64,000 bases of DNA from positions 5,828,001 to 5,892,000 of the forward strand of contig NZ_CP133774.1 in NCBI RefSeq assembly GCF_034344865.1, in the 5' to 3' direction. Made by a program: the position numbers and the translations under genes. The notes beneath the pieces were generated by a model, which saw nothing but the letters and a program-made list of their open reading frames with translations, searched no databases and was not told the origin of the DNA. The stretch's first letter is position 1, and each line of letters begins with the position of its first letter. Positions 1-64,000 of this stretch are shown here, piece by piece. This stretch comes from Pseudomonas sp. 10S4. GTDB taxonomy: Bacteria > Pseudomonadota > Gammaproteobacteria > Pseudomonadales > Pseudomonadaceae.

Positions 1-23
1 GCAGCATGAGGAAGAAGAGTGAA

Positions 24-1013
24 ATGGACCTTCAAGCGTTTCTCCAACAATCGCCACCGCACTACGCCGACACACAGGCGCTAGGCCGCTGCTTGCAGGC
101 GTTGGTGGAGGCTGGTCTCGATCAGCTGCCGCTGCCGGGAAACGGCCAGACGCTGGAACGCTTTCAGCGGCTGGCCGAGGTCGGTGGCCACGACCTTGGG
201 TTGTGCAAGTTGTACGAGGGCCATACCGACGCGCTGGCGATCATCCAGCAACTCGGTGGCTCGCCGACGCCCGGCAGCACCTGGGGCATGTGGGCCGCCG
301 AACCACCGCAAGCCAGGGTTCGGGTCAGTCCGTCGGGGCACATGGTGCTGCTCAACGGGCGCAAGGCCTGGTGCTCGGGCGCCGCGGTGCTCAGCCATGC
401 CCTGCTCACGGCGTGGGATGAGCAGGATCGGCAGCAATTGGTCGCGGTGGCGCAGGATCAACCGGGTGTGAACGTCACCCATGACGGCTGGCAAGCGGTG
501 GGCATGGGCGCCACCGGTAGCGTCGAAGTGTTGTTTGAAGGAGCCGAGGCGCAAGCCATCGGCAACCCTGGCGATTACTTGCAGCGACCGGGTTTCTGGC
601 AAGGCGGAATCGGGATTGCCGCCTGCTGGTACGGCGCCGCCCAGAGCATCGCCGAACGCTTGCGCCGCCACTGCGCGCAACGCCAGGAACCGCATGCCTT
701 GGCGCATCTCGGGGCGGTGGACAGCGCCTTACATGCCGCTGCCGAAGTGCTACGGGTTAGCGCGCTGGCCATTGATGCGGCGCCGCTGGACGATGCAGAA
801 CTTCTGGCCCGTCGCGCCCGTTCCGTCGTCGAGCACAGCACCGAACTTGTGATCCAACACGTCGGCCACGCCCTCGGCGCCGGCCCCTATTGCAAGGACC
901 GGCAGTTCGCCCAACTGATCGCCGATCTGCCGGTGTTCCTACGTCAAAGCCATGCCGAACGGGATCTCGCCGCCCTCGGTTTGAAAGTCATCAACGAGGC
1001 ATGGACGCTATGA
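24..1013 (+). CDS. acyl-CoA dehydrogenase-like protein
   Basis: The product of about 329 aa resembles short acyl-CoA dehydrogenases: a central beta-domain stretch (GRKAWCSGAAVLSHALL, then GWQAVGMGATGSVEVLFEG) and a helical C-terminal half. Family members oxidise acyl thioesters with FAD and pass electrons to ETF, but this one is shorter than the usual 380 aa and I cannot point to the catalytic glutamate. I chose the ATG at 24 because an AGGAAGAAGAG stretch precedes it; an in-frame ATG at 6 is also open, and the gene could begin upstream of the window. Its stop overlaps the next start by ATGA, so it is the first visible gene of a translationally coupled cassette. The assignment to the superfamily is reasonably sure, the substrate is unknown. 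Confidence 0.75.
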   Translation: MDLQAFLQQSPPHYADTQALGRCLQALVEAGLDQLPLPGNGQTLERFQRLAEVGGHDLGLCKLYEGHTDALAIIQQLGGSPTPGSTWGMWAAEPPQARVRVSPSGHMVLLNGRKAWCSGAAVLSHALLTAWDEQDRQQLVAVAQDQPGVNVTHDGWQAVGMGATGSVEVLFEGAEAQAIGNPGDYLQRPGFWQGGIGIAACWYGAAQSIAERLRRHCAQRQEPHALAHLGAVDSALHAAAEVLRVSALAIDAAPLDDAELLARRARSVVEHSTELVIQHVGHALGAGPYCKDRQFAQLIADLPVFLRQSHAERDLAALGLKVINEAWTL

Positions 1014-1768
1014 AAACCAACCCTATCGTCGGCCAGGGCACGCCCCTGCACCTGTGGCAAACCTCCCATCATCTGGCGCAATTGCCGGTGATCGACATTC
1101 TCGAGCTGGTGCCCGAAGGCTCCCGCGCCGTGATCATCGCCCCGCACCCGGACGACGAAGTCCTCGGCTGCGGTGGTTTCCTGCAATTGCTCGCCGCCGC
1201 TGACCGGCCGTTGCAACTGATCTCGGTGACCGATGGCAGTGCCAGTCACCCCGGTTCCCGTCGTTGGTCCGTGGAGCGCCTGAGTGCCGTGCGTCCGCAG
1301 GAATCGGCCGAGGCCCTGCACCGACTCGGCTTGCCGCTGCACAGCTTGAAATGGCTGCGCGCAGGCTTCGCGGATAGCCAAGTGGCGGCGCGGGAAGAAG
1401 AACTTGGCGCGTTCATCGAGCGTCACTTGCGGCCCAACGACGTGGTTTTCACCACGTGGCGCGAGGACGGCCATTGCGATCATGAAGCCGTGGGGCGCGC
1501 CAGTGCCGACGCGGCAAAACGGGTCGGTGCAACCCTGTATGAATTACCGGTCTGGACCTGGCACTGGGCAGCCCCGGAAGACAGCTTTGTGCCCTGGCAT
1601 CGCGCCCGCAAGATTCTGCTCGATCCGCACCTGGTTGCCCGCAAGCGCCACGCGATTCACGCCTTCGCCAGTCAGTTGGAGGGCGATCCGCGGGTCGGCC
1701 TGCCGCCGGTGCTCGCGCCCTACGTGCTGGATCGCTTGCTGCAACCGTTCGAAGTGGTGTTTGTATGA
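1010..1768 (+). CDS. PIG-L family deacetylase
   Basis: This is a zinc-dependent PIG-L/LmbE family protein of 252 aa. The signature PHPDDEVLGCGG lies at residues 45-56, with HPDDE supplying two zinc ligands and the catalytic aspartate. A later WREDGHCDHEAVG segment supplies the distal histidine region, and the C-terminus carries PWHRARK. PIG-L enzymes remove N-acetyl groups from sugars such as GlcNAc-PI, GlcNAc-inositol or bacillithiol precursors. The start overlaps the previous stop by ATGA (an alternative ATG lies at 1001), and its own stop overlaps the methyltransferase start. Context with a glycosyltransferase and a methyltransferase suggests modification of an amino-sugar compound. The product is not known. 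Confidence 0.88.
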   Translation: MKTNPIVGQGTPLHLWQTSHHLAQLPVIDILELVPEGSRAVIIAPHPDDEVLGCGGFLQLLAAADRPLQLISVTDGSASHPGSRRWSVERLSAVRPQESAEALHRLGLPLHSLKWLRAGFADSQVAAREEELGAFIERHLRPNDVVFTTWREDGHCDHEAVGRASADAAKRVGATLYELPVWTWHWAAPEDSFVPWHRARKILLDPHLVARKRHAIHAFASQLEGDPRVGLPPVLAPYVLDRLLQPFEVVFV

Positions 1769-2364
1769 GCGTCGAGGATCGTTATTTCGACGGTTTGTAC
1801 GCCGGCAACGATGATCCCTGGGCGTTTCGCCAACGCTGGTACGAACAACGCAAACGCGCGATCACCCTCGCCGCCCTGCCCCGGCCCCGTTACCGCGCGA
1901 TCTTCGAGCCGGGCTGCGCCAACGGTGAATTGAGCGCGGAACTGGCCAGTCGCTGCGACCGCCTATTGTGTTGCGACACCGCCGCCGCAGCCGTGGGACT
2001 GGCGCGCACGCGGTTGAGTCCGTTCGACCACGCAGAAATCCGCCAAAGCCGTTTACCAGCGGACTGGCCCGAAGAGAAATTCGACCTGATTGTCCTCAGT
2101 GAGATCGGCTATTACCTGGACGCCGACGACCTGAAACACCTGATCATCAAGGCTGAACAGTCACTGACGGCTGACGGCCAACTGCTTGCCTGCCACTGGC
2201 GCCCGCCCATCGACGGCTGCCCGCTGAACGCCCGCCAGGTCCATGACCTGCTCCACGAACACTTGCACTTGCCGCGCCTGGTCCTGCACCAGGAAGCGGA
2301 TTTCCTGCTCGAACTGTGGAGCCGCGAACCGCGCTCCGTGGCGGCTCTGGAGGGCTTGCGATGA
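1765..2364 (+). CDS. SAM-dependent methyltransferase, NodS-like
   Basis: A class I SAM-dependent methyltransferase of 199 aa. The N-terminus (DRYFDGLYAGNDDPWAF...YEQRKR) is typical of the NodS-type family (PF05401), which in rhizobia N-methylates deacetylated chitooligosaccharides. The SAM-binding motif I is IFEPGCANGELSAELA at about residues 46-61, and the post-motif FDLIVLSEIGYYL follows near residue 110. Both ends overlap neighbours by ATGA, so translation is coupled to the PIG-L gene before it and the glycosyltransferase after it. NodS acting on a free amine made by a deacetylase is a known order of reactions; applying this here is inference. Confidence 0.85.
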   Translation: MSVEDRYFDGLYAGNDDPWAFRQRWYEQRKRAITLAALPRPRYRAIFEPGCANGELSAELASRCDRLLCCDTAAAAVGLARTRLSPFDHAEIRQSRLPADWPEEKFDLIVLSEIGYYLDADDLKHLIIKAEQSLTADGQLLACHWRPPIDGCPLNARQVHDLLHEHLHLPRLVLHQEADFLLELWSREPRSVAALEGLR

Positions 2365-3149
2365 TTGGTATTCTGATCCCGGCGCACAACGAAGAAGACT
2401 TGATCGAGGAATGCATCCGCGCCGCCCTGCGCGCCGCGTGTCATGAGCGATTGGCGGGTGAGACGGTACTGGTGCTGGTGGTGCTCGACAGTTGCACCGA
2501 CCGCTCCTCGGCGATTGTCGACCGTTACCCGGTGCACAGCCTGGCGATCGAGGCGCGCAATGTTGGTCAGGCCCGGGCCGCCGGTGCGCGGTTTCTGCTG
2601 GAACGCGGTGTGCGCTGGATTTCCTGCTCCGACGCCGACAGCCGGGTCGCCAAGGACTGGCTGGTTGCGCAACTGGACCTAGGTGCCGACGCGGTGTGCG
2701 GCACAGTGACGGTGGATCAGTGGAACGCCGCGTTCGATGAAGCGGCACAGATTCGCTATCACCAGGGTTATCAGGCCCGCGATGGCCATCGACATATCCA
2801 TGGCGCCAATCTGGGCATCAGCGCCGAGGCGTATCAGCGCGCTGGCGGGTTCGAACCATTGGCCTGCGATGAAGACGTGCAACTGGTCCGGCAACTGGAA
2901 CGGTGTGGCGCGAACATCGCCTGGAGCCATGGGCCGCAAGTGCTGACCAGCGCCCGCCTGGACAGTCGGGCACGGGGTGGTTTCGGTGATTTTTGCGGAA
3001 CATGGTACAGATTGACTAAAAAAACCGGATCAGATGAAACAGCGAGGCGACGAATAGCGCTGTATGAGCAATACTCTGCTCGCAGCAATCCAGGGTTCGG
3101 AGCGCCGCAGTTTGCCATCAACCAGCCTTCACGGGTCTGCCAGGCTTGA
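2361..3149 (+). CDS. family 2 glycosyltransferase, C-terminus frameshifted
   Basis: A GT-A fold family 2 glycosyltransferase. It opens with IGILIPAHNEEDLIEECI, has SCTDRS for nucleotide-sugar binding and SCSDADSR (DAD at residues 91-93) as the DxD-type metal site. An acceptor region follows at HGANLGISAEAYQRAGGFEPLACDED. No membrane segment is seen, so it is probably cytoplasmic. As read, the frame runs to 3149, but the last 50 or so residues look unrelated to the family. If the T-run at 2990-2994 were one base longer the protein would end GGFGDFLRNMVQID with a stop at 3017-3019, which I think is the natural end. The start overlaps the methyltransferase stop by ATGA. Confidence 0.82.
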   Translation: MIGILIPAHNEEDLIEECIRAALRAACHERLAGETVLVLVVLDSCTDRSSAIVDRYPVHSLAIEARNVGQARAAGARFLLERGVRWISCSDADSRVAKDWLVAQLDLGADAVCGTVTVDQWNAAFDEAAQIRYHQGYQARDGHRHIHGANLGISAEAYQRAGGFEPLACDEDVQLVRQLERCGANIAWSHGPQVLTSARLDSRARGGFGDFCGTWYRLTKKTGSDETARRRIALYEQYSARSNPGFGAPQFAINQPSRVCQA

Positions 3150-3201
3150 TCAACAAGCGTTGTGCACGACTGAGGGCGAGACAGAACAAGGACGTGACCC
3201 C

Positions 3202-3961
3202 ATGAAATCGGTCTTCATCAGCGAAAGCAGCGCCCCTGCACAGATCTGGAATAACGCGGCGCAACTGGACAATATCCCGGTCATCAACACCCAGTCCCTG
3301 GTTCCCGAAGGCGCGCGCGCCGTGGTGGTCGCCCCGCATCCCGGCGACGAAGTGGTCATGTGCGGCGGCTTGCTGCAATTGTTGTCCTCCCTCGGCCATC
3401 CCTTGCAATTGATCTCGATTACCGACGGCAGCGCCAGCCATCCGGGCTCGCAGCAGTGGTCGGAGAAACGCTTGAGCGTGTTCCGCCCACAGGAAAGTGT
3501 CGAAGCTTTGCGCCGCCTCGGGCTGCCGATGCACAGCCTGAAATGGATTCGCGGCGGCTTCGCTGATAACGCCCTGGCCGAACGCGAACAACAATTGGCC
3601 CACTACATTGCGCGTTACCTGCGACCTGGCGACGTGGTGTTCAGCACTTGGCGCGAAGACGGCATCGATGACCATGACGCCGTCGGCCGGGCCACGGCCA
3701 GGGCGGCGGCGATTGCGGGGGTGGCGTTCAACGAAATGCCAGTCTGGGCCTGGCACTGGTCGACACCGCGACCAAGGGCTGATCCCCTGGCACCGGGCCC
3801 GCAAGGTGCGGCTCGACACCTGGACCGTCGCCCGCAAAAGCCACGCCACCCACGCCTACGCCAGCCAACTCGACGGCGAACCGGCCATCGGCATCCCACC
3901 ACTGCTGCCCCGGGTACTGCTGGAGCGGATTCGCTTGCCCTATGAAATCGTTTTCGTCTGA
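3202..3961 (+). CDS. PIG-L family paralogue, frameshifted, altered active site
   Basis: A second PIG-L protein, collinear with the copy at 1010-1768 (same length, same LVPEGARAV lead, same SVTDGSASHPGS-type segment). Its signature at residues 46-50 reads HPGDE instead of HPDDE, so the first aspartate, the general base in characterised PIG-L enzymes, is replaced by glycine. The reading frame breaks near 3766-3774. Before it the protein reads MPVWAWHWSTP; after it the +1 frame continues IPWHRARKVRLD to the conserved end PYEIVFV at 3961. One extra base, for instance in the CC at that point, would explain it. An AAGGA sequence sits about ten bases ahead of the chosen ATG. It may be an inactive or repurposed paralogue. 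Confidence 0.8.
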
Positions 3962-3991
3962 AACATAGTCATCAACATCACCATGACCCAA

Positions 3992-4015
3992 TGTGGGAGC
4001 AAGCCCGCTCCCACA
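3992..4015. repeat. REP hairpin
   Basis: A short palindrome, TGTGGGAGC and GCTCCCACA around a small loop, between the convergent PIG-L paralogue and TonB receptor genes. It is a single unit of the REP family seen throughout this window and could act as a bidirectional transcription stop. Confidence 0.75.
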
Positions 4016-4043
4016 GGGGGTTGCGGTGTTCTTGAGTGTTCAC

Positions 4044-6952
4044 TCAGCTCCCGAAGTGATAACTCACATCCAGCCACCACTGCCGTCCATAGGGGTCATA
4101 GTTGCCGGTCGGGTAATACGGCCAGCCTGCCGAATCGTCTTGTTTGATCTGGTTCAGCACGTTGTTCACCGTCAACCCGACACTGGCCCGGTCATTGAGT
4201 TTGTAGCGCGCACTGGCATTGAACACCGTCCACGGCGATAAGCGCCCATCCCCCGCGCCATTGGTGACGCTGCCATAACGAATGCCCATCAACGTCGCCG
4301 TCGCTTTCTGATATTCCCAGGTCAGGCTGGCGTTGACCTTGCTGCGCCAGTCGAAGTTGCTCCGTGAGGTCCGCAGGTCTTGGGTCGGCGCATCGTCGGA
4401 TTCCTTATAGAAGTGCGACAGCACCAGCGTGTAACCCAACGCCGAACTGAAGGCACCGTACTGCCCCGCGCCCCAGCGAATGTTGCTCTTGAAGTCCAAC
4501 CCACTGACTCGCTCGCTGGCGGCGTTGATCGCGTTTACGTTCACCTTGTTCAACTGGTTCGGATCAATCGCCGCGTTAGCCGGGTTGCGATCAATCCGCG
4601 CCAACGTCGCCTGGCAACTGGCGGAGTTGATGTCCTGAGTGCCATTTCGGCAGGCGTTTTCATCTTGCAGTAAGCGGTTTTCATCGACCGTGGTCAGCAG
4701 ATCATCGATCTCCACCCGCCAAAAATCAGTGGAGAAATCGAAGTTGCGTGACGGCGACCAGACAAAACCATAGGTCCACGACTTGCCTTGTTCCGACTTG
4801 AGATCAGGCGTGCCGCTTTGGGTGTAATCGACCCGGCCCCGATCACAAGCGCCCTCCACGCCTTTACTGCAACCGTAGTAGTCGATCTGCGCCGGGTAGT
4901 AGCCGTTGCTGTCGGACTGATAGATGTAGTTGAGGTCCGGCGCACGGAAACTGGTGCCATAGCTGCCGCGCACTAACAGGCTGGTGAGCGGGCGCCATTC
5001 CAGGCCGAGGTTGTAGGTCTTTTGCTGCTCGGTGCGGCCGCTGAACTTGTATTGATCCCAGCGTCCGGCCGCCGTGGCCAGCACGCTGTCCGTCACCGGA
5101 ATGCTGAACTCGCCGCCCGCCGCATAACGTTTGCGCGAGCCGCCGGAACTCTGGGATGGCGTAACGCCGTAGAACGTACCGTCGTTGAGCGCGTCATCCG
5201 TATCGACGTGATATTCCTGTTTGCCAGCCTCCAGAATCCCGGCGAAGCCCACCGGCCCGGCAGGCAAGTCAAACAACTCGCCATTGATCGAGGCGTTGTA
5301 GCTCTGGGACACCGACTTGCTGCTCTGGGTCAGATTGCCGCGAAACTGGTCCCACTCTTGTGGCGTCAGTGGCCGGTCGAGGCGCGAGGCGTCGGGGGCG
5401 AACACCGGGTAACCGCCCTGCTCGCCCAGTTGCGGCCCTAGGTAGAAATCGCGAATCGTCGACAGCGGCGTGTACCGGGTGGTGCGCACACTGCGGTATT
5501 CCGAGCGGTTGGCCGCCAGTTCGTAGCTCCAGTTGCTGTTGGCGATTTTGTCCGAGAGGCCGAGGGTGCCGGTCCACGAGGTGTCGCGCCATTTGCTGTT
5601 GTTGCTGGTGCGCCCGCCGATTTCCTCTTCGCCGAAACGCCGGTACCAGCGTTCGAGGTTGCCGCTGTTCTGGTTGATGAAATCCGGCGAGGTGAAGGTC
5701 GGGCCACGGGTGTTGTTCTGGATGTGGTCGAGGCCGTACATCAAGTCGGCGAACACCTGGCCGTTGTCGTTGAAATGCCAGGTGCCACGGGTGTAGCCGT
5801 CGTAGTTTTCTTTTTGAGTCTGGATGGTCCAGTAGTCGTTGTAGACCTGATCGGTACGGCAACGGCCGCCGCTGTTGGTTAGTTTGTTGTCGAACACCCC
5901 TTGGTAAGCGCCGCAACCCGGCCCGAGGTATTTACCGCCGCTCAAGTCGCGGCGATAACCAACGTCGGCCAACGGACTGCTCTGCATAAAGCCGCGATCT
6001 TCGGCCCAGATCGGGTCGCGATTGGTCAGTTCCAGGCCAAACAAACCGTCGAAATCCCCCAACTGCCACCGCCGCTGAGTTGCAGGCGTTGATTGTCACC
6101 ACCGCCGCGCTCAGTGGTGCCGCCCTTGAGGTTGACGTCGATGCCGTTCATTTGCTTCTTGAGGATGATGTTGACCACCCCGGCAATCGCATCGGAACCG
6201 TAGATCGCCGAGGCGCCGCTGCTGAGGATTTCGATACGCTCGATGATTGCCGAAGGAATGTTCGCCAGGTTGGTGAAGTTGACCTTGCCGTCATACGGCG
6301 TCGGGTAATCGGCGACGCGCCGGCCGTTGATCAACACCAACGTGTGATTAGGCCCGAGGCCTCTTAAATTCAGCGCACTGGCAGCCGGTTGCCAGGTGTT
6401 GCCGTAGTCTTCGCCCTGGGTCATGCCGGTGTTTTGCGTCTGGGTGGCCAAGGCGTCGTAGACGTTTTTGTAGCCTCGGGCTTCCATTTCTTCGTGGGTG
6501 ATCACGTTGACCGGCGTGGCGCCGTCGGACTGCGCGCGGGCGATGCGCGAACCGGTGACGGTAACCTTTTCCATGCGGTAATCGGCATTGCTGGCCGGCG
6601 CAACCGCTGTGACTTTCGCCGTGGCGCTGGCCTGATGCACCGTCAAACCTTGTTCGCTGTGATCGACTTCCAGGCCGCTGCCCTGCAAGGCCTTTTCCAC
6701 CGCTTGCTGGCTGCCCAATGTGCCGCGAATCGCCGCGCTACGCTTGCCTTGCACCAGGTTCTGACTGAAGGAAATCGGTACGCCGGTCTGCCGCGAGATG
6801 TCCAGCAACACTTCATCCAGTGGCCCGTTGGCGATGTCGAAAGTGAACACGTGGCTGGACGAATCCTGTGCCCATGACAGTGAAGGACAGATGCCGAGCG
6901 CCAGCGCGGCGGCCAGCGTCAGGCGCGGTAATTGTTGTTTGAGTGAGAACAT
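4044..6952 (-). CDS. TonB-dependent receptor with STN signalling domain, frameshifted
   Basis: An outer-membrane TonB-dependent transducer of about 969 aa. It has a signal peptide (ending SLSWAQ), an STN signalling domain at about residues 35-105 (FDIANGPLDEVLLDISRQTG), a plug (GSRIARAQSDGATPVNVI to AIYGSDAIAGVVNIILKK) and a long beta-barrel ending WWLDVSYHFGS. The STN domain normally touches a FecR partner, and FecR and FecI genes lie just upstream on the same strand. The frame breaks at the C-run 6056-6060: one more base restores SGGGSWGDFDGLFGLELTN across the join. The GSRIAR plug type occurs in receptors for varied compounds, not only siderophores. The ligand is unknown. Confidence 0.88.
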
Positions 6953-7069
6953 CGAAGGGCTTCCCTGTTGAAGACGTATGCAGGGAATGAGCAGTGGCGT
7001 GTCGATTTTTATAGGGAAGCGGATAGGCCAAGAAGTTATGGCGTTATAACGAACATCATAAGACCACTC

Positions 7070-8023
7070 CTACAGGTGTTCGATGCTGACCCAGTAAGTG
7101 CTGTGGTAGATCACCCGAATCGGCAACGAATGCTCCAGCAACTGCAAGGTCCGGTCGCTGTCGTCCAGTGGATAGATCCCGCTCAAACGCAACCCGGCGA
7201 CGTCCGGACTGAGGCGCAGAATCCCGCGTCGATACCCGCGCAGGCTGTCGACCACCTCGCTCAACGGCCGGTCGCGGACTTCCAGTCGGCCCTGAGTCCA
7301 GGCAATCTCATGCCCCTTGGTACGCTCCAGCGCCAAGATGTTTTGCTCATCAAAAAGCAAACTTTCCCCCGCCTCGACCACTTGCCGCGCTCCGCCGCGT
7401 GTCACCACTTCAACCTGCGAATGCAACATCACCAACCGGGTCGAGTCATCGCCACGCTGCACCAGAAACCGGGTGCCCAAGGCGCGCATGCGACCGTGCT
7501 CGGTCTCCACCACAAACGGTCGCGCCGGGTCCTTGGCCACGTCAACCAGCAACTCGCCGTCACGCAACTCCAACAAGCGCTGGTTGGCATCAAAGCGGCT
7601 GATCACCCGGCTACGGGCATTGAGCGTCAGGGCGCTGCCATCGTCGAGGGTGAAGTCCCGGCGCTCGCCAGTGCCGGTGTACAACGCCCCCGTCTCGGGC
7701 AACAGCCCATAACGCCGCCCGAGCAAACCGGCGGCCACGGCCAGCCCCAACAGGCTCAAGCTGCCGGTGACAAATCGCCGGCGACTGGAAGGTGCATTCA
7801 GGCTGTGCAACAGGCTTTGGCTGGGCAAACCGCGCAAGGCATTGCTGCGCAGCACGTTCAACCCGCCGCTCATTTGCTCGATCACCAATCGGTGCCGGGC
7901 ATCAGCCCCACGCCAGGCCTCAAATGCCTCGCGCTCCTGCGCGCTGACGTCCCCCGATTGCAGCAACGCCATCCACTGCGCCGCTTCATCGACCACCGCC
8001 TCGTCCGGCCTCGGCAAGCTCAT
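7070..8023 (-). CDS. FecR-type anti-sigma factor
   Basis: A FecR family sigma-factor regulator of 317 aa. The N-terminal cytoplasmic part has the DUF4880-like EAAQWMALLQSGDVSAQEREAFEAWR. A single membrane segment follows at about residues 92-108 (GSLSLLGLAVAAGLLG). The periplasmic FecR domain carries GERRDFTLDDGSALTLNARS and FVVETEHGRMRALGTRFLVQ. The protein passes the signal from the receptor's STN domain to the sigma factor. The ATG at 8023 overlaps the sigma-factor stop by ATGA, and the receptor gene follows in the same direction, the classic fecI-fecR-fecA order. Confidence 0.92.
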   Translation of the reverse strand: MSLPRPDEAVVDEAAQWMALLQSGDVSAQEREAFEAWRGADARHRLVIEQMSGGLNVLRSNALRGLPSQSLLHSLNAPSSRRRFVTGSLSLLGLAVAAGLLGRRYGLLPETGALYTGTGERRDFTLDDGSALTLNARSRVISRFDANQRLLELRDGELLVDVAKDPARPFVVETEHGRMRALGTRFLVQRGDDSTRLVMLHSQVEVVTRGGARQVVEAGESLLFDEQNILALERTKGHEIAWTQGRLEVRDRPLSEVVDSLRGYRRGILRLSPDVAGLRLSGIYPLDDSDRTLQLLEHSLPIRVIYHSTYWVSIEHL

Positions 8024-8532
8024 ATCTGCGCCATCGCCTGATAGCAACGCTTGAACGCATCCGCCATGTATTGCTGCACGCGACTGGTGGACACCCCGAG
8101 GCGTTCGCCGATTTCGCTGTACGTCAGGGCGTCGAGTTGATGGTAAAGAAACGCGGATTTGGCCTTGGCCGACAACCCATTGAGCAAGCGATCCACCGCC
8201 AGCAATGCCTCGATCACCAACACACGTTCCTCAGGCGACGGATGCACCAGCGCCGGCGCGAGGGCCAGGCTTTCGAGGTAGGCGCGCTCCAGATCTTGCC
8301 GACGCCAGCCTTCATACACCAGGCGCCGGGCGATGGTGGTCAGCAGTGCCCGAGGCTCGCGAATGGCCAGCGGGTCGGGCAACGCCAACACCCGCAAAAA
8401 CGTTTCCGAGGCAATGTCCTGGGCGCTGTGATAGCAACCGAGCGTGCGGCTGACGGAGGTGCACAGCCACTGGTAGTCCTTTTGGAACATTTGCCCGATC
8501 AACGGGTAATGAGGGTTCTGATGTCCACCCAT
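8020..8532 (-). CDS. FecI-like ECF sigma-70 factor
   Basis: An ECF sigma factor of about 170 aa. Region 2 covers YQWLCTSVSRTLGCYHSAQDIASETFLRVLA. Region 4 covers LSAKAKSAFLYHQLDALTYSEIGERLGVSTSRVQQYMADAFKRCY, a helix-turn-helix of the FecI type. It should direct RNA polymerase to the promoter of the TonB receptor when the FecR partner is signalled. The chosen ATG at 8532 has GGGAGCAAGG ahead of it; in-frame starts at 8547 and 8577 are alternatives. No Fur box was recognised by eye upstream, so iron control is not shown. Confidence 0.9.
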   Translation of the reverse strand: MGGHQNPHYPLIGQMFQKDYQWLCTSVSRTLGCYHSAQDIASETFLRVLALPDPLAIREPRALLTTIARRLVYEGWRRQDLERAYLESLALAPALVHPSPEERVLVIEALLAVDRLLNGLSAKAKSAFLYHQLDALTYSEIGERLGVSTSRVQQYMADAFKRCYQAMAQI

Positions 8533-8836
8533 GCCTTGCTCCCTCATGAAACGGGTCCGACCCGCTTCGAAAATCACTGGTTCTGCCGGGATCGTCCGGC
8601 TCTGGATTAGGGGAGCGACTGTGCAACAGCGTTTGATACATTTGAAGTAATAAAAAATAAGGATCTGCTAACCAGCAGGAATAAGCAGCATTCATCGGGA
8701 TGAAACACTCGCTGACACAAGCGTTGATCCCGGTCAGTTGTCCCACCGCCTTCAGTCTCTACTATCGCGCTTCCATCGAAAGCCAGGGACGGCTCATTGG
8801 GAGCCGCGGCTGACCATTCTCAAGGAAGAGGCAATC
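8533..8836. other. divergent intergenic region between fecI-like and hypX-like genes
   Basis: About 300 bp separating the fecI-like gene (leftward) from the hypX-like gene (rightward). An AT-rich stretch at about 8630-8665 is the most promoter-like part. I see no gene, REP unit or confident operator in it. Confidence 0.4.
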
Positions 8837-10555
8837 ATGCGTTCACTGAAGATCATTGTGCTGGCATCGGCATTCAACGGCCTGACCCAGCGGGCCTGGC
8901 TGGAGTTGCGTCAGGCCGGTCATTCGCCCAGCGTGGTGCTGTTTACCGACGAAGACGCGGTGTGCGAACAGATTGAACACTCCGGCGCGGATCTGGTGAT
9001 CTGCCCGTTCCTCAAGGACCGGGTGCCGCAACAGCTGTGGAGCAACCTTAAGCGCCCGGTGGTGGTCATCCATCCGGGGATTGTCGGTGATCGTGGCGCC
9101 AGTGCCCTGGACTGGGCGATCACCCATGAGCTGGAACGCTGGGGCGTCACCGCGCTGCAAGCCGTTGAGGAAATGGACGCCGGGCCGGTCTGGGCCACGT
9201 GCGAATTCAACCTGCCCCAAGGCCTGCGCAAATCCGAGCTGTACAACGGACGGGTCAGCGATGCGGCGATCCTGTGCATCCGCGAAGTCGTGGAAAAATT
9301 CATCGCAGGATTCGTACCGGTGCCGCTGGATGACACCCGACACCCAGTGCGGGGTCGCTTGCAGCCGAACATGAAACAAGCCGACCGAACCTTTAGCTGG
9401 CACGACTGCTCGCGCTTTATCAAACGCAGCATCGACGCTGCGGACGGTCAACCGGGGGTGCTGGCCAGCCTGGCTGGCGGTCAGTACTACCTGTATGACG
9501 CCCATCTGGATGCGCGCAGCGGGACGCCGGGGGAAATTCTCGCGGTGCATGACGACGCGGTGCTGGTGGCGACTGGTGATGCCAGCCTGTGGATTGGCTC
9601 GCTGCGCCGCAAGCCGCTGCCTGGCGAAGAAACCTTCAAGCGCCCGGCCCGGCATGCGCTCGCGCAGCAACTGCGGGAAGTGCCGACCCTCGACTGGTCG
9701 ATTGCGTCCAACCCTTTCAACATCGAAGCCTATCAACCGATCAGTTATCGAGAATCCGGGCAGGTCGGCGAGCTGACCTTTGAGTTCTACAACGGCGCCA
9801 TGAGCACCGAACAGTGCCAGCGGTTGGTGGAGGCGCTGCGCTGGGCCAAGGCTCGGGACACGCGGGTGTTGCTGATCAAGGGTGGCCGCGGCAGTTTTTC
9901 CAATGGCGTGCACTTGAATGTGATTCAAGCAGCCGAGGTGCCGGGGCTGGAGGCCTGGGCGAATATTCAGGCCATCGATGACGTCTGTCAGGAACTGCTC
10001 ACGGCCCGGCAACTGGTGATCAGCGGCCTGACCGGCAGTGCCGGGGCCGGTGGTGTGATGCTGGGGTTGGCCGCCGACATTGTGTTCGCCCGCGCTGAAA
10101 TCGTGCTCAACCCGCACTACAAAACCATGGGTTTGTACGGCTCCGAATACTGGACCTACAGCCTGCCCCGCGCCGTCGGCCAGGCCATGGCGGAAAAAAT
10201 CACCGAAGAATGCCTGCCAGTGAGCGCGACCCAGGCGTTGCAAATGGGCATGGTCCAGGAAATCGGCCCGCGGTGTCCGGACGAGTTCGGTCTGTGGTTG
10301 TTGCAGCGGGCCAATGGGGCGTTGAGTGATCCGGCGTATGCCGAGGTTCGCGCGCGCAAGGGTCGCAGCGATACGCAACTGATGCAGCATTGCCGGAATG
10401 CGGAGCTGGAAGAGATGCACCTGGACATGGTGCAGAACCGTAAACAGTTTGCCGAGAAGTGCTGCAATTTTGTGTTCAAGCGCAAGGCGTGTGGGACGCC
10501 GTCGCGGTTGGTGGCGGCGTGGGCGCGGGTTCGGGAGGTTGAATTAGCCGGGTAA
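8837..10555 (+). CDS. HypX/HoxX-type formyl-THF hydrolase/enoyl-CoA hydratase fusion
   Basis: A 572 aa two-domain protein. Residues 1 to about 270 form a formyltransferase-like domain with the HPGIVGDRGASALDWAI motif. Residues from about 310 to 510 form an enoyl-CoA hydratase-like domain with FSNGVHLNVIQAAEVPG, GSAGAGGVMLGLAADIV and NPHYKTMGLYGSEYWTYSLPRAVG. That order and these motifs match HypX/HoxX, which in hydrogenase-bearing bacteria takes a formyl group from N10-formyl-THF and releases CO for the NiFe active site. No hydrogenase or hyp gene lies in this window and the gene stands alone. The ATG at 8837 was chosen for the AAGGAAGAG before it. Family assignment is strong, the physiological role here is open. 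Confidence 0.9.
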   Translation: MRSLKIIVLASAFNGLTQRAWLELRQAGHSPSVVLFTDEDAVCEQIEHSGADLVICPFLKDRVPQQLWSNLKRPVVVIHPGIVGDRGASALDWAITHELERWGVTALQAVEEMDAGPVWATCEFNLPQGLRKSELYNGRVSDAAILCIREVVEKFIAGFVPVPLDDTRHPVRGRLQPNMKQADRTFSWHDCSRFIKRSIDAADGQPGVLASLAGGQYYLYDAHLDARSGTPGEILAVHDDAVLVATGDASLWIGSLRRKPLPGEETFKRPARHALAQQLREVPTLDWSIASNPFNIEAYQPISYRESGQVGELTFEFYNGAMSTEQCQRLVEALRWAKARDTRVLLIKGGRGSFSNGVHLNVIQAAEVPGLEAWANIQAIDDVCQELLTARQLVISGLTGSAGAGGVMLGLAADIVFARAEIVLNPHYKTMGLYGSEYWTYSLPRAVGQAMAEKITEECLPVSATQALQMGMVQEIGPRCPDEFGLWLLQRANGALSDPAYAEVRARKGRSDTQLMQHCRNAELEEMHLDMVQNRKQFAEKCCNFVFKRKACGTPSRLVAAWARVREVELAG

Positions 10556-10578
10556 TAGTTGGCGCCTGCTAGGGCCTC

Positions 10579-10672
10579 TTCGCGAGCAAGCCCGCTCCCA
10601 CAGTAGATTTGTGGTGTTCACACAATCTGTGCAGACAACGCAAAACCCTGTGGGAGCGGGCTTGCTCGCGAT
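10579..10672. repeat. REP pair (inverted)
   Basis: Two oppositely oriented REP units (TCGCGAGCAAGCCCGCTCCCAC and its complement form) separated by about 45 bp, filling the gap between the convergent hypX-like and glucosidase genes. Confidence 0.85.
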
Positions 10673-10688
10673 GAACGATGACGCGGAG

Positions 10689-13318
10689 TCAGGGTTGTAA
10701 AAGCAGCGCCACCAACGCACTCCACCCGGTCTGATGGCTGGCCCCCAAACCACGCCCGGTCTCGCCATGAAAATATTCATGGAACAGCACCAGGTCGCGA
10801 CTCGCCGGGTCAGCCTGCAACTGCGCATACGCGGCCATCGACGGCCGTTTGCCCTCTTCGTCCCTTAGAAACAGCTTGGTCAGCCGATGGCTCAAGCTGT
10901 CCGCAACCTCTTCCAGCGACGCCAGAAACCCCGAGCCCGTAGGGTATTCCACCGAGAAGTTCTGGTCGTAGTAACGGTGAAACTCGCGCAACGATTCGAT
11001 CAGCATGTAGTTGATCGGCATCCACACTGGCCCGCGCCAGTTGGAGTTGCCGCCGTACAGCCGCGACTCGGATTCCGCCGGTTCATAACGGGCGCACAAA
11101 CTGTCACCGTTTATGCGGATGCCGAAGGGTTGCTCCGCGAAGGCCTTGGACAGGGACCGAATGCCAAACGGCGAGAGAAACTCGCTTTCGTCGAGCATGC
11201 GTTTGAGCAAGTCCTTGGTCCGTTCACCCCGCAACAGCGCCAGCAACATGCGATTGCCTTCACCGGGTTCGGTCCAGCGCGACACCAGGCTGGCCAGGTC
11301 CGGGCGATGGCGCATGAACCCGAGCAAACGCTCGCGCAAACCCGGCAAGCCTTCGTGTTCGTGCTGCTCCAGCACCTGCACGGCGAACAGCGGCATCAGG
11401 CCAACAATCGAACGCAACCGCAGCGGTTCGTTGACGCCGTCCGGGCGGTGCAGCACGTCGTAGAAAAACTGGTCCTGCTCATCCCACAAGCCTTCAGCGT
11501 CGGAATCGATTTTGTTGATCGCCCCGGCGATGTAGAGGAAATGCTCGAAGAACTTCACCGCGATGTCGACGTACACGCTGTTGCGCTTGGCCAGTTCCAG
11601 GGCGATGCGCATCAGGTCCAGCGCATAGGCGGCGACCCACGCCGTGCCGTCGGCCTGATCGAGTTGGTAACCGGGCGGCAGCAGCGCCGAGCGGTCGAAC
11701 AACGCGATGTTGTCGAGCCCGAGAAAACCACCCTGGAACAGGTTGCGGCCCTCGGCGTCCTTGCGGTTGACCCACCAGGAAAAATTCAGCAGCAGCTTGT
11801 GGAAGATTCGCTCAAGGAAATCCATATCCCCGACGCCGGTTAGCGCCCGGTCCTGCTGATACACCCGCCAACAGGCCCAGGCATGCACCGGCGGGTTGGC
11901 GTCATCGAAGCGCCATTCGTAGGCCGGCAACTGGCCGTTGGGGTGCATGAAGCGGTCTTTGACCAGCAACAACAATTGATGCTTGGCGAACCCCGGATCA
12001 ATCAGCGCAAACGCCACCGCTTGAAAGCCCAGATCCCACGAGGCGTACCACGGGTATTCCCAGGTGTCGGGCATGGAAACGATGTCAAAATTCGACAGGT
12101 GCCGCCAATGGGTATTGCGAATGTGCGTGCGTTCGGGCGGCGGTGCGGGTTGCGTCGGATCACCGTCGAGCCACTGATTGACGTCGAAGTAATACAGCTG
12201 TTTCGACCAGAGCAACCCAGCCAGGGCCTGACGTTGAACGTTACGCGCGTCGGCGTCTTTGATCTCGGTTTGCAGGGCGGCGTAAAAGCCATCGGCTTCG
12301 GCCCGGCGAAGTTCGAACAAGGTTCGGGCGTTGATTTGCGGGGAACCGGCCGGAGCAAATCGCAGGAACACGCTGCGACTTTGGTCGGCGTCGAAGGTCA
12401 GGATGAAATGCGCGGCGACCTTCGTTCCGCTGTCATGACGCACCGCGCCGGCGGCGCCATCGACAATAAAATCGTTGATCCCGTCCTTGAACGGGCCGCT
12501 CGCCGACACAGCATCGAGTTTGGGAAAGTTGCTTTCGTTTTCGCAGAACAGCCATTCGCAATCGGCCTCCCCCAAGCCGTGACCTGTCGATCAGGCAGTA
12601 GAGGATGGCTGGCCATGACCTGTTTACCGTCAAGAGTCAGGCTCGGCTTTTGCCCGTCGGCGACCCAGCTCCAGGTGTTGCGCGCCCACAACTGCGGCAA
12701 CACCTGCAAACGCGCCGGTTGATCGGAACGGTTGTGCACGGTGACACGCATGAAGACATCGTCGGGGGTGTGCTTGGCGTACTCCACGGTCACGTCGAAA
12801 TAGCGGTCATCTTCGAACACACCGGTGTCGAGGATTTCGTATTCGGCGTCGGCCGGGCCTCGCCGGGCGTTCTCGGTCACCAGGTCCGCGTAGGGGAATT
12901 CGGCCTGCGGGTATTTGTAGAGCATGCGCATGTAGGCATGGCTCGGCACGCCATCGACGAAGAAATACAGTTCCTTGACGTCTTCGCCGTGGTTGCCTTC
13001 GCTGTTGTTCAGGCCGAACAGACGCTCCTTGAGAATCGGGTCGCGCTCATTCCATAAGCCCAGGCCGAGACACCAATGCTGGGCCTTGTCGCTAAACCCC
13101 GCGAGGCCATCCTCGCCCCAGCGATAGGCGCGGCTGCGGGCATGCTCGTGAGGAAAATAACGCCAGGCGTCGCCATCGCTGCTGTAGTCCTCGCGCACCG
13201 TGCCCCATTGGCGTTCGCTCAAGTAAGGCCCCCACTCGCGCCAGTCCTGAGCCTCGCTGCCGGCCAAGCGCTGACCTTCAGGGGTGGCGAGGATGTTGGC
13301 TGCGGGTTTTGCCGTCAT
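10689..13318 (-). CDS. GH63-like glucosidase, frameshifted
   Basis: A glycoside hydrolase of about 876 aa in the GH63-related bacterial glucosidase group. The N-terminal part contains [41 protein letters not shown] residues. The middle has [15 protein letters not shown], and the (alpha/alpha) barrel part has [25 protein letters not shown] and the C-terminal [15 protein letters not shown]. Relatives cleave alpha-glucosides such as glucosylglycerate or mannosylglycerate. The frame breaks at the C-run 12569-12573; one added base joins [11 protein letters not shown] to [18 protein letters not shown] without loss. It has no signal peptide, so it is likely cytoplasmic. A LysR gene diverges from it beyond a repeat element. 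Confidence 0.85.
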
Positions 13319-13430
13319 GAGGTGGTCCGTTGGAGGCGGGAGACGGTTGCAGTGTAGTGCGCACGGTCGGAGGGTAATGTGAAAACTCTGACACTTTGGA
13401 AATCCACGGTATCTGCAGACCCCATCGAAC

Positions 13431-13548
13431 CTGTGGCGAGGGGACTTGCCCCCGCTGGGTCGCGAAGCGGCCCCTCTTTTGATAGACCGAGTTGTATCGA
13501 TTTTACGACTGCTGCGCAGCCGAACGGGGGCAAGCCCCCTCGCCACAG
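13431..13548. repeat. palindromic 'TGTGGCGAGGG' element, copy 1
   Basis: An inverted-repeat element of about 118 bp with TGTGGCGAGGGGACTTGCC at the left end and its complement at the right. The centre carries a partial second inversion (CTGCGCAGC). Four other copies lie at 23859, 26101, 43614 and 45752. It lies in the 325-bp divergent gap between the glucosidase and LysR genes; apart from a further half unit to about 13568 I see nothing else there. Confidence 0.85.
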
Positions 13549-13643
13549 CAAGGTCCCTCGCCACAGGATCGAGTACAGTCATCAAGGTAGGCGAACGCCG
13601 TGGCTGCTCTTACAATGCCGACACCTCCCACACCGGCCACCCC

Positions 13644-14507
13644 ATGGACATCGACCTCGCCCGCACCTTCCTGGAAATCGTCCGCCACGGCAGCCTCGCC
13701 GCCGCCGCGGAAAAACTCCACGTGACCCAAACCGCGATCACCGCCCGGGTGCAGAAGCTCGAAAGCCAATTGGGCAGCACGCTGTTCGTGCGCAACCGCG
13801 CCGGCGCCCGTCTGACCCCGAACGGCGAGGCCTTCGTGGTCTACGCCAATCAACTGGTGCAGACCTGGGAAGCCGCCCGTCGCGACCTGCCGCTGCCCGA
13901 AGGCTACCGCGACGTGCTGCACATCGGTGGCGAAGTCAGTTTGTGCAATCCGCTGATGCTCAGTTGGGCCGCCGAGTTGCGGGAGAAGATCCCCAGCCAC
14001 GCCCTGCGCATGGACATCCGCGACGGCGAACACCTGCTGCGTCAACTGGAACTGGGCGTGCTCGACGCGGCGCTGGTCTACCAGCCCGAATACTGGCCGC
14101 GCCTGCAAGTGGAGCAGGTGCTGGAAGAAAAACTGATCCTCGTGCGTTTGGCCGGCAAACCCGATCCGTACGTATACATCGACTGGGGCCCGGACTTCCG
14201 TCGTCAACACGACGCCGCCCTGCCGGAAAAGGCCAAGGCTGCGTTGAGCTTCAACCTCGGACCGCTGGCCTTGCAGTACCTGCTGGAGCATGGCGGCAGC
14301 GGTTATTTCCGTACTCGCGTGGTCAAGAGTTACCTGGAAAGCGGTGTGCTGGAGGCCGTGGCCAAGGCTCCGGAGTTCAGTTACCCGACCTACCTGGTTT
14401 ACTCCCGGGACCGCGATTCGGCGACCCTGCAACAGGCCTTCGACCTGCTGCGCGAAGTGATCAAGATCGACGATGACTGGTCCCAGCGCTGGAACCCGTT
14501 GGGCTGA
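13644..14507 (+). CDS. LysR-family transcriptional regulator
   Basis: A LysR regulator of 287 aa. The N-terminal winged helix-turn-helix is DLARTFLEIVRHGSLAAAAEKLHVTQTAITARVQKLESQLG, followed by LFVRNRAGARLTPNGE. A periplasmic-binding-protein-like effector domain fills residues 90-280. The ATG at 13644 gives the normal LysR N-terminus (MDIDLARTF). It is divergent from the glucosidase and upstream of the sterol-desaturase operon; either could be its target. No operator was identified. Confidence 0.9.
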   Translation: MDIDLARTFLEIVRHGSLAAAAEKLHVTQTAITARVQKLESQLGSTLFVRNRAGARLTPNGEAFVVYANQLVQTWEAARRDLPLPEGYRDVLHIGGEVSLCNPLMLSWAAELREKIPSHALRMDIRDGEHLLRQLELGVLDAALVYQPEYWPRLQVEQVLEEKLILVRLAGKPDPYVYIDWGPDFRRQHDAALPEKAKAALSFNLGPLALQYLLEHGGSGYFRTRVVKSYLESGVLEAVAKAPEFSYPTYLVYSRDRDSATLQQAFDLLREVIKIDDDWSQRWNPLG

Positions 14508-14624
14508 GCACATCGAGAGGCCGCTTTTGCACCGGAGCATGGCGTTTGTGTCCTCAAGGTTGGACCGGCCTGCCCGGCCGGATCGGCTAATCTGCTGTGA
14601 TAACAACCATCACAGGTGATTGCA

Positions 14625-15770
14625 GTGAGGCAAACCACCCAGGCATTCCGCTCCCGATACCGTGCCGACATTCATCGACTCTATAACCCGTGGCTGCACG
14701 GGGCTTTTGTGCTGTTGTTCGGCATCCTGGCCATCGGCGGGTTCTGGCGCACCGTGCAGCAGGTCCAGCCGCTGGAATGGCTGGCGGTGCCGCTGACGCT
14801 GTTGTTTTTCAACTTCGGCGTGTACGTGGTGCACCGTCACCTCGGGCACCACAAGAAAAGCTTCGCCCGGATGTTCTACGCCCGGCACGCCGGCGATCAC
14901 CACAGCTTTTTCGCTCCCGGCCACATGACCTATGACAGCGCGCGGGACTGGCGGGTGATTCTGTTTCCGGCCTGGCTGATCGTAGTGCACACGGTGGTCA
15001 TCACCCTGCCCGTCTGGTGGCTGATTTCACGGTTCAATACCAACGTCGCCGGGCTGTTCGGTGGCTGCATGGTCCTGGGTTACCTCACCTATGAAGTGTT
15101 CCACGCCTGCGAGCATTTGCCGCCGCGCAACCCCGTTACGCGGCTGCCGTGGATTCGCCAGATGCGCCACCTGCACGAGTTGCATCACCGCCGCGAGCTG
15201 ATGCAGGAGCGCAACTTCAATATCGTTTTCCCACTGATGGACCACTTGTTCGGCACCCTGTACTGGGAACCGGAGCACGCCAACCCGCACCCGACGAGAA
15301 CGCCCATGACCCGCATGCAGCATCAGATCGACATTCCCGGCAATCCGATTGCCGTGCTCGCCTATGCCAGCACCGTGACCCGTTGGCCGGAGTGGCATCC
15401 GTCGTCGCTCAAGGTCGATGGCCAGGCTGGCCCGCTGCATGCCGGGTCGCGCTTCGAGGAAGACATCCGCGCCGGCGGGCGCGACGGCCACCTGCGCTGG
15501 GAGGTCGAGGAGTATTTGCCGGGACGCCGCTGGAGCGCTCAGGCCCGGGGCGATCATGGTCTGTCGCTGGTGGTGACTTACGAGTGCGAGGCGTTGGGTG
15601 ACAGTACGCGGTTTGTTCGGACCCTGGACTACCAGTTCAGCGGTTTGGGGATGCGCATCGTCAATCAACTGCTGCTCAAGCGGCGGATCGAGCATGAGTC
15701 GGCGGCGTCGATGCTTGCGTTGCGTGACATGGCGCAACAGCACCTGGCCCCGGCAGGAGCCAGCGTGTGA
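14625..15770 (+). CDS. sterol desaturase/fatty acid hydroxylase fused to a START-like domain
   Basis: A fusion of about 381 aa. The N-terminal half is a membrane di-iron fatty acid hydroxylase/sterol desaturase (PF04116 type). It has hydrophobic segments at about residues 22-40, 50-68 and 105-130, and histidine motifs HRHLGHHKK, HAGDHHSF, HACEH and HELHH. The C-terminal part, from about residue 225, looks like an SRPBCC/START-type domain (WPEWHPSSLKVDG, GSRFEEDI, VEEYLPGRRWSAQARG). Such domains bind hydrophobic ligands. GTG at 14625 was chosen because AGGTGA sits five bases before it; GTG at 14616 is the alternative. The next gene overlaps its stop by GTGA. Substrate unknown; a lipid or sterol-like compound is likely. 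Confidence 0.85.
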   Translation: MRQTTQAFRSRYRADIHRLYNPWLHGAFVLLFGILAIGGFWRTVQQVQPLEWLAVPLTLLFFNFGVYVVHRHLGHHKKSFARMFYARHAGDHHSFFAPGHMTYDSARDWRVILFPAWLIVVHTVVITLPVWWLISRFNTNVAGLFGGCMVLGYLTYEVFHACEHLPPRNPVTRLPWIRQMRHLHELHHRRELMQERNFNIVFPLMDHLFGTLYWEPEHANPHPTRTPMTRMQHQIDIPGNPIAVLAYASTVTRWPEWHPSSLKVDGQAGPLHAGSRFEEDIRAGGRDGHLRWEVEEYLPGRRWSAQARGDHGLSLVVTYECEALGDSTRFVRTLDYQFSGLGMRIVNQLLLKRRIEHESAASMLALRDMAQQHLAPAGASV

Positions 15771-16846
15771 GAGCGTTTTTGCGGTTTGTGTTGCTGCTCA
15801 TTGTCGTCATTGTTGCCTTCTTGCTGCTGATGCCGACCAAGGTTCAACCGGTGGCCTGGAACCCTGCACCGGCGCCGTCCCTGGCCGGTGGCGTGTATGC
15901 CGACAATCAGAAGCTTGAAGACGTGGAGCGCGTGGGCGCCGCGGACATCGATGGGCCGGAGGCATTGCTGCTGGAAGGCAGTGAGCTGATCACCGGCCTG
16001 CACGACGGCCGGGTGATCCGCACCAGCCTCGATGGCAAAGTCACCAAGGTGTTGACTAACACAGGTGGCCGACCGTTGGGCCTGGCCCGGCACCCCAATG
16101 GTTTGTTGGTGATCGCCGACGGGGTCAAGGGTTTGCTGTCCCTCGATGCCCAGGGGCGGCTGACTCCGTTGACCACCCTCGCCAATGGCGTGCCCTTCGG
16201 CTTTATCGATGACGTAGCCATCGACAAGTCCGGACACTATGCCTACTTCAGTGACGCGACGAGTCGTTGGGGCTACGGCAAGGATGGCGAGGCGATCATT
16301 GAGCACGGCGGGGATGGTCGTTTGCTGCGGTATGACTTTCAGACTGGCAAGACCAGCCTGTTGCTGGACAAACTGGAGTTCGCCAACGGCGTCACCCTCG
16401 GGCCGGACGATGCCTTTGTGCTGGTCAACGAAACCGGTGCTTATCGCATCAGTCGCTATTGGCTGACCGGGCCGAAAGCCGGGACGCATGATCTGTTCAT
16501 CGACAATTTGCCGGGGTTGCCGGACAACCTGGCGTTCAATGGCCACGACCGTTTCTGGGTGGCGCTGTATGCCCCGCGCAACAAACTGCTGGATGCCACG
16601 GCACCGCATCCGTTTATTCGCAAAATGATTGTGCGGGCGTTGTCCGTGCTGCCCAAACCGGTGGAGAAACGCGCGTTTGCGCTGGGCCTGGATCTGGACG
16701 GTAAAGTGATCGCCAATTTGCAGGATGCCAGCAACGGCAATTACTCGCCGATTACCACCGTGCGCGAGTATGGGGACTGGTTGTATTTCGGATCGTTGAA
16801 GGCCCAGCACATGGCGCGGTTGCCGTTGGCCAAAGCACTGCACTAA
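15767..16846 (+). CDS. SMP-30/strictosidine synthase-like beta-propeller protein
   Basis: A 359 aa six-bladed beta-propeller protein of the SMP-30/gluconolactonase/strictosidine synthase-like group. An N-terminal membrane segment covers about residues 4-22 (FLRFVLLLIVVIVAFLLL), so it is probably anchored facing the periplasm. Repeated blade motifs include GPEALLLEGSELITGLHDGRV, GRPLGLARHPNGLLVIADGVKG and the FANGVTLGPDDAFVLVNETG stretch typical of strictosidine synthase-like proteins. It starts with GTG overlapping the desaturase stop, so the two are translationally coupled. A lactonase or hydrolase acting on the desaturase product is a plausible but untested role. Confidence 0.85.
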   Translation: MRAFLRFVLLLIVVIVAFLLLMPTKVQPVAWNPAPAPSLAGGVYADNQKLEDVERVGAADIDGPEALLLEGSELITGLHDGRVIRTSLDGKVTKVLTNTGGRPLGLARHPNGLLVIADGVKGLLSLDAQGRLTPLTTLANGVPFGFIDDVAIDKSGHYAYFSDATSRWGYGKDGEAIIEHGGDGRLLRYDFQTGKTSLLLDKLEFANGVTLGPDDAFVLVNETGAYRISRYWLTGPKAGTHDLFIDNLPGLPDNLAFNGHDRFWVALYAPRNKLLDATAPHPFIRKMIVRALSVLPKPVEKRAFALGLDLDGKVIANLQDASNGNYSPITTVREYGDWLYFGSLKAQHMARLPLAKALH

Positions 16847-16860
16847 ACACCGAATCCCCC

Positions 16861-17090
16861 TGTGGGATCGAGCTTGCTCTCGATAGTGGTCTGTCTGCTA
16901 CATCCATGTTAGATGTGCCGACGCCTTCGCGAGCAAGCCCGCTCCCACATTAGATTGGGTTTGGCCGCAGACTCTCGATAAACACCCCATCCCCTGTGGG
17001 AGCGGGCTTGCTCTCGATAGTGGTCTGTCTGCTACATCCATGTTAGATGTGCCGACGCCTTCGCGAGCAAGCTCGCTCCCACAGGGGATC
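16861..17090. repeat. tandemly duplicated REP pair
   Basis: Two nearly identical REP pairs with a period of 134 bp (TGTGGGA at 16861 and again at 16995). The inner spacer, including CTGCTACATCCATGTTAGA, is the same in both, pointing to recent tandem duplication. It lies between the convergent SMP-30-like gene and a small acidic-protein gene. Confidence 0.85.
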
Positions 17091-17263
17091 TATGCGTCTG
17101 GGATTTTGGGGTTTACGGGCTTGCGCTTCTCATCATCCGGAAGTTCATCGCCATCCGGCTCTTCGGGCTCAACCGTATAGTGCTGCGGGCTCAGCGGTTC
17201 AGGATGGGTCGGTATGGGGTCATACCCGCCCTGCTCTTCGCTGGGAAATTTGGGGTGTGTCAT
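17090..17263 (-). CDS. small acidic protein of unknown function
   Basis: A 57 aa protein beginning MTHPKFPSEEQGGYDPIPTH and ending in a charged tail, EPDGDELPDDEKRKPVNPKI. GAGAGGTG lies upstream of the ATG at 17263, supporting this start. It is proline- and acid-rich with no membrane segment and is probably disordered. I recognise no domain. Confidence 0.6.
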   Translation of the reverse strand: MTHPKFPSEEQGGYDPIPTHPEPLSPQHYTVEPEEPDGDELPDDEKRKPVNPKIPDA

Positions 17264-17364
17264 GAAGGCACCTCTCAAGCGAGTCATAAATGGAAAGGCT
17301 CTGTACTTTCGAGGTGCCGGGGTCTGACGCCGTTCCAATTATTCAGTCACCGGCCATCGGTGGT

Positions 17365-17607
17365 TCAGGACGACGCCTGGAGTTGTTTGACGATCTTGTC
17401 CTTGACCAGCAAGCGCCGCTCCTTGAGCTTCTTTAGTGCGTCATCACTGGGCGCGTCTGATTGGGCGGTTTCAGCCTTGACCACCTCGGCATCCGCTTGC
17501 GAATACTTGTTGATCAGTGAATCCAGTAACGGATCCTTGGTGCGTTTTTGCTGGATATCTTCCTTTGAAAAACTCAGGTCCTGATAAAGGTCGTGTGGCA
17601 CCGGCAT
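17365..17607 (-). CDS. YdcH-like DUF465 protein
   Basis: An 80 aa helical protein starting MPVPHDLYQDLSFSKEDIQQ. The C-terminal DALKKLKERRLLVKDKIVKQL is the coiled-coil LKKxRLxxKDxI pattern of the DUF465/YdcH family. GGAGGTG precedes the ATG. Family members are small coiled-coil proteins of unknown function. It is probably a single-gene unit divergent from the DUF4142 gene. Confidence 0.75.
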   Translation of the reverse strand: MPVPHDLYQDLSFSKEDIQQKRTKDPLLDSLINKYSQADAEVVKAETAQSDAPSDDALKKLKERRLLVKDKIVKQLQASS

Positions 17608-17824
17608 GGAACACCTCCGTTTGTTGATCGGTAGCAAACGCGATCGATTGCGTTCACCAGCCATCAGAATGGCCTCGGTTACCCGGTTCTGTCGACCACC
17701 TGTCAGACCAGCGGTGCCCGTTCGTCGTCCTGATGTATTTGCAATCAAACCTTTGGTCATGCGCCGGCCTCCACTGTTTAACGATCACTCGATCGCCCAA
17801 GAACACCTGTGTGGAGAATAACCA

Positions 17825-18345
17825 ATGGACGGATTCACCCTACGCCACCTCGCCCTGGCCGTTGCCTTGAGCAGCAGCATGGGCGCCGCTTTTGCTGCCA
17901 CTTCCAACAGCTTTGTCGATAACGCCGCGGCGGGCGGCATCGCCGAAGTCGAAACCAGCAAACTGGCCCTGGAAAAAGCTCATCGGCGGACGTCAAAACG
18001 TTCGCCAACATGATGATCAGCGACCACTCCAAGGCCAACGATGAACTGGCGGCACTGGCGAAAAAACATGACATCAAGGTGCCGGACAGCACAACGCTGG
18101 TAAAGCAGGCGAAAGAGAAGATCCTCAACATGCGCGATGAGTCGTTCGACGCGGCCTATGCCAACAATCAGGTGAAGGCACACGAAGAAACTATCGCGTT
18201 GTTCAAGAAAGAAGCCGACACCGTGACCGACGATAAAACCCCGGGCGGCACCGAACTCAAAGGCTTTGCCCAGCAAATGCTGCCGGCGCTGGAAAAGCAC
18301 CTGGACGCGGCAAAAGCCCTGCAAGCGGCGCATCCTGGCAAGTAA
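17825..18345 (+). CDS. DUF4142 protein, frameshifted
   Basis: A secreted DUF4142 protein of about 173 aa. It has a signal peptide (ALAVALSSSMGAAFA) followed by the family's ferritin-like helical core. The frame breaks at the A-run 17973-17977. One extra A restores the conserved LEKSSSADVKTFANMMISDH, and the rest reads to the stop at 18343-18345 in the second frame. DUF4142 proteins are periplasmic helical bundles of unknown function, often induced by stress. GTGTGGAGAATAACC precedes the ATG. Confidence 0.8.
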
Positions 18346-18357
18346 CCTTCACACCCC

Positions 18358-18448
18358 TGTGGGAGCGAGCCTGCTCGCGATAGCGGTCTTACATTCAACA
18401 TCTGTGTTGTCTGACAGTCCGCTTTCGCGAGCAAGCCCGCTCCCACAG
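18358..18448. repeat. REP pair
   Basis: Inverted pair of REP units (GTGGGAGCGAGCCTGCTCGCG and CGCGAGCAAGCCCGCTCCCAC) between convergent genes. Confidence 0.85.
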
Positions 18449-18462
18449 TTTTATGCGTGGCG

Positions 18463-18723
18463 TTAGCCCCCATCAGTATCGATATCGGCATCAGTTTCAT
18501 CGCCAGGCTTTGGCCGGTCGGGATTGGGCTTGAAGCCGGGGCTGAACTCGTTGTCGTTGTCGGTGTTGCGATTTTTCTGGTCGACCGCTGTATTGGCACT
18601 GTCCGGCTCAGTGGTTTTTTCGTCGGTTTTGCTACCATTTTCACCGCGGACCTGAGGATCAATCGCCGGATCGTTGCGATTGACCGCCTGATCCTGTTGC
18701 TGAGTCATTGATTCGTCTTTCAT
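18463..18723 (-). CDS. small hydrophilic acidic protein
   Basis: An 86 aa, strongly hydrophilic and low-complexity protein (MKDESMTQQQDQAVNRN..., ending GDETDADIDTDGG). GAGGTACC lies just before the ATG at 18723. No domain recognised; it is likely disordered. It resembles small stress-related acidic proteins often predicted in pseudomonads, but I cannot assign a function. Confidence 0.55.
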   Translation of the reverse strand: MKDESMTQQQDQAVNRNDPAIDPQVRGENGSKTDEKTTEPDSANTAVDQKNRNTDNDNEFSPGFKPNPDRPKPGDETDADIDTDGG

Positions 18724-18938
18724 AGGTACCTCATTCGTCACTGCACGTGCGCGGCTGAAACAGTCGGGCCTTGAAGATTCGAAGCCATGCGGCGGGCAAC
18801 GTTCAATAGGATCTATCGCCAGATGCGCTCCACGCAGGAGCACGGCTTGCCGGCGATGACGTCCTTGAAATTGCTTCGAGAGCAAGCTTTGCTCCTACGA
18901 CGCCAGTCAAAAGATCGCAGCCTTCGGCAACTCCTACT

Positions 18939-18963
18939 CGTTCCCACGCTCAGCGTGGGAACG
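18939..18963. terminator. perfect hairpin after uvrA paralogue
   Basis: A 12-bp perfect stem (CGTTCCCACGCT and its complement) with a one-base centre, ending two bases past the stop of the leftward uvrA-like gene. No U-tract follows, so it may be a repeat unit rather than a canonical terminator. A related but looser palindrome is at 24120-24150. Confidence 0.6.
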
Positions 18964-18964
18964 A

Positions 18965-21595
18965 TCATTGAGCGAGGACCTTGGCCAAAAACGGCGCCGT
19001 GCGGCTTTTCTTGTTTTTGGCGACGGTCTGCGGTGTGCCGGCCACCACGATCTTGCCGCCCTGATCCCCCGCTCCCGGCCCGATGTCGATCACCCAGTCA
19101 CTCTGGGCGACCACGCGCATTTCATGCTCGACCACGATCACCGTGTGTCCTGCCTTCACCAGCGTATCGAGTTGTTCCAGCAATCGATCAACGTCCCGTG
19201 GGTGCAAACCGGTAGTCGGTTCGTCGAGCACGTACAGGGTCGCGCCGCGCTGGCTGCGTTGCAGCTCGGTGGCCAGTTTGATCCGCTGGGCTTCGCCGCC
19301 GGACAATTCGGTCGCCGGCTGACCAAGTCGCAGATAACCGAGACCGATATCCCGCAGCACTTCCAGCGAACGGCGAATGCCCGGTTGCTCGGCAAACACC
19401 ATCACCGCCTCATCCACCGTCAGCTGCAACACCTGGGCGATACTCAGCCCTTGCCAGGTGATTGCCAGGGTCTGCGGGTTGTAGCGGGCACCGTGGCAGG
19501 TTGGGCATGGTGCATAGACGCTGGGCATAAACAGCAACTCGACACTGACGAACCCTTCGCCTTCGCACGTCGGGCAACGACCCTTGGCGACGTTGAAGGA
19601 AAACTGCCCGGCGTCATAGCCCTCAGCCTGCGCCTCAGGCGTGGCGGCGAACAGTTTGCGCACGTTGTCGAACAGTCCGGTGTAGGTCGCCAGGTTCGAG
19701 CGCGGCGTGCGGCCAATCGGTTTCTGGTCGACTTGCACCAGACGCTTGATCGACTCCAGCCCCGCCGTGACCTGACCACCGCTGACTTGTGGGGCGTCGT
19801 CCTCGAGACTCAGTTCTTCTGGCTCGCTGGCCCCTCGTCCCAGATGCGCGCCCACCAGTTCGAGCAACGCCTGGCTAACCAGGCTCGACTTGCCGGAGCC
19901 CGAGACGCCCGTCACTGAAGTGAAGCAACCCAAGGGGAACTCGACGCTGAGGTTGTTCAGGTTATTGCGGGTGATGCCTTCCAGTCTCAGCCAGTCCTTG
20001 GCCTTGCGAACAGCGCGCGGTGCCGTGACCTGTTCGGCGAACAGGTAAGCGCGGGTCTGGGAATCGCTGACGTGCTCCAGCCCTGAAGGATGCCCGCTGT
20101 AGAGGATGCGCCCGCCATGCTCGCCCGCCGCCGGCCCGACGTCGATCAGCCAGTCGGCGCGGCGCATTGTTTCCAGGTCATGTTCGACCACGAACAGCGT
20201 GTTGCCCGCTGCTTTCAAGCGTTGCAGGGCTTCGAACAGCGCTTCGCACATCCGCCGGGTGCAGGCCGGCGGACGGCTCATCAAGGACGTAGATCACGCC
20301 GAACAGTTGCGAACCCAACTGCGTCGCCAGGCGCAAACGTTGCAGTTCGCCGGACGACAGGGTGGGCGTGCTGCGTTCCAGCGCCAGGTAACCGAGGCCC
20401 AGATCGGTCAGGGTGCTAACCCGCTCCAGCAAGTCCTGAGCAATGCGCTGCGCCGCCAGGCGTTTCTCCACCGACAGATTTGGCGTGTGGCGCACGTCCG
20501 GGGCGTTGGCGTGGCCACTGGCGCCGTGGGCGACTCGCTGCTCACGGGCCTCGCGGGTCTGGCTGTGAGTCAACACTTCGCCCGGCTCATCGGCCTGTTC
20601 CAGATAAGTCTGCGCTGCCACCGGCTTCAGCACCTCGGCCACTTGCAGCAACGGCATTTGCGACAACTCGCCGATGTCGTATCCGGCGAAGGTCACCGAC
20701 AATGCTTCACGCTTGAGCCGTTTGCCGTCGCACAACGGGCACGGGCTGCCGAGCATGAATTGCGAAACGCGCTTCTTCATCAACGCGCTTTGGGAATGGC
20801 TGAAGGTGTGCAGGATGTAGCGCCGGGCGCCAGTGAAGGTGCCTTGGTAACTCGGTTCCATTTTGCGCTGGAGGGCGACTTTGGTTTCTTCCGGAGTCAG
20901 CCCGGCGTACACCGGCACGGTGGGGGCTTCTTCGGTGAAGAGAATCCAGTCGCGCTGTTTTTTCGGCAGTTTGCGCCAGGGAATGTCGACGTCGATGCCC
21001 ATCGTTACCAGAATGTCCCGAAGGTTCTGTCCCTGCCAAGCCAGCGGCCAAGAGGCAATCGCCCGCTGGCGGATGGTCAGGCTCGGGTCCGGGACCATCA
21101 GCGCTTCGGTCACTTCATAAACCCGGCCCAGACCATGGCACTCGGGGCAGGCGCCTTGGGGCGTGTTTGGCGAAAAGTCCTCGGCGTAGAGCATCGGCTG
21201 CCCCGGCGGATAACTGCCAGCGCGGGAATAGAGCATGCGGATCAGGCTCGACAACGTCGTCACGCTGCCCACCGAAGACCGAGTGCTCGGCGTGCCCCGC
21301 TGTTGTTGCAGGGCCACGGCCGGCGGCAAGCCTTCGATGGAATCGACGTCCGGCACCCCGACTTGATCGATAAGGCGTCGGGCATAAGGCGCCACGGATT
21401 CGAAATAGCGTCGTTGCGCTTCGGCGTACAGGGTCGAAAACGCCAGGGACGATTTGCCCGAACCGGAGACGCCGGTGAACACCGTCAGGCGACGTTTCGG
21501 GAATGTCGATGGTCGACGTTCTTGAGGTTGTTCTCGCGGGCACCACGCACCCGTACCATGCCGGAGGGAGGGGTTGAAGTGCGCTTTGAAGTCAT
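18965..21595 (-). CDS. UvrA-family excinuclease ATPase paralogue, frameshifted
   Basis: A UvrA-family ABC ATPase of about 876 aa. It has two Walker A motifs (GVSGSGKSS in both halves), zinc modules CPECHGLG, CPLCDGK and CPTCEGEGF/CPTCHGARYN, signature sequences LSSGELQR and LSGGEAQR, and Walker B VLDEPSAGLHP and VLDEPTTGLHP. UvrA scans DNA for helix distortions. With no uvrB beside it, and a size below the canonical 940 aa, this is more like the UvrA2/class III paralogues linked to drug or damage tolerance. Frame breaks lie near 21499-21512 (two extra bases, restoring NVDIDIPKRRLTVFTG) and near 20243-20251. The start is ATG at 21595. Confidence 0.85.
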
Positions 21596-21648
21596 GAAGT
21601 CGCCTTAATTAAACAACTGAATAAACACCGATCCATGTGGGAGCGGGG

Positions 21649-23826
21649 TCAACCATTCAGGACCGTGCGCACCATCCGGGTCAGCGCTTGCGGCCCATAC
21701 GGTTTGCTGAGCAGATGCGTATCAGGGCTCAGTTGGTGATTGCGCGAGATGATGTCCCTTGTGTGGCCAGAGGTAAACAACACCGCCACCGCCGGGTCCT
21801 GCACTTTGGCCCAGGCCGCCAGGTCCGAGCTTTTGATCAGGCCGGGCATGACCACGTCGGTGAAGATCAGGTCCACCGCCACGCCTTCCAACAACATCTG
21901 CATAGCCGTGTCGCCGTTGCTGGCGGTCAGCACCTGATAGCCTTCTTCGCGTAGCAACTCCACCGCAGAAATACGCACGGCTTCGTTGTCCTCGACCACC
22001 AGAATCGTTTCATGCCCGCCCCGTTGCTGTGGCACGTGCAGCGGCGTTTCATCGGGCAACGGTCGCAGGCTGCGCGGAAAATACAGCTGCACCCGAGTGC
22101 CCTCGCCAACCACGCTGTAAATTTCGATATGCCCGCCGCTCTGTTTGACGAAACCGAACACCATGCTCAACCCCAGGCCGGTGCCGTGGCCGTCAGCCTT
22201 GGTGGTGAAAAATGGCTCGAATGCCTGGGCCAGCACCTGAGGCGGCATGCCTGACCCGGCGTCGGTCACCGTCACTCGAAGGTAGTCACCGGCGACGATG
22301 CCCTTGTCCGTACAAAACCGGTAGTCCAGGACGATATTCTCGGCGTTCAGATCGATCGTGCCCTCGCCGTTCATGGCATCGCGGGCATTGATCGCCAGGT
22401 TGAGGATGGCGTTTTCCAGTTGGTTGCGGTCGACATGGACGCGCCAGGCGTCGTCGACCACCTGCATATTGATCTGGATGGTTTCCCCCAACGCCCGTTG
22501 CAACAACTCCCCCAGCCCTTCAAAGATCTGCCGTGGGTCGCACACGGCCGGCGACAATGGCTGGCGCCGGGCGAACGCGAGCAGTTGCGAAGACAGCTTG
22601 GCCCCGCGCTCGACCGCCGCAATCGAGGCACTGACCCGGCGCTGTACGTTGAGGTTGTCCGGTTCATGGCGGGCCAGCAAATGCAGGTTGCCGGCAATCA
22701 CTTGCAGCAGGTTATTGAAGTCATGGGCCACGCCGCCGGTGAGGCCGCCAATCGCTTCCAGCTTCTGCGATTGGCGCAATTGCTCCTCGGCCGCCAGCCG
22801 CGCACCGACTTCGTCGGCCACCCGCTGCTCCAGATTGCGGGTGAACTTGAGCAAGGATTCTTCAGCGGTCTTGCGTTCGTGGATGTCGATCAACACCCCG
22901 GGAAAGCGGAACGGTTTGCCCTGCTCATTGAACTCGCAGCAGCCGCTGGCCAGCACCCACAGGTAACTGCCGTCCGGGCGCAGCACTCGATATTCGGCGT
23001 TGTAAGGCGCTCCGCTTTTCACGGCTTGATCGACCTGCTCCTGAACCCAACTGCGGTCGTCGGGATGAATGCGTGATTCGGCGATGCTCGATGGCAGGTC
23101 GGCCAGCTTATGCTCAGCGGGATAGGAAAACGTGCAGGCGAAGCGCTCGTCGCCGGACAACACGTTGGTTTCGATGTCCCAGACGAACGAGCCGAGCAAG
23201 GCCCCGGCATTGAGCGCCAGACGCACTCGCTCGTTGTCGGCGCGATAGGCGTACTCGGCTTCCTCGCGGCGGCGTTCGGAAATCACATGGGCGGTGGTCT
23301 CGACCACCATCGCCATGACCCCGGCAGGTCGCCCTTCATCATCGGCGACCGGGCTGTAATAGAGGTCCATCCAGACGTCTTCAGGCACGCCGTCGCGCAG
23401 CAATACCAACTCTTTATTGCGAAAGGACAACGTCCCGCCAGCCAGGCAGGTATCCAGCACATGGCGGTTGAAGTCGGCCACTTCCGGCCAGCCGAGTTCT
23501 ACCGGCGTGCCCAGCAGATAAGGATGGCGGCCACCGGCGAAAATCGAGTAGGCGTCGTTGTAGATCATGTAGCCGAGCGGTCCCCAGAGCATCACCATCG
23601 GCAGTGGCGAAGCCAGCACCAACTGCACCGCACTGCTCAGGCTGCGTGGCCAATGATCGATGCTGCCCAGCTCGGTCTGGCCCCAGTCGAACGCACGAAT
23701 CCGTCCGGCCATTTCACCGTTCCAGCCTGCACACCCGTGGCTATCAGATAGAAACTGCATCGGCTGACTTTGTGTCCTGTAGTGGCACCCGTTTGTTTCG
23801 AGCACGGTGGGCGCCAATGGTTTCAT
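21649..23826 (-). CDS. hybrid sensor histidine kinase with PAS and receiver domains
   Basis: A 725 aa soluble hybrid kinase. Two PAS-like regions (about residues 70-180 and 200-320, the latter with FRFPGVLIDIHERKTAEESLLKF) precede the dimerisation box IGGLTGGVAHDFNNLLQVIAGN. The ATPase domain has ENAILNLAINARDAM and GHGTGLGLSMVFGFVKQSGG. A C-terminal receiver (ILVVEDNEAV, FTDVVMPG with the phosphoacceptor Asp, SKPYG) follows. No membrane segment is visible, so it senses a cytoplasmic cue, possibly with a cofactor in a PAS domain. The start is uncertain: ATG at 23826 has no good ribosome site, and ATG at 23760 (MQFLSDSHG) is an alternative. It sits directly before the uvrA paralogue in the same direction. 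Confidence 0.85.
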   Translation of the reverse strand: MKPLAPTVLETNGCHYRTQSQPMQFLSDSHGCAGWNGEMAGRIRAFDWGQTELGSIDHWPRSLSSAVQLVLASPLPMVMLWGPLGYMIYNDAYSIFAGGRHPYLLGTPVELGWPEVADFNRHVLDTCLAGGTLSFRNKELVLLRDGVPEDVWMDLYYSPVADDEGRPAGVMAMVVETTAHVISERRREEAEYAYRADNERVRLALNAGALLGSFVWDIETNVLSGDERFACTFSYPAEHKLADLPSSIAESRIHPDDRSWVQEQVDQAVKSGAPYNAEYRVLRPDGSYLWVLASGCCEFNEQGKPFRFPGVLIDIHERKTAEESLLKFTRNLEQRVADEVGARLAAEEQLRQSQKLEAIGGLTGGVAHDFNNLLQVIAGNLHLLARHEPDNLNVQRRVSASIAAVERGAKLSSQLLAFARRQPLSPAVCDPRQIFEGLGELLQRALGETIQINMQVVDDAWRVHVDRNQLENAILNLAINARDAMNGEGTIDLNAENIVLDYRFCTDKGIVAGDYLRVTVTDAGSGMPPQVLAQAFEPFFTTKADGHGTGLGLSMVFGFVKQSGGHIEIYSVVGEGTRVQLYFPRSLRPLPDETPLHVPQQRGGHETILVVEDNEAVRISAVELLREEGYQVLTASNGDTAMQMLLEGVAVDLIFTDVVMPGLIKSSDLAAWAKVQDPAVAVLFTSGHTRDIISRNHQLSPDTHLLSKPYGPQALTRMVRTVLNG

Positions 23827-23858
23827 GGAGGTATAACTGATTCACGCATGCCAGGCTT

Positions 23859-23976
23859 TTGTGGCGAGGGAGCTTGCTCCCGCTCGGCTGCGAAGCAGTC
23901 GTAAACCAGACGCCACGGTGGAGACTGGCGTTGGGAGTGCTCCGCACTCCAGCGGGAGCAAGCTCCCTCGCCACAA
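23859..23976. repeat. palindromic 'TGTGGCGAGGG' element, copy 2
   Basis: A 118-bp inverted-repeat element (TTGTGGCGAGGGAGCTTGC ... complement) in the 340-bp gap between the kinase and lipoprotein genes. The rest of the gap holds only the short palindrome at 24120-24150. Confidence 0.85.
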
Positions 23977-24119
23977 GTGCAGGCTGGGCAGATATAGCTG
24001 CGAGCACTACACCTCAATCAAATGCTTAAGCGGATGGTAGCCAGTTTTCAGGGGGACGGCGATGTCGAGAAAGGACTTCTCGATGCGGGGAAGGAAAAGC
24101 TTCTAGCCCGTAGGCGAAT

Positions 24120-24150
24120 GATCGTTCCAACGCACAGCGTCGGAACGATC
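24120..24150. repeat. short palindrome after DUF799 gene
   Basis: GATCGTTCC and GGAACGATC arms around a 13-base centre, just past the stop of the leftward DUF799 gene. Same family as the hairpin at 18939-18963; it may help end transcription. Confidence 0.55.
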
Positions 24151-24165
24151 ATGGTCGGGACAGTT

Positions 24166-24825
24166 TCAGTCAGTGCCGTATTTCGGCGAACGCGGTCCAT
24201 ACAGCAAACTTGCCGGGTGGCCGGCTGACAACAAGCGGTTGCTGGCGACGCCGGCAATCGGGTAACCGGCGTCGGTGGAGCTGTTGATGACCTGTTTCAC
24301 CGCCGCCGTAATCAGCGCGCCAAGCAACCCGCCACCACTGTTGTTACCACCCTCTTCGCTCGACGCACGCGCCGAGCCCGTCCACAAGGTGGTACCCGTT
24401 TTCAGGTCCACCAGTTTTGCAGTGGCGGTGACTGCCGTTTCGCTGCTGATCACCATGTAGTGAGTGCCGTACTCAGTCACGGTGATGTACAGCGCCGCGT
24501 CGGCACCGAAGATATTGCGCAATTTGTCGGCCGGGGCCTGGTGAATATCTGCCGGTGTGGTCAGGCCATTCTGGCGAAATGTTTCGTCGACCAGAGCGAT
24601 CGGCAACACGTAGTAACCCGCCTCCGCCAAGGGAAAGGTCACTTGGGACAGCATGCTGTAGCACGCCTTGACGTCCGGGGAATCGTTCAGCGGCGGCAGC
24701 ACCAGAATGGTTTTCGGGCGGCTTTGCTTGTACGCAGAGTAGTCCACGGTCTTGGGGCTGACACAACCGCCGAGAACGGCCAGTGCCAGCAGACCAGCCA
24801 TCAGTTTCAATGAGCGCGAGATCAT
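24166..24825 (-). CDS. DUF799 (GNA1162-family) lipoprotein
   Basis: A 219 aa lipoprotein with lipobox VLGGC at about residues 17-21. The body (RPKTILVLPPLNDSPDVKACYSMLSQVTFPLAEAGYYVLP) is characteristic of DUF799/GNA1162 proteins, whose fold is related to the TolB N-terminal and LpoB-like domains. It is the last gene of a three-lipoprotein operon; its ATG overlaps the preceding stop by 4 bases. The family is thought to act in the periplasm with the CsgG-type partner; the substrate or assembly is not known. Confidence 0.85.
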   Translation of the reverse strand: MISRSLKLMAGLLALAVLGGCVSPKTVDYSAYKQSRPKTILVLPPLNDSPDVKACYSMLSQVTFPLAEAGYYVLPIALVDETFRQNGLTTPADIHQAPADKLRNIFGADAALYITVTEYGTHYMVISSETAVTATAKLVDLKTGTTLWTGSARASSEEGGNNSGGGLLGALITAAVKQVINSSTDAGYPIAGVASNRLLSAGHPASLLYGPRSPKYGTD

Positions 24826-25193
24826 TTGACGTCTCCGGTTTTAGCGTTCTTGAGCAGAAAATCCATGTAGGTCCCCGACTCGGGAAACAACGTCTTCTCG
24901 GTTCGGAACTGCTGAACCATCTGATCATCCTTGCCCATGCTCAGGTACAACAGGCCCAGGTGGGCGTGGTAACCGGGTGGCGCTGTCTTGCCAGTCGAGG
25001 CGATTTTCTGCAAATCACGCTCCAGGGCTTCGGCCTGTGCTTCCTTCGGGGTTTCACCCTTGAAGTACTCGTAGACTTGCGGCTGGTAGCTTTCCCACTG
25101 GTAGAGGGTTTTCGGGCCGCTGTTGCAACCGGCCAGCAACGCGCTGCCGGACAGAGCCAATGCCATCAATGGCCACGACAGATACTTGTTCAT
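24822..25193 (-). CDS. DUF4810 lipoprotein
   Basis: A 123 aa lipoprotein with lipobox LLAGC (about residues 19-23) followed by NSGPKTLYQWESYQPQVYEYFKG. The later helical part (PPGYHAHLGLLYLSMGKDDQMVQQFRTEKTLFPES) resembles a TPR pair. It lies between CsgG-family and DUF799 lipoproteins, and this trio recurs in many proteobacteria. ATG at 25193 gives a proper signal peptide. Confidence 0.85.
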   Translation of the reverse strand: MNKYLSWPLMALALSGSALLAGCNSGPKTLYQWESYQPQVYEYFKGETPKEAQAEALERDLQKIASTGKTAPPGYHAHLGLLYLSMGKDDQMVQQFRTEKTLFPESGTYMDFLLKNAKTGDVK

Positions 25194-25223
25194 GCGATTA
25201 GCGCTCCTTGTCATCGACCTTGA

Positions 25224-25898
25224 TCAGTTGCCCGGTTTCCACGCACCGGAGTTCATGCCATCGACCAGGCGATTGATCGCCTCGCGCATGGCCAGGTCGA
25301 GCACTTTGCCGTTGAGTGTCGAATCGTAGGACGCCGTGCCGCCGAAACCGACGACTTCACGGTTGGACAAGGCGTATTCGCCCGCGCCCTGGGTCGAATA
25401 GACGACTTCCGAGGTGCTGATGTTGACGATGTTCAGGTTGACCTTGGCGTAAGCCACTTGGGTCTTGGCACGACCGAGAATGCCGAACAACTGCTGGTCG
25501 CCGGTTTCCTTGCGACCGAACTCGGTGACGTCGCCGGTGACCACGAAGTCAGCACCCTTGAGGCGCTGAGCCTGGCCCTTGATTGACGCTTCTTGCTGGA
25601 TCTCGCCCATGTTGTCGCGGTCCAGCACGCTGAAGCGGTTGGTCTGCTGCAAGTGAGTAATCAGAATGGTCTTGGCCTGACCGCCGAGGCGATCTACGCC
25701 GTCGGAGAAGATCCCGCGCATGTAACTCGAGCGGTTATCAAACTTGCCCACCGCCATCGGTACGCGAACACCGGCCCAGGCCTGGCTGGCGCTTTCGACT
25801 TTTTCCACCGGCAAAGCCCGGGAGCTTTCGGTCGCACACCCGCTGACCGCGCTCAGTACGGCAATCGCTGCCCCTGATACCAACATCCGAGAGATCAT
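25224..25898 (-). CDS. CsgG/HfaB-family lipoprotein
   Basis: A 224 aa lipoprotein with lipobox VSGC. The CsgG-like domain shows VGKFDNRSSYMRGIFSDGVDRLGGQAKTIL and the later GADFVVTGDVTEFGRKETG, then NLNIVNISTSEVVYSTQGAGEY. CsgG itself forms the curli export pore, but the shorter CsgG/HfaB proteins have other envelope roles. No curli genes are nearby. It heads the three-gene lipoprotein operon. Confidence 0.85.
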   Translation of the reverse strand: MISRMLVSGAAIAVLSAVSGCATESSRALPVEKVESASQAWAGVRVPMAVGKFDNRSSYMRGIFSDGVDRLGGQAKTILITHLQQTNRFSVLDRDNMGEIQQEASIKGQAQRLKGADFVVTGDVTEFGRKETGDQQLFGILGRAKTQVAYAKVNLNIVNISTSEVVYSTQGAGEYALSNREVVGFGGTASYDSTLNGKVLDLAMREAINRLVDGMNSGAWKPGN

Positions 25899-26100
25899 TC
25901 TCACTGTGCATTCCTTCTGAAGTGCTGTTGATCCCGGCACGGCAATGGCCAACCGCTGCGGGTTGCAGCGACGAAAAAGCGATGGGGATTTGGATCAATA
26001 ATCGACGTGTGGGACGTCGGCGGCGGGTATTATGCCAAAGTGCCACTATCTGTAACAGCATTTAAATATTTTTGGCGTCAGATCGTTGACCCTACACTGA

Positions 26101-26199
26101 CCTGTGGCGAGGGAGCTTGCTCCCGTTGGACTGCGCAGCAGTCCCCTTGTTTTTGGGGCCGCTTCGCGACCCAACGGGAGCAAGCTCCCTCGCCACAGG
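26101..26199. repeat. palindromic 'TGTGGCGAGGG' element, copy 3
   Basis: A 99-bp inverted-repeat element with CCTGTGGCGAGGGAGCTTGC at one end and its complement at the other, and an inner near-palindrome around GGGGCCGCTTCGCGAC. It fills most of the gap between dnaE2 and the CsgG-type gene. Confidence 0.85.
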
Positions 26200-26237
26200 T
26201 TACTCATCGCTCGGACTATTTCTTGAATATTGCCGGT

Positions 26238-29200
26238 TCAACGGAAATCCCGGCTGCGCACGCTGATGCCGTCGAGCAACGGGCTCAGGTCGCTCAGCCG
26301 TCCGGCAATCAGGTGCCGCACCTCACCTTCCAGCTCCCAACGGCCATCGACCTTGAGCAATTGCGAACCCACCAACACCTGGCGCTGCCGTTCAGCCAGG
26401 TCGCGCCAGACCACCACGTTAACGTTGCCAAACTCATCTTCAAGGGTCACGAAGGTCACACCGCTGGCGGTGCCCGGTCGTTGGCGGCCGGTCACCAGTC
26501 CGGCGACGCTGACGGGCCGGCCATGCTCGACGTCGAGCAATTCCTTCGAGCTGCGGCAACGCCGGGCCTTCAACTCGGCGCGCAATAACGCCAGCGGATG
26601 CGGGCCGAGGGTGGTGCCAACCGCCGCGTAATCGGCCTGCAGGTCTTCGCCCACGGTGGGTTTGGGCAGCGACACCTCGGGTTCTTCCTGACGCGGTAGT
26701 CCCGCAAATAACCCGAGTTGCTTCTGCACCCCGGCCACTTCCCAGCGCGCCCGATGACGGTCGCCAGCCAACCCGCGCAAGGCCCCGGCATCAGCCAATT
26801 GTTCCTGGGCGCGGGCATCGAGTTGCGCCCGTTCGCCCAGATCGGCGATGTCGGTAAATACACCCCTCGACCGTGCGCCCTCGATGCGTCGGGCATCGTC
26901 TTCGCGAAACCCCTTGATCATCCGCAAGCCCATGCGGATCGCCGGTTGCGCCCCGGTGATCGGTTCCAGGCTGCAATCCCAATCGCTGGCGCGCACGTCC
27001 ACCGGGCGAATCTGCAAATGATGCCGGCGGGCGTCCTGCAGAATCTGGTCCGGGCTGTAGAAGCCCATCGGCCAACTGTTGATCAGCGCACAGGCGAAGG
27101 CTGCCGGTTCGTGGCATTTGAGCCAGCAACTGGCGTAAGTCAGCAAGGCGAAACTGGCGGCGTGGGATTCGGGGAAACCGTAGCTGCCGAAGCCTTTGAT
27201 CTGCTCGAAGATCTGCGCGGCGAATTCTGCTGTGTAACCGTTTTTCTTCATCCCGGCGGCCAGACGCTCCTTGTGCGGTTCCAGCCCGCCGTGACGTTTC
27301 CAGGCCGCCATGGAACGGCGCAACTGATCGGCCTCGCCGGGGCTGTAGTCGGCGGCGACGATGGCGATCTGCATCACCTGCTCTTGGAACAGCGGCACGC
27401 CAAGGGTGCGCTTGAGCACGGTTTCCAGTTCCGGGGAGGGATAGACCTCGGGTTCTTCCTTGTTTCGACGGCGCAGGTACGGATGCACCATGCCGCCCTG
27501 AATCGGCCCCGGACGGACAATCGCCACCTCGATCACCAGGTCATAGAAATTCACCGGTTTGAGCCGGGGCAACATCGACATCTGCGCCCGGGACTCGATC
27601 TGGAACACACCGATGGTGTCCGCACGGCCAATCATTTCGTAGGTCGGCGCGTCTTCGGACGGAATCGTCGCCAGGCTCAGGTCAAGGTTGCGGTGACGGC
27701 GCAGCAGATCGAAACATCGGCGAATCGCGCTGAGCATGCCCAGCGCAAGGATATCGACCTTGAGCAAGCCGACCGCGTCTAGGTCGTCCTTGTCCCACTG
27801 GATGATCGTGCGCTCGGCCATGGCGGCGTTTTCCACCGGCACCAGGCTGTCCAGCGGCTGCTCGGAAATCACGAAACCGCCAGGGTGTTGGGACAGGTGC
27901 CGGGGAAGCCGATCAACTGCCCGGTCAGGCTCAAGACCCGATGCAACACCGGGCTCTCGGGGTCAAAGCCGCCTTCAAGCAGGCGCTCGACCGGCGGGGT
28001 CTTGTCACTCCAGTGGCCACAGCAATCGGCCAGCGCATTGACCTGATCCGGCGGCAGGCCCAACGCCTTGGCCACATCGCGCACCGCGCCGGCCGCATGG
28101 TAAGTGCTGACCACCGCCGTCAGTGCGGCGCGGGTGCGACCATAGCGCTTAAACACGTACTGCAAGACTTCTTCGCGGCGTTCGTGCTCGAAATCCACGT
28201 CGATGTCTGGAGGCTCGTTGCGCTCCTTGGAGAGAAAGCGTTCGAACAGCAGCGTGGTGCGATCCGGATCGATTTCCGTGATCCCCAAGGCATAACACAC
28301 CGCCGAGTTGGCCGCCGAACCCCGCCCCTGGCAGAGAATTTTTTGCTCGCGGGCGAAGCGCACGATGTCATGCACCGTCAGAAAATAGCTTTCGTAGCCC
28401 AACTCGGCGATCAGCTCCAGTTCCTTATCGATCTGAATCAGCACTTCGGCTTTCGGCGCTTTTTCCCAGCGCCACTGGATACCTTCTTCGGTCAAATGAC
28501 GCAGCCAGGAAGTCGCTGTTTGACCTTCCGGCACCAGCTCCCGAGGGTATTGATAACGCAACTGGCCGAGGTCGAAAGTGCAGCGCCGGGCGATGACCAG
28601 CGTTTCATCGAGCAACGCTGGCGGGTAGATCGATTGCAGTGCATCGAGGCTGCGCAGATGCCGCTCGCCATTGGGGTGCAGGCGCAACCCGGCGGCGGCC
28701 ACCGGCAGGTGATGGCGGATCGCGGTCATGGTGTCCTGCAATGCCCGCCGGCCACGGGCGTGCATGTGCACATCGCCGCTCGCTACAGCCGGGATTCGCA
28801 GTTCCCTCGCCAACGTCAGTAACGCGTTTAATCGCCGGGTATCGTCCTGCCCGCAATGCAACTGGACCGCCAACCACAGGCGTTCGGCGAAGACCTGTTT
28901 GAGCCAATGACCGCTTTGAAAATCATCCACCGCGTCCGGTACCCATAACGCCAACAACCCCGGCAACGGTTCGCTGAAGTCCTCGCGCAGCACTTGGTAC
29001 TGGCCTTTTTGCGTGCGACGCCGGGCGCGGGTGATCAGCCGGCACAACGTTTGATAGCCCTCGAGGTTTTCCACCAGCAGCACCAGTTTCGGCCCGTCTT
29101 CGATGCGTATTTCGCTGCCGATGATCAGCGGCAGTTCCACAGACTTGGCCGCTTGCCAGGCGCGGACGATGCCGGCCAAGGTGCATTCATCAGTGATCGC

Positions 29201-29314
29201 CAGCGCCTGATAACCCTGTTGCTTCGCCCGTTGAAACAACTCCAGAGCACTGGACGCCCCACGCTGGAAACTGAAGTTCGACAGGCAATGCAGTTCGGCA
29301 TACTCGACGCTCAT
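26238..29314 (-). CDS. dnaE2: error-prone DNA polymerase DnaE2, frameshifted
   Basis: The damage-inducible C-family polymerase of the ImuA-ImuB-DnaE2 mutasome, about 1025 aa. The PHP domain begins [23 protein letters not shown], where canonical DnaE has HxHS. The polymerase palm has [16 protein letters not shown], and the fingers region has [11 protein letters not shown] and [15 protein letters not shown]. The OB domain sits near the end ([27 protein letters not shown]). The frame breaks at the G-run 27902-27905; one more base joins TGQLIGFP to [22 protein letters not shown]. The ATG at 29314 overlaps the imuB stop by ATGA. Expression should be controlled by LexA2 at the head of the operon. 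Confidence 0.93.
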
Positions 29315-30725
29315 GCAAACCAGCCTTGCAGCCACAACGGGCCGCCCTCGCCCACCACTCGGTAGGCCCAGCCCTGTTGGCCGGCGCGGGTCTGGATCAG
29401 GTAATAATCGCGGCGCACATCGGCGCCATCCCACCAGCCGGACTCGATGCGTTCCGGGCCCATGAGGATGCGCGCCGAACCCTCGTGCACCGCCAATGGT
29501 TCGGTCAGCAGCCAGCCCGGCCGTTGCCCCCCGGCAGCCCGCCGCAGAATTGATTGTCGACTGTGGTCTGCCATGCACATTCGGGGCGGTGATCGGCCTG
29601 AAAGCGCAAACCCTGCACCGCTTCATCGCCGAGCCGTGCCCGCAGGCGTTCGCGCAGTTGCTCCCAGGGCAAGGACTGCTGCGGACGGTCGTCGAACAGT
29701 TCCTGGCGTTGGGGCACGAAGCTCGGCAGGTCTTCGGCGCGCAGGCGAAAACCGCGTACCGGGGCCTCGACCTGCACCTGTTCCAGTCGGCCACGGGCCA
29801 GTTCAAAGAGCATCGCCGGATCGCGCTCGGCGCTGAGCAGCCCGACCTTGATCAGCGTGTCCGGCAACCCGGCGTGTTCCAGGTGCAAGTCGAAACGCTG
29901 CACGCCGCTGTCTCGGCCACAGAGGAACGCCGACAGATCACCCGTCAGCCGGCGCAATGGAAACAGCAGCGCCTGATGAGACTGCACATCGAAGTTGAGC
30001 TCAATGCGCACATCGAAGCGGTCCGGCGGCAGGTAGAACGCCAGGGCCAGGTGCCGCAAACCGAGCAACGCGTCCAGATGCTTGAGCACCTGAGCCTCGA
30101 AACGCCGGGCCAGGGTATGCCTAGGCAGCGCTTGCACTTGGCTCAAGGTGCGCAGGCCCATACGTGATAACGCTGTGGACACCGTCGGCTCCAGGGCGAT
30201 GCGGTCCACGGGTAATTGCCCCAGGTGATAGCGCAAGGCTTGATCGTCCGGCACCACCAAGCCGTCATAAACGTTGGCCAGCACCCGCGCCGCCACCGGG
30301 TTGGGTGCGGCGACAATCCGGTGGCGAAAGCCCAGTTCGGTGAGTTCGGTGCGCAAGCGTGCTTCGAACTGCGGCCAGGCACCGAACAGACCCAGGCTCG
30401 ATTCGATTTCAAACACCACGGCGCGGGGGTAATGCACGCTGACCTGGGAACTGAAGCGATAGGCCCAAGCGGCGAGAAACTGCTGCCAGTGTTCTATCTC
30501 GGCGGCATCGTATTCAGCCGTGACAAAGCCTTTGCTCAAGGCTTGGGCGGCGGCCATGGATTGGCCGGGGCGCAAGCCGAGCGCCCGGGCCGGGCCATTG
30601 ACCGCTTGCAACACGCGGCGCTGGGCCGGGCCGGTCAGCAGCGCCAACGGCTCATCGGGATCGGGGCGTTGACGCAGGACCGCGTCCAGCGCCAGTTGCG
30701 GAAAAAGAATGCAGACCCAGCGCAT
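29311..30725 (-). CDS. imuB: ImuB (Y-family-like mutasome protein), frameshifted
   Basis: ImuB, a Y-family polymerase homologue of about 471 aa that lacks polymerase activity and links the mutasome to the beta clamp. The N-terminus [19 protein letters not shown] lacks the acidic residues needed for catalysis, as known for the family. [32 protein letters not shown] near the end is its typical tail. The frame breaks around 29540-29552, where one base appears missing; after it the protein reads [21 protein letters not shown] to the stop at 29311. It lies 7 bp after imuA and overlaps dnaE2. Confidence 0.9.
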
Positions 30726-30732
30726 GGCAACC

Positions 30733-31350
30733 TCAATGTCCCATGGCAAAGGCAATCGGCGCCGTACGGGCCAGTCCGCCCCGACACTTCAATACCCGCA
30801 ACTGCGCAGGCTTGGCGTCGATGGCAATGCGCAGGGCCGCCGGCGAAGGATTGACTGCTTCGGCCATCGAGCGATAGGCAAACGCCAGGGTCGAGCCGGT
30901 TTCCGCCGCCACCTGCAAACGCCGCAGCGCCCGGTCATCGGCCTTGCGTGGCCAACAGAGCACCGCGCCGCAACTGCCGGAACGCAGGCATTGCTCCGCC
31001 GCCCACAGCGCATCGCGCTCGCTGGCCTGGATGATCGATAACTGGCGCAGATCGACCCCGGCGTTCTGCCAGGCCTGAGGGTACGGCACATACGGCGGCG
31101 CGATCAGCACGATGCGCTCGCCCGCCGCCGACAACCGCGCCAGCGCTGGCCACACCAGTTGCAACTCGCCGACGCCCTGCCCGGCCAACAGGATTTCGGT
31201 CAACGCCGCTTCCGGCCAGCCCCCGGTCGGCAGCGCCGCATCCAGCGCGGCATGCCCGGTGGGTTGCGGGCTGACGGCCGGGGGCGCAGGCCGGCCCTTC
31301 CAGACCTGGCCGCCATTGAACAGCGTATCCAGCGCAACGACGGCGCCCAT
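30733..31350 (-). CDS. imuA: ImuA, RecA-like mutasome accessory protein
   Basis: A 205 aa RecA/SulA-like protein starting MGAVVALDTLFNGGQVWKG, with LTEILLAGQGVGELQLVWPALARL and RIVLIAPPYVPYPQAW. It is the ImuA component of the lexA2-imuA-imuB-dnaE2 cassette and supports translesion mutagenesis. The ATG at 31350 abuts the lexA2 stop as TGATG, so the two are coupled. Confidence 0.9.
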   Translation of the reverse strand: MGAVVALDTLFNGGQVWKGRPAPPAVSPQPTGHAALDAALPTGGWPEAALTEILLAGQGVGELQLVWPALARLSAAGERIVLIAPPYVPYPQAWQNAGVDLRQLSIIQASERDALWAAEQCLRSGSCGAVLCWPRKADDRALRRLQVAAETGSTLAFAYRSMAEAVNPSPAALRIAIDAKPAQLRVLKCRGGLARTAPIAFAMGH

Positions 31351-31967
31351 CACCCTTGCCTCACCAGACCGCAGAACACCCCTTCGATAGCCAGGTCCTG
31401 ATCGGCTTCGACAATGATCGGTTTATAGGCTGGGTTGCGCGGCAGCAACCGCACCGTGTCGCCGATCCGTTCGAAGCGTTTGATGGTGACTTCGCCGTCG
31501 AGCCGCGCCACCACGATCTGGCCGTTGAGCGCCTCCGGGTTGCGATGCACACCCACCAGATCGCCGTCGAGAATACCGTCCTCGATCATCGAGTCGCCCT
31601 GGACCCGCAGCATGTAGTCCGGCACCCGGGAGAAGATCGACGGGTCGAACAGCAAACGGCTGTGTACCTCGGCATCCGCGCCAATCGGCGCCCCCGCCGC
31701 CACCCGACCGAGCACCGGGATCTCCAGTAGTTCGGGCCGCGCCGGTTGCCCGAGCAAACGAATGCCCCGGGCCTGATGCGGGTTGACCTCGATAAAACCG
31801 GCTTCGGTCAGCGCCAGCACATGCTTGCGCGCCACGCTGCGAGAGGCAAAACCAAAGGCCTCGCTGATTTCAGCGAGGCTCGGGGACTGACCGTGCTCCG
31901 CGATTCGATCACGGATAAAGGTCAGGATGGCGGTACGGCGGGGAGTGAGAGTCGTCATGGAGTACAT
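31350..31967 (-). CDS. lexA2: LexA2-type SOS repressor
   Basis: A LexA family repressor of 205 aa. The N-terminal winged helix (LTPRRTAILTFIRDRIAEHGQSPSLAEISEAFGFASRSV) is followed by the Ala-Gly cleavage site in GRVAAGAP (residues 91-92). The Ser-Lys dyad is in GDSMIEDG (Ser126) and VTIKRFE (Lys163). Being first in the imuAB-dnaE2 operon marks it as the second LexA of pseudomonads. The ATG at 31967 has GGAAAGAG before it; ATG at 31958 is an alternative, and the operator overlaps both. Confidence 0.92.
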   Translation of the reverse strand: MYSMTTLTPRRTAILTFIRDRIAEHGQSPSLAEISEAFGFASRSVARKHVLALTEAGFIEVNPHQARGIRLLGQPARPELLEIPVLGRVAAGAPIGADAEVHSRLLFDPSIFSRVPDYMLRVQGDSMIEDGILDGDLVGVHRNPEALNGQIVVARLDGEVTIKRFERIGDTVRLLPRNPAYKPIIVEADQDLAIEGVFCGLVRQG

Positions 31968-31975
31968 TTGTACTC
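31960..31975. promoter_or_regulatory. LexA2 operator
   Basis: A perfect palindrome, GAGTACATTTGTACTC, at the lexA2 start codon. It fits the GTAC-N4-GTAC/GTGC pattern reported for LexA2-controlled mutasome operons of pseudomonads and differs from the ordinary CTG-N10-CAG box, so it probably serves autoregulation and SOS induction of the cassette. Confidence 0.8.
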
Positions 31976-32025
31976 TTTCCGGGATTTCCTGACAACAACC
32001 GTCAATCCGGTAGGCGCTGTCGAGA

Positions 32026-32092
32026 GAAACGAGGCTGCGATCTTTTGACCTTGCTCTTTAAAAACAACATCAAAAGATCGCAGCCTCGTTTC
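32026..32092. terminator. 23-bp perfect inverted repeat at end of LysR gene
   Basis: Two perfect 23-base arms (32026-32048 and 32070-32092) around a 21-base loop. The right arm runs into the stop codon of the leftward LysR gene. The arm core GATCGCAGCC also occurs singly near 18910, so it is a repeat family. It should form a strong hairpin ending LysR transcription. Confidence 0.7.
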
Positions 32093-33023
32093 ACTCGGCA
32101 GCTCCTACAGGGGGCGCAAGCTCAGCCAGAAATTGCGCGATGTAATCGATAAACGCCACCACTTTGGCCGTCGCCCGCCGATGGCTCGGGTACACCGCCA
32201 GGATGTGCGAGCCAAAGCTGTCCGGGTCGATGTTGTAGTCGGCCATCAGCCGCACCAACCGCCCGTCAGCGATGTACGGCGCGGCGCTCCACAACGGCGT
32301 GTGCAGCAAGCCGCGCCCGGCCAGGGCATTGGCCAGCAGCAAGTCGTAATTGTCACTGCGCAACCGTGGCGACTGCGGTTGCGGCAGGCTCAAGCGCTGG
32401 CCGTCACGCTCGGCCCACCAGAATTCGCGGCTGAGCAACGGGTGGCGATACAACAGCCATTCGTGCTCATCAAGGGTTTGCGGCGTGACCGACAAGCCCT
32501 TGCGCGCCAGATAGGCCGGGCTGCCGCAGAGCGCCAAGCGATTACTGCCGACGACCCGGGCGATCAACCCCGGCAAGTTGTCGTGACCTTCGCGCAGGGC
32601 CAGGTCATAGCCGCTTTCCAGCAGATTGACGAACTCATCGCACAGGTCAACTTGCAGGTTGATCTGCGGGTATTGCTCGAGAAAACCGCCACACACTTGA
32701 TCAAGAAACGCCTGCCCGTACGCCAGCGGCGCGGTGATTTTCAGGCTGCCGCGCAAGCCATGCTGCATTTGCTCGACTTCCTCGCCGGCCTCCTCCAGCC
32801 GCTGCAACACCTGACGCGCAGTTTCCAGGTAAAGCCGCCCCACTTCCGTCAGCAAAATCCGCCGGGTGCTGCGCTCGAGCAGCCGGGCGCCGAGTTCGGC
32901 TTCGAGGTGATTGACCGCTTTGGTCAGGGCCGACGGAGTCTTGCCCAATTGCTCGGCGGCGCGGCTGAAACTACCGAGCTGCGCGGTGACCACGAACATT
33001 TTTAATGCACCCAACTTGTCCAT
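32091..33023 (-). CDS. LysR-family transcriptional regulator
   Basis: A 310 aa LysR regulator. The helix-turn-helix is LGALKMFVVTAQLGSFSRAAEQLGKTPSALTKAVNHLEAELG, followed by LLERSTRRILLTEVGR; the effector domain is of the CrgA/DmlR-like type (LRGSLKITAPLAYGQAFLDQV). It diverges from the amidohydrolase-porin pair, 103 bp away, and probably controls it. Confidence 0.9.
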   Translation of the reverse strand: MDKLGALKMFVVTAQLGSFSRAAEQLGKTPSALTKAVNHLEAELGARLLERSTRRILLTEVGRLYLETARQVLQRLEEAGEEVEQMQHGLRGSLKITAPLAYGQAFLDQVCGGFLEQYPQINLQVDLCDEFVNLLESGYDLALREGHDNLPGLIARVVGSNRLALCGSPAYLARKGLSVTPQTLDEHEWLLYRHPLLSREFWWAERDGQRLSLPQPQSPRLRSDNYDLLLANALAGRGLLHTPLWSAAPYIADGRLVRLMADYNIDPDSFGSHILAVYPSHRRATAKVVAFIDYIAQFLAELAPPVGAAE

Positions 33024-33126
33024 GCTTTTTCCATTCCGGCAAAAACGTTTTTCGTGAGGGAGGCGTTCTGCTGTGGCTGAGCAGCCACTAATCTGGCCAT
33101 CAGACGCAATAACAAGGAAATGTTCA

Positions 33127-34870
33127 ATGAAAAGATTCCTCCCGAATCTATTGGTGGCCGCGGTTAGTTTTGCCTCGATGGAAGCCATGGCAGCCACCGA
33201 CCTGGTGCTGCTCAACGGCAAGATTTTCACCGCTGACCGCGCCCAACCGCAGGTGCAGGCCTTGGCGGTGGAAAACGGCAAGGTGCTGAAAGTCGGCACG
33301 GATGCGCAGATCAAAGCCTTGATTGAATCCGGCACAAAAGTCGTCGACCTCGGCGGTAAGACCCTGATGCCCGGCCTGATCGACAGCCATTCCCACGCGA
33401 TTTTCGGTGGCCTGGAAATGGTCTCGGCCAACATGGAAGACGAGATGGTCGACCTCGATGAACTGGAAAAACGCCTGCGCGGCTGGCGTGACGACGGCAA
33501 GGCCAAGCATGGCGATGTACTAAGCGTGGCCGGCATGAGCTCGGCTTACTGGGCGCAGGCAGAAGCCTTCGACAAGAAATTCAACAGCGGCGAATGGGCC
33601 ACGGTGCCGGTGGTGTTCACCGGCAGCGACCACCACACCGCGTGGGCCAACAATGTAATGCTGGCGCGCGCGGGCATTGATGCCGCGCTGCTGAAAACCC
33701 TGCCGGATGCCGAGAAAGACACGATCGGCAAAACCGCCGATGGCCGCCCCAATGGCTTCCTGGTGGACGCCGGTTGGGACCGTGTGGCCTCGAAAATGCC
33801 GGTGCCGAGCGCCGCCGACATGCTCAAAGCCGCGCAATCTGCCATGCGTTACAACAACAGCCTCGGCATCACCGCGTGGATGGACCCTGCCGCCAACGCT
33901 GCGCCGGGCGAGCCAGTGTTCGCGCTCAAACCCACGGAAAAAACCGTCGGCGTGCTGCCAGCCTATAAAGCGCTGTCCGAGACCGGCAACATGAGCGTTC
34001 ACGTCGCCGCCCTGCTGGGTGCGCCAATCCAAAAGCGTACCGGCCGATCTCGACACCCTGGACAAGGTCCGCCAGCAATTCCAGGGCATCCCCAACCTGA
34101 CGTTGCCGGGGATCAAGATCTTCGCCGACGGCGTGATCGAATACCCGGCGCAGAGCGCGGCAATGATCGACCCTTACACCAACTCGCATAAACAGGGTGA
34201 GTTGCTGATTGATCCGAAGCATTTCGGCGAACTGGTCAGCGCCATCGACCAGCGTGGCTGGCTGGTGCACATCCACGCGATTGGCGACCGCGCGGTGCGC
34301 GAATCCCTGAACGGCATCGAGCAGGCGCGCAAGGATCGTCAGAGCGGCATCACTCACTCGATCACGCACCTGCAAATGGTCAACCCGAAGGAGTTCGCGC
34401 GGTTCAAACCGCTGAACGTGATCGCCTCGATGCAACTGCTGTGGGCCACCGCCGACGACTACACGCTGGACATGATCAAGCCCTACGTCAGCGCCCTGGC
34501 CTTCCGTTATCAATACCCGGCGCACTCGCTGCTGAAACAGGGCGCAACCATTGCCGGGGCCAGCGACTGGCCGGTGTCCTCGCCGAATCCCTTTAATGCC
34601 ATGGCTCAAGCCATCACCCGAGTCGGCCCGCTGGGCGTGCTAAACGCCGATGAACGTCTCGACCGGGAAACGATGTTCTACGCCTACACCCTCAACGCCG
34701 CTCGCACCATTGGGTTGGAGAAGCAGATCGGCTCGTTGAGTGCCGGCAAGCAGGCTGATTTCATCGTGTTGGACCGCGATGTGTTCAGCGTCGACAACAA
34801 AGCCCTGCACGACACCCAAGTGCTGCAAACCTGGTTCGCCGGTCGCGAAGTCTACGCACCAACCTTATAA
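33127..34870 (+). CDS. periplasmic amidohydrolase (YtcJ-like), frameshifted
   Basis: A metal-dependent amidohydrolase of about 580 aa, YtcJ-like. A signal peptide (LVAAVSFASMEAMAA) suggests export. Key sites are PGLIDSHSHAIFGG (first metal histidines), GIKIFADGVIEYPAQSAAM, WLVHIHAIGDRAVRESL, ITHSITHLQM and GASDWPVSSPNPF, with the C-terminal GSLSAGKQADFIVLDRD. The frame breaks near 34021-34035. Dropping one base there joins HVAALLGA to SVPADLDTLDKVRQQF. The substrate is unknown, perhaps an amide or cyclic amide. The TorF-type outer-membrane gene follows by about 100 bp. Confidence 0.87.
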
Positions 34871-34967
34871 GAAAAATCTTTGCTGCCCGCCCCCGCGACA
34901 GTCGCCGGGGTGTGGCGCAGCTTTGCCCGCCCTCTGCCCAAAACAATCAAAACAAAGGCACTGACCC

Positions 34968-35705
34968 ATGAAAGCTTTCACCTTGTTCGCCCTCGGATCC
35001 TTGAGCTTATTGCCCTTGAGCAGCCAGGCCATCCCCTTGAATGATGATTTTTCCGTGCAAGTGGACCTGACCCTGGCCAGCGACTATCGAACTCGCGGCA
35101 TCTCGCAAACCCTGAACGACCCTGCCGTGCAGGCCGGCACCACCCTGGCCCACAGCAGCGGTTTGTATGTGGGCGTGTGGAGTTCGAACGTGGATTTCGG
35201 CGGCGGCCTGAAAACTCGCCAAGAACTGGATTACTACGCCGGTTGGCTGTGGCAGGCGACCGATGCGGTGAGTCTGGATGTTGGCTATCTCAAATATGCT
35301 TATCCGAAAGAGAGCCAGTTCAACCAGAGCGAGGTGTACGGAATTCTCAGTGCCTACGGGGTGAAACTCGGGGCTTATTACTCGGCGGATGCGCCGGGCA
35401 TCGACAGCAAGCAGGGCACGTTGTACAGCTACGTAGGCTACGAAACCGAATTGCCTTATGGGCTGGGCCTGAAACTGCGCTACGGCGAAATGGACTTCAA
35501 GGACCCGCGCTTGTACTCGTCTGACGGCCATGCCGAGGACGCGTACCACGAATGGGAAGTGAAGCTGAGCCATGAACTGGCCGGGATGATGTTGGGCTTG
35601 AGCTACATCGATACTGACCTGTCGCAAAGCCAGTGCATCAGCAATTGGGGTTATGGCGATGTGTGCACCGCGACGGTGGTGGCGAGCATCAGCAAATCCC
35701 TCTGA
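34968..35705 (+). CDS. TorF-family putative outer-membrane protein
   Basis: A 245 aa protein with a signal peptide (LSLLPLSSQA) and a beta-barrel-like body of the TorF/Gcw_chp type (TIGR02001). Marks are FSVQVDLTLASDYRTRGISQTLNDPAVQAGTT, YVGVWSSNVDFGG and ELDYYAGW. Such proteins are thought to be outer-membrane porin-like channels. Its position after the exported amidohydrolase suggests uptake of the same substrate. Confidence 0.85.
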   Translation: MKAFTLFALGSLSLLPLSSQAIPLNDDFSVQVDLTLASDYRTRGISQTLNDPAVQAGTTLAHSSGLYVGVWSSNVDFGGGLKTRQELDYYAGWLWQATDAVSLDVGYLKYAYPKESQFNQSEVYGILSAYGVKLGAYYSADAPGIDSKQGTLYSYVGYETELPYGLGLKLRYGEMDFKDPRLYSSDGHAEDAYHEWEVKLSHELAGMMLGLSYIDTDLSQSQCISNWGYGDVCTATVVASISKSL

Positions 35706-35719
35706 CCACCACTAATCAC

Positions 35720-35810
35720 TGTAGGAGCGGGCTTGCTCGCGAAGAGGCCATCTCATCCAATATCAATGTTGACCGGCAGACCGCTTTCGCGAGCAAGCCC
35801 GCTCCCACAT
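35720..35810. repeat. REP pair
   Basis: Inverted pair of REP units (TGTAGGAGCGGGCTTGCTCGCG and its complement form) between convergent genes. Confidence 0.85.
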
Positions 35811-35854
35811 TTGATCTCGGGTGTTCACTCAATATATGCCCACCGAAGATCCCT

Positions 35855-35994
35855 TGTAGGAGCGAGGCTTGCCCGCGAAGGCGGCGGCACATTCGGCATT
35901 GATGTGACTGACCCACCGCTTTCGCGAGCAGGCCATCACATTCAATATCAATGTCGTCTGACGGGCAGCTTTCGCGGGCAAGCCTCGCTCCTAC
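35855..35994. repeat. REP cluster, variant units
   Basis: Three REP-like units, two of the variant GTAGGAGCGAGGCTTGCCCGCG type. The last unit reaches the stop codon of the DUF971 gene. Confidence 0.8.
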
Positions 35995-36274
35995 GGGTTT
36001 GGGATTAATCCTGAGAGATAGGGCCACGGGTAGATGCCGCGTTCGTGGCCGTCGCTGAAGATCAGTTGCAGGCCGTAACCCTGGGGATTCAACTCGACCA
36101 CGCGGATGCGTGAATCGACTTTACCGTCAGGCCTTGCAACCGAAACGCCCGACATTGGGAGCACGGACATTGACGGCGTAACTCGGCGTGATCCAGCAAC
36201 TGTTCGCGCCCATCCGGCCAGTTCAACCGCAGTTGCTGTTTGTTCTGGGAGTTACCGACGGCCAGCGGGTTCAT
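35991..36274 (-). CDS. DUF971-domain protein, frameshifted
   Basis: A small DUF971 protein of about 94 aa (the domain found at the N-terminus of gamma-butyrobetaine hydroxylases and in some Fe-S carrier proteins). It shows LRLNWPDGREQLLDHAELRRQCPCSQCRAF, with a CxCxxC probable metal site, and ends IFSDGHERGIYPWPYLSGL. The frame breaks at the T-run 36120-36122; one extra base joins LQGLTVK to VDSRIRVVELNPQGYG. The ATG overlaps the HEAT gene stop by 4 bases, and it is the last gene of the eight-gene operon. A role in metal or Fe-S handling is inference. Confidence 0.8.
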
Positions 36275-37233
36275 TGCAACTGACTCAAGGCAATCCGCAC
36301 CGCTTTGCGCACTTCCGGGTCGCCATCATCCTGGGCGGCCAGCAATGCGGCGATGGCTTGGCGATCATTCAACTCGCCCAACGCCAGCGCCGCTTCCTTG
36401 CGCAGGTTGCTGATGCGGTGACCGAGGGTGTCGATCAGCGCGTCCAGGGCCGGGGCATAGCGCAAGCGGCCGAGGCTGCGGGTGGCGCGCAAGCGGACTT
36501 GCCAATAATCGTCGCTCAAGGCTTCCACCAGCGCCGGACCGGCGTCAGTGTGGCCGACCTTGCCCAGCGTGGTGGCGGCTTCTTCGCGTACTTGCCAGGC
36601 GTGGTCCTGCAACGCCTGGCGCAGCGCCGGCAGTACTTGAATGTCGGACGCCAGGCCGAGGGCGCCGGTGGCGGCGCGGCGGACTTCAGTGTCCGGGTCG
36701 GCGCTGGCCAGTCTGGCCAAGGCTGGCAAGGCATCGAGTTGCTTGAGCCAGCCGAGCACGCCGACGGCTTCACGGCGCACGCTTGCATCTTTATCGTTTA
36801 AAGCGACCAACGCAGCGCCGGCGGCATCGGGGAACCGCAACTCGCGCAAGGCCCTGAATGCGGCGATGCGCACGTTAACCTCGGCATGCCCGGTCCACGG
36901 CAGAATCACCCGGCCCGCGGCTTCACTCTTGAGCAGGCTGAGGCTCTGCGCGGCGGCAGCTTGCACGGCCAACGAGGGATCGGTCAGCGCCTGGCACAAC
37001 GCTTCAACCACCGGTTCATCCTCCCAGGCTTCCAGCAGCCGTGCGGCTTCGGCGCGGACTTCTTCGGTCGGGTCTTCAGCCAGGCGATCGACCAGCCAGA
37101 GCAAACCGTCCGGTTCTTCAAGATCAGCCAGTTCGATCAGCGCGATGCGGCGCACGCCGGGGTCGTCGTCGGTCAGACGCGGTTGCAGGGCAAGGATGTC
37201 GTCGTTATCGGTTACATCGAAGAGAGAGGTCAT
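36271..37233 (-). CDS. HEAT-repeat protein (PBS-lyase-like repeats)
   Basis: A 320 aa protein built almost wholly of about nine HEAT-like repeats of some 31 residues, e.g. DPGVRRIALIELADL, DPTEEVRAEAARLLEAW, DPSLAVQAAAAQSLSLL, DKDASVRREAVGVLGWL and DPDTEVRRAATGALGLA. These are of the PBS-lyase HEAT-like type. Such scaffolds bind proteins or help place cofactors. No signal peptide, so cytoplasmic. Its ATG overlaps the true stop of the ABC ATPase, and its own stop overlaps the DUF971 start. Strict coupling suggests it works with the flavoprotein, ferredoxin or transporter of this operon. Confidence 0.88.
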   Translation of the reverse strand: MTSLFDVTDNDDILALQPRLTDDDPGVRRIALIELADLEEPDGLLWLVDRLAEDPTEEVRAEAARLLEAWEDEPVVEALCQALTDPSLAVQAAAAQSLSLLKSEAAGRVILPWTGHAEVNVRIAAFRALRELRFPDAAGAALVALNDKDASVRREAVGVLGWLKQLDALPALARLASADPDTEVRRAATGALGLASDIQVLPALRQALQDHAWQVREEAATTLGKVGHTDAGPALVEALSDDYWQVRLRATRSLGRLRYAPALDALIDTLGHRISNLRKEAALALGELNDRQAIAALLAAQDDGDPEVRKAVRIALSQLQ

Positions 37234-38081
37234 AGGGCAAACCGCGGCAGTTTGTTTTCAGGGGGAAGTCCGAGGGGATTCAGGCGAGGTAACTGCCGAC
37301 CGTCCTCGTGACGCAGCAACTCGAGGCAATGACGCTTCAAGCGGGAAAATTCGTGGCTTGTCACCAGTTCGGTGGTGCGTGGACGGGGAAGTCCAGGCGC
37401 AGATCCTCGATGATTCGCCCCGGCCGCGAACTCATCACCAGCAGGCGATCAGCGAGGAACAACGCCTCGTCGATGTCATGGGTGACGAACACCACGGTGG
37501 TGCGAATTCGCGTCCAGATGTCCAGCAACAGTTCCTGCATGTTCAGCCGGGTCATGTCGTCGAGGGCGCCGAAGGGTTCGTCGAGCAGCAGCAACGGAGG
37601 GCTTCAGCATCGAGCGACCCGGGCGATGGACGACCCGCTGCCGCATTCCGCCGGAGAGCTGATCCGGCCAGCGTTCGGCAAAGCCTTCCAACCCCACTAA
37701 CGCAAGGATTTCATCGGCGGCTTTATGGCGTTCGGCTTTGCCGATGCCGCGCATTTTCAGGCCGAAAGCGACGTTGTCGCGCACCGTGCGCCAAGGGAAC
37801 AGCGTGTGGTGCTGGAACACCATGCCGCGTTGCGGGGACGGGCCATCGATAGGCGCCCCATCGACATTCAGCGTGCCAGCGCGGGGTTGCAGGTGTCCGG
37901 CCAAGGCGCCGAGCAAGGTGGATTTCCCACAACCCGACGGCCCGAGAATGCAGACGAATTGCCCCGCTTCAATTTGGCAATCCAGGCCTTGAACGGCTTC
38001 AAACGCCGCGCGGCCCTCCCCCAGGCTGATCGACAAACCGCGAATCTCGATTCGCCCTTCCGGGTGTTGAAAGATGCTCAT
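37230..38081 (-). CDS. NitT/TauT-type ABC transporter ATPase, frameshifted
   Basis: An ABC ATPase of about 283 aa. Walker A is GPSGCGKST, the Q-loop region is [14 protein letters not shown], the signature LSGGMRQRV, Walker [13 protein letters not shown] and the H-loop FVTHDIDEA, as in SsuB/TauB-type importers. Several indels cluster at 37596-37640 (between the signature and Walker B). Another lies at the G-run 37385-37388: one more base there carries the frame past an early stop at 37361 and gives [20 protein letters not shown], ending PRFAL at 37230. That natural stop overlaps the HEAT gene start by ATGA. The start at 38081 overlaps the permease stop. Confidence 0.87.
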
Positions 38082-38863
38082 CAGGCTTTTCCTCGTGGTC
38101 GATGCCAAGGTGTGAACAGCCCGCCCAGACGCTTGATCAGCAGGCTGCTGCCCATCCCGAGCAGGCCGATCAGCAACATGCCGACGACGATGTCGGCGTA
38201 GTTCTGGATGGTGTAGGACTCCCAGGTGTAATAGCCGATGCCGTACTGGCCGGAGATCATTTCGGCGGTCACCAGGCAGAACCACGAAGTGCCCATGCCG
38301 ATGGCCAGGCCGGTGATGATGCTGGGCGCGGCGCCAGGCAGGATCACTTCCAGCAAGATCGCCCGACGCCCGGCCCCGAGGCTTTTCGCTGACGCGATCA
38401 GTCGAGGGTCAACCCCTTCGACGCCGTGCACGGTGTTGAGCAGGATCGGGAACAGCGCGCCGGTGAAGGTGATGAAGACCATCGACAGTTCTGACGAGGG
38501 AAACATCAGGATCGCCAGGGGAATCCAGGCGACAGCCGGGATAGGTCTTAATACTTCCAGAGGCGGCAGCAGCAAGTCCTCGGCCCACTTCGAGCGGCCG
38601 ATAGCCAGGCCCAGGGCGATGCCGATGATCAGCGCCGCGAGGTAACCGGCGAAGACCCGGCTGAGGCTGCTGCTCAGGTGCTGGGCAAGTTTGCCGGAGT
38701 CACCGAGGCCGAGGGCGGCGTGGATCACGGCCAGTGGGGTCGGAACGTTGGCGAAGGTGACCAGGCCAAGGTTCCAATGACCGCTCGCTGCAAGTTGCCA
38801 GAATAAAAGGCAGAGCAGCAGTGAGGCGGCTCGGGGGAGCCAGCGCAAATAGGATTCGTACAC
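38081..38863 (-). CDS. NitT/TauT-type ABC transporter permease
   Basis: A 260 aa inner-membrane permease with about six hydrophobic segments (e.g. AASLLLCLLFWQLAAS, VFAGYLAALIIGIALGLAIG, IVVGMLLIGLLGMGSSLLI). The EAA loop is IASAKSLGAGRRAILLEVILPGAAPSIITGL. It belongs to the BPD_transp_1 family used for nitrate, sulfonate, taurine and related anions. GTG at 38863 with GAGAGGAA before it was chosen over a TTG at 38878. It overlaps the ATPase start (TGATG). Confidence 0.9.
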   Translation of the reverse strand: MYESYLRWLPRAASLLLCLLFWQLAASGHWNLGLVTFANVPTPLAVIHAALGLGDSGKLAQHLSSSLSRVFAGYLAALIIGIALGLAIGRSKWAEDLLLPPLEVLRPIPAVAWIPLAILMFPSSELSMVFITFTGALFPILLNTVHGVEGVDPRLIASAKSLGAGRRAILLEVILPGAAPSIITGLAIGMGTSWFCLVTAEMISGQYGIGYYTWESYTIQNYADIVVGMLLIGLLGMGSSLLIKRLGGLFTPWHRPRGKA

Positions 38864-38886
38864 AATAATTCCTCTCAACCCAAAAC

Positions 38887-38976
38887 CTGTGGGAGTGAGC
38901 CTGCTCGCGATAGCGGTGGGTCAGGCAACATTGTTGTTGAATGTCAGCCCGCCTTCGCGAGCAGGCTCGCTCCCAC
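38887..38976. repeat. REP pair inside operon
   Basis: Inverted REP pair between the substrate-binding protein and permease genes. REP hairpins in such positions often protect the upstream message and lower downstream expression. Confidence 0.85.
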
Positions 38977-38998
38977 GGGGATTGTGGTGCTCCAAGGG

Positions 38999-40417
38999 TT
39001 AGCGAGCGGCAACGGCTTGGGTGGTGGCGTCGGTGAAGTCGAAGACTTTGCCGCCCTGGGCCGTGGCGAATTGTTGGGCCTGGCCCTTGAGCAGGAACGC
39101 ACTGAGCCGGCCTTTCGCGTCACTGGCAAACCACGCCTGATCTGCCAGCAACTTGATCCCGCTGTCACTCGCCTGGGCATACACGGCGCGGATGTTTTTG
39201 CCGTCCTGCTTCAGGGCAGCCAACGCGGTGAACGCCGACTCCGCCGAGGCGTACTGCCGGACTTTCGGCTCACCGCGCACCCAAATCTCCGCCACATGGC
39301 TGAAATCGCTGATGGCTTTGCCGCTCGACGCATCCACTGCTTTGAGCGGCGCCTGCGCGTAGTTGGCCAATTGCGCGGTGTAATCGAGGTTCGAAGCCTT
39401 GAACGCGGCGCGAATGTATTGATCGTCAATAAACGTATTGAGATCGAGCCCGCGATCAGCCTTTTTCAGCAGCTTGAGGGTATCGATAGCCGTACCCACC
39501 GCCTGACGGTATTCCGGCTTCCAGCTCAGGTCGCGGGTTTGCACGCCCAGTGGACCGTGGAACAGGTAATTCACCTCGGCATCGACTCCGGTGACTTTGG
39601 CGATCAGCTCGCTGTACTTCTCCGGTTCTGCGGCCAGCAGTCGATTCGCCTCAATGCTCGCCCGCAGGTAAGCGACGACGATTTCCGGATACTTTTTGGC
39701 GTAGGCCTGATCAACCAAAGCGCCATGGAACGTCGGCGCGTTGGCCTGGGCGCCGTCATAAATCTTGCGAGCAAAACCACGACTCGGGAACAGTTCAGCG
39801 AACGGCACGAAGTCGGCGTGGGCGTCGATTTTCCCGGCCTGCAACGCCGAACCGGCAACTTCCGGCGGCTGGGCGATGATGTTCACGTCCTTGAGCGGGT
39901 CCCAACCCTGGGCTGCCACGGCACGCAGCAACATGCCGTGGGCGGTGGAAGCGAACGGCACGGAAATGGTCTTGCCCTTCAACTCCGCCAGCGACTGCAC
40001 GCCCGACGCGCTCGGCACCACGATGCCGTTGCCGCTGCCCTTGATGCTGCCCGAGAGCACGCTGATAAACAGGCTGTGCTTGCCGGCGGTTTCGAACGCC
40101 ACGCCATTGAACGCGCCGGGGAAATCGGCCATGGCGCCGAAGTCGAGCTTGCCGGCGACCATCTCGTTAGTCAGAGGCGCGCCGCTGGTGAAGTTCTTCC
40201 ACTCCACTTCATAGTTGGCGTCTTTGTATTGGCCATCGTGGGGCAGGTATTTATCCAGCAGGCCAAGCTCGCGGATCAACAGACCGCCTGCGGCGCAATT
40301 GATGGTGGTGTCCTGGGTGCCGATGGCAATGCGGATGGTTTCCGCTTGCGCGGAGAAGGTGAATGAGGCCAGTACCAGACCGACTAATGCTGCACGCAGC
40401 AATGTTTGCAAAGACAT
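38999..40417 (-). CDS. ABC transporter substrate-binding protein (NitT/TauT type)
   Basis: A 472 aa periplasmic binding protein with a signal peptide (ALVGLVLASFTFSAQA) and a NMT1/SsuA-like fold. Marks are TIRIAIGTQDTTINCAAGGLLIRELGLL, GKLDFGAMADFPGAFNG, KGKTISVPFASTAHGMLLRAV and GKIDAHADFVPFAELFPSRGFA. It is longer than usual SsuA or TauA (about 320 aa), the extra part being C-terminal. It probably captures an anionic organic or sulfur compound for the importer. ATG at 40417 gives the clean signal peptide MSLQTLLRA. Confidence 0.88.
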   Translation of the reverse strand: MSLQTLLRAALVGLVLASFTFSAQAETIRIAIGTQDTTINCAAGGLLIRELGLLDKYLPHDGQYKDANYEVEWKNFTSGAPLTNEMVAGKLDFGAMADFPGAFNGVAFETAGKHSLFISVLSGSIKGSGNGIVVPSASGVQSLAELKGKTISVPFASTAHGMLLRAVAAQGWDPLKDVNIIAQPPEVAGSALQAGKIDAHADFVPFAELFPSRGFARKIYDGAQANAPTFHGALVDQAYAKKYPEIVVAYLRASIEANRLLAAEPEKYSELIAKVTGVDAEVNYLFHGPLGVQTRDLSWKPEYRQAVGTAIDTLKLLKKADRGLDLNTFIDDQYIRAAFKASNLDYTAQLANYAQAPLKAVDASSGKAISDFSHVAEIWVRGEPKVRQYASAESAFTALAALKQDGKNIRAVYAQASDSGIKLLADQAWFASDAKGRLSAFLLKGQAQQFATAQGGKVFDFTDATTQAVAAR

Positions 40418-40546
40418 GGGTGAATCCCCTCGAATCATTTATTGGATATTCGTCTCCGCCACGATCAGGGCGTGGTGGGAAACGAGGGGTGTTTGGAATC
40501 TGGCGTCCGGTGGTTGCCGGATGGCTTCTTGGGCGTTTGGGCTGGC

Positions 40547-40711
40547 CTCTTCGCGAGCACGCTCGCTCCCACAGTTGATCGTTGGTGAGCGCGGTATTTG
40601 TGTTCGACATTCGATCCAATGTGGGAGCGGGCTTGCTCGCGAAAGCGGCGGGTCAGTCGACATCAATGCTGGATATACCGACGCCTTCGCGAGCAAGCCC
40701 GCTCCCACATT
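40547..40711. repeat. REP cluster inside operon
   Basis: A half REP unit (about 40547-40572) and an inverted REP pair (40620-40711) in the 300-bp gap between the ferredoxin gene and the substrate-binding-protein gene. I see no additional gene there. A separate promoter for the transporter half remains possible. Confidence 0.85.
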
Positions 40712-40722
40712 GGAACTGTGTT

Positions 40723-40968
40723 TCAGCGCAACAGGTACGGGATCTCTACTTTCACCGCCCCGGTCGGGCAGTCCTTTTCACAGGGCATGCAGTACCAGCA
40801 TTCGTCGAACGCCATGTAGGCCTTTTGCGTGGCCGGGTTGATCGCCAGCAGGTCCATCGGGCAGACGTCGACGCACACGGTGCAGCCTTTGTGGGCGATG
40901 CACAGGTCTTCATCGACCGTGACTGGCGCGTTGGAGCGGAAGAAGATTTCCTGGGGTTGATAGGCCAT
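40723..40968 (-). CDS. AprB-like 2x[4Fe-4S] ferredoxin
   Basis: An 81 aa ferredoxin with two cysteine clusters, CIAHKGCTVCVDVCP and CWYCMPCEKDCP, fitting two [4Fe-4S] centres. The order and the WYC in the second motif are like AprB, the beta subunit of adenylylsulfate reductase, though it lacks the long C-terminal tail of true AprB. It follows the AprA-like flavoprotein by 36 bp and is surely its electron partner. Confidence 0.9.
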   Translation of the reverse strand: MAYQPQEIFFRSNAPVTVDEDLCIAHKGCTVCVDVCPMDLLAINPATQKAYMAFDECWYCMPCEKDCPTGAVKVEIPYLLR

Positions 40969-41004
40969 GGTTCGGACTCTCTTGGTGCTCTCTTGGTTTA
41001 GGCG

Positions 41005-42750
41005 TCAGGCCGCAAACGCGCCGACCCGCAGCCGGTCGTAGGCCTGCATTTCTTCGGCATCGAGCGGGATGATGTAAGGCTCGACGGCTTTCTTGAAACT
41101 GGTCATCTGGCCGTCGTCGCCCTTCTTCAGGTGGCAATGGCAAAACCAGTCGCTGTCGTTACGTTGCGGGTGGTCAACCCGGTAGTGGTAAAGCCCCCAG
41201 CGACTTTCGGCGCGAAACAACGAGGCCCGGGCGGCCATCTCGGCGCAGTCGCGGATCATGCTGACTTCCATCGCGCGCATCAGTTCGTGGGCGTTGTGGG
41301 CCTTGATCTGATCGAGGTCGCGCTGGATATCGCTGAAGCGTTGCAGGCCGATTTGCATCTTCTTCGTCACTTTCGGCGGTTGCAGGTAGTCATTCACAAA
41401 ACGCCGCAGCTTGTATTCGACTTGCGCGGGCGGCAGACCATGTTCGCGATCCAGTGGTGCGTAGACCCGTTGTTTTTCCGTCTCTATCTGCTGGGCATCG
41501 ACGGCTGAAAACTCGCGCCCGGCCACGAAATCCGCCGCGTTGGTGCCGGCAAACCAGCCATACGTGAACGCCCCGAGCATGTAGTTGTGCGGCACCGCCG
41601 CCATGTCACCCGCCGAATACAAACCCTTCACCGACGTCTCGGCCCGTTCGTTGACCCACACGCCAGACGCCGAATGCCCGCTGCAAAAGCCGATCTCCGA
41701 GATGTGCATCTCGACCATTTGCGTTCGGTAGTCAGTGCCACGATTGGCGTGGAACTGGCCGCGACTAGGGCGCTCGTTGCTGTGCAAGATCTCTTCGATG
41801 TTCTGGATGGTTTCCTCGGCCAGGTGATCGAGCTTGAGGAACACCGGGCCGTTGCCGCTTTCGAGTTCCTGGTGGAACTCCCACATCATCTGGCCGCTCC
41901 AGTAGTCGCACTCGATAAAGCGCTCGCCCTTGTTGTTGGCGGTGTAGCCACCCAATGGGCCGGTGACGTAGGCGCAGGCCGGGCCGTTGTAATCCTTGAT
42001 CAACGGGTTGATCTGGAAGCATTCGAGGTTCGCCAGCTCCGCGCCGGCGTGATACGCCATCGCGTAACCGTCACCGGCGTTGGTCGGGTTTTCGTAGGTG
42101 CCCATCAGGTAACCCGAGGACGGCAAACCCAGACGCCCGGCCGCGCCGCAGCACAGGATCACGGCTTTGGCCTTGATCACATGGAAGTCGGCGGTGCGGC
42201 AATCGAAGCCCATCACGCCGTTGACTGCGCCCTCTTCATCCGTCAGCAACCGGGTGCAGACCAGCCGATTGGTGATACTGACCCGCGCCCGTTTCAACTG
42301 GCGATACAGGACTTTTTTGATGTCGTGCCCTTCCGGCATCGGCAGCACGTAGGCGCCCATGTGGTGGACCTTTTTCACCGCGTAGTCGCCGGTTTCGTCC
42401 TTCTCGAACTTCACGCCCCAGCGGTCCAGTTGCTCGATGGTTTCAAAGCTGTGGGTCGCGTAGGCGTACACCGCTGCCTGATTGACGATGCCGTCATTGG
42501 CGATGGTGATTTCCTTGGTGTACTGCTCCGGCGTCGAGTGGCCGGGAATGATCGCGTTGTTCAACCCGTCCATGCCCATGCTGATCGCGCCACTGCGTTT
42601 GACGTTGGCCTTGTCGATCAGCAACACCCGCAGATCGCGATTGCGTTCCTTGGCCTTGATCGCCGCCATGGGACCTGCGGTACCGCCGCCGATCACGACG
42701 ATGTCGTATTCCTGTTCCAAAGTGGCTCTAGTCATGGAGTTGCGAGTCAT
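41005..42750 (-). CDS. AprA-like FAD-dependent oxidoreductase
   Basis: A 581 aa flavoprotein of the succinate dehydrogenase/fumarate reductase/adenylylsulfate reductase alpha-subunit family. The dinucleotide site is YDIVVIGGGTAGPMAAIKAKE, followed by KRSGAISMGMDGLNNAIIPG as in AprA-type proteins. Later come AVILCCGAAGRLG, NRGTDYRTQMVEMHISEIGFCSGHSASGV and GLYSAGDMAAVPHNYMLGAFTYGW (FAD binding). The C-terminal helical domain is present (SRWGLYHYRVDHPQRND). Pseudomonads are not known to use dissimilatory sulfate reduction, so a different reaction on an imported substrate is likely. The ATG overlaps the GntR stop by ATGA. Confidence 0.88.
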   Translation of the reverse strand: MTRNSMTRATLEQEYDIVVIGGGTAGPMAAIKAKERNRDLRVLLIDKANVKRSGAISMGMDGLNNAIIPGHSTPEQYTKEITIANDGIVNQAAVYAYATHSFETIEQLDRWGVKFEKDETGDYAVKKVHHMGAYVLPMPEGHDIKKVLYRQLKRARVSITNRLVCTRLLTDEEGAVNGVMGFDCRTADFHVIKAKAVILCCGAAGRLGLPSSGYLMGTYENPTNAGDGYAMAYHAGAELANLECFQINPLIKDYNGPACAYVTGPLGGYTANNKGERFIECDYWSGQMMWEFHQELESGNGPVFLKLDHLAEETIQNIEEILHSNERPSRGQFHANRGTDYRTQMVEMHISEIGFCSGHSASGVWVNERAETSVKGLYSAGDMAAVPHNYMLGAFTYGWFAGTNAADFVAGREFSAVDAQQIETEKQRVYAPLDREHGLPPAQVEYKLRRFVNDYLQPPKVTKKMQIGLQRFSDIQRDLDQIKAHNAHELMRAMEVSMIRDCAEMAARASLFRAESRWGLYHYRVDHPQRNDSDWFCHCHLKKGDDGQMTSFKKAVEPYIIPLDAEEMQAYDRLRVGAFAA

Positions 42751-43499
42751 GCCTGATCCCCTTTTTGCCGGTCGATCCGCAAGCGGTACTGGAAGGCATC
42801 GCCGCGGTAGTAAAGGTGTTCGAAGTCCACGGGCTGGCCGCTGGCGTCGTGGGTCAGGCGCTCGATGCGCATGATCGGCGAGCCGGGTTCGACGTTCAGA
42901 GCCTGGGTCAGGTCGCTATCGGCCAGCACAGCGTCGATGGCCAAATCGGCATGTCCGAGGGCCAGTCCGCAGTCGTTTTCGAGGATCAGGAAGATGTCGC
43001 GGGTGACCAGGTCAGCCTTCTCCAACCGCTCGCCGATGGCTTTTGGCAGGTAGGTGATTTCCAGCGAGATCGGTTCACGGTTGATCAGCCGTACGCGTTT
43101 GATCTGCGCCACGGTTTCACCTTCGGCGACCTGCAAGCGTTCGGCGACCAGTTTGTCGGCGGCGATGAATTTGAAGCTGCGCAGGCGGTTGATCACCTCG
43201 TAGCCGCGACCGGTCATGGACTCGGCCAGGCCTTGCAGGGTGCTGACGTTCTGGAACGTCTTGGGCTTGGCAACGAAGGTGCCTTTGCCGTGAATCTTGA
43301 AGATCAGCCCTTCTTTTTGCAGATCGCCGAGGGCCTGGCGCACGGTGATGCGGCTGACTTTGAACAACGCACCGAGCTCGCTTTCGGACGGCATCTGGCT
43401 GTCTTGCGGATATTCACCGTCGAGGATGCGGGCGCGGAGTACGTCGCGCAGTTGAGTGTGCAGTGGAACGCTGCTTAGGGAGAGAACGTTATCGGTCAT
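42747..43499 (-). CDS. GntR-family (HutC/UTRA) regulator
   Basis: A 250 aa GntR regulator. The winged helix is PLHTQLRDVLRARILDGEYPQDSQMPSESELGALFKVSRITVRQALGDLQKEGLI. The C-terminal part is a UTRA effector domain (QIKRVRLINREPISLEITYLP, ERLTHDASGQPVDFEHLYYRGD). UTRA domains bind small-molecule effectors. It is the first gene of the operon and is translationally coupled to the flavoprotein gene. A palindromic operator just upstream suggests autoregulation. Confidence 0.9.
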   Translation of the reverse strand: MTDNVLSLSSVPLHTQLRDVLRARILDGEYPQDSQMPSESELGALFKVSRITVRQALGDLQKEGLIFKIHGKGTFVAKPKTFQNVSTLQGLAESMTGRGYEVINRLRSFKFIAADKLVAERLQVAEGETVAQIKRVRLINREPISLEITYLPKAIGERLEKADLVTRDIFLILENDCGLALGHADLAIDAVLADSDLTQALNVEPGSPIMRIERLTHDASGQPVDFEHLYYRGDAFQYRLRIDRQKGDQA

Positions 43500-43503
43500 C
43501 TGA

Positions 43504-43535
43504 GATCACTTGTTATAACGAGTTATGACGTGATC
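43504..43535. promoter_or_regulatory. candidate GntR operator
   Basis: Upstream of the GntR gene, TTATAAC and GTTATGA flank a GA centre (43513-43528), and GATCAC/GTGATC form an outer, slightly off-centre pair (43504-43535). The TNTATNAC-type dyad fits HutC-class GntR sites. It sits 5 to 36 bases before the start codon, placed for autorepression. Confidence 0.65.
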
Positions 43536-43613
43536 ATAGAGAGGTGATGCGGGGGTTGAGAAATATTGTTTGGGTATAAGGTTAGAGCGGTCTGTCAGAC
43601 GAGCACAAACCAT

Positions 43614-43733
43614 TGTGGCGAGGGGCTTGCCCCGTTGGAGTGCGAAGCGCTCCCGTGCATTCTTTCAGTCATACCAAGTTTGCAGGTTTTGCGACTGCTT
43701 CGCAGCCGAACGGGGGCAAGCCCCTCGCCACAG
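43614..43733. repeat. palindromic 'TGTGGCGAGGG' element, copy 4
   Basis: A 120-bp inverted-repeat element between the GntR gene and the Gfo/Idh/MocA gene, with ends TTGTGGCGAGGGGCTTGCC and complement, and an inner TTCGCAGC/GTGCGAAGC pair. Confidence 0.85.
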
Positions 43734-43771
43734 GAGGTCACTAGCCACAAAAAGCGAAGCTGCGAAAATAT

Positions 43772-44740
43772 TCAGCCGCGCTTGAGGATCTGGTCCATCA
43801 CCCAATCCGTCTTCAACGCTTCGCCGGCCACCGCCGGATGCTGCGCTTCACCACGGATATGCGCATTCATCCCCAGCACGTGATGCCACTGGATGTGTTC
43901 AGGATGATCGATGTTCAGGCTGAGGGTTTCGTCGGCTTCGAGCACCACAGGATGCTCATCAAACACCGAAAAGCTGATCCGGCCCTTACTGCCAATCACC
44001 TCGACCCGATCCTCACGCCGATCCGCCACAAAGTTCCAGCAACCCATGCCCGTGGCACCCGAAACAAAGCGCCAACTGGCGGTAACGGCATCTTCAGCCG
44101 CATACAACCCGGCTTGCCGCGCAGTAAAACCGGCGACTTCATTGATATCGCCGAGCAAGTACTGAAACAGGTCGAAACCATGGCTGGCCAGGTCGGCAAA
44201 ATAACCACCACCGGCAATCACAGGATCAGTGCGCCAGTTATCCGAGCCACCCAAATCCGCCGGTGAAGCAGCCTTGGTCAGCGTCCAGGTCAGGTGCCGA
44301 ACCTCGCCGACCCGCCCTTCTTCCAGCCATTGCCGAACTTGCTGAAAGCGCGGCAACGAACGTCGATAGTAGGAAACGAACAAGTGCAAACCGGCAGCGC
44401 TGAACACCTGCTGCATTTCTCGACTTTGCCCGGCATTCAGCGACATCGGTTTTTCGACGCAGCAATGTTTGCCGGCGGCAGCAACCATCAGGGCATAAGC
44501 GTGGTGACTGTCGGGGGGCGTGGCGATGTACACCGCGTCCACCTCGGGATCGTTGATCAGCGACTCGGCATCGGTGTAGACCCGGGCGATACCGTGGCGT
44601 GTGGCGTAATCGCTCACGACCTCCAGCCGTCGCCCCATCACCGCCACCAGCGCCGAACCGGGCGCTTTGTAGAACGCCGGCCCGCTCTTGCGTTCGGTGA
44701 CATCCCCACAACCAATCATGCCCCAGCGCACCACGTTCAT
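43772..44740 (-). CDS. Gfo/Idh/MocA-family oxidoreductase
   Basis: A 322 aa NAD(P)-dependent oxidoreductase. The Rossmann motif is WGMIGCGDVTERKSGPAF. The catalytic-type CVEKPMSLN and the later DLASHGFDLFQYLLGDI are typical of the family, which acts on sugars and cyclitols. ATG at 44740 was chosen because AAGGAG precedes it by five bases; GTG at 44746 is an alternative. It follows the DyP peroxidase by 18 bp, so the two probably share a transcript. Substrate unknown. Confidence 0.9.
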   Translation of the reverse strand: MNVVRWGMIGCGDVTERKSGPAFYKAPGSALVAVMGRRLEVVSDYATRHGIARVYTDAESLINDPEVDAVYIATPPDSHHAYALMVAAAGKHCCVEKPMSLNAGQSREMQQVFSAAGLHLFVSYYRRSLPRFQQVRQWLEEGRVGEVRHLTWTLTKAASPADLGGSDNWRTDPVIAGGGYFADLASHGFDLFQYLLGDINEVAGFTARQAGLYAAEDAVTASWRFVSGATGMGCWNFVADRREDRVEVIGSKGRISFSVFDEHPVVLEADETLSLNIDHPEHIQWHHVLGMNAHIRGEAQHPAVAGEALKTDWVMDQILKRG

Positions 44741-44758
44741 ACTCACTCCTTGATGTGT

Positions 44759-45645
44759 TTAGCCAATGCGCAAAGCGCGCAGGTCCAGATGACCGTCCTT
44801 GAGCGGCGGGCACCAGTAGTAGCCGCCGGTGATCGGACGACTCATGCGATACAAACCATCCGTGATGCCGTCTTCCAGACCGCTCATGCGCCGCAGTTGC
44901 GCTTCGAAGGCGTCGAGGGAGAAGCCGAACGCAAGGAACATCAAACCGGCGCGATGGCCTTCGATCCACGGCATCGAGCGGCGCACCACGAAGGCTTCGG
45001 GGGCGAAGCTTTCCTGGGCGGTGCGTTTGACGTGAGCAGAGATTGGCGCGTCATCGAGTTCTTCGTTGTCGCTCAGGCGCCGGCCCATGATGTTGTCCTT
45101 TTCATGGGACGGTATGGCGTTGAAGCCCTTCAAGTCATGCTGCCACTGCTGAATCGCGGCGAAGCTTCCCCCACCATGCCGTCAGCGCCGTCGCCGACCA
45201 GTGCGGCGGCTACGGCGGCTTCATCGTGAGGGTTTTCAGTGCCGTCTTCGTAACCGGTCAGGTCATGGCCGGTGAGGTGGCGGAAGGTTTCGTTCATCTG
45301 CACCAGGCGAAACGCCGGGGCCAGCGCGGCTTCGATGGCGGTGCTGCGATTGAGCAACTCGCCACGGTCAACACCGTGCAACCAGCACCAGAGGGCGTGT
45401 TGGGTCGACGGGTTGTCGACGCCGACGCCGGTCATGGCCGGGAACGCTCGCAGGCCTTCGACCTGACCGTGCAGGGCCTTGACCAGGGATTCACCGAAAC
45501 CGACCACCGCCGACTTGCCGTCCACCAGTTGCATCAAGTTGTCGAGCGCGGCCGGCAGTGCGGCGACGGATTCGAGGGCGAAGAACATATGACGGGCTTG
45601 AGGCGGAACAGGGGTGGCGAGAATGCCCGGCTGGTAGTAACTCAT
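44759..45645 (-). CDS. DyP-type haem peroxidase, frameshifted
   Basis: A dye-decolourising peroxidase of about 296 aa without a signal peptide. The GxxDG motif GYEDGTENP is at residues 131-139; its aspartate is the distal acid. Later parts include FNAIPSHEKDNIMGRRLSDNEEL and FLAFGFSLDAFEAQLRRMSG. The frame breaks at the C-run 45168-45172; one more base gives GMVGGSFAAIQQWQHDLKGFNAIP. AAAGGAG lies seven bases before the ATG. Bacterial B-type DyPs oxidise dyes and phenolics with H2O2 and can be packed in encapsulins, but no encapsulin gene is adjacent. Confidence 0.88.
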
Positions 45646-45751
45646 ATGAACTCCTTTAGAAAGAAGCGCGAAGTTTAACCGTTGCGGGGGCATGAAGGGC
45701 AAGGAAACTGGCAATACCCGAGGGCTGAACACAGCCCCGTGGTAAGAAACA

Positions 45752-45872
45752 CTGTGGCGAGGGGCTTGCCCCGTTCGGCTGCGCAGCAGTCGTAAAACCT
45801 GCGGACTCGGTATGACGGAAAGAATGCAGGGGAGCGCTTCGCACTCCAACGGGGGCAAGCCCCTCGCCACAG
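45752..45872. repeat. palindromic 'TGTGGCGAGGG' element, copy 5
   Basis: A 121-bp inverted-repeat element between the AraC and DyP genes; ends CTGTGGCGAGGGGCTTGCC and complement. Its centre is closely related to copy 4, in reversed orientation. Confidence 0.85.
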
Positions 45873-45905
45873 AGCTCGCTCCTACAGGAATTGGCGGCGC
45901 TAAGT

Positions 45906-46946
45906 TTATGAACTGACCCGAAACGCCGTCGGGCTCATCCCGGTCCAGCGCTTGAACGCCCGGCGAAAGCTGCGCACATCGCTGTAGCCGACCTCCTCGG
46001 TGATCCGCTCGATCGACATCTCGGGGTTAGCCAACAGGCTCAGGGTCCGCGCCTGGCGCACTTGTTCCAGCAAGGTTTCGAAGGTCAGGGCATGTTCGGT
46101 CAGGCGTCGGCGCAAGGTGCGGCTGCTCATGTTCAGGTCGCCGGCAATCTTTTCGATGTGGCTGCCTTGGGTCAGGTCCCGGGCAATCGCCCGCTCCACG
46201 GCTTGAATCAGATCAATTTTCTGGTGAACCTGCGCCGCTTCCAGCTCCAGCAACTTGACGGCCTGACGCAACGCCAGCGAGTGATGGTTGGGCAGTCGCA
46301 CGTCCAGCCAGTGAGCGGCGATCACCATGCGGTTTTGCAGGCAACCAAAACGCACGTCCGGCCCGAGTAAACGCTCATATTCGGCGACGTAATCCGGCGC
46401 GGCATGGACGAACTCCACCGCCATCGGCTTGAAATCGGCCCCGACCAACGCCCGTCCGTACACCAGCAGGCTGGCGAAAAACTCCTCCACCGCAAACAAC
46501 TGCACCTCGGTAAACGGCAAGCGGCATTCGATATCGACAAACACCCGATCGCCCGCCTCCTCCACGCTCGACACCACGATGCCGCCGGAGGTGTGTTGAT
46601 GGCGGATGCCCAGCTCAAACGCATCGCGCAGGGTCTTGCACAGCGACAACACATGCCCGAGCAGCCCCAGGGTGCCAAGCACGTTCTGCGCGCCAACCCA
46701 CAAGCCCAGCCCGCGATTGGGCAAGACCTTGAGCGCGCGCTGGATCATCGCCACGGCCTGGCGGTAGGAAATACGCTGCGCCGGGTCCTGGAGATCTTCA
46801 AGGGTGAAGCCCAGCCCCCGGCAAAGGCTCTCGGGATTGACCCCTTTGAGCTCGGCGACTTCGGCCAGGGTTTGCAACAGGAATGGCGAAACCAGCGCCA
46901 GTTCGTAGGTAGGGTCGACGACTTTCATTGGCATGGGGCAAGACAT
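45906..46946 (-). CDS. AraC-family regulator, SphR-like
   Basis: A 346 aa AraC regulator with an N-terminal arabinose-binding-type domain (PF12625; LLQTLAEVAELKGVNPESLCRGLGF, ISYRQAVAMIQRALKVLP). The C-terminal double helix-turn-helix is HIEKIAGDLNMSSRTLRRRLTEHALTF and ERITEEVGYSDVRSFRRAFKRWTGMSPTAFR. It diverges from a SphA/phenol-degradation-type outer-membrane gene. In P. aeruginosa, SphR (AraC type) lies beside and activates sphA in response to sphingosine; the same layout here makes that the best guess. Start at 46946 or 46928. Confidence 0.88.
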   Translation of the reverse strand: MSCPMPMKVVDPTYELALVSPFLLQTLAEVAELKGVNPESLCRGLGFTLEDLQDPAQRISYRQAVAMIQRALKVLPNRGLGLWVGAQNVLGTLGLLGHVLSLCKTLRDAFELGIRHQHTSGGIVVSSVEEAGDRVFVDIECRLPFTEVQLFAVEEFFASLLVYGRALVGADFKPMAVEFVHAAPDYVAEYERLLGPDVRFGCLQNRMVIAAHWLDVRLPNHHSLALRQAVKLLELEAAQVHQKIDLIQAVERAIARDLTQGSHIEKIAGDLNMSSRTLRRRLTEHALTFETLLEQVRQARTLSLLANPEMSIERITEEVGYSDVRSFRRAFKRWTGMSPTAFRVSS

Positions 46947-47128
46947 CCCGGATCAAGCTGAATTCTTATTTTTTGTTACCGGTTATCTCGAGGAAAGTTA
47001 GCACAGGGTTTGACGACTGTCCGCAGAAGTCCCCCTATGTGGCCGCCAATACCCTGCCCGCCAAGGCCCGAACCGCTTATTTCTATGCAACGGCCCGCGC
47101 GGCCGGCGGTGCCTCCCTAACAATAATA

Positions 47129-48091
47129 ATGAGTACACCCATGAACCCGACCCGCACGACATTCTGCTTGCGACTGGCCGTCAGCCTGGCCGGCGTGTTC
47201 GCCATTCACTTGCAGGCCTTGGCCACCGAGGCCGGCGTGGACAATATCGGCCCTGGCACCGACGGTTTCTTCATGCTGCCGCTGGATGTGAACAGCCTTC
47301 CGGACAACATGGTGGCGTTCAACGTCTACTACAACCATTACAAATCCACCAAATTCCATATCAGTTCCCTCGGCGGCAAGGTGCCGGATGTCGATATCGA
47401 ATCAACCGCCGTGATCCCGCGCCTGGACTACCTGAGCCCGCTGCACGTGTTCGGTGGACGGTTAGCCGGTTACATCGCGCAACCCTGGCTCAAGCAGGAA
47501 GTCTCGGTGTTCGGCTTGCATGACACCCGTGAAGGCATGGGCGACACCACCGTTGCGCCGATCATTCTCTGGGACATGGGTAAAAACCTGACCCTCGGTG
47601 CCGCCGTGGAAGTCACCGTACCGACCGGCGAATACAGCTCTGATCGCCTGGCCAATACCAGCAACAATTTCTACACCTACAAGCCGCTGTTTTCCTTCAC
47701 CTGGCTGCCGACGGACAACACCGAGGTATCGATGAAGACGACGTACAGCTTCAACGAGAAGAACAAGGACACCGATTACAAATCGGGGCAGATTTTCCAC
47801 TTCGACTATTCCGCCAGCTACAAGATCACCGACGACCTGATGCTCGGGGTCAACGGCTACTACTTGAAGCAAACCACCGACGATAAACAGTTCGGCCGCA
47901 CCGTGCAGTTCAACGGCGAAGACGTGAACGACGGCGTGCGCGGCCAGGTGTTCGCCATCGGCCCGGCGCTGCACCTGACCTTCCTCAAGTACGCCAGCGC
48001 CGAGATTCGCTGGGCCAGGGAGTTTGATGTCGAGAACCGTCCGGAGGGCGACATGCTCTGGGCGAAGGTCAGCATTCCGTATGCGTTTTGA
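47129..48091 (+). CDS. SphA-like outer-membrane protein (Phenol_MetA_deg family)
   Basis: A 320 aa protein with a signal peptide (LAVSLAGVFAIHLQALATE) and a beta-barrel of the phenol_MetA_deg/SphA type. Marks are GVDNIGPGTDGFFMLPLDVNSLPDNMVAFN, LGAAVEVTVPTGEY and the C-terminal MLWAKVSIPYAF with terminal Phe for barrel assembly. Such proteins are outer-membrane channels for hydrophobic compounds. I took ATG 47129; ATG 47141 is as good, as neither has a strong ribosome site. Divergent from the AraC gene. Confidence 0.83.
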   Translation: MSTPMNPTRTTFCLRLAVSLAGVFAIHLQALATEAGVDNIGPGTDGFFMLPLDVNSLPDNMVAFNVYYNHYKSTKFHISSLGGKVPDVDIESTAVIPRLDYLSPLHVFGGRLAGYIAQPWLKQEVSVFGLHDTREGMGDTTVAPIILWDMGKNLTLGAAVEVTVPTGEYSSDRLANTSNNFYTYKPLFSFTWLPTDNTEVSMKTTYSFNEKNKDTDYKSGQIFHFDYSASYKITDDLMLGVNGYYLKQTTDDKQFGRTVQFNGEDVNDGVRGQVFAIGPALHLTFLKYASAEIRWAREFDVENRPEGDMLWAKVSIPYAF

Positions 48092-48112
48092 CCGGTTACC
48101 CACCAATCAATT

Positions 48113-48198
48113 GTGGGAGCGGGCTTGCTCGCGAAAGCGGTGTCACATTCAAAATTGATGTCGGCTGACCCACCGCTATCGCGAGCAAGCTCCCACAG
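48113..48198. repeat. REP pair
   Basis: Inverted REP pair after the SphA-like gene; the right unit is shortened (GCGAGCAAGCTCCCAC). Confidence 0.82.
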
Positions 48199-48410
48199 GG
48201 GACAGGTGTTCTTTTCGGCATCGGAAACCACCTACGGGCAAAGCAGCCATTTCAGGCCTTGCGCCGGTTGACTGCCCTGTCCTCACTCCCTATCCTCGCG
48301 CCTGTCACGACTCATTCGTGATCGGGTTTGACGGCCTGGCTTCAAATCTCAAGACGTATGGTTTCCTTAACTTTGCACGCGTACAACTTCGTCCGCAGCA
48401 AAGTCATATG

Positions 48411-48480
48411 GTGACTGTGCGTGGGGCACCTTCGGGTGCGCCGGGTGCTTGAGACCGGTCCGTCAACCTGCGCACAGTTG
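48411..48480 (+). promoter_or_regulatory. candidate structured RNA leader upstream of DUF3077 gene
   Basis: In the 340-bp leader before the DUF3077 gene, ACTGTGCG (48414-48421) pairs with CGCACAGT (48471-48478). Inside this stem lie a very stable GCACC-TTCG-GGTGC hairpin (48426-48439) and a CCGG...CCGG hairpin (48441-48458), giving a three-way junction. Outside it, TTTGACGGC occurs near 48329 and again near 48493, and GGTTTGACGG can pair with CCGTCAACC. It could be a regulatory leader or a small RNA. Folding was done by eye. Confidence 0.4.
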
Positions 48481-48539
48481 CCACCCATTCGTTTGACGGC
48501 GAGCAAGTGGTAACCCCTACTTTCTCAAGAGTTAAACCA

Positions 48540-48824
48540 ATGACCAACGCAACCACAAAATCCACCCCCTTCGCCCCCTGCGATCACGTTGACCACCACC
48601 TCTTCGCCGTTCAACCCGACATTCCACTCCTCGACGTCCTGGAACACGCTTGCGTCTATCTCAGCTGCGCCGAAGCCCTCGCCCATCAAGCCCCCACCGC
48701 CACCCGCCCGGAACACATCGCGTCATTACGCTGGGCCAGCAAGCACATGCTCGACACCGCGCGCTCACTGGTGCAAGCCTCCATCGACGGTTTGCATGCG
48801 GCGCAAGCGGGAGGTGAGGCATGA
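48540..48824 (+). CDS. DUF3077-family protein
   Basis: A 94 aa protein whose middle (VDHHLFAVQPDIPLLDVLEHACVYLSCAEALAHQ) fits DUF3077, a family almost restricted to Pseudomonas and of unknown function. It overlaps the next small gene by ATGA. No membrane segment or signal peptide. A possibly structured RNA leader precedes it. Confidence 0.8.
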   Translation: MTNATTKSTPFAPCDHVDHHLFAVQPDIPLLDVLEHACVYLSCAEALAHQAPTATRPEHIASLRWASKHMLDTARSLVQASIDGLHAAQAGGEA

Positions 48825-49087
48825 ATACGCATATGCCGATGACCAACAACGATGTCGATATTCCAGTGTTGATGGTCGCCACACAGGCGCCGTTGGATGT
48901 GTTGCACGGTAGCGCGGCCAGTCGTTTCCTGGCGGTGACGCAGATGATGGAGAGTTTGGCCAGTCTCGACATTACTCAGGCCAAAGGCGCTGATGTGCAG
49001 CAACTGGCGAATGCGGCGGCGATGCTGCTGCGTGATGGCTGTGATGTGATGGATGTGTTGGGGCGGCGGATTCGGGCGCGGGTTTGA
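48821..49087 (+). CDS. small DUF3077-associated protein
   Basis: An 88 aa protein, MNTHMPMTNNDVDIPVLMVATQAPLDVL and so on, with helical MMESLASLD and ANAAAMLLRDGCDVMDVLGRRI. Its start overlaps the DUF3077 stop by ATGA. It looks like a divergent relative of the DUF3077 protein (short acidic lead, then LDVLxxSAAS..., then a helical tail), so the pair may come from a duplication. Function unknown. Confidence 0.65.
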   Translation: MNTHMPMTNNDVDIPVLMVATQAPLDVLHGSAASRFLAVTQMMESLASLDITQAKGADVQQLANAAAMLLRDGCDVMDVLGRRIRARV

Positions 49088-49189
49088 CTGCTTGATTTGA
49101 TGTTGTTTGTGCTGACGTCTTCGCGAGCAAGCTTTGCTCCTACAGAGGAGCTGCGGTGTACGCGGAATTTGCGGACGGCGCCAATCTAC

Positions 49190-49279
49190 TGTGGGAGCGG
49201 GCTTGCTCGCGAAAGCGGTTTCACATCCCACATCAATGTCGACTGACACTCCGCCATCGCAAGCAAGCCAGCTCCCACA
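49190..49279. repeat. REP pair
   Basis: Inverted REP pair between convergent genes; a further half unit lies at about 49120-49142. Confidence 0.83.
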
Positions 49280-49283
49280 TTGG

Positions 49284-51553
49284 TTACACACGCGAACTGT
49301 CGGCGCGCAATACCTCATGCCAGCCCTTGCGCGCCAGTGGCAGGTGCAGCAGCCGCTGGCCCGTGGCGTTCGCCATGGCATTGCCCAACGCCGCAGCCAT
49401 CGGGCCCTGGACAATTTCTGCGGCGCCGAGGAATGCCTCACCCGGTTGGTCAAGCAGGTGCACTTCGACCTGCCGAGGCAGCGCCGGGAAACGGATGATC
49501 GGGTAACCACTCCAGTCATAACTGCGCACACCTTGCGGGTCGTATTCGACCTGCTCGTACAGCGTCCAACTGGCCGACTGGATGATCCCGCCTTCCACCT
49601 GATTACGCAGGCCGTCCGGGCTGACGATTTGCCCGACATCCACTGCGGTCACCACCCGATCGATCACCACTTCACCGGTCTGTCGCTGCACATGCAACTG
49701 CACGGCTATCGCGCAGTAGCCCATGATGTTCTTGTACCGGGCGAACGCGAAGCCGATGCCGCTCCCCGGTCCTGGAGCCTTGTGCGGCCAGCCGAATTCC
49801 TTTGCGACCCGCAAGATCACCGCCTGGGCCCGAGGATCAGTCAAATGCTGCAAGCGAAATTGCAACGGATCCTGTTGCGAGCGTGCGGCCAGTTCATCAA
49901 CGGCGGCTTCGATCGCGAACACATTGATGTGCGCGCCCAGGGAGCGCATTGCCGAGGTCCGGAAAGGCATTTTCAGCAGGAAGTTCATGTTGATCTGGCT
50001 GTTAGGGATGTCGTAAAGCGGCACTGCGTTGCGATCGCCATCCCCTTCAGGTTGAGCAATAGGCACCGAGGGCGCCGGTGCGAAGGGTTTTGCCAACAGC
50101 CATGCCGGCAACAAACGCCCGGCATTGACGATGCGTTCGTTGTGGGGGTGGTCCAGAGTTCGTACGTCCAGTTCTGCAATTTCCCCTGGGCGTCCAGCCC
50201 GGCGTCGAGTTCGGTCAGCATCGCAGAACTGTAGGGTTCCCAGAGATTTTCCTGCTCGCGCATCCATTGCACCCGCACCGGTTTACCCGGCATGGCCATC
50301 GCGATCAACGCGGCATCAGCGGCGGCATCGTCAGCACCGTTATGCCCGTAGCAGCCCGCTCCTTCGACATGAATACAACGGACCTTTTCAAGCGGCAGGC
50401 CGAGCAGTTCGGCGATGCCGGCGCGCAACGGGTAAACGCCTTGGGTGTGGGTCCAGACCGTCAACCCGCCAGCCTCGAACAAGGCCAGCGAACAGGAGGG
50501 GCCAATGGAGCCGTGCATCAGGTATTGCTTGGTCACCCGCGCCTTGTATTGATGCCCGGCCGACTGACTGACGGCGCCTTTGTTGCTCACCGGATAACGT
50601 CGTGCCGGCAGTTGGGTCAACAGTTCATGGATGTGTTGTGAGTCCGGCAACGGATTGCCCTCGGTCCAGCGCGCACTGGCGTAACCGGAACGCATGGCTT
50701 TGATCGCCTGCCACTCATCTTGTGCGACCACCGCCAGGTAGCTGCCATTACGCACCAGTTTGATAACCCCCGGCATCTGCTCAATGGCGCCCTGATCAAG
50801 TTCCAGTAACTGGGCGCCGCGTCTCGGCGGACGAATCACTCGGGCGTGCACCATGCCGGGCAGTCGCATGTCCTGCACATAACTGGCACCACCGCTGACC
50901 TTGCCCGGGATATCGATCCGCGGCAGCGAATGGCCGATCTGAGTGAACGTATCGGCGCTCTTGAGCGGCGAATCGGCAATCGCGTAACGGTGCAATTGCA
51001 CCCCCGCCACCGCTTGCACGTAGCTCATCGACAGTCCGCCGGTGCCATGGATCAACGCATCGCTGGTGCGAAGATCACCGACCTCCTGCTTCCATTGTCG
51101 CGCTGCCGACTCCAGTAGCAGCTGACGCACCTGAGCAGCGGCATTGAACAATGCCGTACCACTGTCGAAGATCGAGTGACTCCCGGCGGTGTAGCCCTCG
51201 TTAGGCGTCAGCGCCGTGTCCGCGGTCAGAAAACGAATCGAGCCAGGCGCGACATCCAGCCGTTCGGCCGCAATTTGCAACAGCGCCGTTTTGACCCCGG
51301 TGCCCAGCTCGACCTTGCCGGTGTAGACGGTAATGCCATCGCGCGCATCGATGCGAATCCAGGCATCCAGATAAGGATTGGTCTTCAAGCTGCCCGGCAG
51401 ATCCGGCGCCAGCACTGTGGTCCCGAGGGTGTCGACCTCGGTGTCGGCAAAAGCATGGCGAGCCCCCGGCACCAAGGCGAAACCCACCACCAGTGCGCCG
51501 TTGATGAGGAATGAACGTCGACTCTGATCCATGCCATCCACGATGATTTTCAT
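49284..51553 (-). CDS. molybdopterin-dependent hydroxylase large subunit (IorB-like), frameshifted
   Basis: The molybdenum-cofactor subunit, about 756 aa, of an isoquinoline 1-oxidoreductase/aldehyde-dehydrogenase-type hydroxylase. A twin-arginine signal (RRSFLINGALVVGFAL) points to export. Marks are GITVYTGKVELGTGVKTALLQIAAE, IGHSLPRIDIPGKVSGGASYVQD, HVEGAGCYGHNGADDAAADAALIA and GEAFLGAAEIVQGPMAAALGNA with the probable active-site glutamate near the end. The frame breaks at the G-run 50144-50148; one extra base joins YELWTTP to HNERIVNAGRLLPAWL. The ATG overlaps the [2Fe-2S] gene stop by ATGA. Confidence 0.88.
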
Positions 51554-52014
51554 AGCTTCACTCCGCTGGCGACCACGGATTTGATTGCCGCGAGGATCCG
51601 CACATGAGTGCCACAACGGCACAGGTTCGGCGCCATGTGTTCGCGAATCTGTTGCTCATCCGGCGTCGGATTCACCTCCAGCAAGGCCTGGGCACGCACA
51701 ATCATCCCGGCGATGCAGTAACCGCACTGCGCCGCTTGCTGCTCGATAAAGGCTTTCTGCAACGGGCCGGGCTGGTCGGCACTGCCGAGGCTTTCGACCG
51801 TACGCACCGGTTTCCCCGACGCGACCACCGCCGGCACCAGACACGAAAACACCGGTTTGTCGCCGAGCATCACCGTACAAGCCCCACACTGCCCCAGGCC
51901 GCAGCCATATTTGGCGCCGTTGAGTTCCAGGTGATTGCGCAGCGCGTAAAGCAGCGGCATGTCTGGATCGATGTCCAAGCGATGATCCTGGCCGTTGACG
52001 TTCAAGGTAATCAT
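51550..52014 (-). CDS. [2Fe-2S] subunit of molybdenum hydroxylase (IorA-like)
   Basis: A 154 aa protein with both [2Fe-2S] clusters of the xanthine oxidase family: GCGLGQCGACTV with a later FSC, and QCGYCIAGMI with LCRCGTH. It carries electrons from the molybdenum centre to the cytochrome. Stop and start codons overlap with both neighbours (ATGA), so the three subunits are made together. Confidence 0.93.
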   Translation of the reverse strand: MITLNVNGQDHRLDIDPDMPLLYALRNHLELNGAKYGCGLGQCGACTVMLGDKPVFSCLVPAVVASGKPVRTVESLGSADQPGPLQKAFIEQQAAQCGYCIAGMIVRAQALLEVNPTPDEQQIREHMAPNLCRCGTHVRILAAIKSVVASGVKL

Positions 52015-53287
52015 TTCGGCTCGCCTTCGCTGCGAATAGTTGTGACGGTTTTGTCCAGATTGGCCCACGGCCTGCCCGCGCAGCTTTGAGTGCGCAGATA
52101 CTGCGCGAGGGCAACGAGTTGCTGGTCGTCCAGGCTGTCGGCAAAAGCAGGCATGTAATGGCTGGAGGTGCCCGTGGACAGCGGGATGCCTTCGAGCACG
52201 GTCTTGATCAGGTTGCGCGGGTCGTCCGCCTGCAATGCCGAAGTCATTGCCAGGCCGGGGCGGCCATCGACAGCCCGCATAGGCGCACCGTCACCGTGGC
52301 AACTGGCACAGGCCCCGGCGAAAATGGCGGCGCCTTCACTGGCAAGCGGCGCTGCGGGCTTCAGTGCCTGGCAAGGCGGCGCCGGCGGTCCATCGACGGT
52401 GCGCTGCAAACTCAAGAGGTAATCAGCGATAGCCTGGACGTCGCTGATCGGTACTTGCGCCAGACTCAGGCTCACGGGGAGCATCGGCCCCGCCGCACCG
52501 CCATGCTCACTGGCGACTTCGCCGCGCAGGTACGCGACCAACTGCATCTGAGTCCACGGGTTCGCGGCTGTGGCCATTCCTTTCAGTGTCGGAGCGTGCC
52601 AGCCATCGACGATGCCACCGTTGAACAGCTCGCTGCCCTTCTCGCCGCCGATCAGGTTGAGTGGCGAATGGCACGAGGCACAATGCCCGGCGCCCTCCAC
52701 CAGATAACGCTCACGCGGTTCCAGGTCGCCGACTGCGCGGGATCGTCCTGCGGCGGGTCGCCGTGCAGGAACAGCAGGTTCCAGAAAGACACCAACGGGC
52801 GGAAATTCATCGGGAACATCATGTGATTGTCCGGCGCAACGGATCGCACCGGGTCGACGCTCATGAGAAACGCATAAGCATCGCTGATGTCTCGATCAGT
52901 CATTTTGCTGTAGTGCACGTAAGGGAATGCCGGATAGAGAAAGTGTCCATCCCGCGCAATGCCTTTGCGCATGGCCCGAGTGAAGGCGGCTTCAGACCAG
53001 CGGCCGATACCGGTGTCGCCATCCGGCGTGATATTGGTGGTGTACAACGTGCCGAACGGCGTCACCAGCGGCAAGCTGCCGGCCATGTAGGCACCTCCGG
53101 GGCGCGTATGGCAAACGGCACAATCACCTTGCTCGACCACTCGTGCGCCTCGGCTGGCACTGACCGCATCACTGACTGCTGGCTGCGTCAGCGGTGCGAT
53201 GGCCGGCCGCCACATCATCACGCCACAAAAGGCCAGACCGGCCACCACGACCAACAGCCCTGCGCCATAAAGTGTCCTGCGCTCCAT
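52011..53287 (-). CDS. tri-haem cytochrome c subunit, frameshifted
   Basis: A membrane-anchored c-type cytochrome of about 425 aa. An N-terminal helix (GAGLLVVVAGLAFCGVMM) is followed by three haem sites: CAVCH, CASCH and CASCH. It resembles the cytochrome partners of periplasmic aldehyde, alcohol and nicotinate dehydrogenases, passing electrons to the respiratory chain. The frame breaks near 52713; one missing base explains the change from WNR to GERYLVEGAGHCASCH. It is the first gene of the cytochrome-[2Fe-2S]-Mo operon. Confidence 0.88.
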
Positions 53288-53660
53288 CCTCTACCCCTTG
53301 CGTCTTGTGCTATTTCAGTGCGGCTCAACTCGCTCCGGGCCATTGCGCATGCCGAGACGCGCGGTGTTGCTGCTCGACGCCTCACGTTACGTAAAGGTTG
53401 CCGTTGGCAAAATCAGGTCGCTGCGCAACACAGCGTTGCGTGGGGCGCAACAGGCCGGTTTTCCAAGCGAATATCGAAAGGATAAATCTAGTAAGCGAGG
53501 CCGGATTTGTCTTGTACACCCGTGCTCACTGAGGGGCGCCAAGCCCCGTGGCCCGCGAGACACCGCAGGGGTTGAGAAATTATCGACAGGTGCTGGAGCC
53601 GCCGGATTAACTGAATCCCCAATCCCCTTCGGCAGCTCCTGCAGGGGGTCTGCGTTCAAC
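53288..53660. other. intergenic region upstream of cytochrome operon
   Basis: About 370 bp between the cytochrome gene start and the end of the LysR gene. It should hold the promoter of the molybdenum-hydroxylase operon. I see no convincing gene; the longer open frames are antisense or random. Confidence 0.45.
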
Positions 53661-54641
53661 TCAGGATTGGAACCACTCCCGCCGCTCGGCGAAGGTGTTG
53701 CGGATCAGTTGCGCAAGCATCTGCACTTCAGCCTCTTCGCCGGAGTCAGTATTCACAGCCAGCCATACCTGATGCTGCATCGGTTCGCTGAACAACCCCG
53801 GCAACGCAACAAGGCTACGATCGTAGCGGCTCATGTAACCGGGCAGCAGGCCAATGCAGGCGCTGCACCGGATCATGTCGAGCATCAATTCATAGGACTG
53901 CAACGTCACCACCCCCGCCAGGCGTTGCTCCACCAAATTGTTCCAGGGCCGAAAACTCTCGATCTGACGTTCATGCTGCCATTGCACCAACATGAAATCC
54001 GCCAGGTCATCGACGCTATCCGGCCGGGACGTGACCCGGGAATATCGCTTGGCGATGTGCGGCAAGTAGTTCAGTTGAGCGAGGTGCTGCGGTTCACTGG
54101 TGGCGAATGTCGGGCCGGGCAGCGGCGAATCCCCGGCCGCCAGCCACAGCACCACGTCGGCGCTGATGGTTTGCAGGGCGAGTTCACTGTCCAGCGAGAT
54201 GATCTCCAGGCGAATGCTGGCGTTGCGGCGCAGCAGCGCCACCAGGTCCCGGCCGAGGATGTCATGCAGCAACGACTCCGCCACGGCCAGGCGAATCGAA
54301 CGCTGTTCGACCACCGGCAACTTGCGTTCATGCGCCAGAGCAGTCAATTGCTCGTGCAACTGCTGACCGTCGCGGCTGAGGGTCAGGGCGCTGCCCTGGA
54401 AGCTGAACAGTGAACGTTGCAAACGCTCCTCCAGTTGCGCCAGCTGCTTGCGCAGCAGCGTCGCCCGGACATTGAGACTACGCGCAGCCTGCATGAAACA
54501 GCCGCACCGGGCACTGACCATGAAGTACTGTGCGACCTCGTCCTCGATCCCGGCAGCGAGCGCCAGCCAGGGACCAGGCGTATGCGGCGGTGAACGGTAA
54601 TCGGTAGTGCCCTGGCGTCCCGTGGACTCTATGAATGACAT
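53661..54641 (-). CDS. LysR-family regulator
   Basis: A regulator of about 326 aa. The helix-turn-helix is VAQYFMVSARCGCFMQAARSLNVRATLLRKQLAQLEERLQRSLF, preceded by an unusually long N-terminal extension of about 35 residues. An effector domain follows (RSIRLAVAESLLHDILGRDLVALLRR). The ATG at 54641 (MSFIEST) with GGGAGTC upstream was chosen. It lies upstream of, and in line with, the cytochrome-molybdenum operon, which it may control. Confidence 0.82.
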   Translation of the reverse strand: MSFIESTGRQGTTDYRSPPHTPGPWLALAAGIEDEVAQYFMVSARCGCFMQAARSLNVRATLLRKQLAQLEERLQRSLFSFQGSALTLSRDGQQLHEQLTALAHERKLPVVEQRSIRLAVAESLLHDILGRDLVALLRRNASIRLEIISLDSELALQTISADVVLWLAAGDSPLPGPTFATSEPQHLAQLNYLPHIAKRYSRVTSRPDSVDDLADFMLVQWQHERQIESFRPWNNLVEQRLAGVVTLQSYELMLDMIRCSACIGLLPGYMSRYDRSLVALPGLFSEPMQHQVWLAVNTDSGEEAEVQMLAQLIRNTFAERREWFQS

Positions 54642-54689
54642 CGATGACTCCCTGTCGATCTTTGTTTGGTTTAAAGCATGTGCTCCCCC

Positions 54690-54778
54690 TGTAGGAGGGA
54701 GGCTTGCCCGCAAAAGCGATGGTTCAGCCAACATCATCGCGGAATGTGATGACATCTTCGCGAACAAGCCCGCACACA
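54690..54778. repeat. REP pair
   Basis: Inverted REP pair of variant type (GTAGGAGGGAGGCTTGCCCGC and GCGAACAAGCCCGCACAC); the second unit is degenerate. Confidence 0.75.
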
Positions 54779-54805
54779 TTGGTCGGAGTCCTTCACCCTG
54801 CCTGG

Positions 54806-55285
54806 TTACAGTGCCGGAACCTCGTCTGCCGCCGCCTCGACGGTATCCGCCTGCGCCTGTAATTGCGCGGCGTTCTGGCTGTATTCACGCAGGTAAACGA
54901 TGAACTCCTGCAGCAAGCGATCCCACAATTCCAGATTGCCCTTCAGGTGTTCGGCACTCACCCCCGCAGCCACCACCACGTCCATTTCCATCACCAGGAA
55001 TTCCCCTTGCACCGATAACCGGGCAAACCGTCGCGAGGCATTCCACAGTTCCGCCAGCCCGGCCGGCAATTCGCCTTGCACGCGCAACGCACAGCTGAAG
55101 GTGAAGTCGACGTAGCTGCCCTGCTCTGTTGCCGGGTTGCCGAAACGCACGGCGTAGCCGATGCCCTGGCTGGCACTGAGCAGTTGCACGATGCCGTTCT
55201 GTTCGGTCTGGTTGACCCGGTAACCGGCGGCTTGCAGCACGTCGGTCAGGGATTGCGGCGATACGTGGCTGATCAATTGGGTCAT
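54806..55285 (-). CDS. YbjN-domain protein
   Basis: A 159 aa protein of the YbjN type (fold like type III secretion chaperones): VSPQSLTDVLQAAGYRVNQTEQNGIVQLLSAS, then YVDFTFSCALRVQGELPAGLAELWNASRRFARLSVQGEFLVMEMDVVVAAG. E. coli YbjN affects motility and stress responses. AAGGATG is six bases before the ATG at 55285; ATG 55294 is an alternative. Confidence 0.8.
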   Translation of the reverse strand: MTQLISHVSPQSLTDVLQAAGYRVNQTEQNGIVQLLSASQGIGYAVRFGNPATEQGSYVDFTFSCALRVQGELPAGLAELWNASRRFARLSVQGEFLVMEMDVVVAAGVSAEHLKGNLELWDRLLQEFIVYLREYSQNAAQLQAQADTVEAAADEVPAL

Positions 55286-55378
55286 GTGGTTCATCCTTGG
55301 ATTGAGTGAGCGAGCGCCGCCTGTGGCGCGTCGTGAAGCATAGACCGTTCTGCCACTTTGACACGGGACACCCATCCA

Positions 55379-55464
55379 CTGTGGGAGCCTGCTCGCGAAT
55401 GCGGTGGGTCATTCAGTATTGATGTGGCTGACAGTGCGCATTCGCGAGCAAGCTCGCTCCCACA
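55379..55464. repeat. REP pair
   Basis: Inverted REP pair; the left unit is shortened (GTGGGAGCCTGCTCGCG). Confidence 0.8.
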
Positions 55465-55479
55465 GGGATATCGCAAGTT

Positions 55480-55920
55480 TCAGTCACTGGGGGTTTGGCG
55501 GAAGCTGACGGCCAGCCTATTCCAGCTATTGATGGTGGTCACGGCAATGGTCAAATCAACCAGTTCACCTTCACTGAACTGCTCTCGCGCCTGAGTGTAA
55601 ACATCATCCGGCACATGGCTTTCAGAGAGCAGCGTCACCGCTTCAGTCCAGGCCAACGCCGCCCGTTCCCGAGGGTTGAAGAAGTTGCTGTCGCGCCAGA
55701 CCACGACCGAATACAGACGCCGATCCGTCTCCCCCAAACGCCGGGCATCCACCGAGTGCATGTCGGTACAGAACGCACAGCCGTTGAGTTGCGAGGCGCG
55801 GATTTTGATCAGGTGCAGCAAGGCCGGTTCGATGCTCAGGTTGCCGGTCAACGCTTCCATGGCGATCATGGCTTTCATCGCTTTGGGCGACGCGCTGTAG
55901 TAGTCCAGACGCGGATTCAT
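55480..55920 (-). CDS. AhpD-like carboxymuconolactone decarboxylase-family protein
   Basis: A 146 aa AhpD-type protein: the redox CxxC with the following His is NGCAFCTDMHSVDARRLGE at about residues 47-65. It has no fused decarboxylase part, so alkylhydroperoxidase-like activity is likelier than lactone decarboxylation. It diverges from a MocR regulator gene 205 bp away, the usual arrangement for a MocR target. Confidence 0.88.
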   Translation of the reverse strand: MNPRLDYYSASPKAMKAMIAMEALTGNLSIEPALLHLIKIRASQLNGCAFCTDMHSVDARRLGETDRRLYSVVVWRDSNFFNPRERAALAWTEAVTLLSESHVPDDVYTQAREQFSEGELVDLTIAVTTINSWNRLAVSFRQTPSD

Positions 55921-56125
55921 GGAAGGACCTCAGAGCGCAGATGGGTGTTTCCACGTTAGGCGCTGATAGATCGGCATTACAGATCCAATTCAACGAAAAA
56001 CCCATGGACCACCCGCCAGCAGACCAATCCGGCGCTTTTCGCCTGCGCAACTTCTATGCGACGGCGCAATGGGGGTAATCTGGCGCGACCCACAGTCGCG
56101 TCACCGCCCCAGGAGCCCCGCCGGT

Positions 56126-57559
56126 ATGGAACTTCATGTTGTGATCAACGGCCGCAAAGACCTGGCAGGCCAGTTGTACCAACAACTGCGCAGTGCCATC
56201 GAAACCGGCCGCCTGGCAGCGGGCACGCAACTACCGCCCAGTCGTTTGCTGGCGGAACAGCTGGGGATTTCACGCAAGACCATTTCCGACACGTACTCGC
56301 AACTGACCTACGAAAACTTCCTCACCGGGGTGACCGGCAAAGGCACGTACGTCAATGCGCGGCCGGCGAAAATCCAGCGCAAGCAGAGCCATTCGGAACT
56401 GGCCAGTGCCGAAGTCATCGAGTCCTGGCGAAACTTGCCGGTGTTCCTGCGCCACCCGACACTGGAAGGTTCGCTGCGCTACGACTTTATCGGTGGCGCC
56501 ACCAGCAAGGGCCAATTCCCTCAGGACGATTGGCGGCGCTGCACCTCTCACGCCTTGCGGCAGATGGCCGGGGCCAAGGGCTTTTACAGCCTGCCCGAAG
56601 GATTGCCGGCGCTGCGCAATGCGATTGCCCGGCACATCGCGTTTTCCCGCGGGGTCAATTGCCAAGACGAAGACGTGGTGGTGTGCAACGGTGCGCAGCA
56701 GGCCCTGGACCTGATTGCCCGAGTGCTGATTCAACCCGGTAGCCTGGTGGCGATGGAAGACCCCGGTTATCCACCCGCGCGTCTGCTGTTCGGCAGCCAC
56801 GGCGCCACAGTGGTCGGGGTGCCGGTGGACGCCGAAGGGATTCAAGTCGAGTTGATCCCGGATGGCACGCGACTGATTTACGTCACACCGTCGCACCAGT
56901 TCCCGCTGGGCATGCCGATGAGCCAGACGCGTCGGATCGCCCTGCTGGCAAGGGCGCATGAGCTGGGCGCGATCATCATCGAGGACGATTACGACAGCGA
57001 ATTCCGCTATGAAGGCCGACCGACCGATTCGCTGCAAAGCATGGACGAGCGCGGCATGGTTGCTTACGTTGGCACGTTCTCGAAAACCCTGCTGCCGGAG
57101 TTGCGGCTCGGTTATACGATCCTGCCGCCGGCGATCCTTGAAGCGGTGATCCGCGCCAAGCAGCTTACCGACCTGCACACCTCGACCCTGCCGCAATGGG
57201 CACTGGCCAAGTTCATTGCCGAAGGCTGCCTGCTCAAGCACATCCGTCGATGCCACACGATCTACGCCGGGCGCCGCGAGCGGATCCTGACGCGAATGAC
57301 CGGTGATCTTTCACCGTGGTTTGAGGCCGTGCCGACCGTCGCCGGGTTTCACATGGTAGTGCTGTGCAAAGTGCCGATCGACACTGCACTGGTCATCGCA
57401 CTGGCCAGAAAAGTCGAAGTCGGGCTCTATTCCATTGAAGGCTTTTTCTATCAGCAAGCGCCGCGCGCCGGGCTGCTCATGGGTTTCGGCGCCATCGAAA
57501 CCCTGGACATCGACACCGCGCTAGACCGTTTAAGGGACATTTTGCAGCAGGTCGCCTGA
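56126..57559 (+). CDS. MocR/PdxR-type regulator (GntR + aminotransferase fold)
   Basis: A 477 aa MocR-type regulator. The N-terminal GntR winged helix is LAGQLYQQLRSAIETGRLAAGTQLPPSRLLAEQLGISRKTISDTY. A fold-type I aminotransferase domain follows, with YVTPSHQFPLGMPMS, IIIEDDYDSEFRYEG and the PLP lysine in YVGTFSKTLLPELRLGY. The ATG at 56126 gives the usual MELHVVI start. It probably senses PLP or a PLP-amino compound and regulates the divergent AhpD-like gene. Confidence 0.9.
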   Translation: MELHVVINGRKDLAGQLYQQLRSAIETGRLAAGTQLPPSRLLAEQLGISRKTISDTYSQLTYENFLTGVTGKGTYVNARPAKIQRKQSHSELASAEVIESWRNLPVFLRHPTLEGSLRYDFIGGATSKGQFPQDDWRRCTSHALRQMAGAKGFYSLPEGLPALRNAIARHIAFSRGVNCQDEDVVVCNGAQQALDLIARVLIQPGSLVAMEDPGYPPARLLFGSHGATVVGVPVDAEGIQVELIPDGTRLIYVTPSHQFPLGMPMSQTRRIALLARAHELGAIIIEDDYDSEFRYEGRPTDSLQSMDERGMVAYVGTFSKTLLPELRLGYTILPPAILEAVIRAKQLTDLHTSTLPQWALAKFIAEGCLLKHIRRCHTIYAGRRERILTRMTGDLSPWFEAVPTVAGFHMVVLCKVPIDTALVIALARKVEVGLYSIEGFFYQQAPRAGLLMGFGAIETLDIDTALDRLRDILQQVA

Positions 57560-57682
57560 CACATTGGTGTGGGAGTTTATCCGGCGATTGGCTATTGGCG
57601 GCCCCCCAGTGCAGGCCTATTCTGCAAATGCGTTATCCCTCAATGAGCAGGATTCGTCCGGCCTGATTCAGGAGTGTGAGTA

Positions 57683-57976
57683 ATGTCCAACGAAGTGATC
57701 AACACCGTACAGGTGCAGGCCGCCGCCGGCCGCTCGGAAGAACTGGGCAAGCAACTGCAAAAGATTGTCGAAACCCTGCGCGAACTTCCGGGCTGTGATT
57801 CCTATATGGTCGACCGCTGCCCCGAGGACAGCAACCGCTGGAACGTCAGCGCCCGCTGGCAATCGGAAGCGGCCATGCAATCGCATTTCAACTGCCCTGA
57901 AGTGCAGGGGTTTATTGGGTTGATCGACAGCCGATTGGCCAATTCCGTCGACTTCAACAGCTTTCCGATCGTGTAA
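57683..57976 (+). CDS. antibiotic biosynthesis monooxygenase (ABM) domain protein
   Basis: A 97 aa ferredoxin-like-fold ABM protein: NTVQVQAAAGRSEELGKQLQKIVETLRELPGCDSYMVDRC, then WNVSARWQSEAAMQSHFNCPEVQGFIGLI. Family members include quinol or haem monooxygenases and small proteins without known activity. GGAGTGTGAGTA lies before the ATG. It is probably monocistronic. Confidence 0.87.
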   Translation: MSNEVINTVQVQAAAGRSEELGKQLQKIVETLRELPGCDSYMVDRCPEDSNRWNVSARWQSEAAMQSHFNCPEVQGFIGLIDSRLANSVDFNSFPIV

Positions 57977-57987
57977 AACCTTCCGAT

Positions 57988-58074
57988 GCCTTCGCGAGCA
58001 AGCCCGCTCCCACAGATGATCGAGTTCCTACAGTGGAATGCGATCAAATGTGGGAGCGAGCTTGCTCGCGATGG
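57988..58074. repeat. REP pair
   Basis: Inverted REP pair, outward orientation (CGCGAGCAAGCCCGCTCCCAC first, then GTGGGAGCGAGCTTGCTCGCG). Confidence 0.85.
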
Positions 58075-58211
58075 CGTCTGTATTGTCGACCCAACTTTGT
58101 GCTCAGACCACTTCAATTGGTCCCCTCACCTTCCCGAAAATTGGCCGTTTTCTTGCCTCGACCCTCGGCTTACTGTGGTCCCTGACGACTAACCACCCCA
58201 GGTGATCAACC

Positions 58212-58610
58212 ATGAAAGTTCTGAGTTTACTCGCCGCCCTGGCCCTGACCGTTTCCGCTTCGGCCTTCGCCCACGACCCTTCGGAAAAGGTCACCGTGCT
58301 GCAGGATGAACTGCTGCAAAACGTGCCTGGCAAAAAAGCCATGATGATTGAGGTGGACTACAAACCCGGCCAATCGTCCATCGCCCATAAACATGACGGC
58401 ACGGCCATGGCGTATGTGCTCTCGGGGCAAATCACCTCTCAGGTCAAAGGCCAGAAGGCGATCACCTACAAGACTGGCGAGTACTGGTATGAACCGGCGG
58501 GCTCCGAGCATTTGATCTCGAAAAACGCCAGTGCAACCCAACCGGCCAAACTGTTGGTGTTCATGGTGTTATCGCCGGACGAGAAAGTGTTGATCCCTTT
58601 GAATAACTGA
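58212..58610 (+). CDS. exported cupin-domain protein
   Basis: A 132 aa cupin with a signal peptide (LLAALALTVSASAFA). The metal-binding motif 1 is SSIAHKHDGTAMAYVLSGQ, and motif 2 is in GEYWYEPAGSEHLISKN. Single-domain exported cupins of this kind are common in pseudomonads and lack a known substrate. A terminator hairpin follows 30 bp after the stop. Confidence 0.87.
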   Translation: MKVLSLLAALALTVSASAFAHDPSEKVTVLQDELLQNVPGKKAMMIEVDYKPGQSSIAHKHDGTAMAYVLSGQITSQVKGQKAITYKTGEYWYEPAGSEHLISKNASATQPAKLLVFMVLSPDEKVLIPLNN

Positions 58611-58641
58611 TGGCTGTTACATCAGCCATAAATAAACTGGC

Positions 58642-58666
58642 CCGAATGTACAATTCGGACCTTTTT
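58642..58666 (+). terminator. Rho-independent terminator after cupin gene
   Basis: CCGAAT (58642-58647) and ATTCGG (58653-58658) around a five-base loop, followed by ACCTTTTT. A short, weak but typical intrinsic terminator for the cupin gene. Confidence 0.65.
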
Positions 58667-58841
58667 ATGACTGCTCGCAATTAGCTTGAATCGTTTACAT
58701 CAAACAAAACTATGACTCACTCAACAAGTGTACGCACAGACAGGTTCCATTCAGTGAATACAGGTTTAGTCTAAGTTCATCGCCGGTCGATACCGGCAAT
58801 ACTTAAACGTTCGCTTCACGCTGTTTCACTGGAGATACAAC

Positions 58842-59540
58842 ATGAAACTTGTGCTTGTTAGTACGTTAGCTGTCGCAGCGCTGTTAACCGGATGCTCCAT
58901 TCCCACTGCACCCAAAGCGGTCTCCTCGCTCGATATGCCGGTCACTCGCTCCAGTGCCGCAAGCGTCGCCAGCGGCAGAACGGTGTCGCTGGGCATCCTC
59001 TACAGCCCGAGCACCCAGGCCAACCGCGATTACCTGCGCAACTACCAGGCCAACGCCGGCACCGGTTTCGGCCAGAGCCTGCTGGATCAGCCGATCCACG
59101 ACGCCTACGTCAAGACATCCAACCCGGACTTTGCCGTGGATGGCGTCAAGGCCTCGTTGCAGCGCCAGTTCGGTTCGGTGACGGTCTATCCGGACATGCA
59201 AAGCCTGCGGGCTGCCAGACCCGACGTGGTTGCCATTGTCGATACCCACAGCCAATTGATGACTTCACGCAGTTCGGATATCAAGGTGGATGTCAGCGCG
59301 AGCTTCTATGATTCGAAGTTCAATTACATCGGGACTGCCCAGGGCCATGACGCTAAATCATTGAGTCCTGTATGGGCCGACTTTAATCGCAGCGAAGAGA
59401 TTGTGGCGGATATTAACCAGCAACAGGATGTGCAAGTTCGGGCGCTGCAGAAGTTTGACCAGTCGCTCAGTAATTTACTGACCAGACCGACAACTAATGT
59501 GTCGATGATCAGCAATAGCACGGATCAGAAGTTGTATTGA
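58842..59540 (+). CDS. lipoprotein of unknown function
   Basis: A 232 aa lipoprotein with lipobox LLTGC at residues 14-18. After it comes a Ser-rich linker, then NPDFAVDGVKASLQRQFGSVTVYPDMQSLRAARPDVVAIVD, then SSDIKVDVSASFYDSKFNYIG. The order (a helical part, then a strand-rich part ending in an extended tail) is like ABC-type lipoproteins of the LpoB/DUF799 fold, but I recognise no family. ACTGGAGATACAAC precedes the ATG. Confidence 0.72.
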   Translation: MKLVLVSTLAVAALLTGCSIPTAPKAVSSLDMPVTRSSAASVASGRTVSLGILYSPSTQANRDYLRNYQANAGTGFGQSLLDQPIHDAYVKTSNPDFAVDGVKASLQRQFGSVTVYPDMQSLRAARPDVVAIVDTHSQLMTSRSSDIKVDVSASFYDSKFNYIGTAQGHDAKSLSPVWADFNRSEEIVADINQQQDVQVRALQKFDQSLSNLLTRPTTNVSMISNSTDQKLY

Positions 59541-59554
59541 GGCGGATGGCCTCA

Positions 59555-59647
59555 TCGCGAGCAAGCTCGCTCCCACAGTTGACTTTGGTGTACATAAATT
59601 GTGCATAAGACAGAGATCCCCTGTGGGAGCGAGCTTGCTCGCGATAG
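59555..59647. repeat. REP pair
   Basis: Inverted REP pair, outward orientation, between the convergent lipoprotein and gdhB genes. Confidence 0.85.
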
Positions 59648-59680
59648 GGCCCGACCAGCCACCCCAAAACCCTCTGGCAA

Positions 59681-59716
59681 AAAAAGCCCCCGCATCTCTC
59701 GATACAGGGGCTTTTT
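59681..59716 (-). terminator. Rho-independent terminator of gdhB
   Basis: AAAAAGCCCC (59681-59690) pairs with GGGGCTTTTT (59707-59716), loop of 16 bases. Read leftward it gives a GC stem with a U-tract, 15 bp after the gdhB stop; the symmetric A/T flanks would also stop rightward transcription. Confidence 0.88.
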
Positions 59717-59731
59717 CATTCAGCGCCTAAA

Positions 59732-62700
59732 TCAGGCCGCCGGTTCCAGCTCAAGGGCAGCAGCGACAGGCACTACCGCCTGACCGCTCAACGCCAGGTC
59801 CAGCAGTTCGCGGTTGGCGACTGCATACATGGCGTAGTCAGTGCCGCTCGCGGCACGGATTTCCACCAGCATGGCGCGCCAGCGCTCGATCATGCCTTCG
59901 TGCTCTTCCATCCACAGCGCCAGGCGTGTTTCCACGTCCTGGGTGCCGTCGCCCTGTTGCAGGACGGAGATGGTGATCGCACGTTGCTGCCAGTCCACAT
60001 CATCGCGGAACGCTTCACGGGCCAAGGCCTGCCAGTTGTTTTCAACCGGCAGGGCGCTGATCTGTTGCAGGTACCAGGTGATATCCAGAGCGCTGCCGAC
60101 AGCGAAGTAAGCCTTCGCGACGTCTGCTGCGTTCTGGCCAGTCACGTCGGCTGCTTCGATGATCGGCAGCAAGGTGTACAGGTGAGTGGTGCCTGCAACC
60201 ATGCGCGCCAGCAATTCAGGTACGCCAGCCGCAACGTAAGCCTGATAACGGGTCTGCCAGCCTTCGCGGGTCGGGCCTTCCAGCAGTTCGTCGAGCTTGA
60301 GGCCCAGCGCTGCCAGATGTGGACCGAAGTGCGCGACGTCACGGGCAGCATTCTGCTCGTTGCGACGGCTACGCAGGAACCAGCGCGTAGCGCGACGGCC
60401 CAGACGCATCAGCTCGTCCATCAGCTCCAGTTGGACGTCAGCGGAAACCTGGTAGTCCAGGGCTTCGATCTGACGGAACCAGTGCGGGAGGTGGAAGATG
60501 TCACGCACGATCACATAAGCGCCGGCCACGTTCGCCGGGCTCATGCCGGTCGACTCTTTGAGTCGTTGAACGAAGGTGATGCCCATGTGGTTCACCAGAT
60601 CGTTGGCGATCTGGGTGCTGACGATCTCGCGCTTCAGACGGTGACGACGCATTGCTTCGGAGAACTTGCTCACCAGCATCGGCGGGAAAGCGGTTTCCAT
60701 GTCGCGGGTCAGGTAATCGTCGTCCGGCACTTGCGAGTTGAGCAGCGCTTCTTTGAGGTCGATCTTGCTGTAGGAGATCAGCACCGACAGCTCGGCACGG
60801 GTCAGGCCATGGCCTGCCGCAACGCGCTCGTTGATAGCCTCTTCCGCCGGCAGGAACTCGATGGCGCGATCCAGCTTGCCACGGCTTTCCAGATCGTTCA
60901 TCAGGCGCTTGTATTCGGCAATCCGCGGCAAGGCGCGACGGGCGGCCAGGGACAGTGCCTGAGTCTGCTTGTAGTTGTTGCCCAGGACCAGGCCGCCGAC
61001 TTCGTCAGTCATGCTGCCAAGCAACTGGTTACGTTGCTTCTCGGTCATGTCACCGGCCTGAACCACTTCGTTCAGCAGGATCTTGATGTTTACTTCGTGG
61101 TCGGAGCAGTCCACGCCGGCGGAGTTGTCGATCGCAGTCGGTGTTGGAACCGCCGCCATTGAGGCCGAATTCGACACGACCCAATTGGGTCATACCGAGG
61201 TTACCGCCCTCGCCCACAACTTTGCAGCGCAGTTCGTTGCCGTTCACGCGCAGCGCATCGTTGGCCTTGTCGCCGACATCGGCGTGGCTTTCGGTGCTGG
61301 CTTTGACGTACGTGCCGATACCGCCGTTCCACAACAGGTCTACCGGTGCCTTGAGCAAGGCGTTCAGCAGTTCGGTCGGGGTCAGCTTGTCAGCCTGAAT
61401 GTCGAAGCGCTCTTTCATCTGCGGGGAAATCGCGATGCTTTTCGCGCTGCGGGAGAAGATCCCACCGCCTTCGGACATGATGCTGGTGTCGTAATCCGAC
61501 CACGCCGAACGCGGCAGATCGAACAAGCGCTGACGCTCGACGAAGCTGTTAGCCGGTTGCGGATTCGGATCGATGAAGATGTGCAGGTGGTTGAAGGCCG
61601 CGACCAGTTGCAGGGTCTCGGACATCAACAAGCCGTTACCGAATACGTCACCGGCCATGTCGCCGACGCCGACAACGGTAATGCTGTCTTTCTGAACATT
61701 GATGCCGCGCTCGCGGAAGTGACGCTGTACGCCAACCCAGGCGCCGCGTGGCCGTGATGCCCATGGCCTTGTGGTCGTAGCCGATCGAGCCGCCGGAGGC
61801 GAAGGCGTCGCCGAGCCAGAAGCCGTAGTCGGCGGAGAGGCCGTTGGCGATGTCGGAGAACGTGGCGGTGCCCTTGTCCGCGGCGACCACGAGGTAGGAG
61901 TCGTTGTCGTCGTGACGCACGACGTTCGACCGGCGGCACCAGTGCGCCGTCCTTCAGGTTGTCGGTGATGTCCAACAGGCCCGAGATGAAGATGCGGTAG
62001 CAGGCGATGCCCTCGGCCGCGATCTCGTCCCGACCGCCGCCCAATGGCAGGCGACGCGGCAGGAAGCCGCCCTTCGCGCCCACAGGCACGATGACCGAGT
62101 TCTTCACTTGCTGGGCTTTTACCAGGCCCAACACTTCGGTGCGGTAGTCTTCTTCACGGTCGGACCAGCGCAGGCCGCCACGAGCCACGTTACCGAAGCG
62201 CAGGTGCACACCTTCAACGCGAGGCGAGTAAACGAAGATTTCGAACTTCGGTACTGGCTTCGGCAGCTCAGGAATCTGGTGCGGGTTGAACTTGAAGCTG
62301 AAGTAAGACTTGTTATGGCCGTGCGCATCGGTCTGGTAGAAGTTGGTGCGCAGGGTGGCCTTGATCAGGTCCAGGTAGCGACGCAGGATGCGGTCTTCGT
62401 TGAGCACCTGGACGTCGTCCAGGGCGGTGACGATGGCTTGTTCCAGACGTTGCTGCTTGTCTTCCAGATCGTCGCTGGCCAGTTTGCGCGCCAGGTAGAA
62501 ACGGGTCTTGAACAACCGGGTCAACTCACGAGCGATGTCGGTGTGGTTGTTCAGGGTGCTGGCGATGTAGCCCAGGTCGAAGCCCAGACGAATCTGCTTC
62601 ATGTAACGGGCGTAGGCACGCAGCAGCGCAACGTCGCGCCATGGCAGGCCGGCGGTCAGTACCAGACGGTTGAACGCATCGTTTTCGGCATCGCCACGCA

Positions 62701-64000
62701 CGATGTGGACGAACGCGTCCTGCAAGGTGTCGTTGAGCTGCTGGATGTCGAGTTCCAGGCCTTCGGCAGCGGTGAACGCGAAATCGTGAATCCAGAACTC
62801 GCGGCCATTGTTGTGACGCAGGCGATACGGGAACTCACCCAGCACGCGCAGGCCGAGGTTTTCCAGGATCGGCAAGACGTCGGACAACGCCAGCGGCGTG
62901 TCGGCGTGGTACAGCTTGCAATGCAGTTCGCGCTGACCGGAGACCTGACCCAGCGGCTGATAGAAGCTCATCACCAGCGGGTTCTTTTCGTTCAGGCTCA
63001 GCAGGTGTTGCATGTCGACCACGGCCGAGTGCGCAGCGAAGCGCTCGCGGTAACCGGCCGGGAAGCCTTTCGGGAAGTCCGCCAGCACGTTGGTGCCGTG
63101 GGCTTCGCCGAAGCTTTCCACGACCAGGCTGGCGTAGTCGTCCTGCCAGCTGCGGCAGGCTTGAACCACTTCTTTTTCCAGCAGAACCGGGTCGATGTCC
63201 AGACGGTTCTTCGGGTCAACCCGCAGAATCAGTTGTACACGGGCCAGCACGGACTCGGAGAAGAAGGTCCAGAACTCGCAATCCGAGGCTTTCAGGCGAT
63301 CCATCAGCACTTGCTGGATCTTCTGGCGCACTTCGGTGGAGTAGATGTCGCGCGGCACGTAGGCCAGGCAGTAGCAGAAACGACCGTACGGGTCTTTGCG
63401 CAGGAACACGCGGATCTTGTTGCGTTCCTGGATCTGCACAATCGACATCACGGTGCTGAACAGCTCGTCGACCGGCGTCTGGAACAGATCGTCACGCGGC
63501 AGTACTTCGACGACCTGCGCCAGTTCCTTGCCCAAGTGAGCCTTGGCCTGGAAGCCGGAACGGCGTTCGATTTCTCGACCTTGCGGCGGATGTCGGAATG
63601 ACCCGCACGCTCTCGCCATACACCGAGGAGGTGTAAAGGCCCATGAAGCGGCATTCCTTGATGACCTTGCCGTCGGCGTCGATCTCGCGGATCGACACGT
63701 AGTCCGGGTAAGCCGGACGGTGTACGCGGCTTGGGTGCGCAGCCTTGGCGAACGACAGCAGGGTCGGTTCGCGCAGGTAGTTCACGGCGTAGTCTTCGAT
63801 GCGCAGGTCATCGTAGGTCAGGCCGGTACGCAGCAGTTTGGTCAGGCCGAGGAAGGAGTTCTGGTCGTACTCGATGTGGCCGCCGTCGGCCTGGTCGCTG
63901 ACCACGAATTCTTCATAGCCCAGGAACGTGAAGTGGTTGCCCACCAGCCATTCCAGGAAGCTTTTGATTTCGGCTTTTTCTTCGCCATCGACTTTGAACT
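59732..64000 (-). CDS. gdhB: NAD-dependent glutamate dehydrogenase (large type), partial and frameshifted
   Basis: The large NAD-dependent glutamate dehydrogenase (about 1600 aa in pseudomonads), which oxidises glutamate to 2-oxoglutarate and ammonia. About 1420 residues lie here; the N-terminus is beyond the window. Marks are [34 protein letters not shown] (catalytic region), [53 protein letters not shown] and [15 protein letters not shown]. The frame breaks near 63594 and 63571 (missing bases), about 61930 and 61747, and at 61136 (extra base). Five breaks in a housekeeping gene with otherwise perfect conservation point to sequence error. The part at 61745-62110 has unlike codon use. Confidence 0.92.
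61745..62110 (-). other. patch of foreign-looking codon use inside gdhB
   Basis: On the coding strand, codons from about 62060 to 61745 end almost only in G or C and favour CTC, GTC, TCC, GAC and GAG (e.g. [24 protein letters not shown]), while flanking gdhB uses GAA, GTA, AAA and TTG freely. The downstream seam coincides with an extra base near 61747, and another break lies at about 61930. It looks like sequence from a high-GC organism, by consensus chimerism or, less likely, gene conversion. Confidence 0.6.

Follow-up and report, generated by a model that had tools for sequence, protein, structure and literature searches.

The nearest studied relatives in layout of the gene set described here are the asfABC genes of arylsulfonate desulfonation, which form a tool-kit of reductase, ferredoxin, substrate-binding protein (SBP) and ABC transporter (PMC4267179). 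In Cupriavidus metallidurans AsfA and AsfB are Rmet_4334/5, with a NuoF homologue at Rmet_4300 and an FAD-dependent oxidoreductase at Rmet_4310 (PMC2864759). By counting ORFs from the latter two anchors we placed AsfAB of strain CH34 at NC_007974.2 927881-929862, a placement good to about two genes because it was made by gene order from anchors read by eye. For the nearest solved relative of the flavoprotein considered below, a mechanism involving FAD N5 and sulfite has been proposed (PMC10322725). As the initial annotation had it, no assigned function was found in print for the gene set itself in a full-text search (subscription papers lay mostly outside it), nor were expression or mutant data, and the accessible parts of PMC3223731, PMC3506598, PMC9694294, PMC13352529, PMC7661421, PMC8079746, PMC2996968 and PMC8305402 contain nothing tied to it.

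In the window, a 64-kb stretch (64,000 nucleotides) of the Pseudomonas sp. 10S4 genome, ORFs and Pfam domains place all eight genes on the minus strand, in the order first described:

43508..43523, no strand: 16-bp palindromic operator-like site, ACTTGTTATAACGAGT, 9-24 bp 5' of the gntR start
42747..43499, minus: GntR/UTRA regulator (Pfam UTRA and GntR)
41005..42750, minus: AprA-like FAD flavoprotein PRK08275, 581 residues (NF006131, 1143.2 bits, curated cut-off 587)
40723..40968, minus: two-[4Fe-4S] ferredoxin, 81 residues, eight cysteines, CWxC tryptophan W58
38999..40438, minus: NitT/TauT-type SBP, 479 residues (Pfam NMT1 domains)
38081..38878, minus: ABC permease (Pfam BPD_transp_1)
about 37230..38082, minus: ABC ATPase, frame broken in the assembly (intact counterpart in locus L055)
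36271..37233, minus: HEAT-repeat protein, 320 residues (Pfam HEAT_2; a further match to PRK13800, in the C-terminal part of the latter)
about 35991..36274, minus: DUF971 (GBBH-like_N) protein, frame broken in the assembly (two pieces, each above the PF06155 cut-off)

The string originally claimed, from GntR to DUF971, is present in our ORF reading and Pfam assignments and is conserved at the named loci, and its four reported overlaps are all found, i.e. ATGA at GntR/flavoprotein, ATPase/HEAT and HEAT/DUF971, and TGATG at permease/ATPase. Its description as a coupled operon holds at these overlaps and fails at the three spaced junctions, flavoprotein/ferredoxin (36 bp), ferredoxin/SBP (284 bp) and SBP/permease (120 bp), the last two of which contain REP-like repeats recognised by eye. 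The frame damage attributed to a homopolymer indel at the ATPase/HEAT pair is evident, but larger than supposed and shared by the DUF971 gene. Against the window, the ATPase-bearing ORF of a related locus (L048) splits into three aligned segments, each in another frame, and the DUF971 ORF of that locus into two, and because the relative's ORFs align in several frames we regard both genes as broken in this assembly. An intact ATPase of 282 residues is present in L055, and DUF971 frames of 91-96 residues in L048, L054 and L055.

The flavoprotein belongs to NCBIfam PRK08275, and its sequence assigns it an AprA-like fold, the core resembling that of AprA and many invariant residues being peculiar to the family. 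Its nearest solved chains are 8a8o_A and then AprA, and PRK08275 forms a clade beside AprA and separate from AsfA. APS chemistry is not borne out. The aprA model TIGR02061 scores only 195.6 bits, below its cut-off of 641.75, and AprA Arg265, which we take to be a substrate-site residue of APS reductase, aligns with Leu250, a leucine invariant in alignments A1 (9/9 sequences) and A3 (25/25), while AprA Trp234 aligns with Thr218. These two replacements therefore make at least the substrate site unlike that of APS reductase, although of the APS-binding arginine and histidine singled out for inspection the latter is kept, the presumed active-site histidine of AprA (His398) aligning with His359. 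The residues that we assume bind dicarboxylate in succinate dehydrogenase/fumarate reductase have fared no better, as the HPTG histidine is Asn248, the RGEGG arginine is replaced and the NRLGxNS arginine is absent. The source names listed for PRK08275 proteins, mostly ‘fumarate reductase/succinate dehydrogenase flavoprotein’, are thus contradicted by their residues.

Like the beta subunit of AprAB, the ferredoxin has two [4Fe-4S] clusters and a tryptophan beside a cluster cysteine, and this AprB-type CWxC tryptophan is present in all 116 ferredoxins scoring at least 90 bits. The suggestion that the HEAT and DUF971 proteins mature or scaffold the Fe-S flavoenzyme gains credence from sequence comparison. 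Actinobacteria have HEAT and the flavoprotein joined in a single protein, as in all 120 matches listed (the best of 6,021 to a Tsukamurella query). One such fusion protein is named ‘Putative reductase (alkanesulfonate metabolism)’ in its source record. Where the ABC genes are missing from their place (15 of 70 loci), HEAT is kept in all 15 and DUF971 in 13, and in all four cyanobacterial loci the gene 3' of HEAT, where DUF971 stands elsewhere, encodes Mrp/NBP35, the three such Mrp proteins scanned having Fe-S assembly and iron-transfer domains.

Conservation of the gene order reaches far beyond this strain, to Pseudomonas, Burkholderiales, Acinetobacter, rhizobia, Methylobacterium, cyanobacteria and Tsukamurella. 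Neighbourhoods were counted at the 70 named loci whose flanks are long enough, ten of 80 having been dropped because the locus ends too early. Ferredoxin and HEAT adjoin the flavoprotein at all 70, more than chance would give, GntR is kept at 69 and DUF971 at 60, so that the co-occurrence proposed for HEAT and DUF971 with the AprA-like gene is complete for the former and frequent for the latter. The 18 annotated plasmid loci of the family that were opened likewise all carry ferredoxin and HEAT, separate or fused. The flavoprotein is found in 50 of 149 Pseudomonas genomes, and its family is a large one, in which 6,347 of 7,997 scored candidate proteins match the Cupriavidus flavoprotein at 1e-100.

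That the module is regulated, as first proposed, is consistent with the operator-like palindrome (ACTTGTTATAACGAGT, family ACTYGTYATRACRAGT), which lies 5' of gntR at this operon only. Of the 149 Pseudomonas genomes 44 have it, each at a single place, and all 44 belong to the 50 with the flavoprotein, and a site with two or fewer mismatches precedes gntR at 76 of 86 loci compared with none of 1,720 shuffles. A second conserved block 5' of gntR in Pseudomonas, TATKC-N7-RTATTTC, was considered as a general sulfur-starvation site and rejected; by eye, the ORFs beside its two matches in the window's own genome are not sulfur genes, and the window's own block departs from the exact pattern.

Evidence that the substrate is an organosulfur compound is circumstantial and points both ways. 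The SBP is nearest to SsuA/TauA types, scoring below the curated cut-offs (SsuA_fam 127.8 bits, cut-off 163.5; TauA also under its own), sulfite/sulfate exporter genes lie at some annotated loci (TauE/SafE at four of 18, no more than about 5 kb from the flavoprotein, and YeiH-type at three of 18), and in the Sinorhizobium plasmids of S. americanum and S. fredii an AsfAB-like pair stands directly 5' of the module on the same strand. On the contrary side, the best NCBIfam model for the permease is NtrB (146.0 bits), followed by SaoP, SsuC and TauC, all below cut-off, and in Pseudomonas and Burkholderiales few of the neighbours are sulfur genes. The latter point comes from a scan that took in 38 of the 80 named loci and 99 of their 148 flanking ORFs, the remaining, mostly short, ORFs being excluded by hand; the 25 commonest of 95 families included four luciferase-like monooxygenases, three SBP_bac_11, two NMT1 and two SrpI encapsulins among the 99 proteins, and the idea of sulfur genes as general neighbours was set aside as weak. 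At locus L089 the next-door genes include one for a type 2A encapsulin and one for a class-V aminotransferase of the cysteine-desulfurase type.

On balance the gene set probably removes sulfur from organic sulfur compounds, a substrate and an activity that we infer. How it might do so we propose more tentatively, with rather less than even confidence: the module would regulate itself, take up a sulfonate-type anion and free sulfite from it by an FAD/Fe-S route, with the help of its own assembly factors. GntR would bind the single palindrome before its own gene and be relieved by substrate or product, while the SBP/permease/ATPase importer would, from its family, take up the anion. The flavoprotein and the two-cluster ferredoxin are predicted from their sequence layout to form an AprAB-like complex in which, by analogy with APS/PAPS reductases, electrons would pass from the ferredoxin, past the CWxC tryptophan, to FAD, and the reduced FAD would attack the sulfonyl sulfur to give an FAD-sulfite adduct, then sulfite and the desulfonated product. 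HEAT may hold or assemble the alpha/beta complex, as its fusion suggests, and DUF971, or Mrp/NBP35 replacing it in cyanobacteria, may help load the [4Fe-4S] clusters. Counting against this mechanism, a reductive attack on an unactivated sulfonate would be unusual in an aerobe.

A rather unlikely alternative is that the flavoprotein/ferredoxin pair leaves the sulfonate untouched and hands electrons to an oxygenase whose gene lies elsewhere, the role proposed for AsfAB in aromatic desulfonation. It would account for a layout that is the same as the Asf tool-kit (PMC4267179), with flavoprotein, ferredoxin, SBP and ABC genes together, for the ATPase and permease genes near the placed CH34 AsfAB, for the AsfAB-like Pseudomonas locus L158 with its luciferase-like monooxygenase, TauD, acyl-CoA-dehydrogenase-like and SBP genes, and for the pair adjoining the module in Sinorhizobium. 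However, the genes measured for conservation include no oxygenase, oxygenases are uncommon in the scanned flanks, and the flavoprotein's AprA-like core and own invariant residues set it apart; identity of Asf with the PRK08275 gene was rejected, as the two form separate clades with about 26% identity to AsfA over the aligned part, a separation that relies on an AsfA placed by gene order, with the search for a P0001 relative covering the CH34 megaplasmid only. The AsfA type occurs in nine of the 149 Pseudomonas genomes, three of which (G009, G044, G067) also carry the PRK08275 flavoprotein, so within these genomes, 50 of them with the latter, no co-occurrence is visible.

Import and redox conversion of a sulfur-free anion, e.g. 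nitrate-like, carboxylate or aromatic, is also unlikely. The NtrB permease match, the mixed character of the NitT/TauT family and the scarcity of sulfur genes in the flanks would suit it, but not a flavoprotein nearest to AprA/PAPS reductase and devoid of the dicarboxylate residues, the SsuA/TauA-like SBP, or the exporter genes and AsfAB-like pair. It is highly improbable that the complex runs oxidatively, on sulfite or sulfinate with electrons leaving via ferredoxin as in the AprAB of sulfur oxidisers; AprAB is reversible (PMC10322725) and relief from sulfite could likewise be the task of the TauE/YeiH exporters, but an importer and a dedicated regulator suit a nutrient more than detoxification, and the AprA arginine is lost. 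Our preferred reading of reductive sulfite release could be extended, doubtfully, to an AprAB-derived family of O2-independent desulfonases in aerobes, which would cleave S(VI) through an FAD-sulfite adduct with their own ferredoxin and with HEAT/DUF971 as private assembly factors. If true, such a desulfonase would differ in kind from the enzymes that use FMNH2, alpha-ketoglutarate or a glycyl radical. With the operator, the inducer can be screened for directly, and the substrate by way of the inducer.

This widespread bacterial gene set pairs a sulfonate-type importer with a flavin/iron-sulfur enzyme related to those of sulfate reduction, and resembles several known systems in part. With AprAB and the Methanothermococcus FAD-type PAPS reductase (PDB 1jnr, 2fja, 8a8o) it has in common the FAD_binding_2 and Succ_DH_flav_C subunit and a two-[4Fe-4S] ferredoxin subunit with tryptophan next to a cluster cysteine, whereas here the ferredoxin has only 81 residues and the string adds importer, GntR, HEAT and DUF971 genes. 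Succinate dehydrogenase and fumarate reductase flavoproteins are of the same fold superfamily and go by the same public gene name, but they differ in clade and in the dicarboxylate residues. SsuEADCB and TauABCD share the NitT/TauT importer family and the nearest SBP types, but here SBP and permease fall below the curated cut-offs, and the AprA-like enzyme stands in place of SsuD/TauD, Pfam finding no luciferase-like (SsuD) protein among the eight genes. The asfRABC genes of Pseudomonas putida S-313, with CH34 AsfAB, share the FAD_binding_2 flavoprotein, eight-cysteine ferredoxin and SBP/ABC genes; their published regulator is of LysR type (PMC4267179) whereas that of the present module is GntR/UTRA, a LysR-domain gene occurring only in three of the four cyanobacterial loci, and HEAT and DUF971, absent from the accessible part of the asf description, are found here beside the enzyme.

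The eight-gene module is real and conserved. In the host genome, a single 7.27 Mb contig, it is transcribed from the minus strand in the order GntR, AprA-like FAD flavoprotein (P0001, 581 aa), ferredoxin, NitT/TauT-type substrate-binding protein (SBP), permease, ATPase, HEAT-repeat protein and DUF971 protein. All four gene overlaps described in the initial annotation are found in the window sequence, and the flavoprotein/ferredoxin, ferredoxin/SBP and SBP/permease junctions are spaced by 36, 284 and 120 bp, respectively, two of the three containing REP-like repeats (judged by eye).

35720-35990, 38890-38980, 40545-40710 and 43640-43745: palindromic repeats of REP type flanking the operon genes and in the spaces between them, located by eye
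35991-36325, minus strand: DUF971 gene, frame broken in the window assembly
37230-38083, minus strand: ATPase gene, frame broken in the window assembly

Since relatives have open frames in both genes, the breaks are likely an assembly error; against the ORFs of one relative locus (L048) the ATPase matches in three segments and DUF971 in two. Further small indels may be present in the assembly.

The flavoprotein occurs in 50 of 149 Pseudomonas genomes (own included) at 73-100% identity, in two pieces in two of them; elsewhere the best match has E 1e-16 or is weaker than any of the 50, with SdhA types at 25-27% among the matches listed. A scan of named genomes confirmed at least 574 relatives, of which the best 80 were kept, and the 39 of these at 86-99% flavoprotein identity are all Pseudomonas except one MAG labelled Paucimonas, in keeping with a Pseudomonas host for the window. 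Ten loci cut short were dropped, leaving 70 with enough flanking DNA, chiefly from Pseudomonas, Burkholderiales and Acinetobacter and including many near relatives. The gene order proposed from the single strain is conserved in these and in plasmid loci from wider taxa, and the suggested co-occurrence with the AprA-like gene is borne out for HEAT (70/70) and DUF971 (60/70); ferredoxin is present in 70, GntR in 69, SBP in 54, and permease and ATPase in 51 each. In the 15 loci where none of the three ABC genes is in place, HEAT persists in 15 and DUF971 in 13, and both therefore travel with the enzyme, not with the transporter. Plasmid records matching the flavoprotein at 1e-40 number 55 of 72,556, some partial and one (Ilyobacter) APS-reductase-like. 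All 18 annotated plasmid loci of the P0001 family that were inspected carry ferredoxin and HEAT (separate or fused), and 15 have the full SBP/permease/ATPase set nearby (two annotation gaps filled by a further scan). DUF971 comes first in rhizobia and Methylobacterium, often with a Crp/Fnr gene between enzyme and transporter, and in Tsukamurella a flavoprotein-HEAT fusion comes after the GntR, ferredoxin and ABC genes. The literature searched yielded no function for the eight-gene set.

A candidate operator lies before gntR.

43508-43523, before gntR: 16-bp palindrome ACTTGTTATAACGAGT, also written ACTYGTYATRACRAGT, a predicted GntR operator

Of the 149 Pseudomonas genomes, 44 contain the degenerate palindrome, each at exactly one place; every one of these 44 carries the flavoprotein, and the 99 genomes without the flavoprotein have no such site (sets compared by hand). 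Six of the 50 flavoprotein genomes lack an exact match, and the pattern read backwards is found in three genomes of the sample. It lies 0.76-0.80 kb ahead of the flavoprotein match in the six rows compared (G000, G047, G057, G085, G120 and G125). With up to two mismatches it is present in 76 of 86 loci having gntR and upstream DNA, which are related loci, and in 0 of 1,720 shuffles; the ten without it are from Caballeronia (five), Cupriavidus, Ralstonia, Trinickia and Acidithiobacillus (one each) and Tsukamurella. A loose search of the window alone (up to three mismatches) gave one match against 0.89 expected, a number that chance would give, that match having no mismatches. Because the palindrome is single and confined to flavoprotein carriers, the predicted GntR target in Pseudomonas is likely this operon alone.

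Flavoprotein-HEAT fusion is common in Actinobacteria: all 120 matches listed for the Tsukamurella fusion (best 120 of 6,021) have both domains, at 887-911 aa, chiefly in Nocardia with Rhodococcus and kin. The window HEAT protein aligns with the C-terminal part of NCBIfam PRK13800. In cyanobacteria an Mrp/NBP35 gene follows HEAT in 4/4 loci (a LysR-domain gene lies ahead in 3/4), and domain scans of three of the Mrp proteins gave FeS_assembly_P and NUBPL iron-transfer matches but no DUF971. Given this fusion and this replacement, the simplest reading is that HEAT would scaffold or assemble the enzyme and DUF971 would load its Fe-S clusters.

P0001 scores 1143 bits against the PRK08275 model, above cut-off, and 196 bits against AprA, below the cut-off of 642; its closest solved chains are the Methanothermococcus PAPS reductase alpha subunit, then AprA. 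The AprA/FrdA/SdhA tree envisaged at the outset (42 hand-chosen rows) places the P0001 family in one clade (95/99), next to AprA plus the Ilyobacter protein (93/88, not starred) and far from AsfA-type proteins; since long branches and unusual composition were flagged by the tree software, the deep order is unsure. In alignments AprA Arg265 becomes Leu250, invariant in 9/9 and 25/25 sequences of two family alignments, and Trp234 lies opposite Thr218 (AprA numbers counted from the printed alignment), whereas the AprA histidine is kept as His359 and the SGA...N asparagine as Asn64; SdhA dicarboxylate residues are replaced or missing. Aligned with AprB, the ferredoxin has the same tryptophan next to the cluster cysteine, and CWxC is present in all 116 ferredoxins scoring at least 90 bits (111 by full motif, five variants by eye). 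With that tryptophan conserved and the Arg265 and Trp234 positions replaced, these residues indicate that the AprAB electron path is kept and the substrate site altered.

Some features suggest a possible link to sulfonates. The SBP is closest to SsuA/TauA types, below those cut-offs, and the permease scores highest with NtrB (nitrate, 146.0 bits), followed by SaoP, SsuC and TauC, reaching the cut-off of none of the four. TauE/SafE sulfite-exporter genes lie near the module in 4/18 annotated loci (one Aquabacterium, two Pseudanabaena, one Leptolyngbya), three of which have YeiH-type exporters. Near the Sinorhizobium plasmid B locus lie ABC genes for sulfonate and sulfate as well as TauD, the Cupriavidus locus includes genes for a monooxygenase of NtaA/DmoA type and an SBP of SsuA type, and one Rhodococcus protein bears the public name 'Putative reductase (alkanesulfonate metabolism)', a label and no experimental result. 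Sulfur-related neighbours are rare among the flanking genes scanned in Pseudomonas and Burkholderiales. Separately, the SBP (38999-40438) has about 135 C-terminal residues beyond the SsuA-family match, and three other loci have these neighbours:

L089:13319-16271 (Burkholderia sp. OK233): Type 2A encapsulin (SrpI-like) and class-V aminotransferase (cysteine-desulfurase type) genes, immediately after the operon's end
L036:9158-14035 (Acidithiobacillus caldus plasmid pTcM1): the module core, then fdxA and a FAD-dependent oxidoreductase gene, 3,462 bases
L128:9-3355 (Acinetobacter plasmid): MBL-fold hydrolase, TIGR01244 phosphatase and TSUP transporter genes 6-9 kb before gntR, which may be a sulfide-handling cluster

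We tentatively read the module as sulfonate-type uptake coupled to FAD/Fe-S desulfonation or reduction with private assembly factors. The main rival, Asf-like electron supply by the flavoprotein/ferredoxin pair, seems to us rather unlikely. PMC4267179 describes asfRABC as encoding a reductase with its ferredoxin, an SBP, an ABC transporter and a LysR regulator, required with ssu for aromatic desulfonation. We placed C. metallidurans AsfAB by gene order; the flavoprotein (FAD_binding_2) has 549 aa and the eight-cysteine ferredoxin 111 aa.

NC_007974.2 923389-929862 (L163/L164): in C. metallidurans CH34, the probable asf locus, where AsfB and AsfA come last and lie on the opposite strand to the rest (partly by eye)
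L215:4066-13567 and L150:8001-17496: AsfAB-like pair and PRK08275 module in one gene string, Sinorhizobium plasmids

Near the CH34 AsfAB pair lie ATPase and permease genes and, by eye, SBP-like and amidohydrolase genes, and no close P0001 relative was found on that megaplasmid. Ferredoxin adjoins flavoprotein in 9/9 AsfA-type Pseudomonas loci. In one of them (L158) Pfam matches mark genes for a luciferase-like monooxygenase, TauD and an SBP, and other loci look similar by eye. Ten plasmid records hold both AsfA and P0001 types, less than 4 kb apart in three (S. americanum, S. fredii and, from coordinates alone, Ensifer E-60). S. americanum plasmid C encodes on one strand AsfA-like, AsfB-like, DUF971, P0001-like, ferredoxin, HEAT, SBP, permease and ATPase, an order shared by S. 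fredii NXT3, where the AsfA-like and AsfB-like genes are in pieces; as the hosts are related, the adjacency perhaps reflects one or two events. The window module is like Asf in gene make-up, but P0001 is not AsfA, provided that AsfA is rightly placed by gene order, and while the module resembles AprAB in layout, it falls outside AprAB membership.
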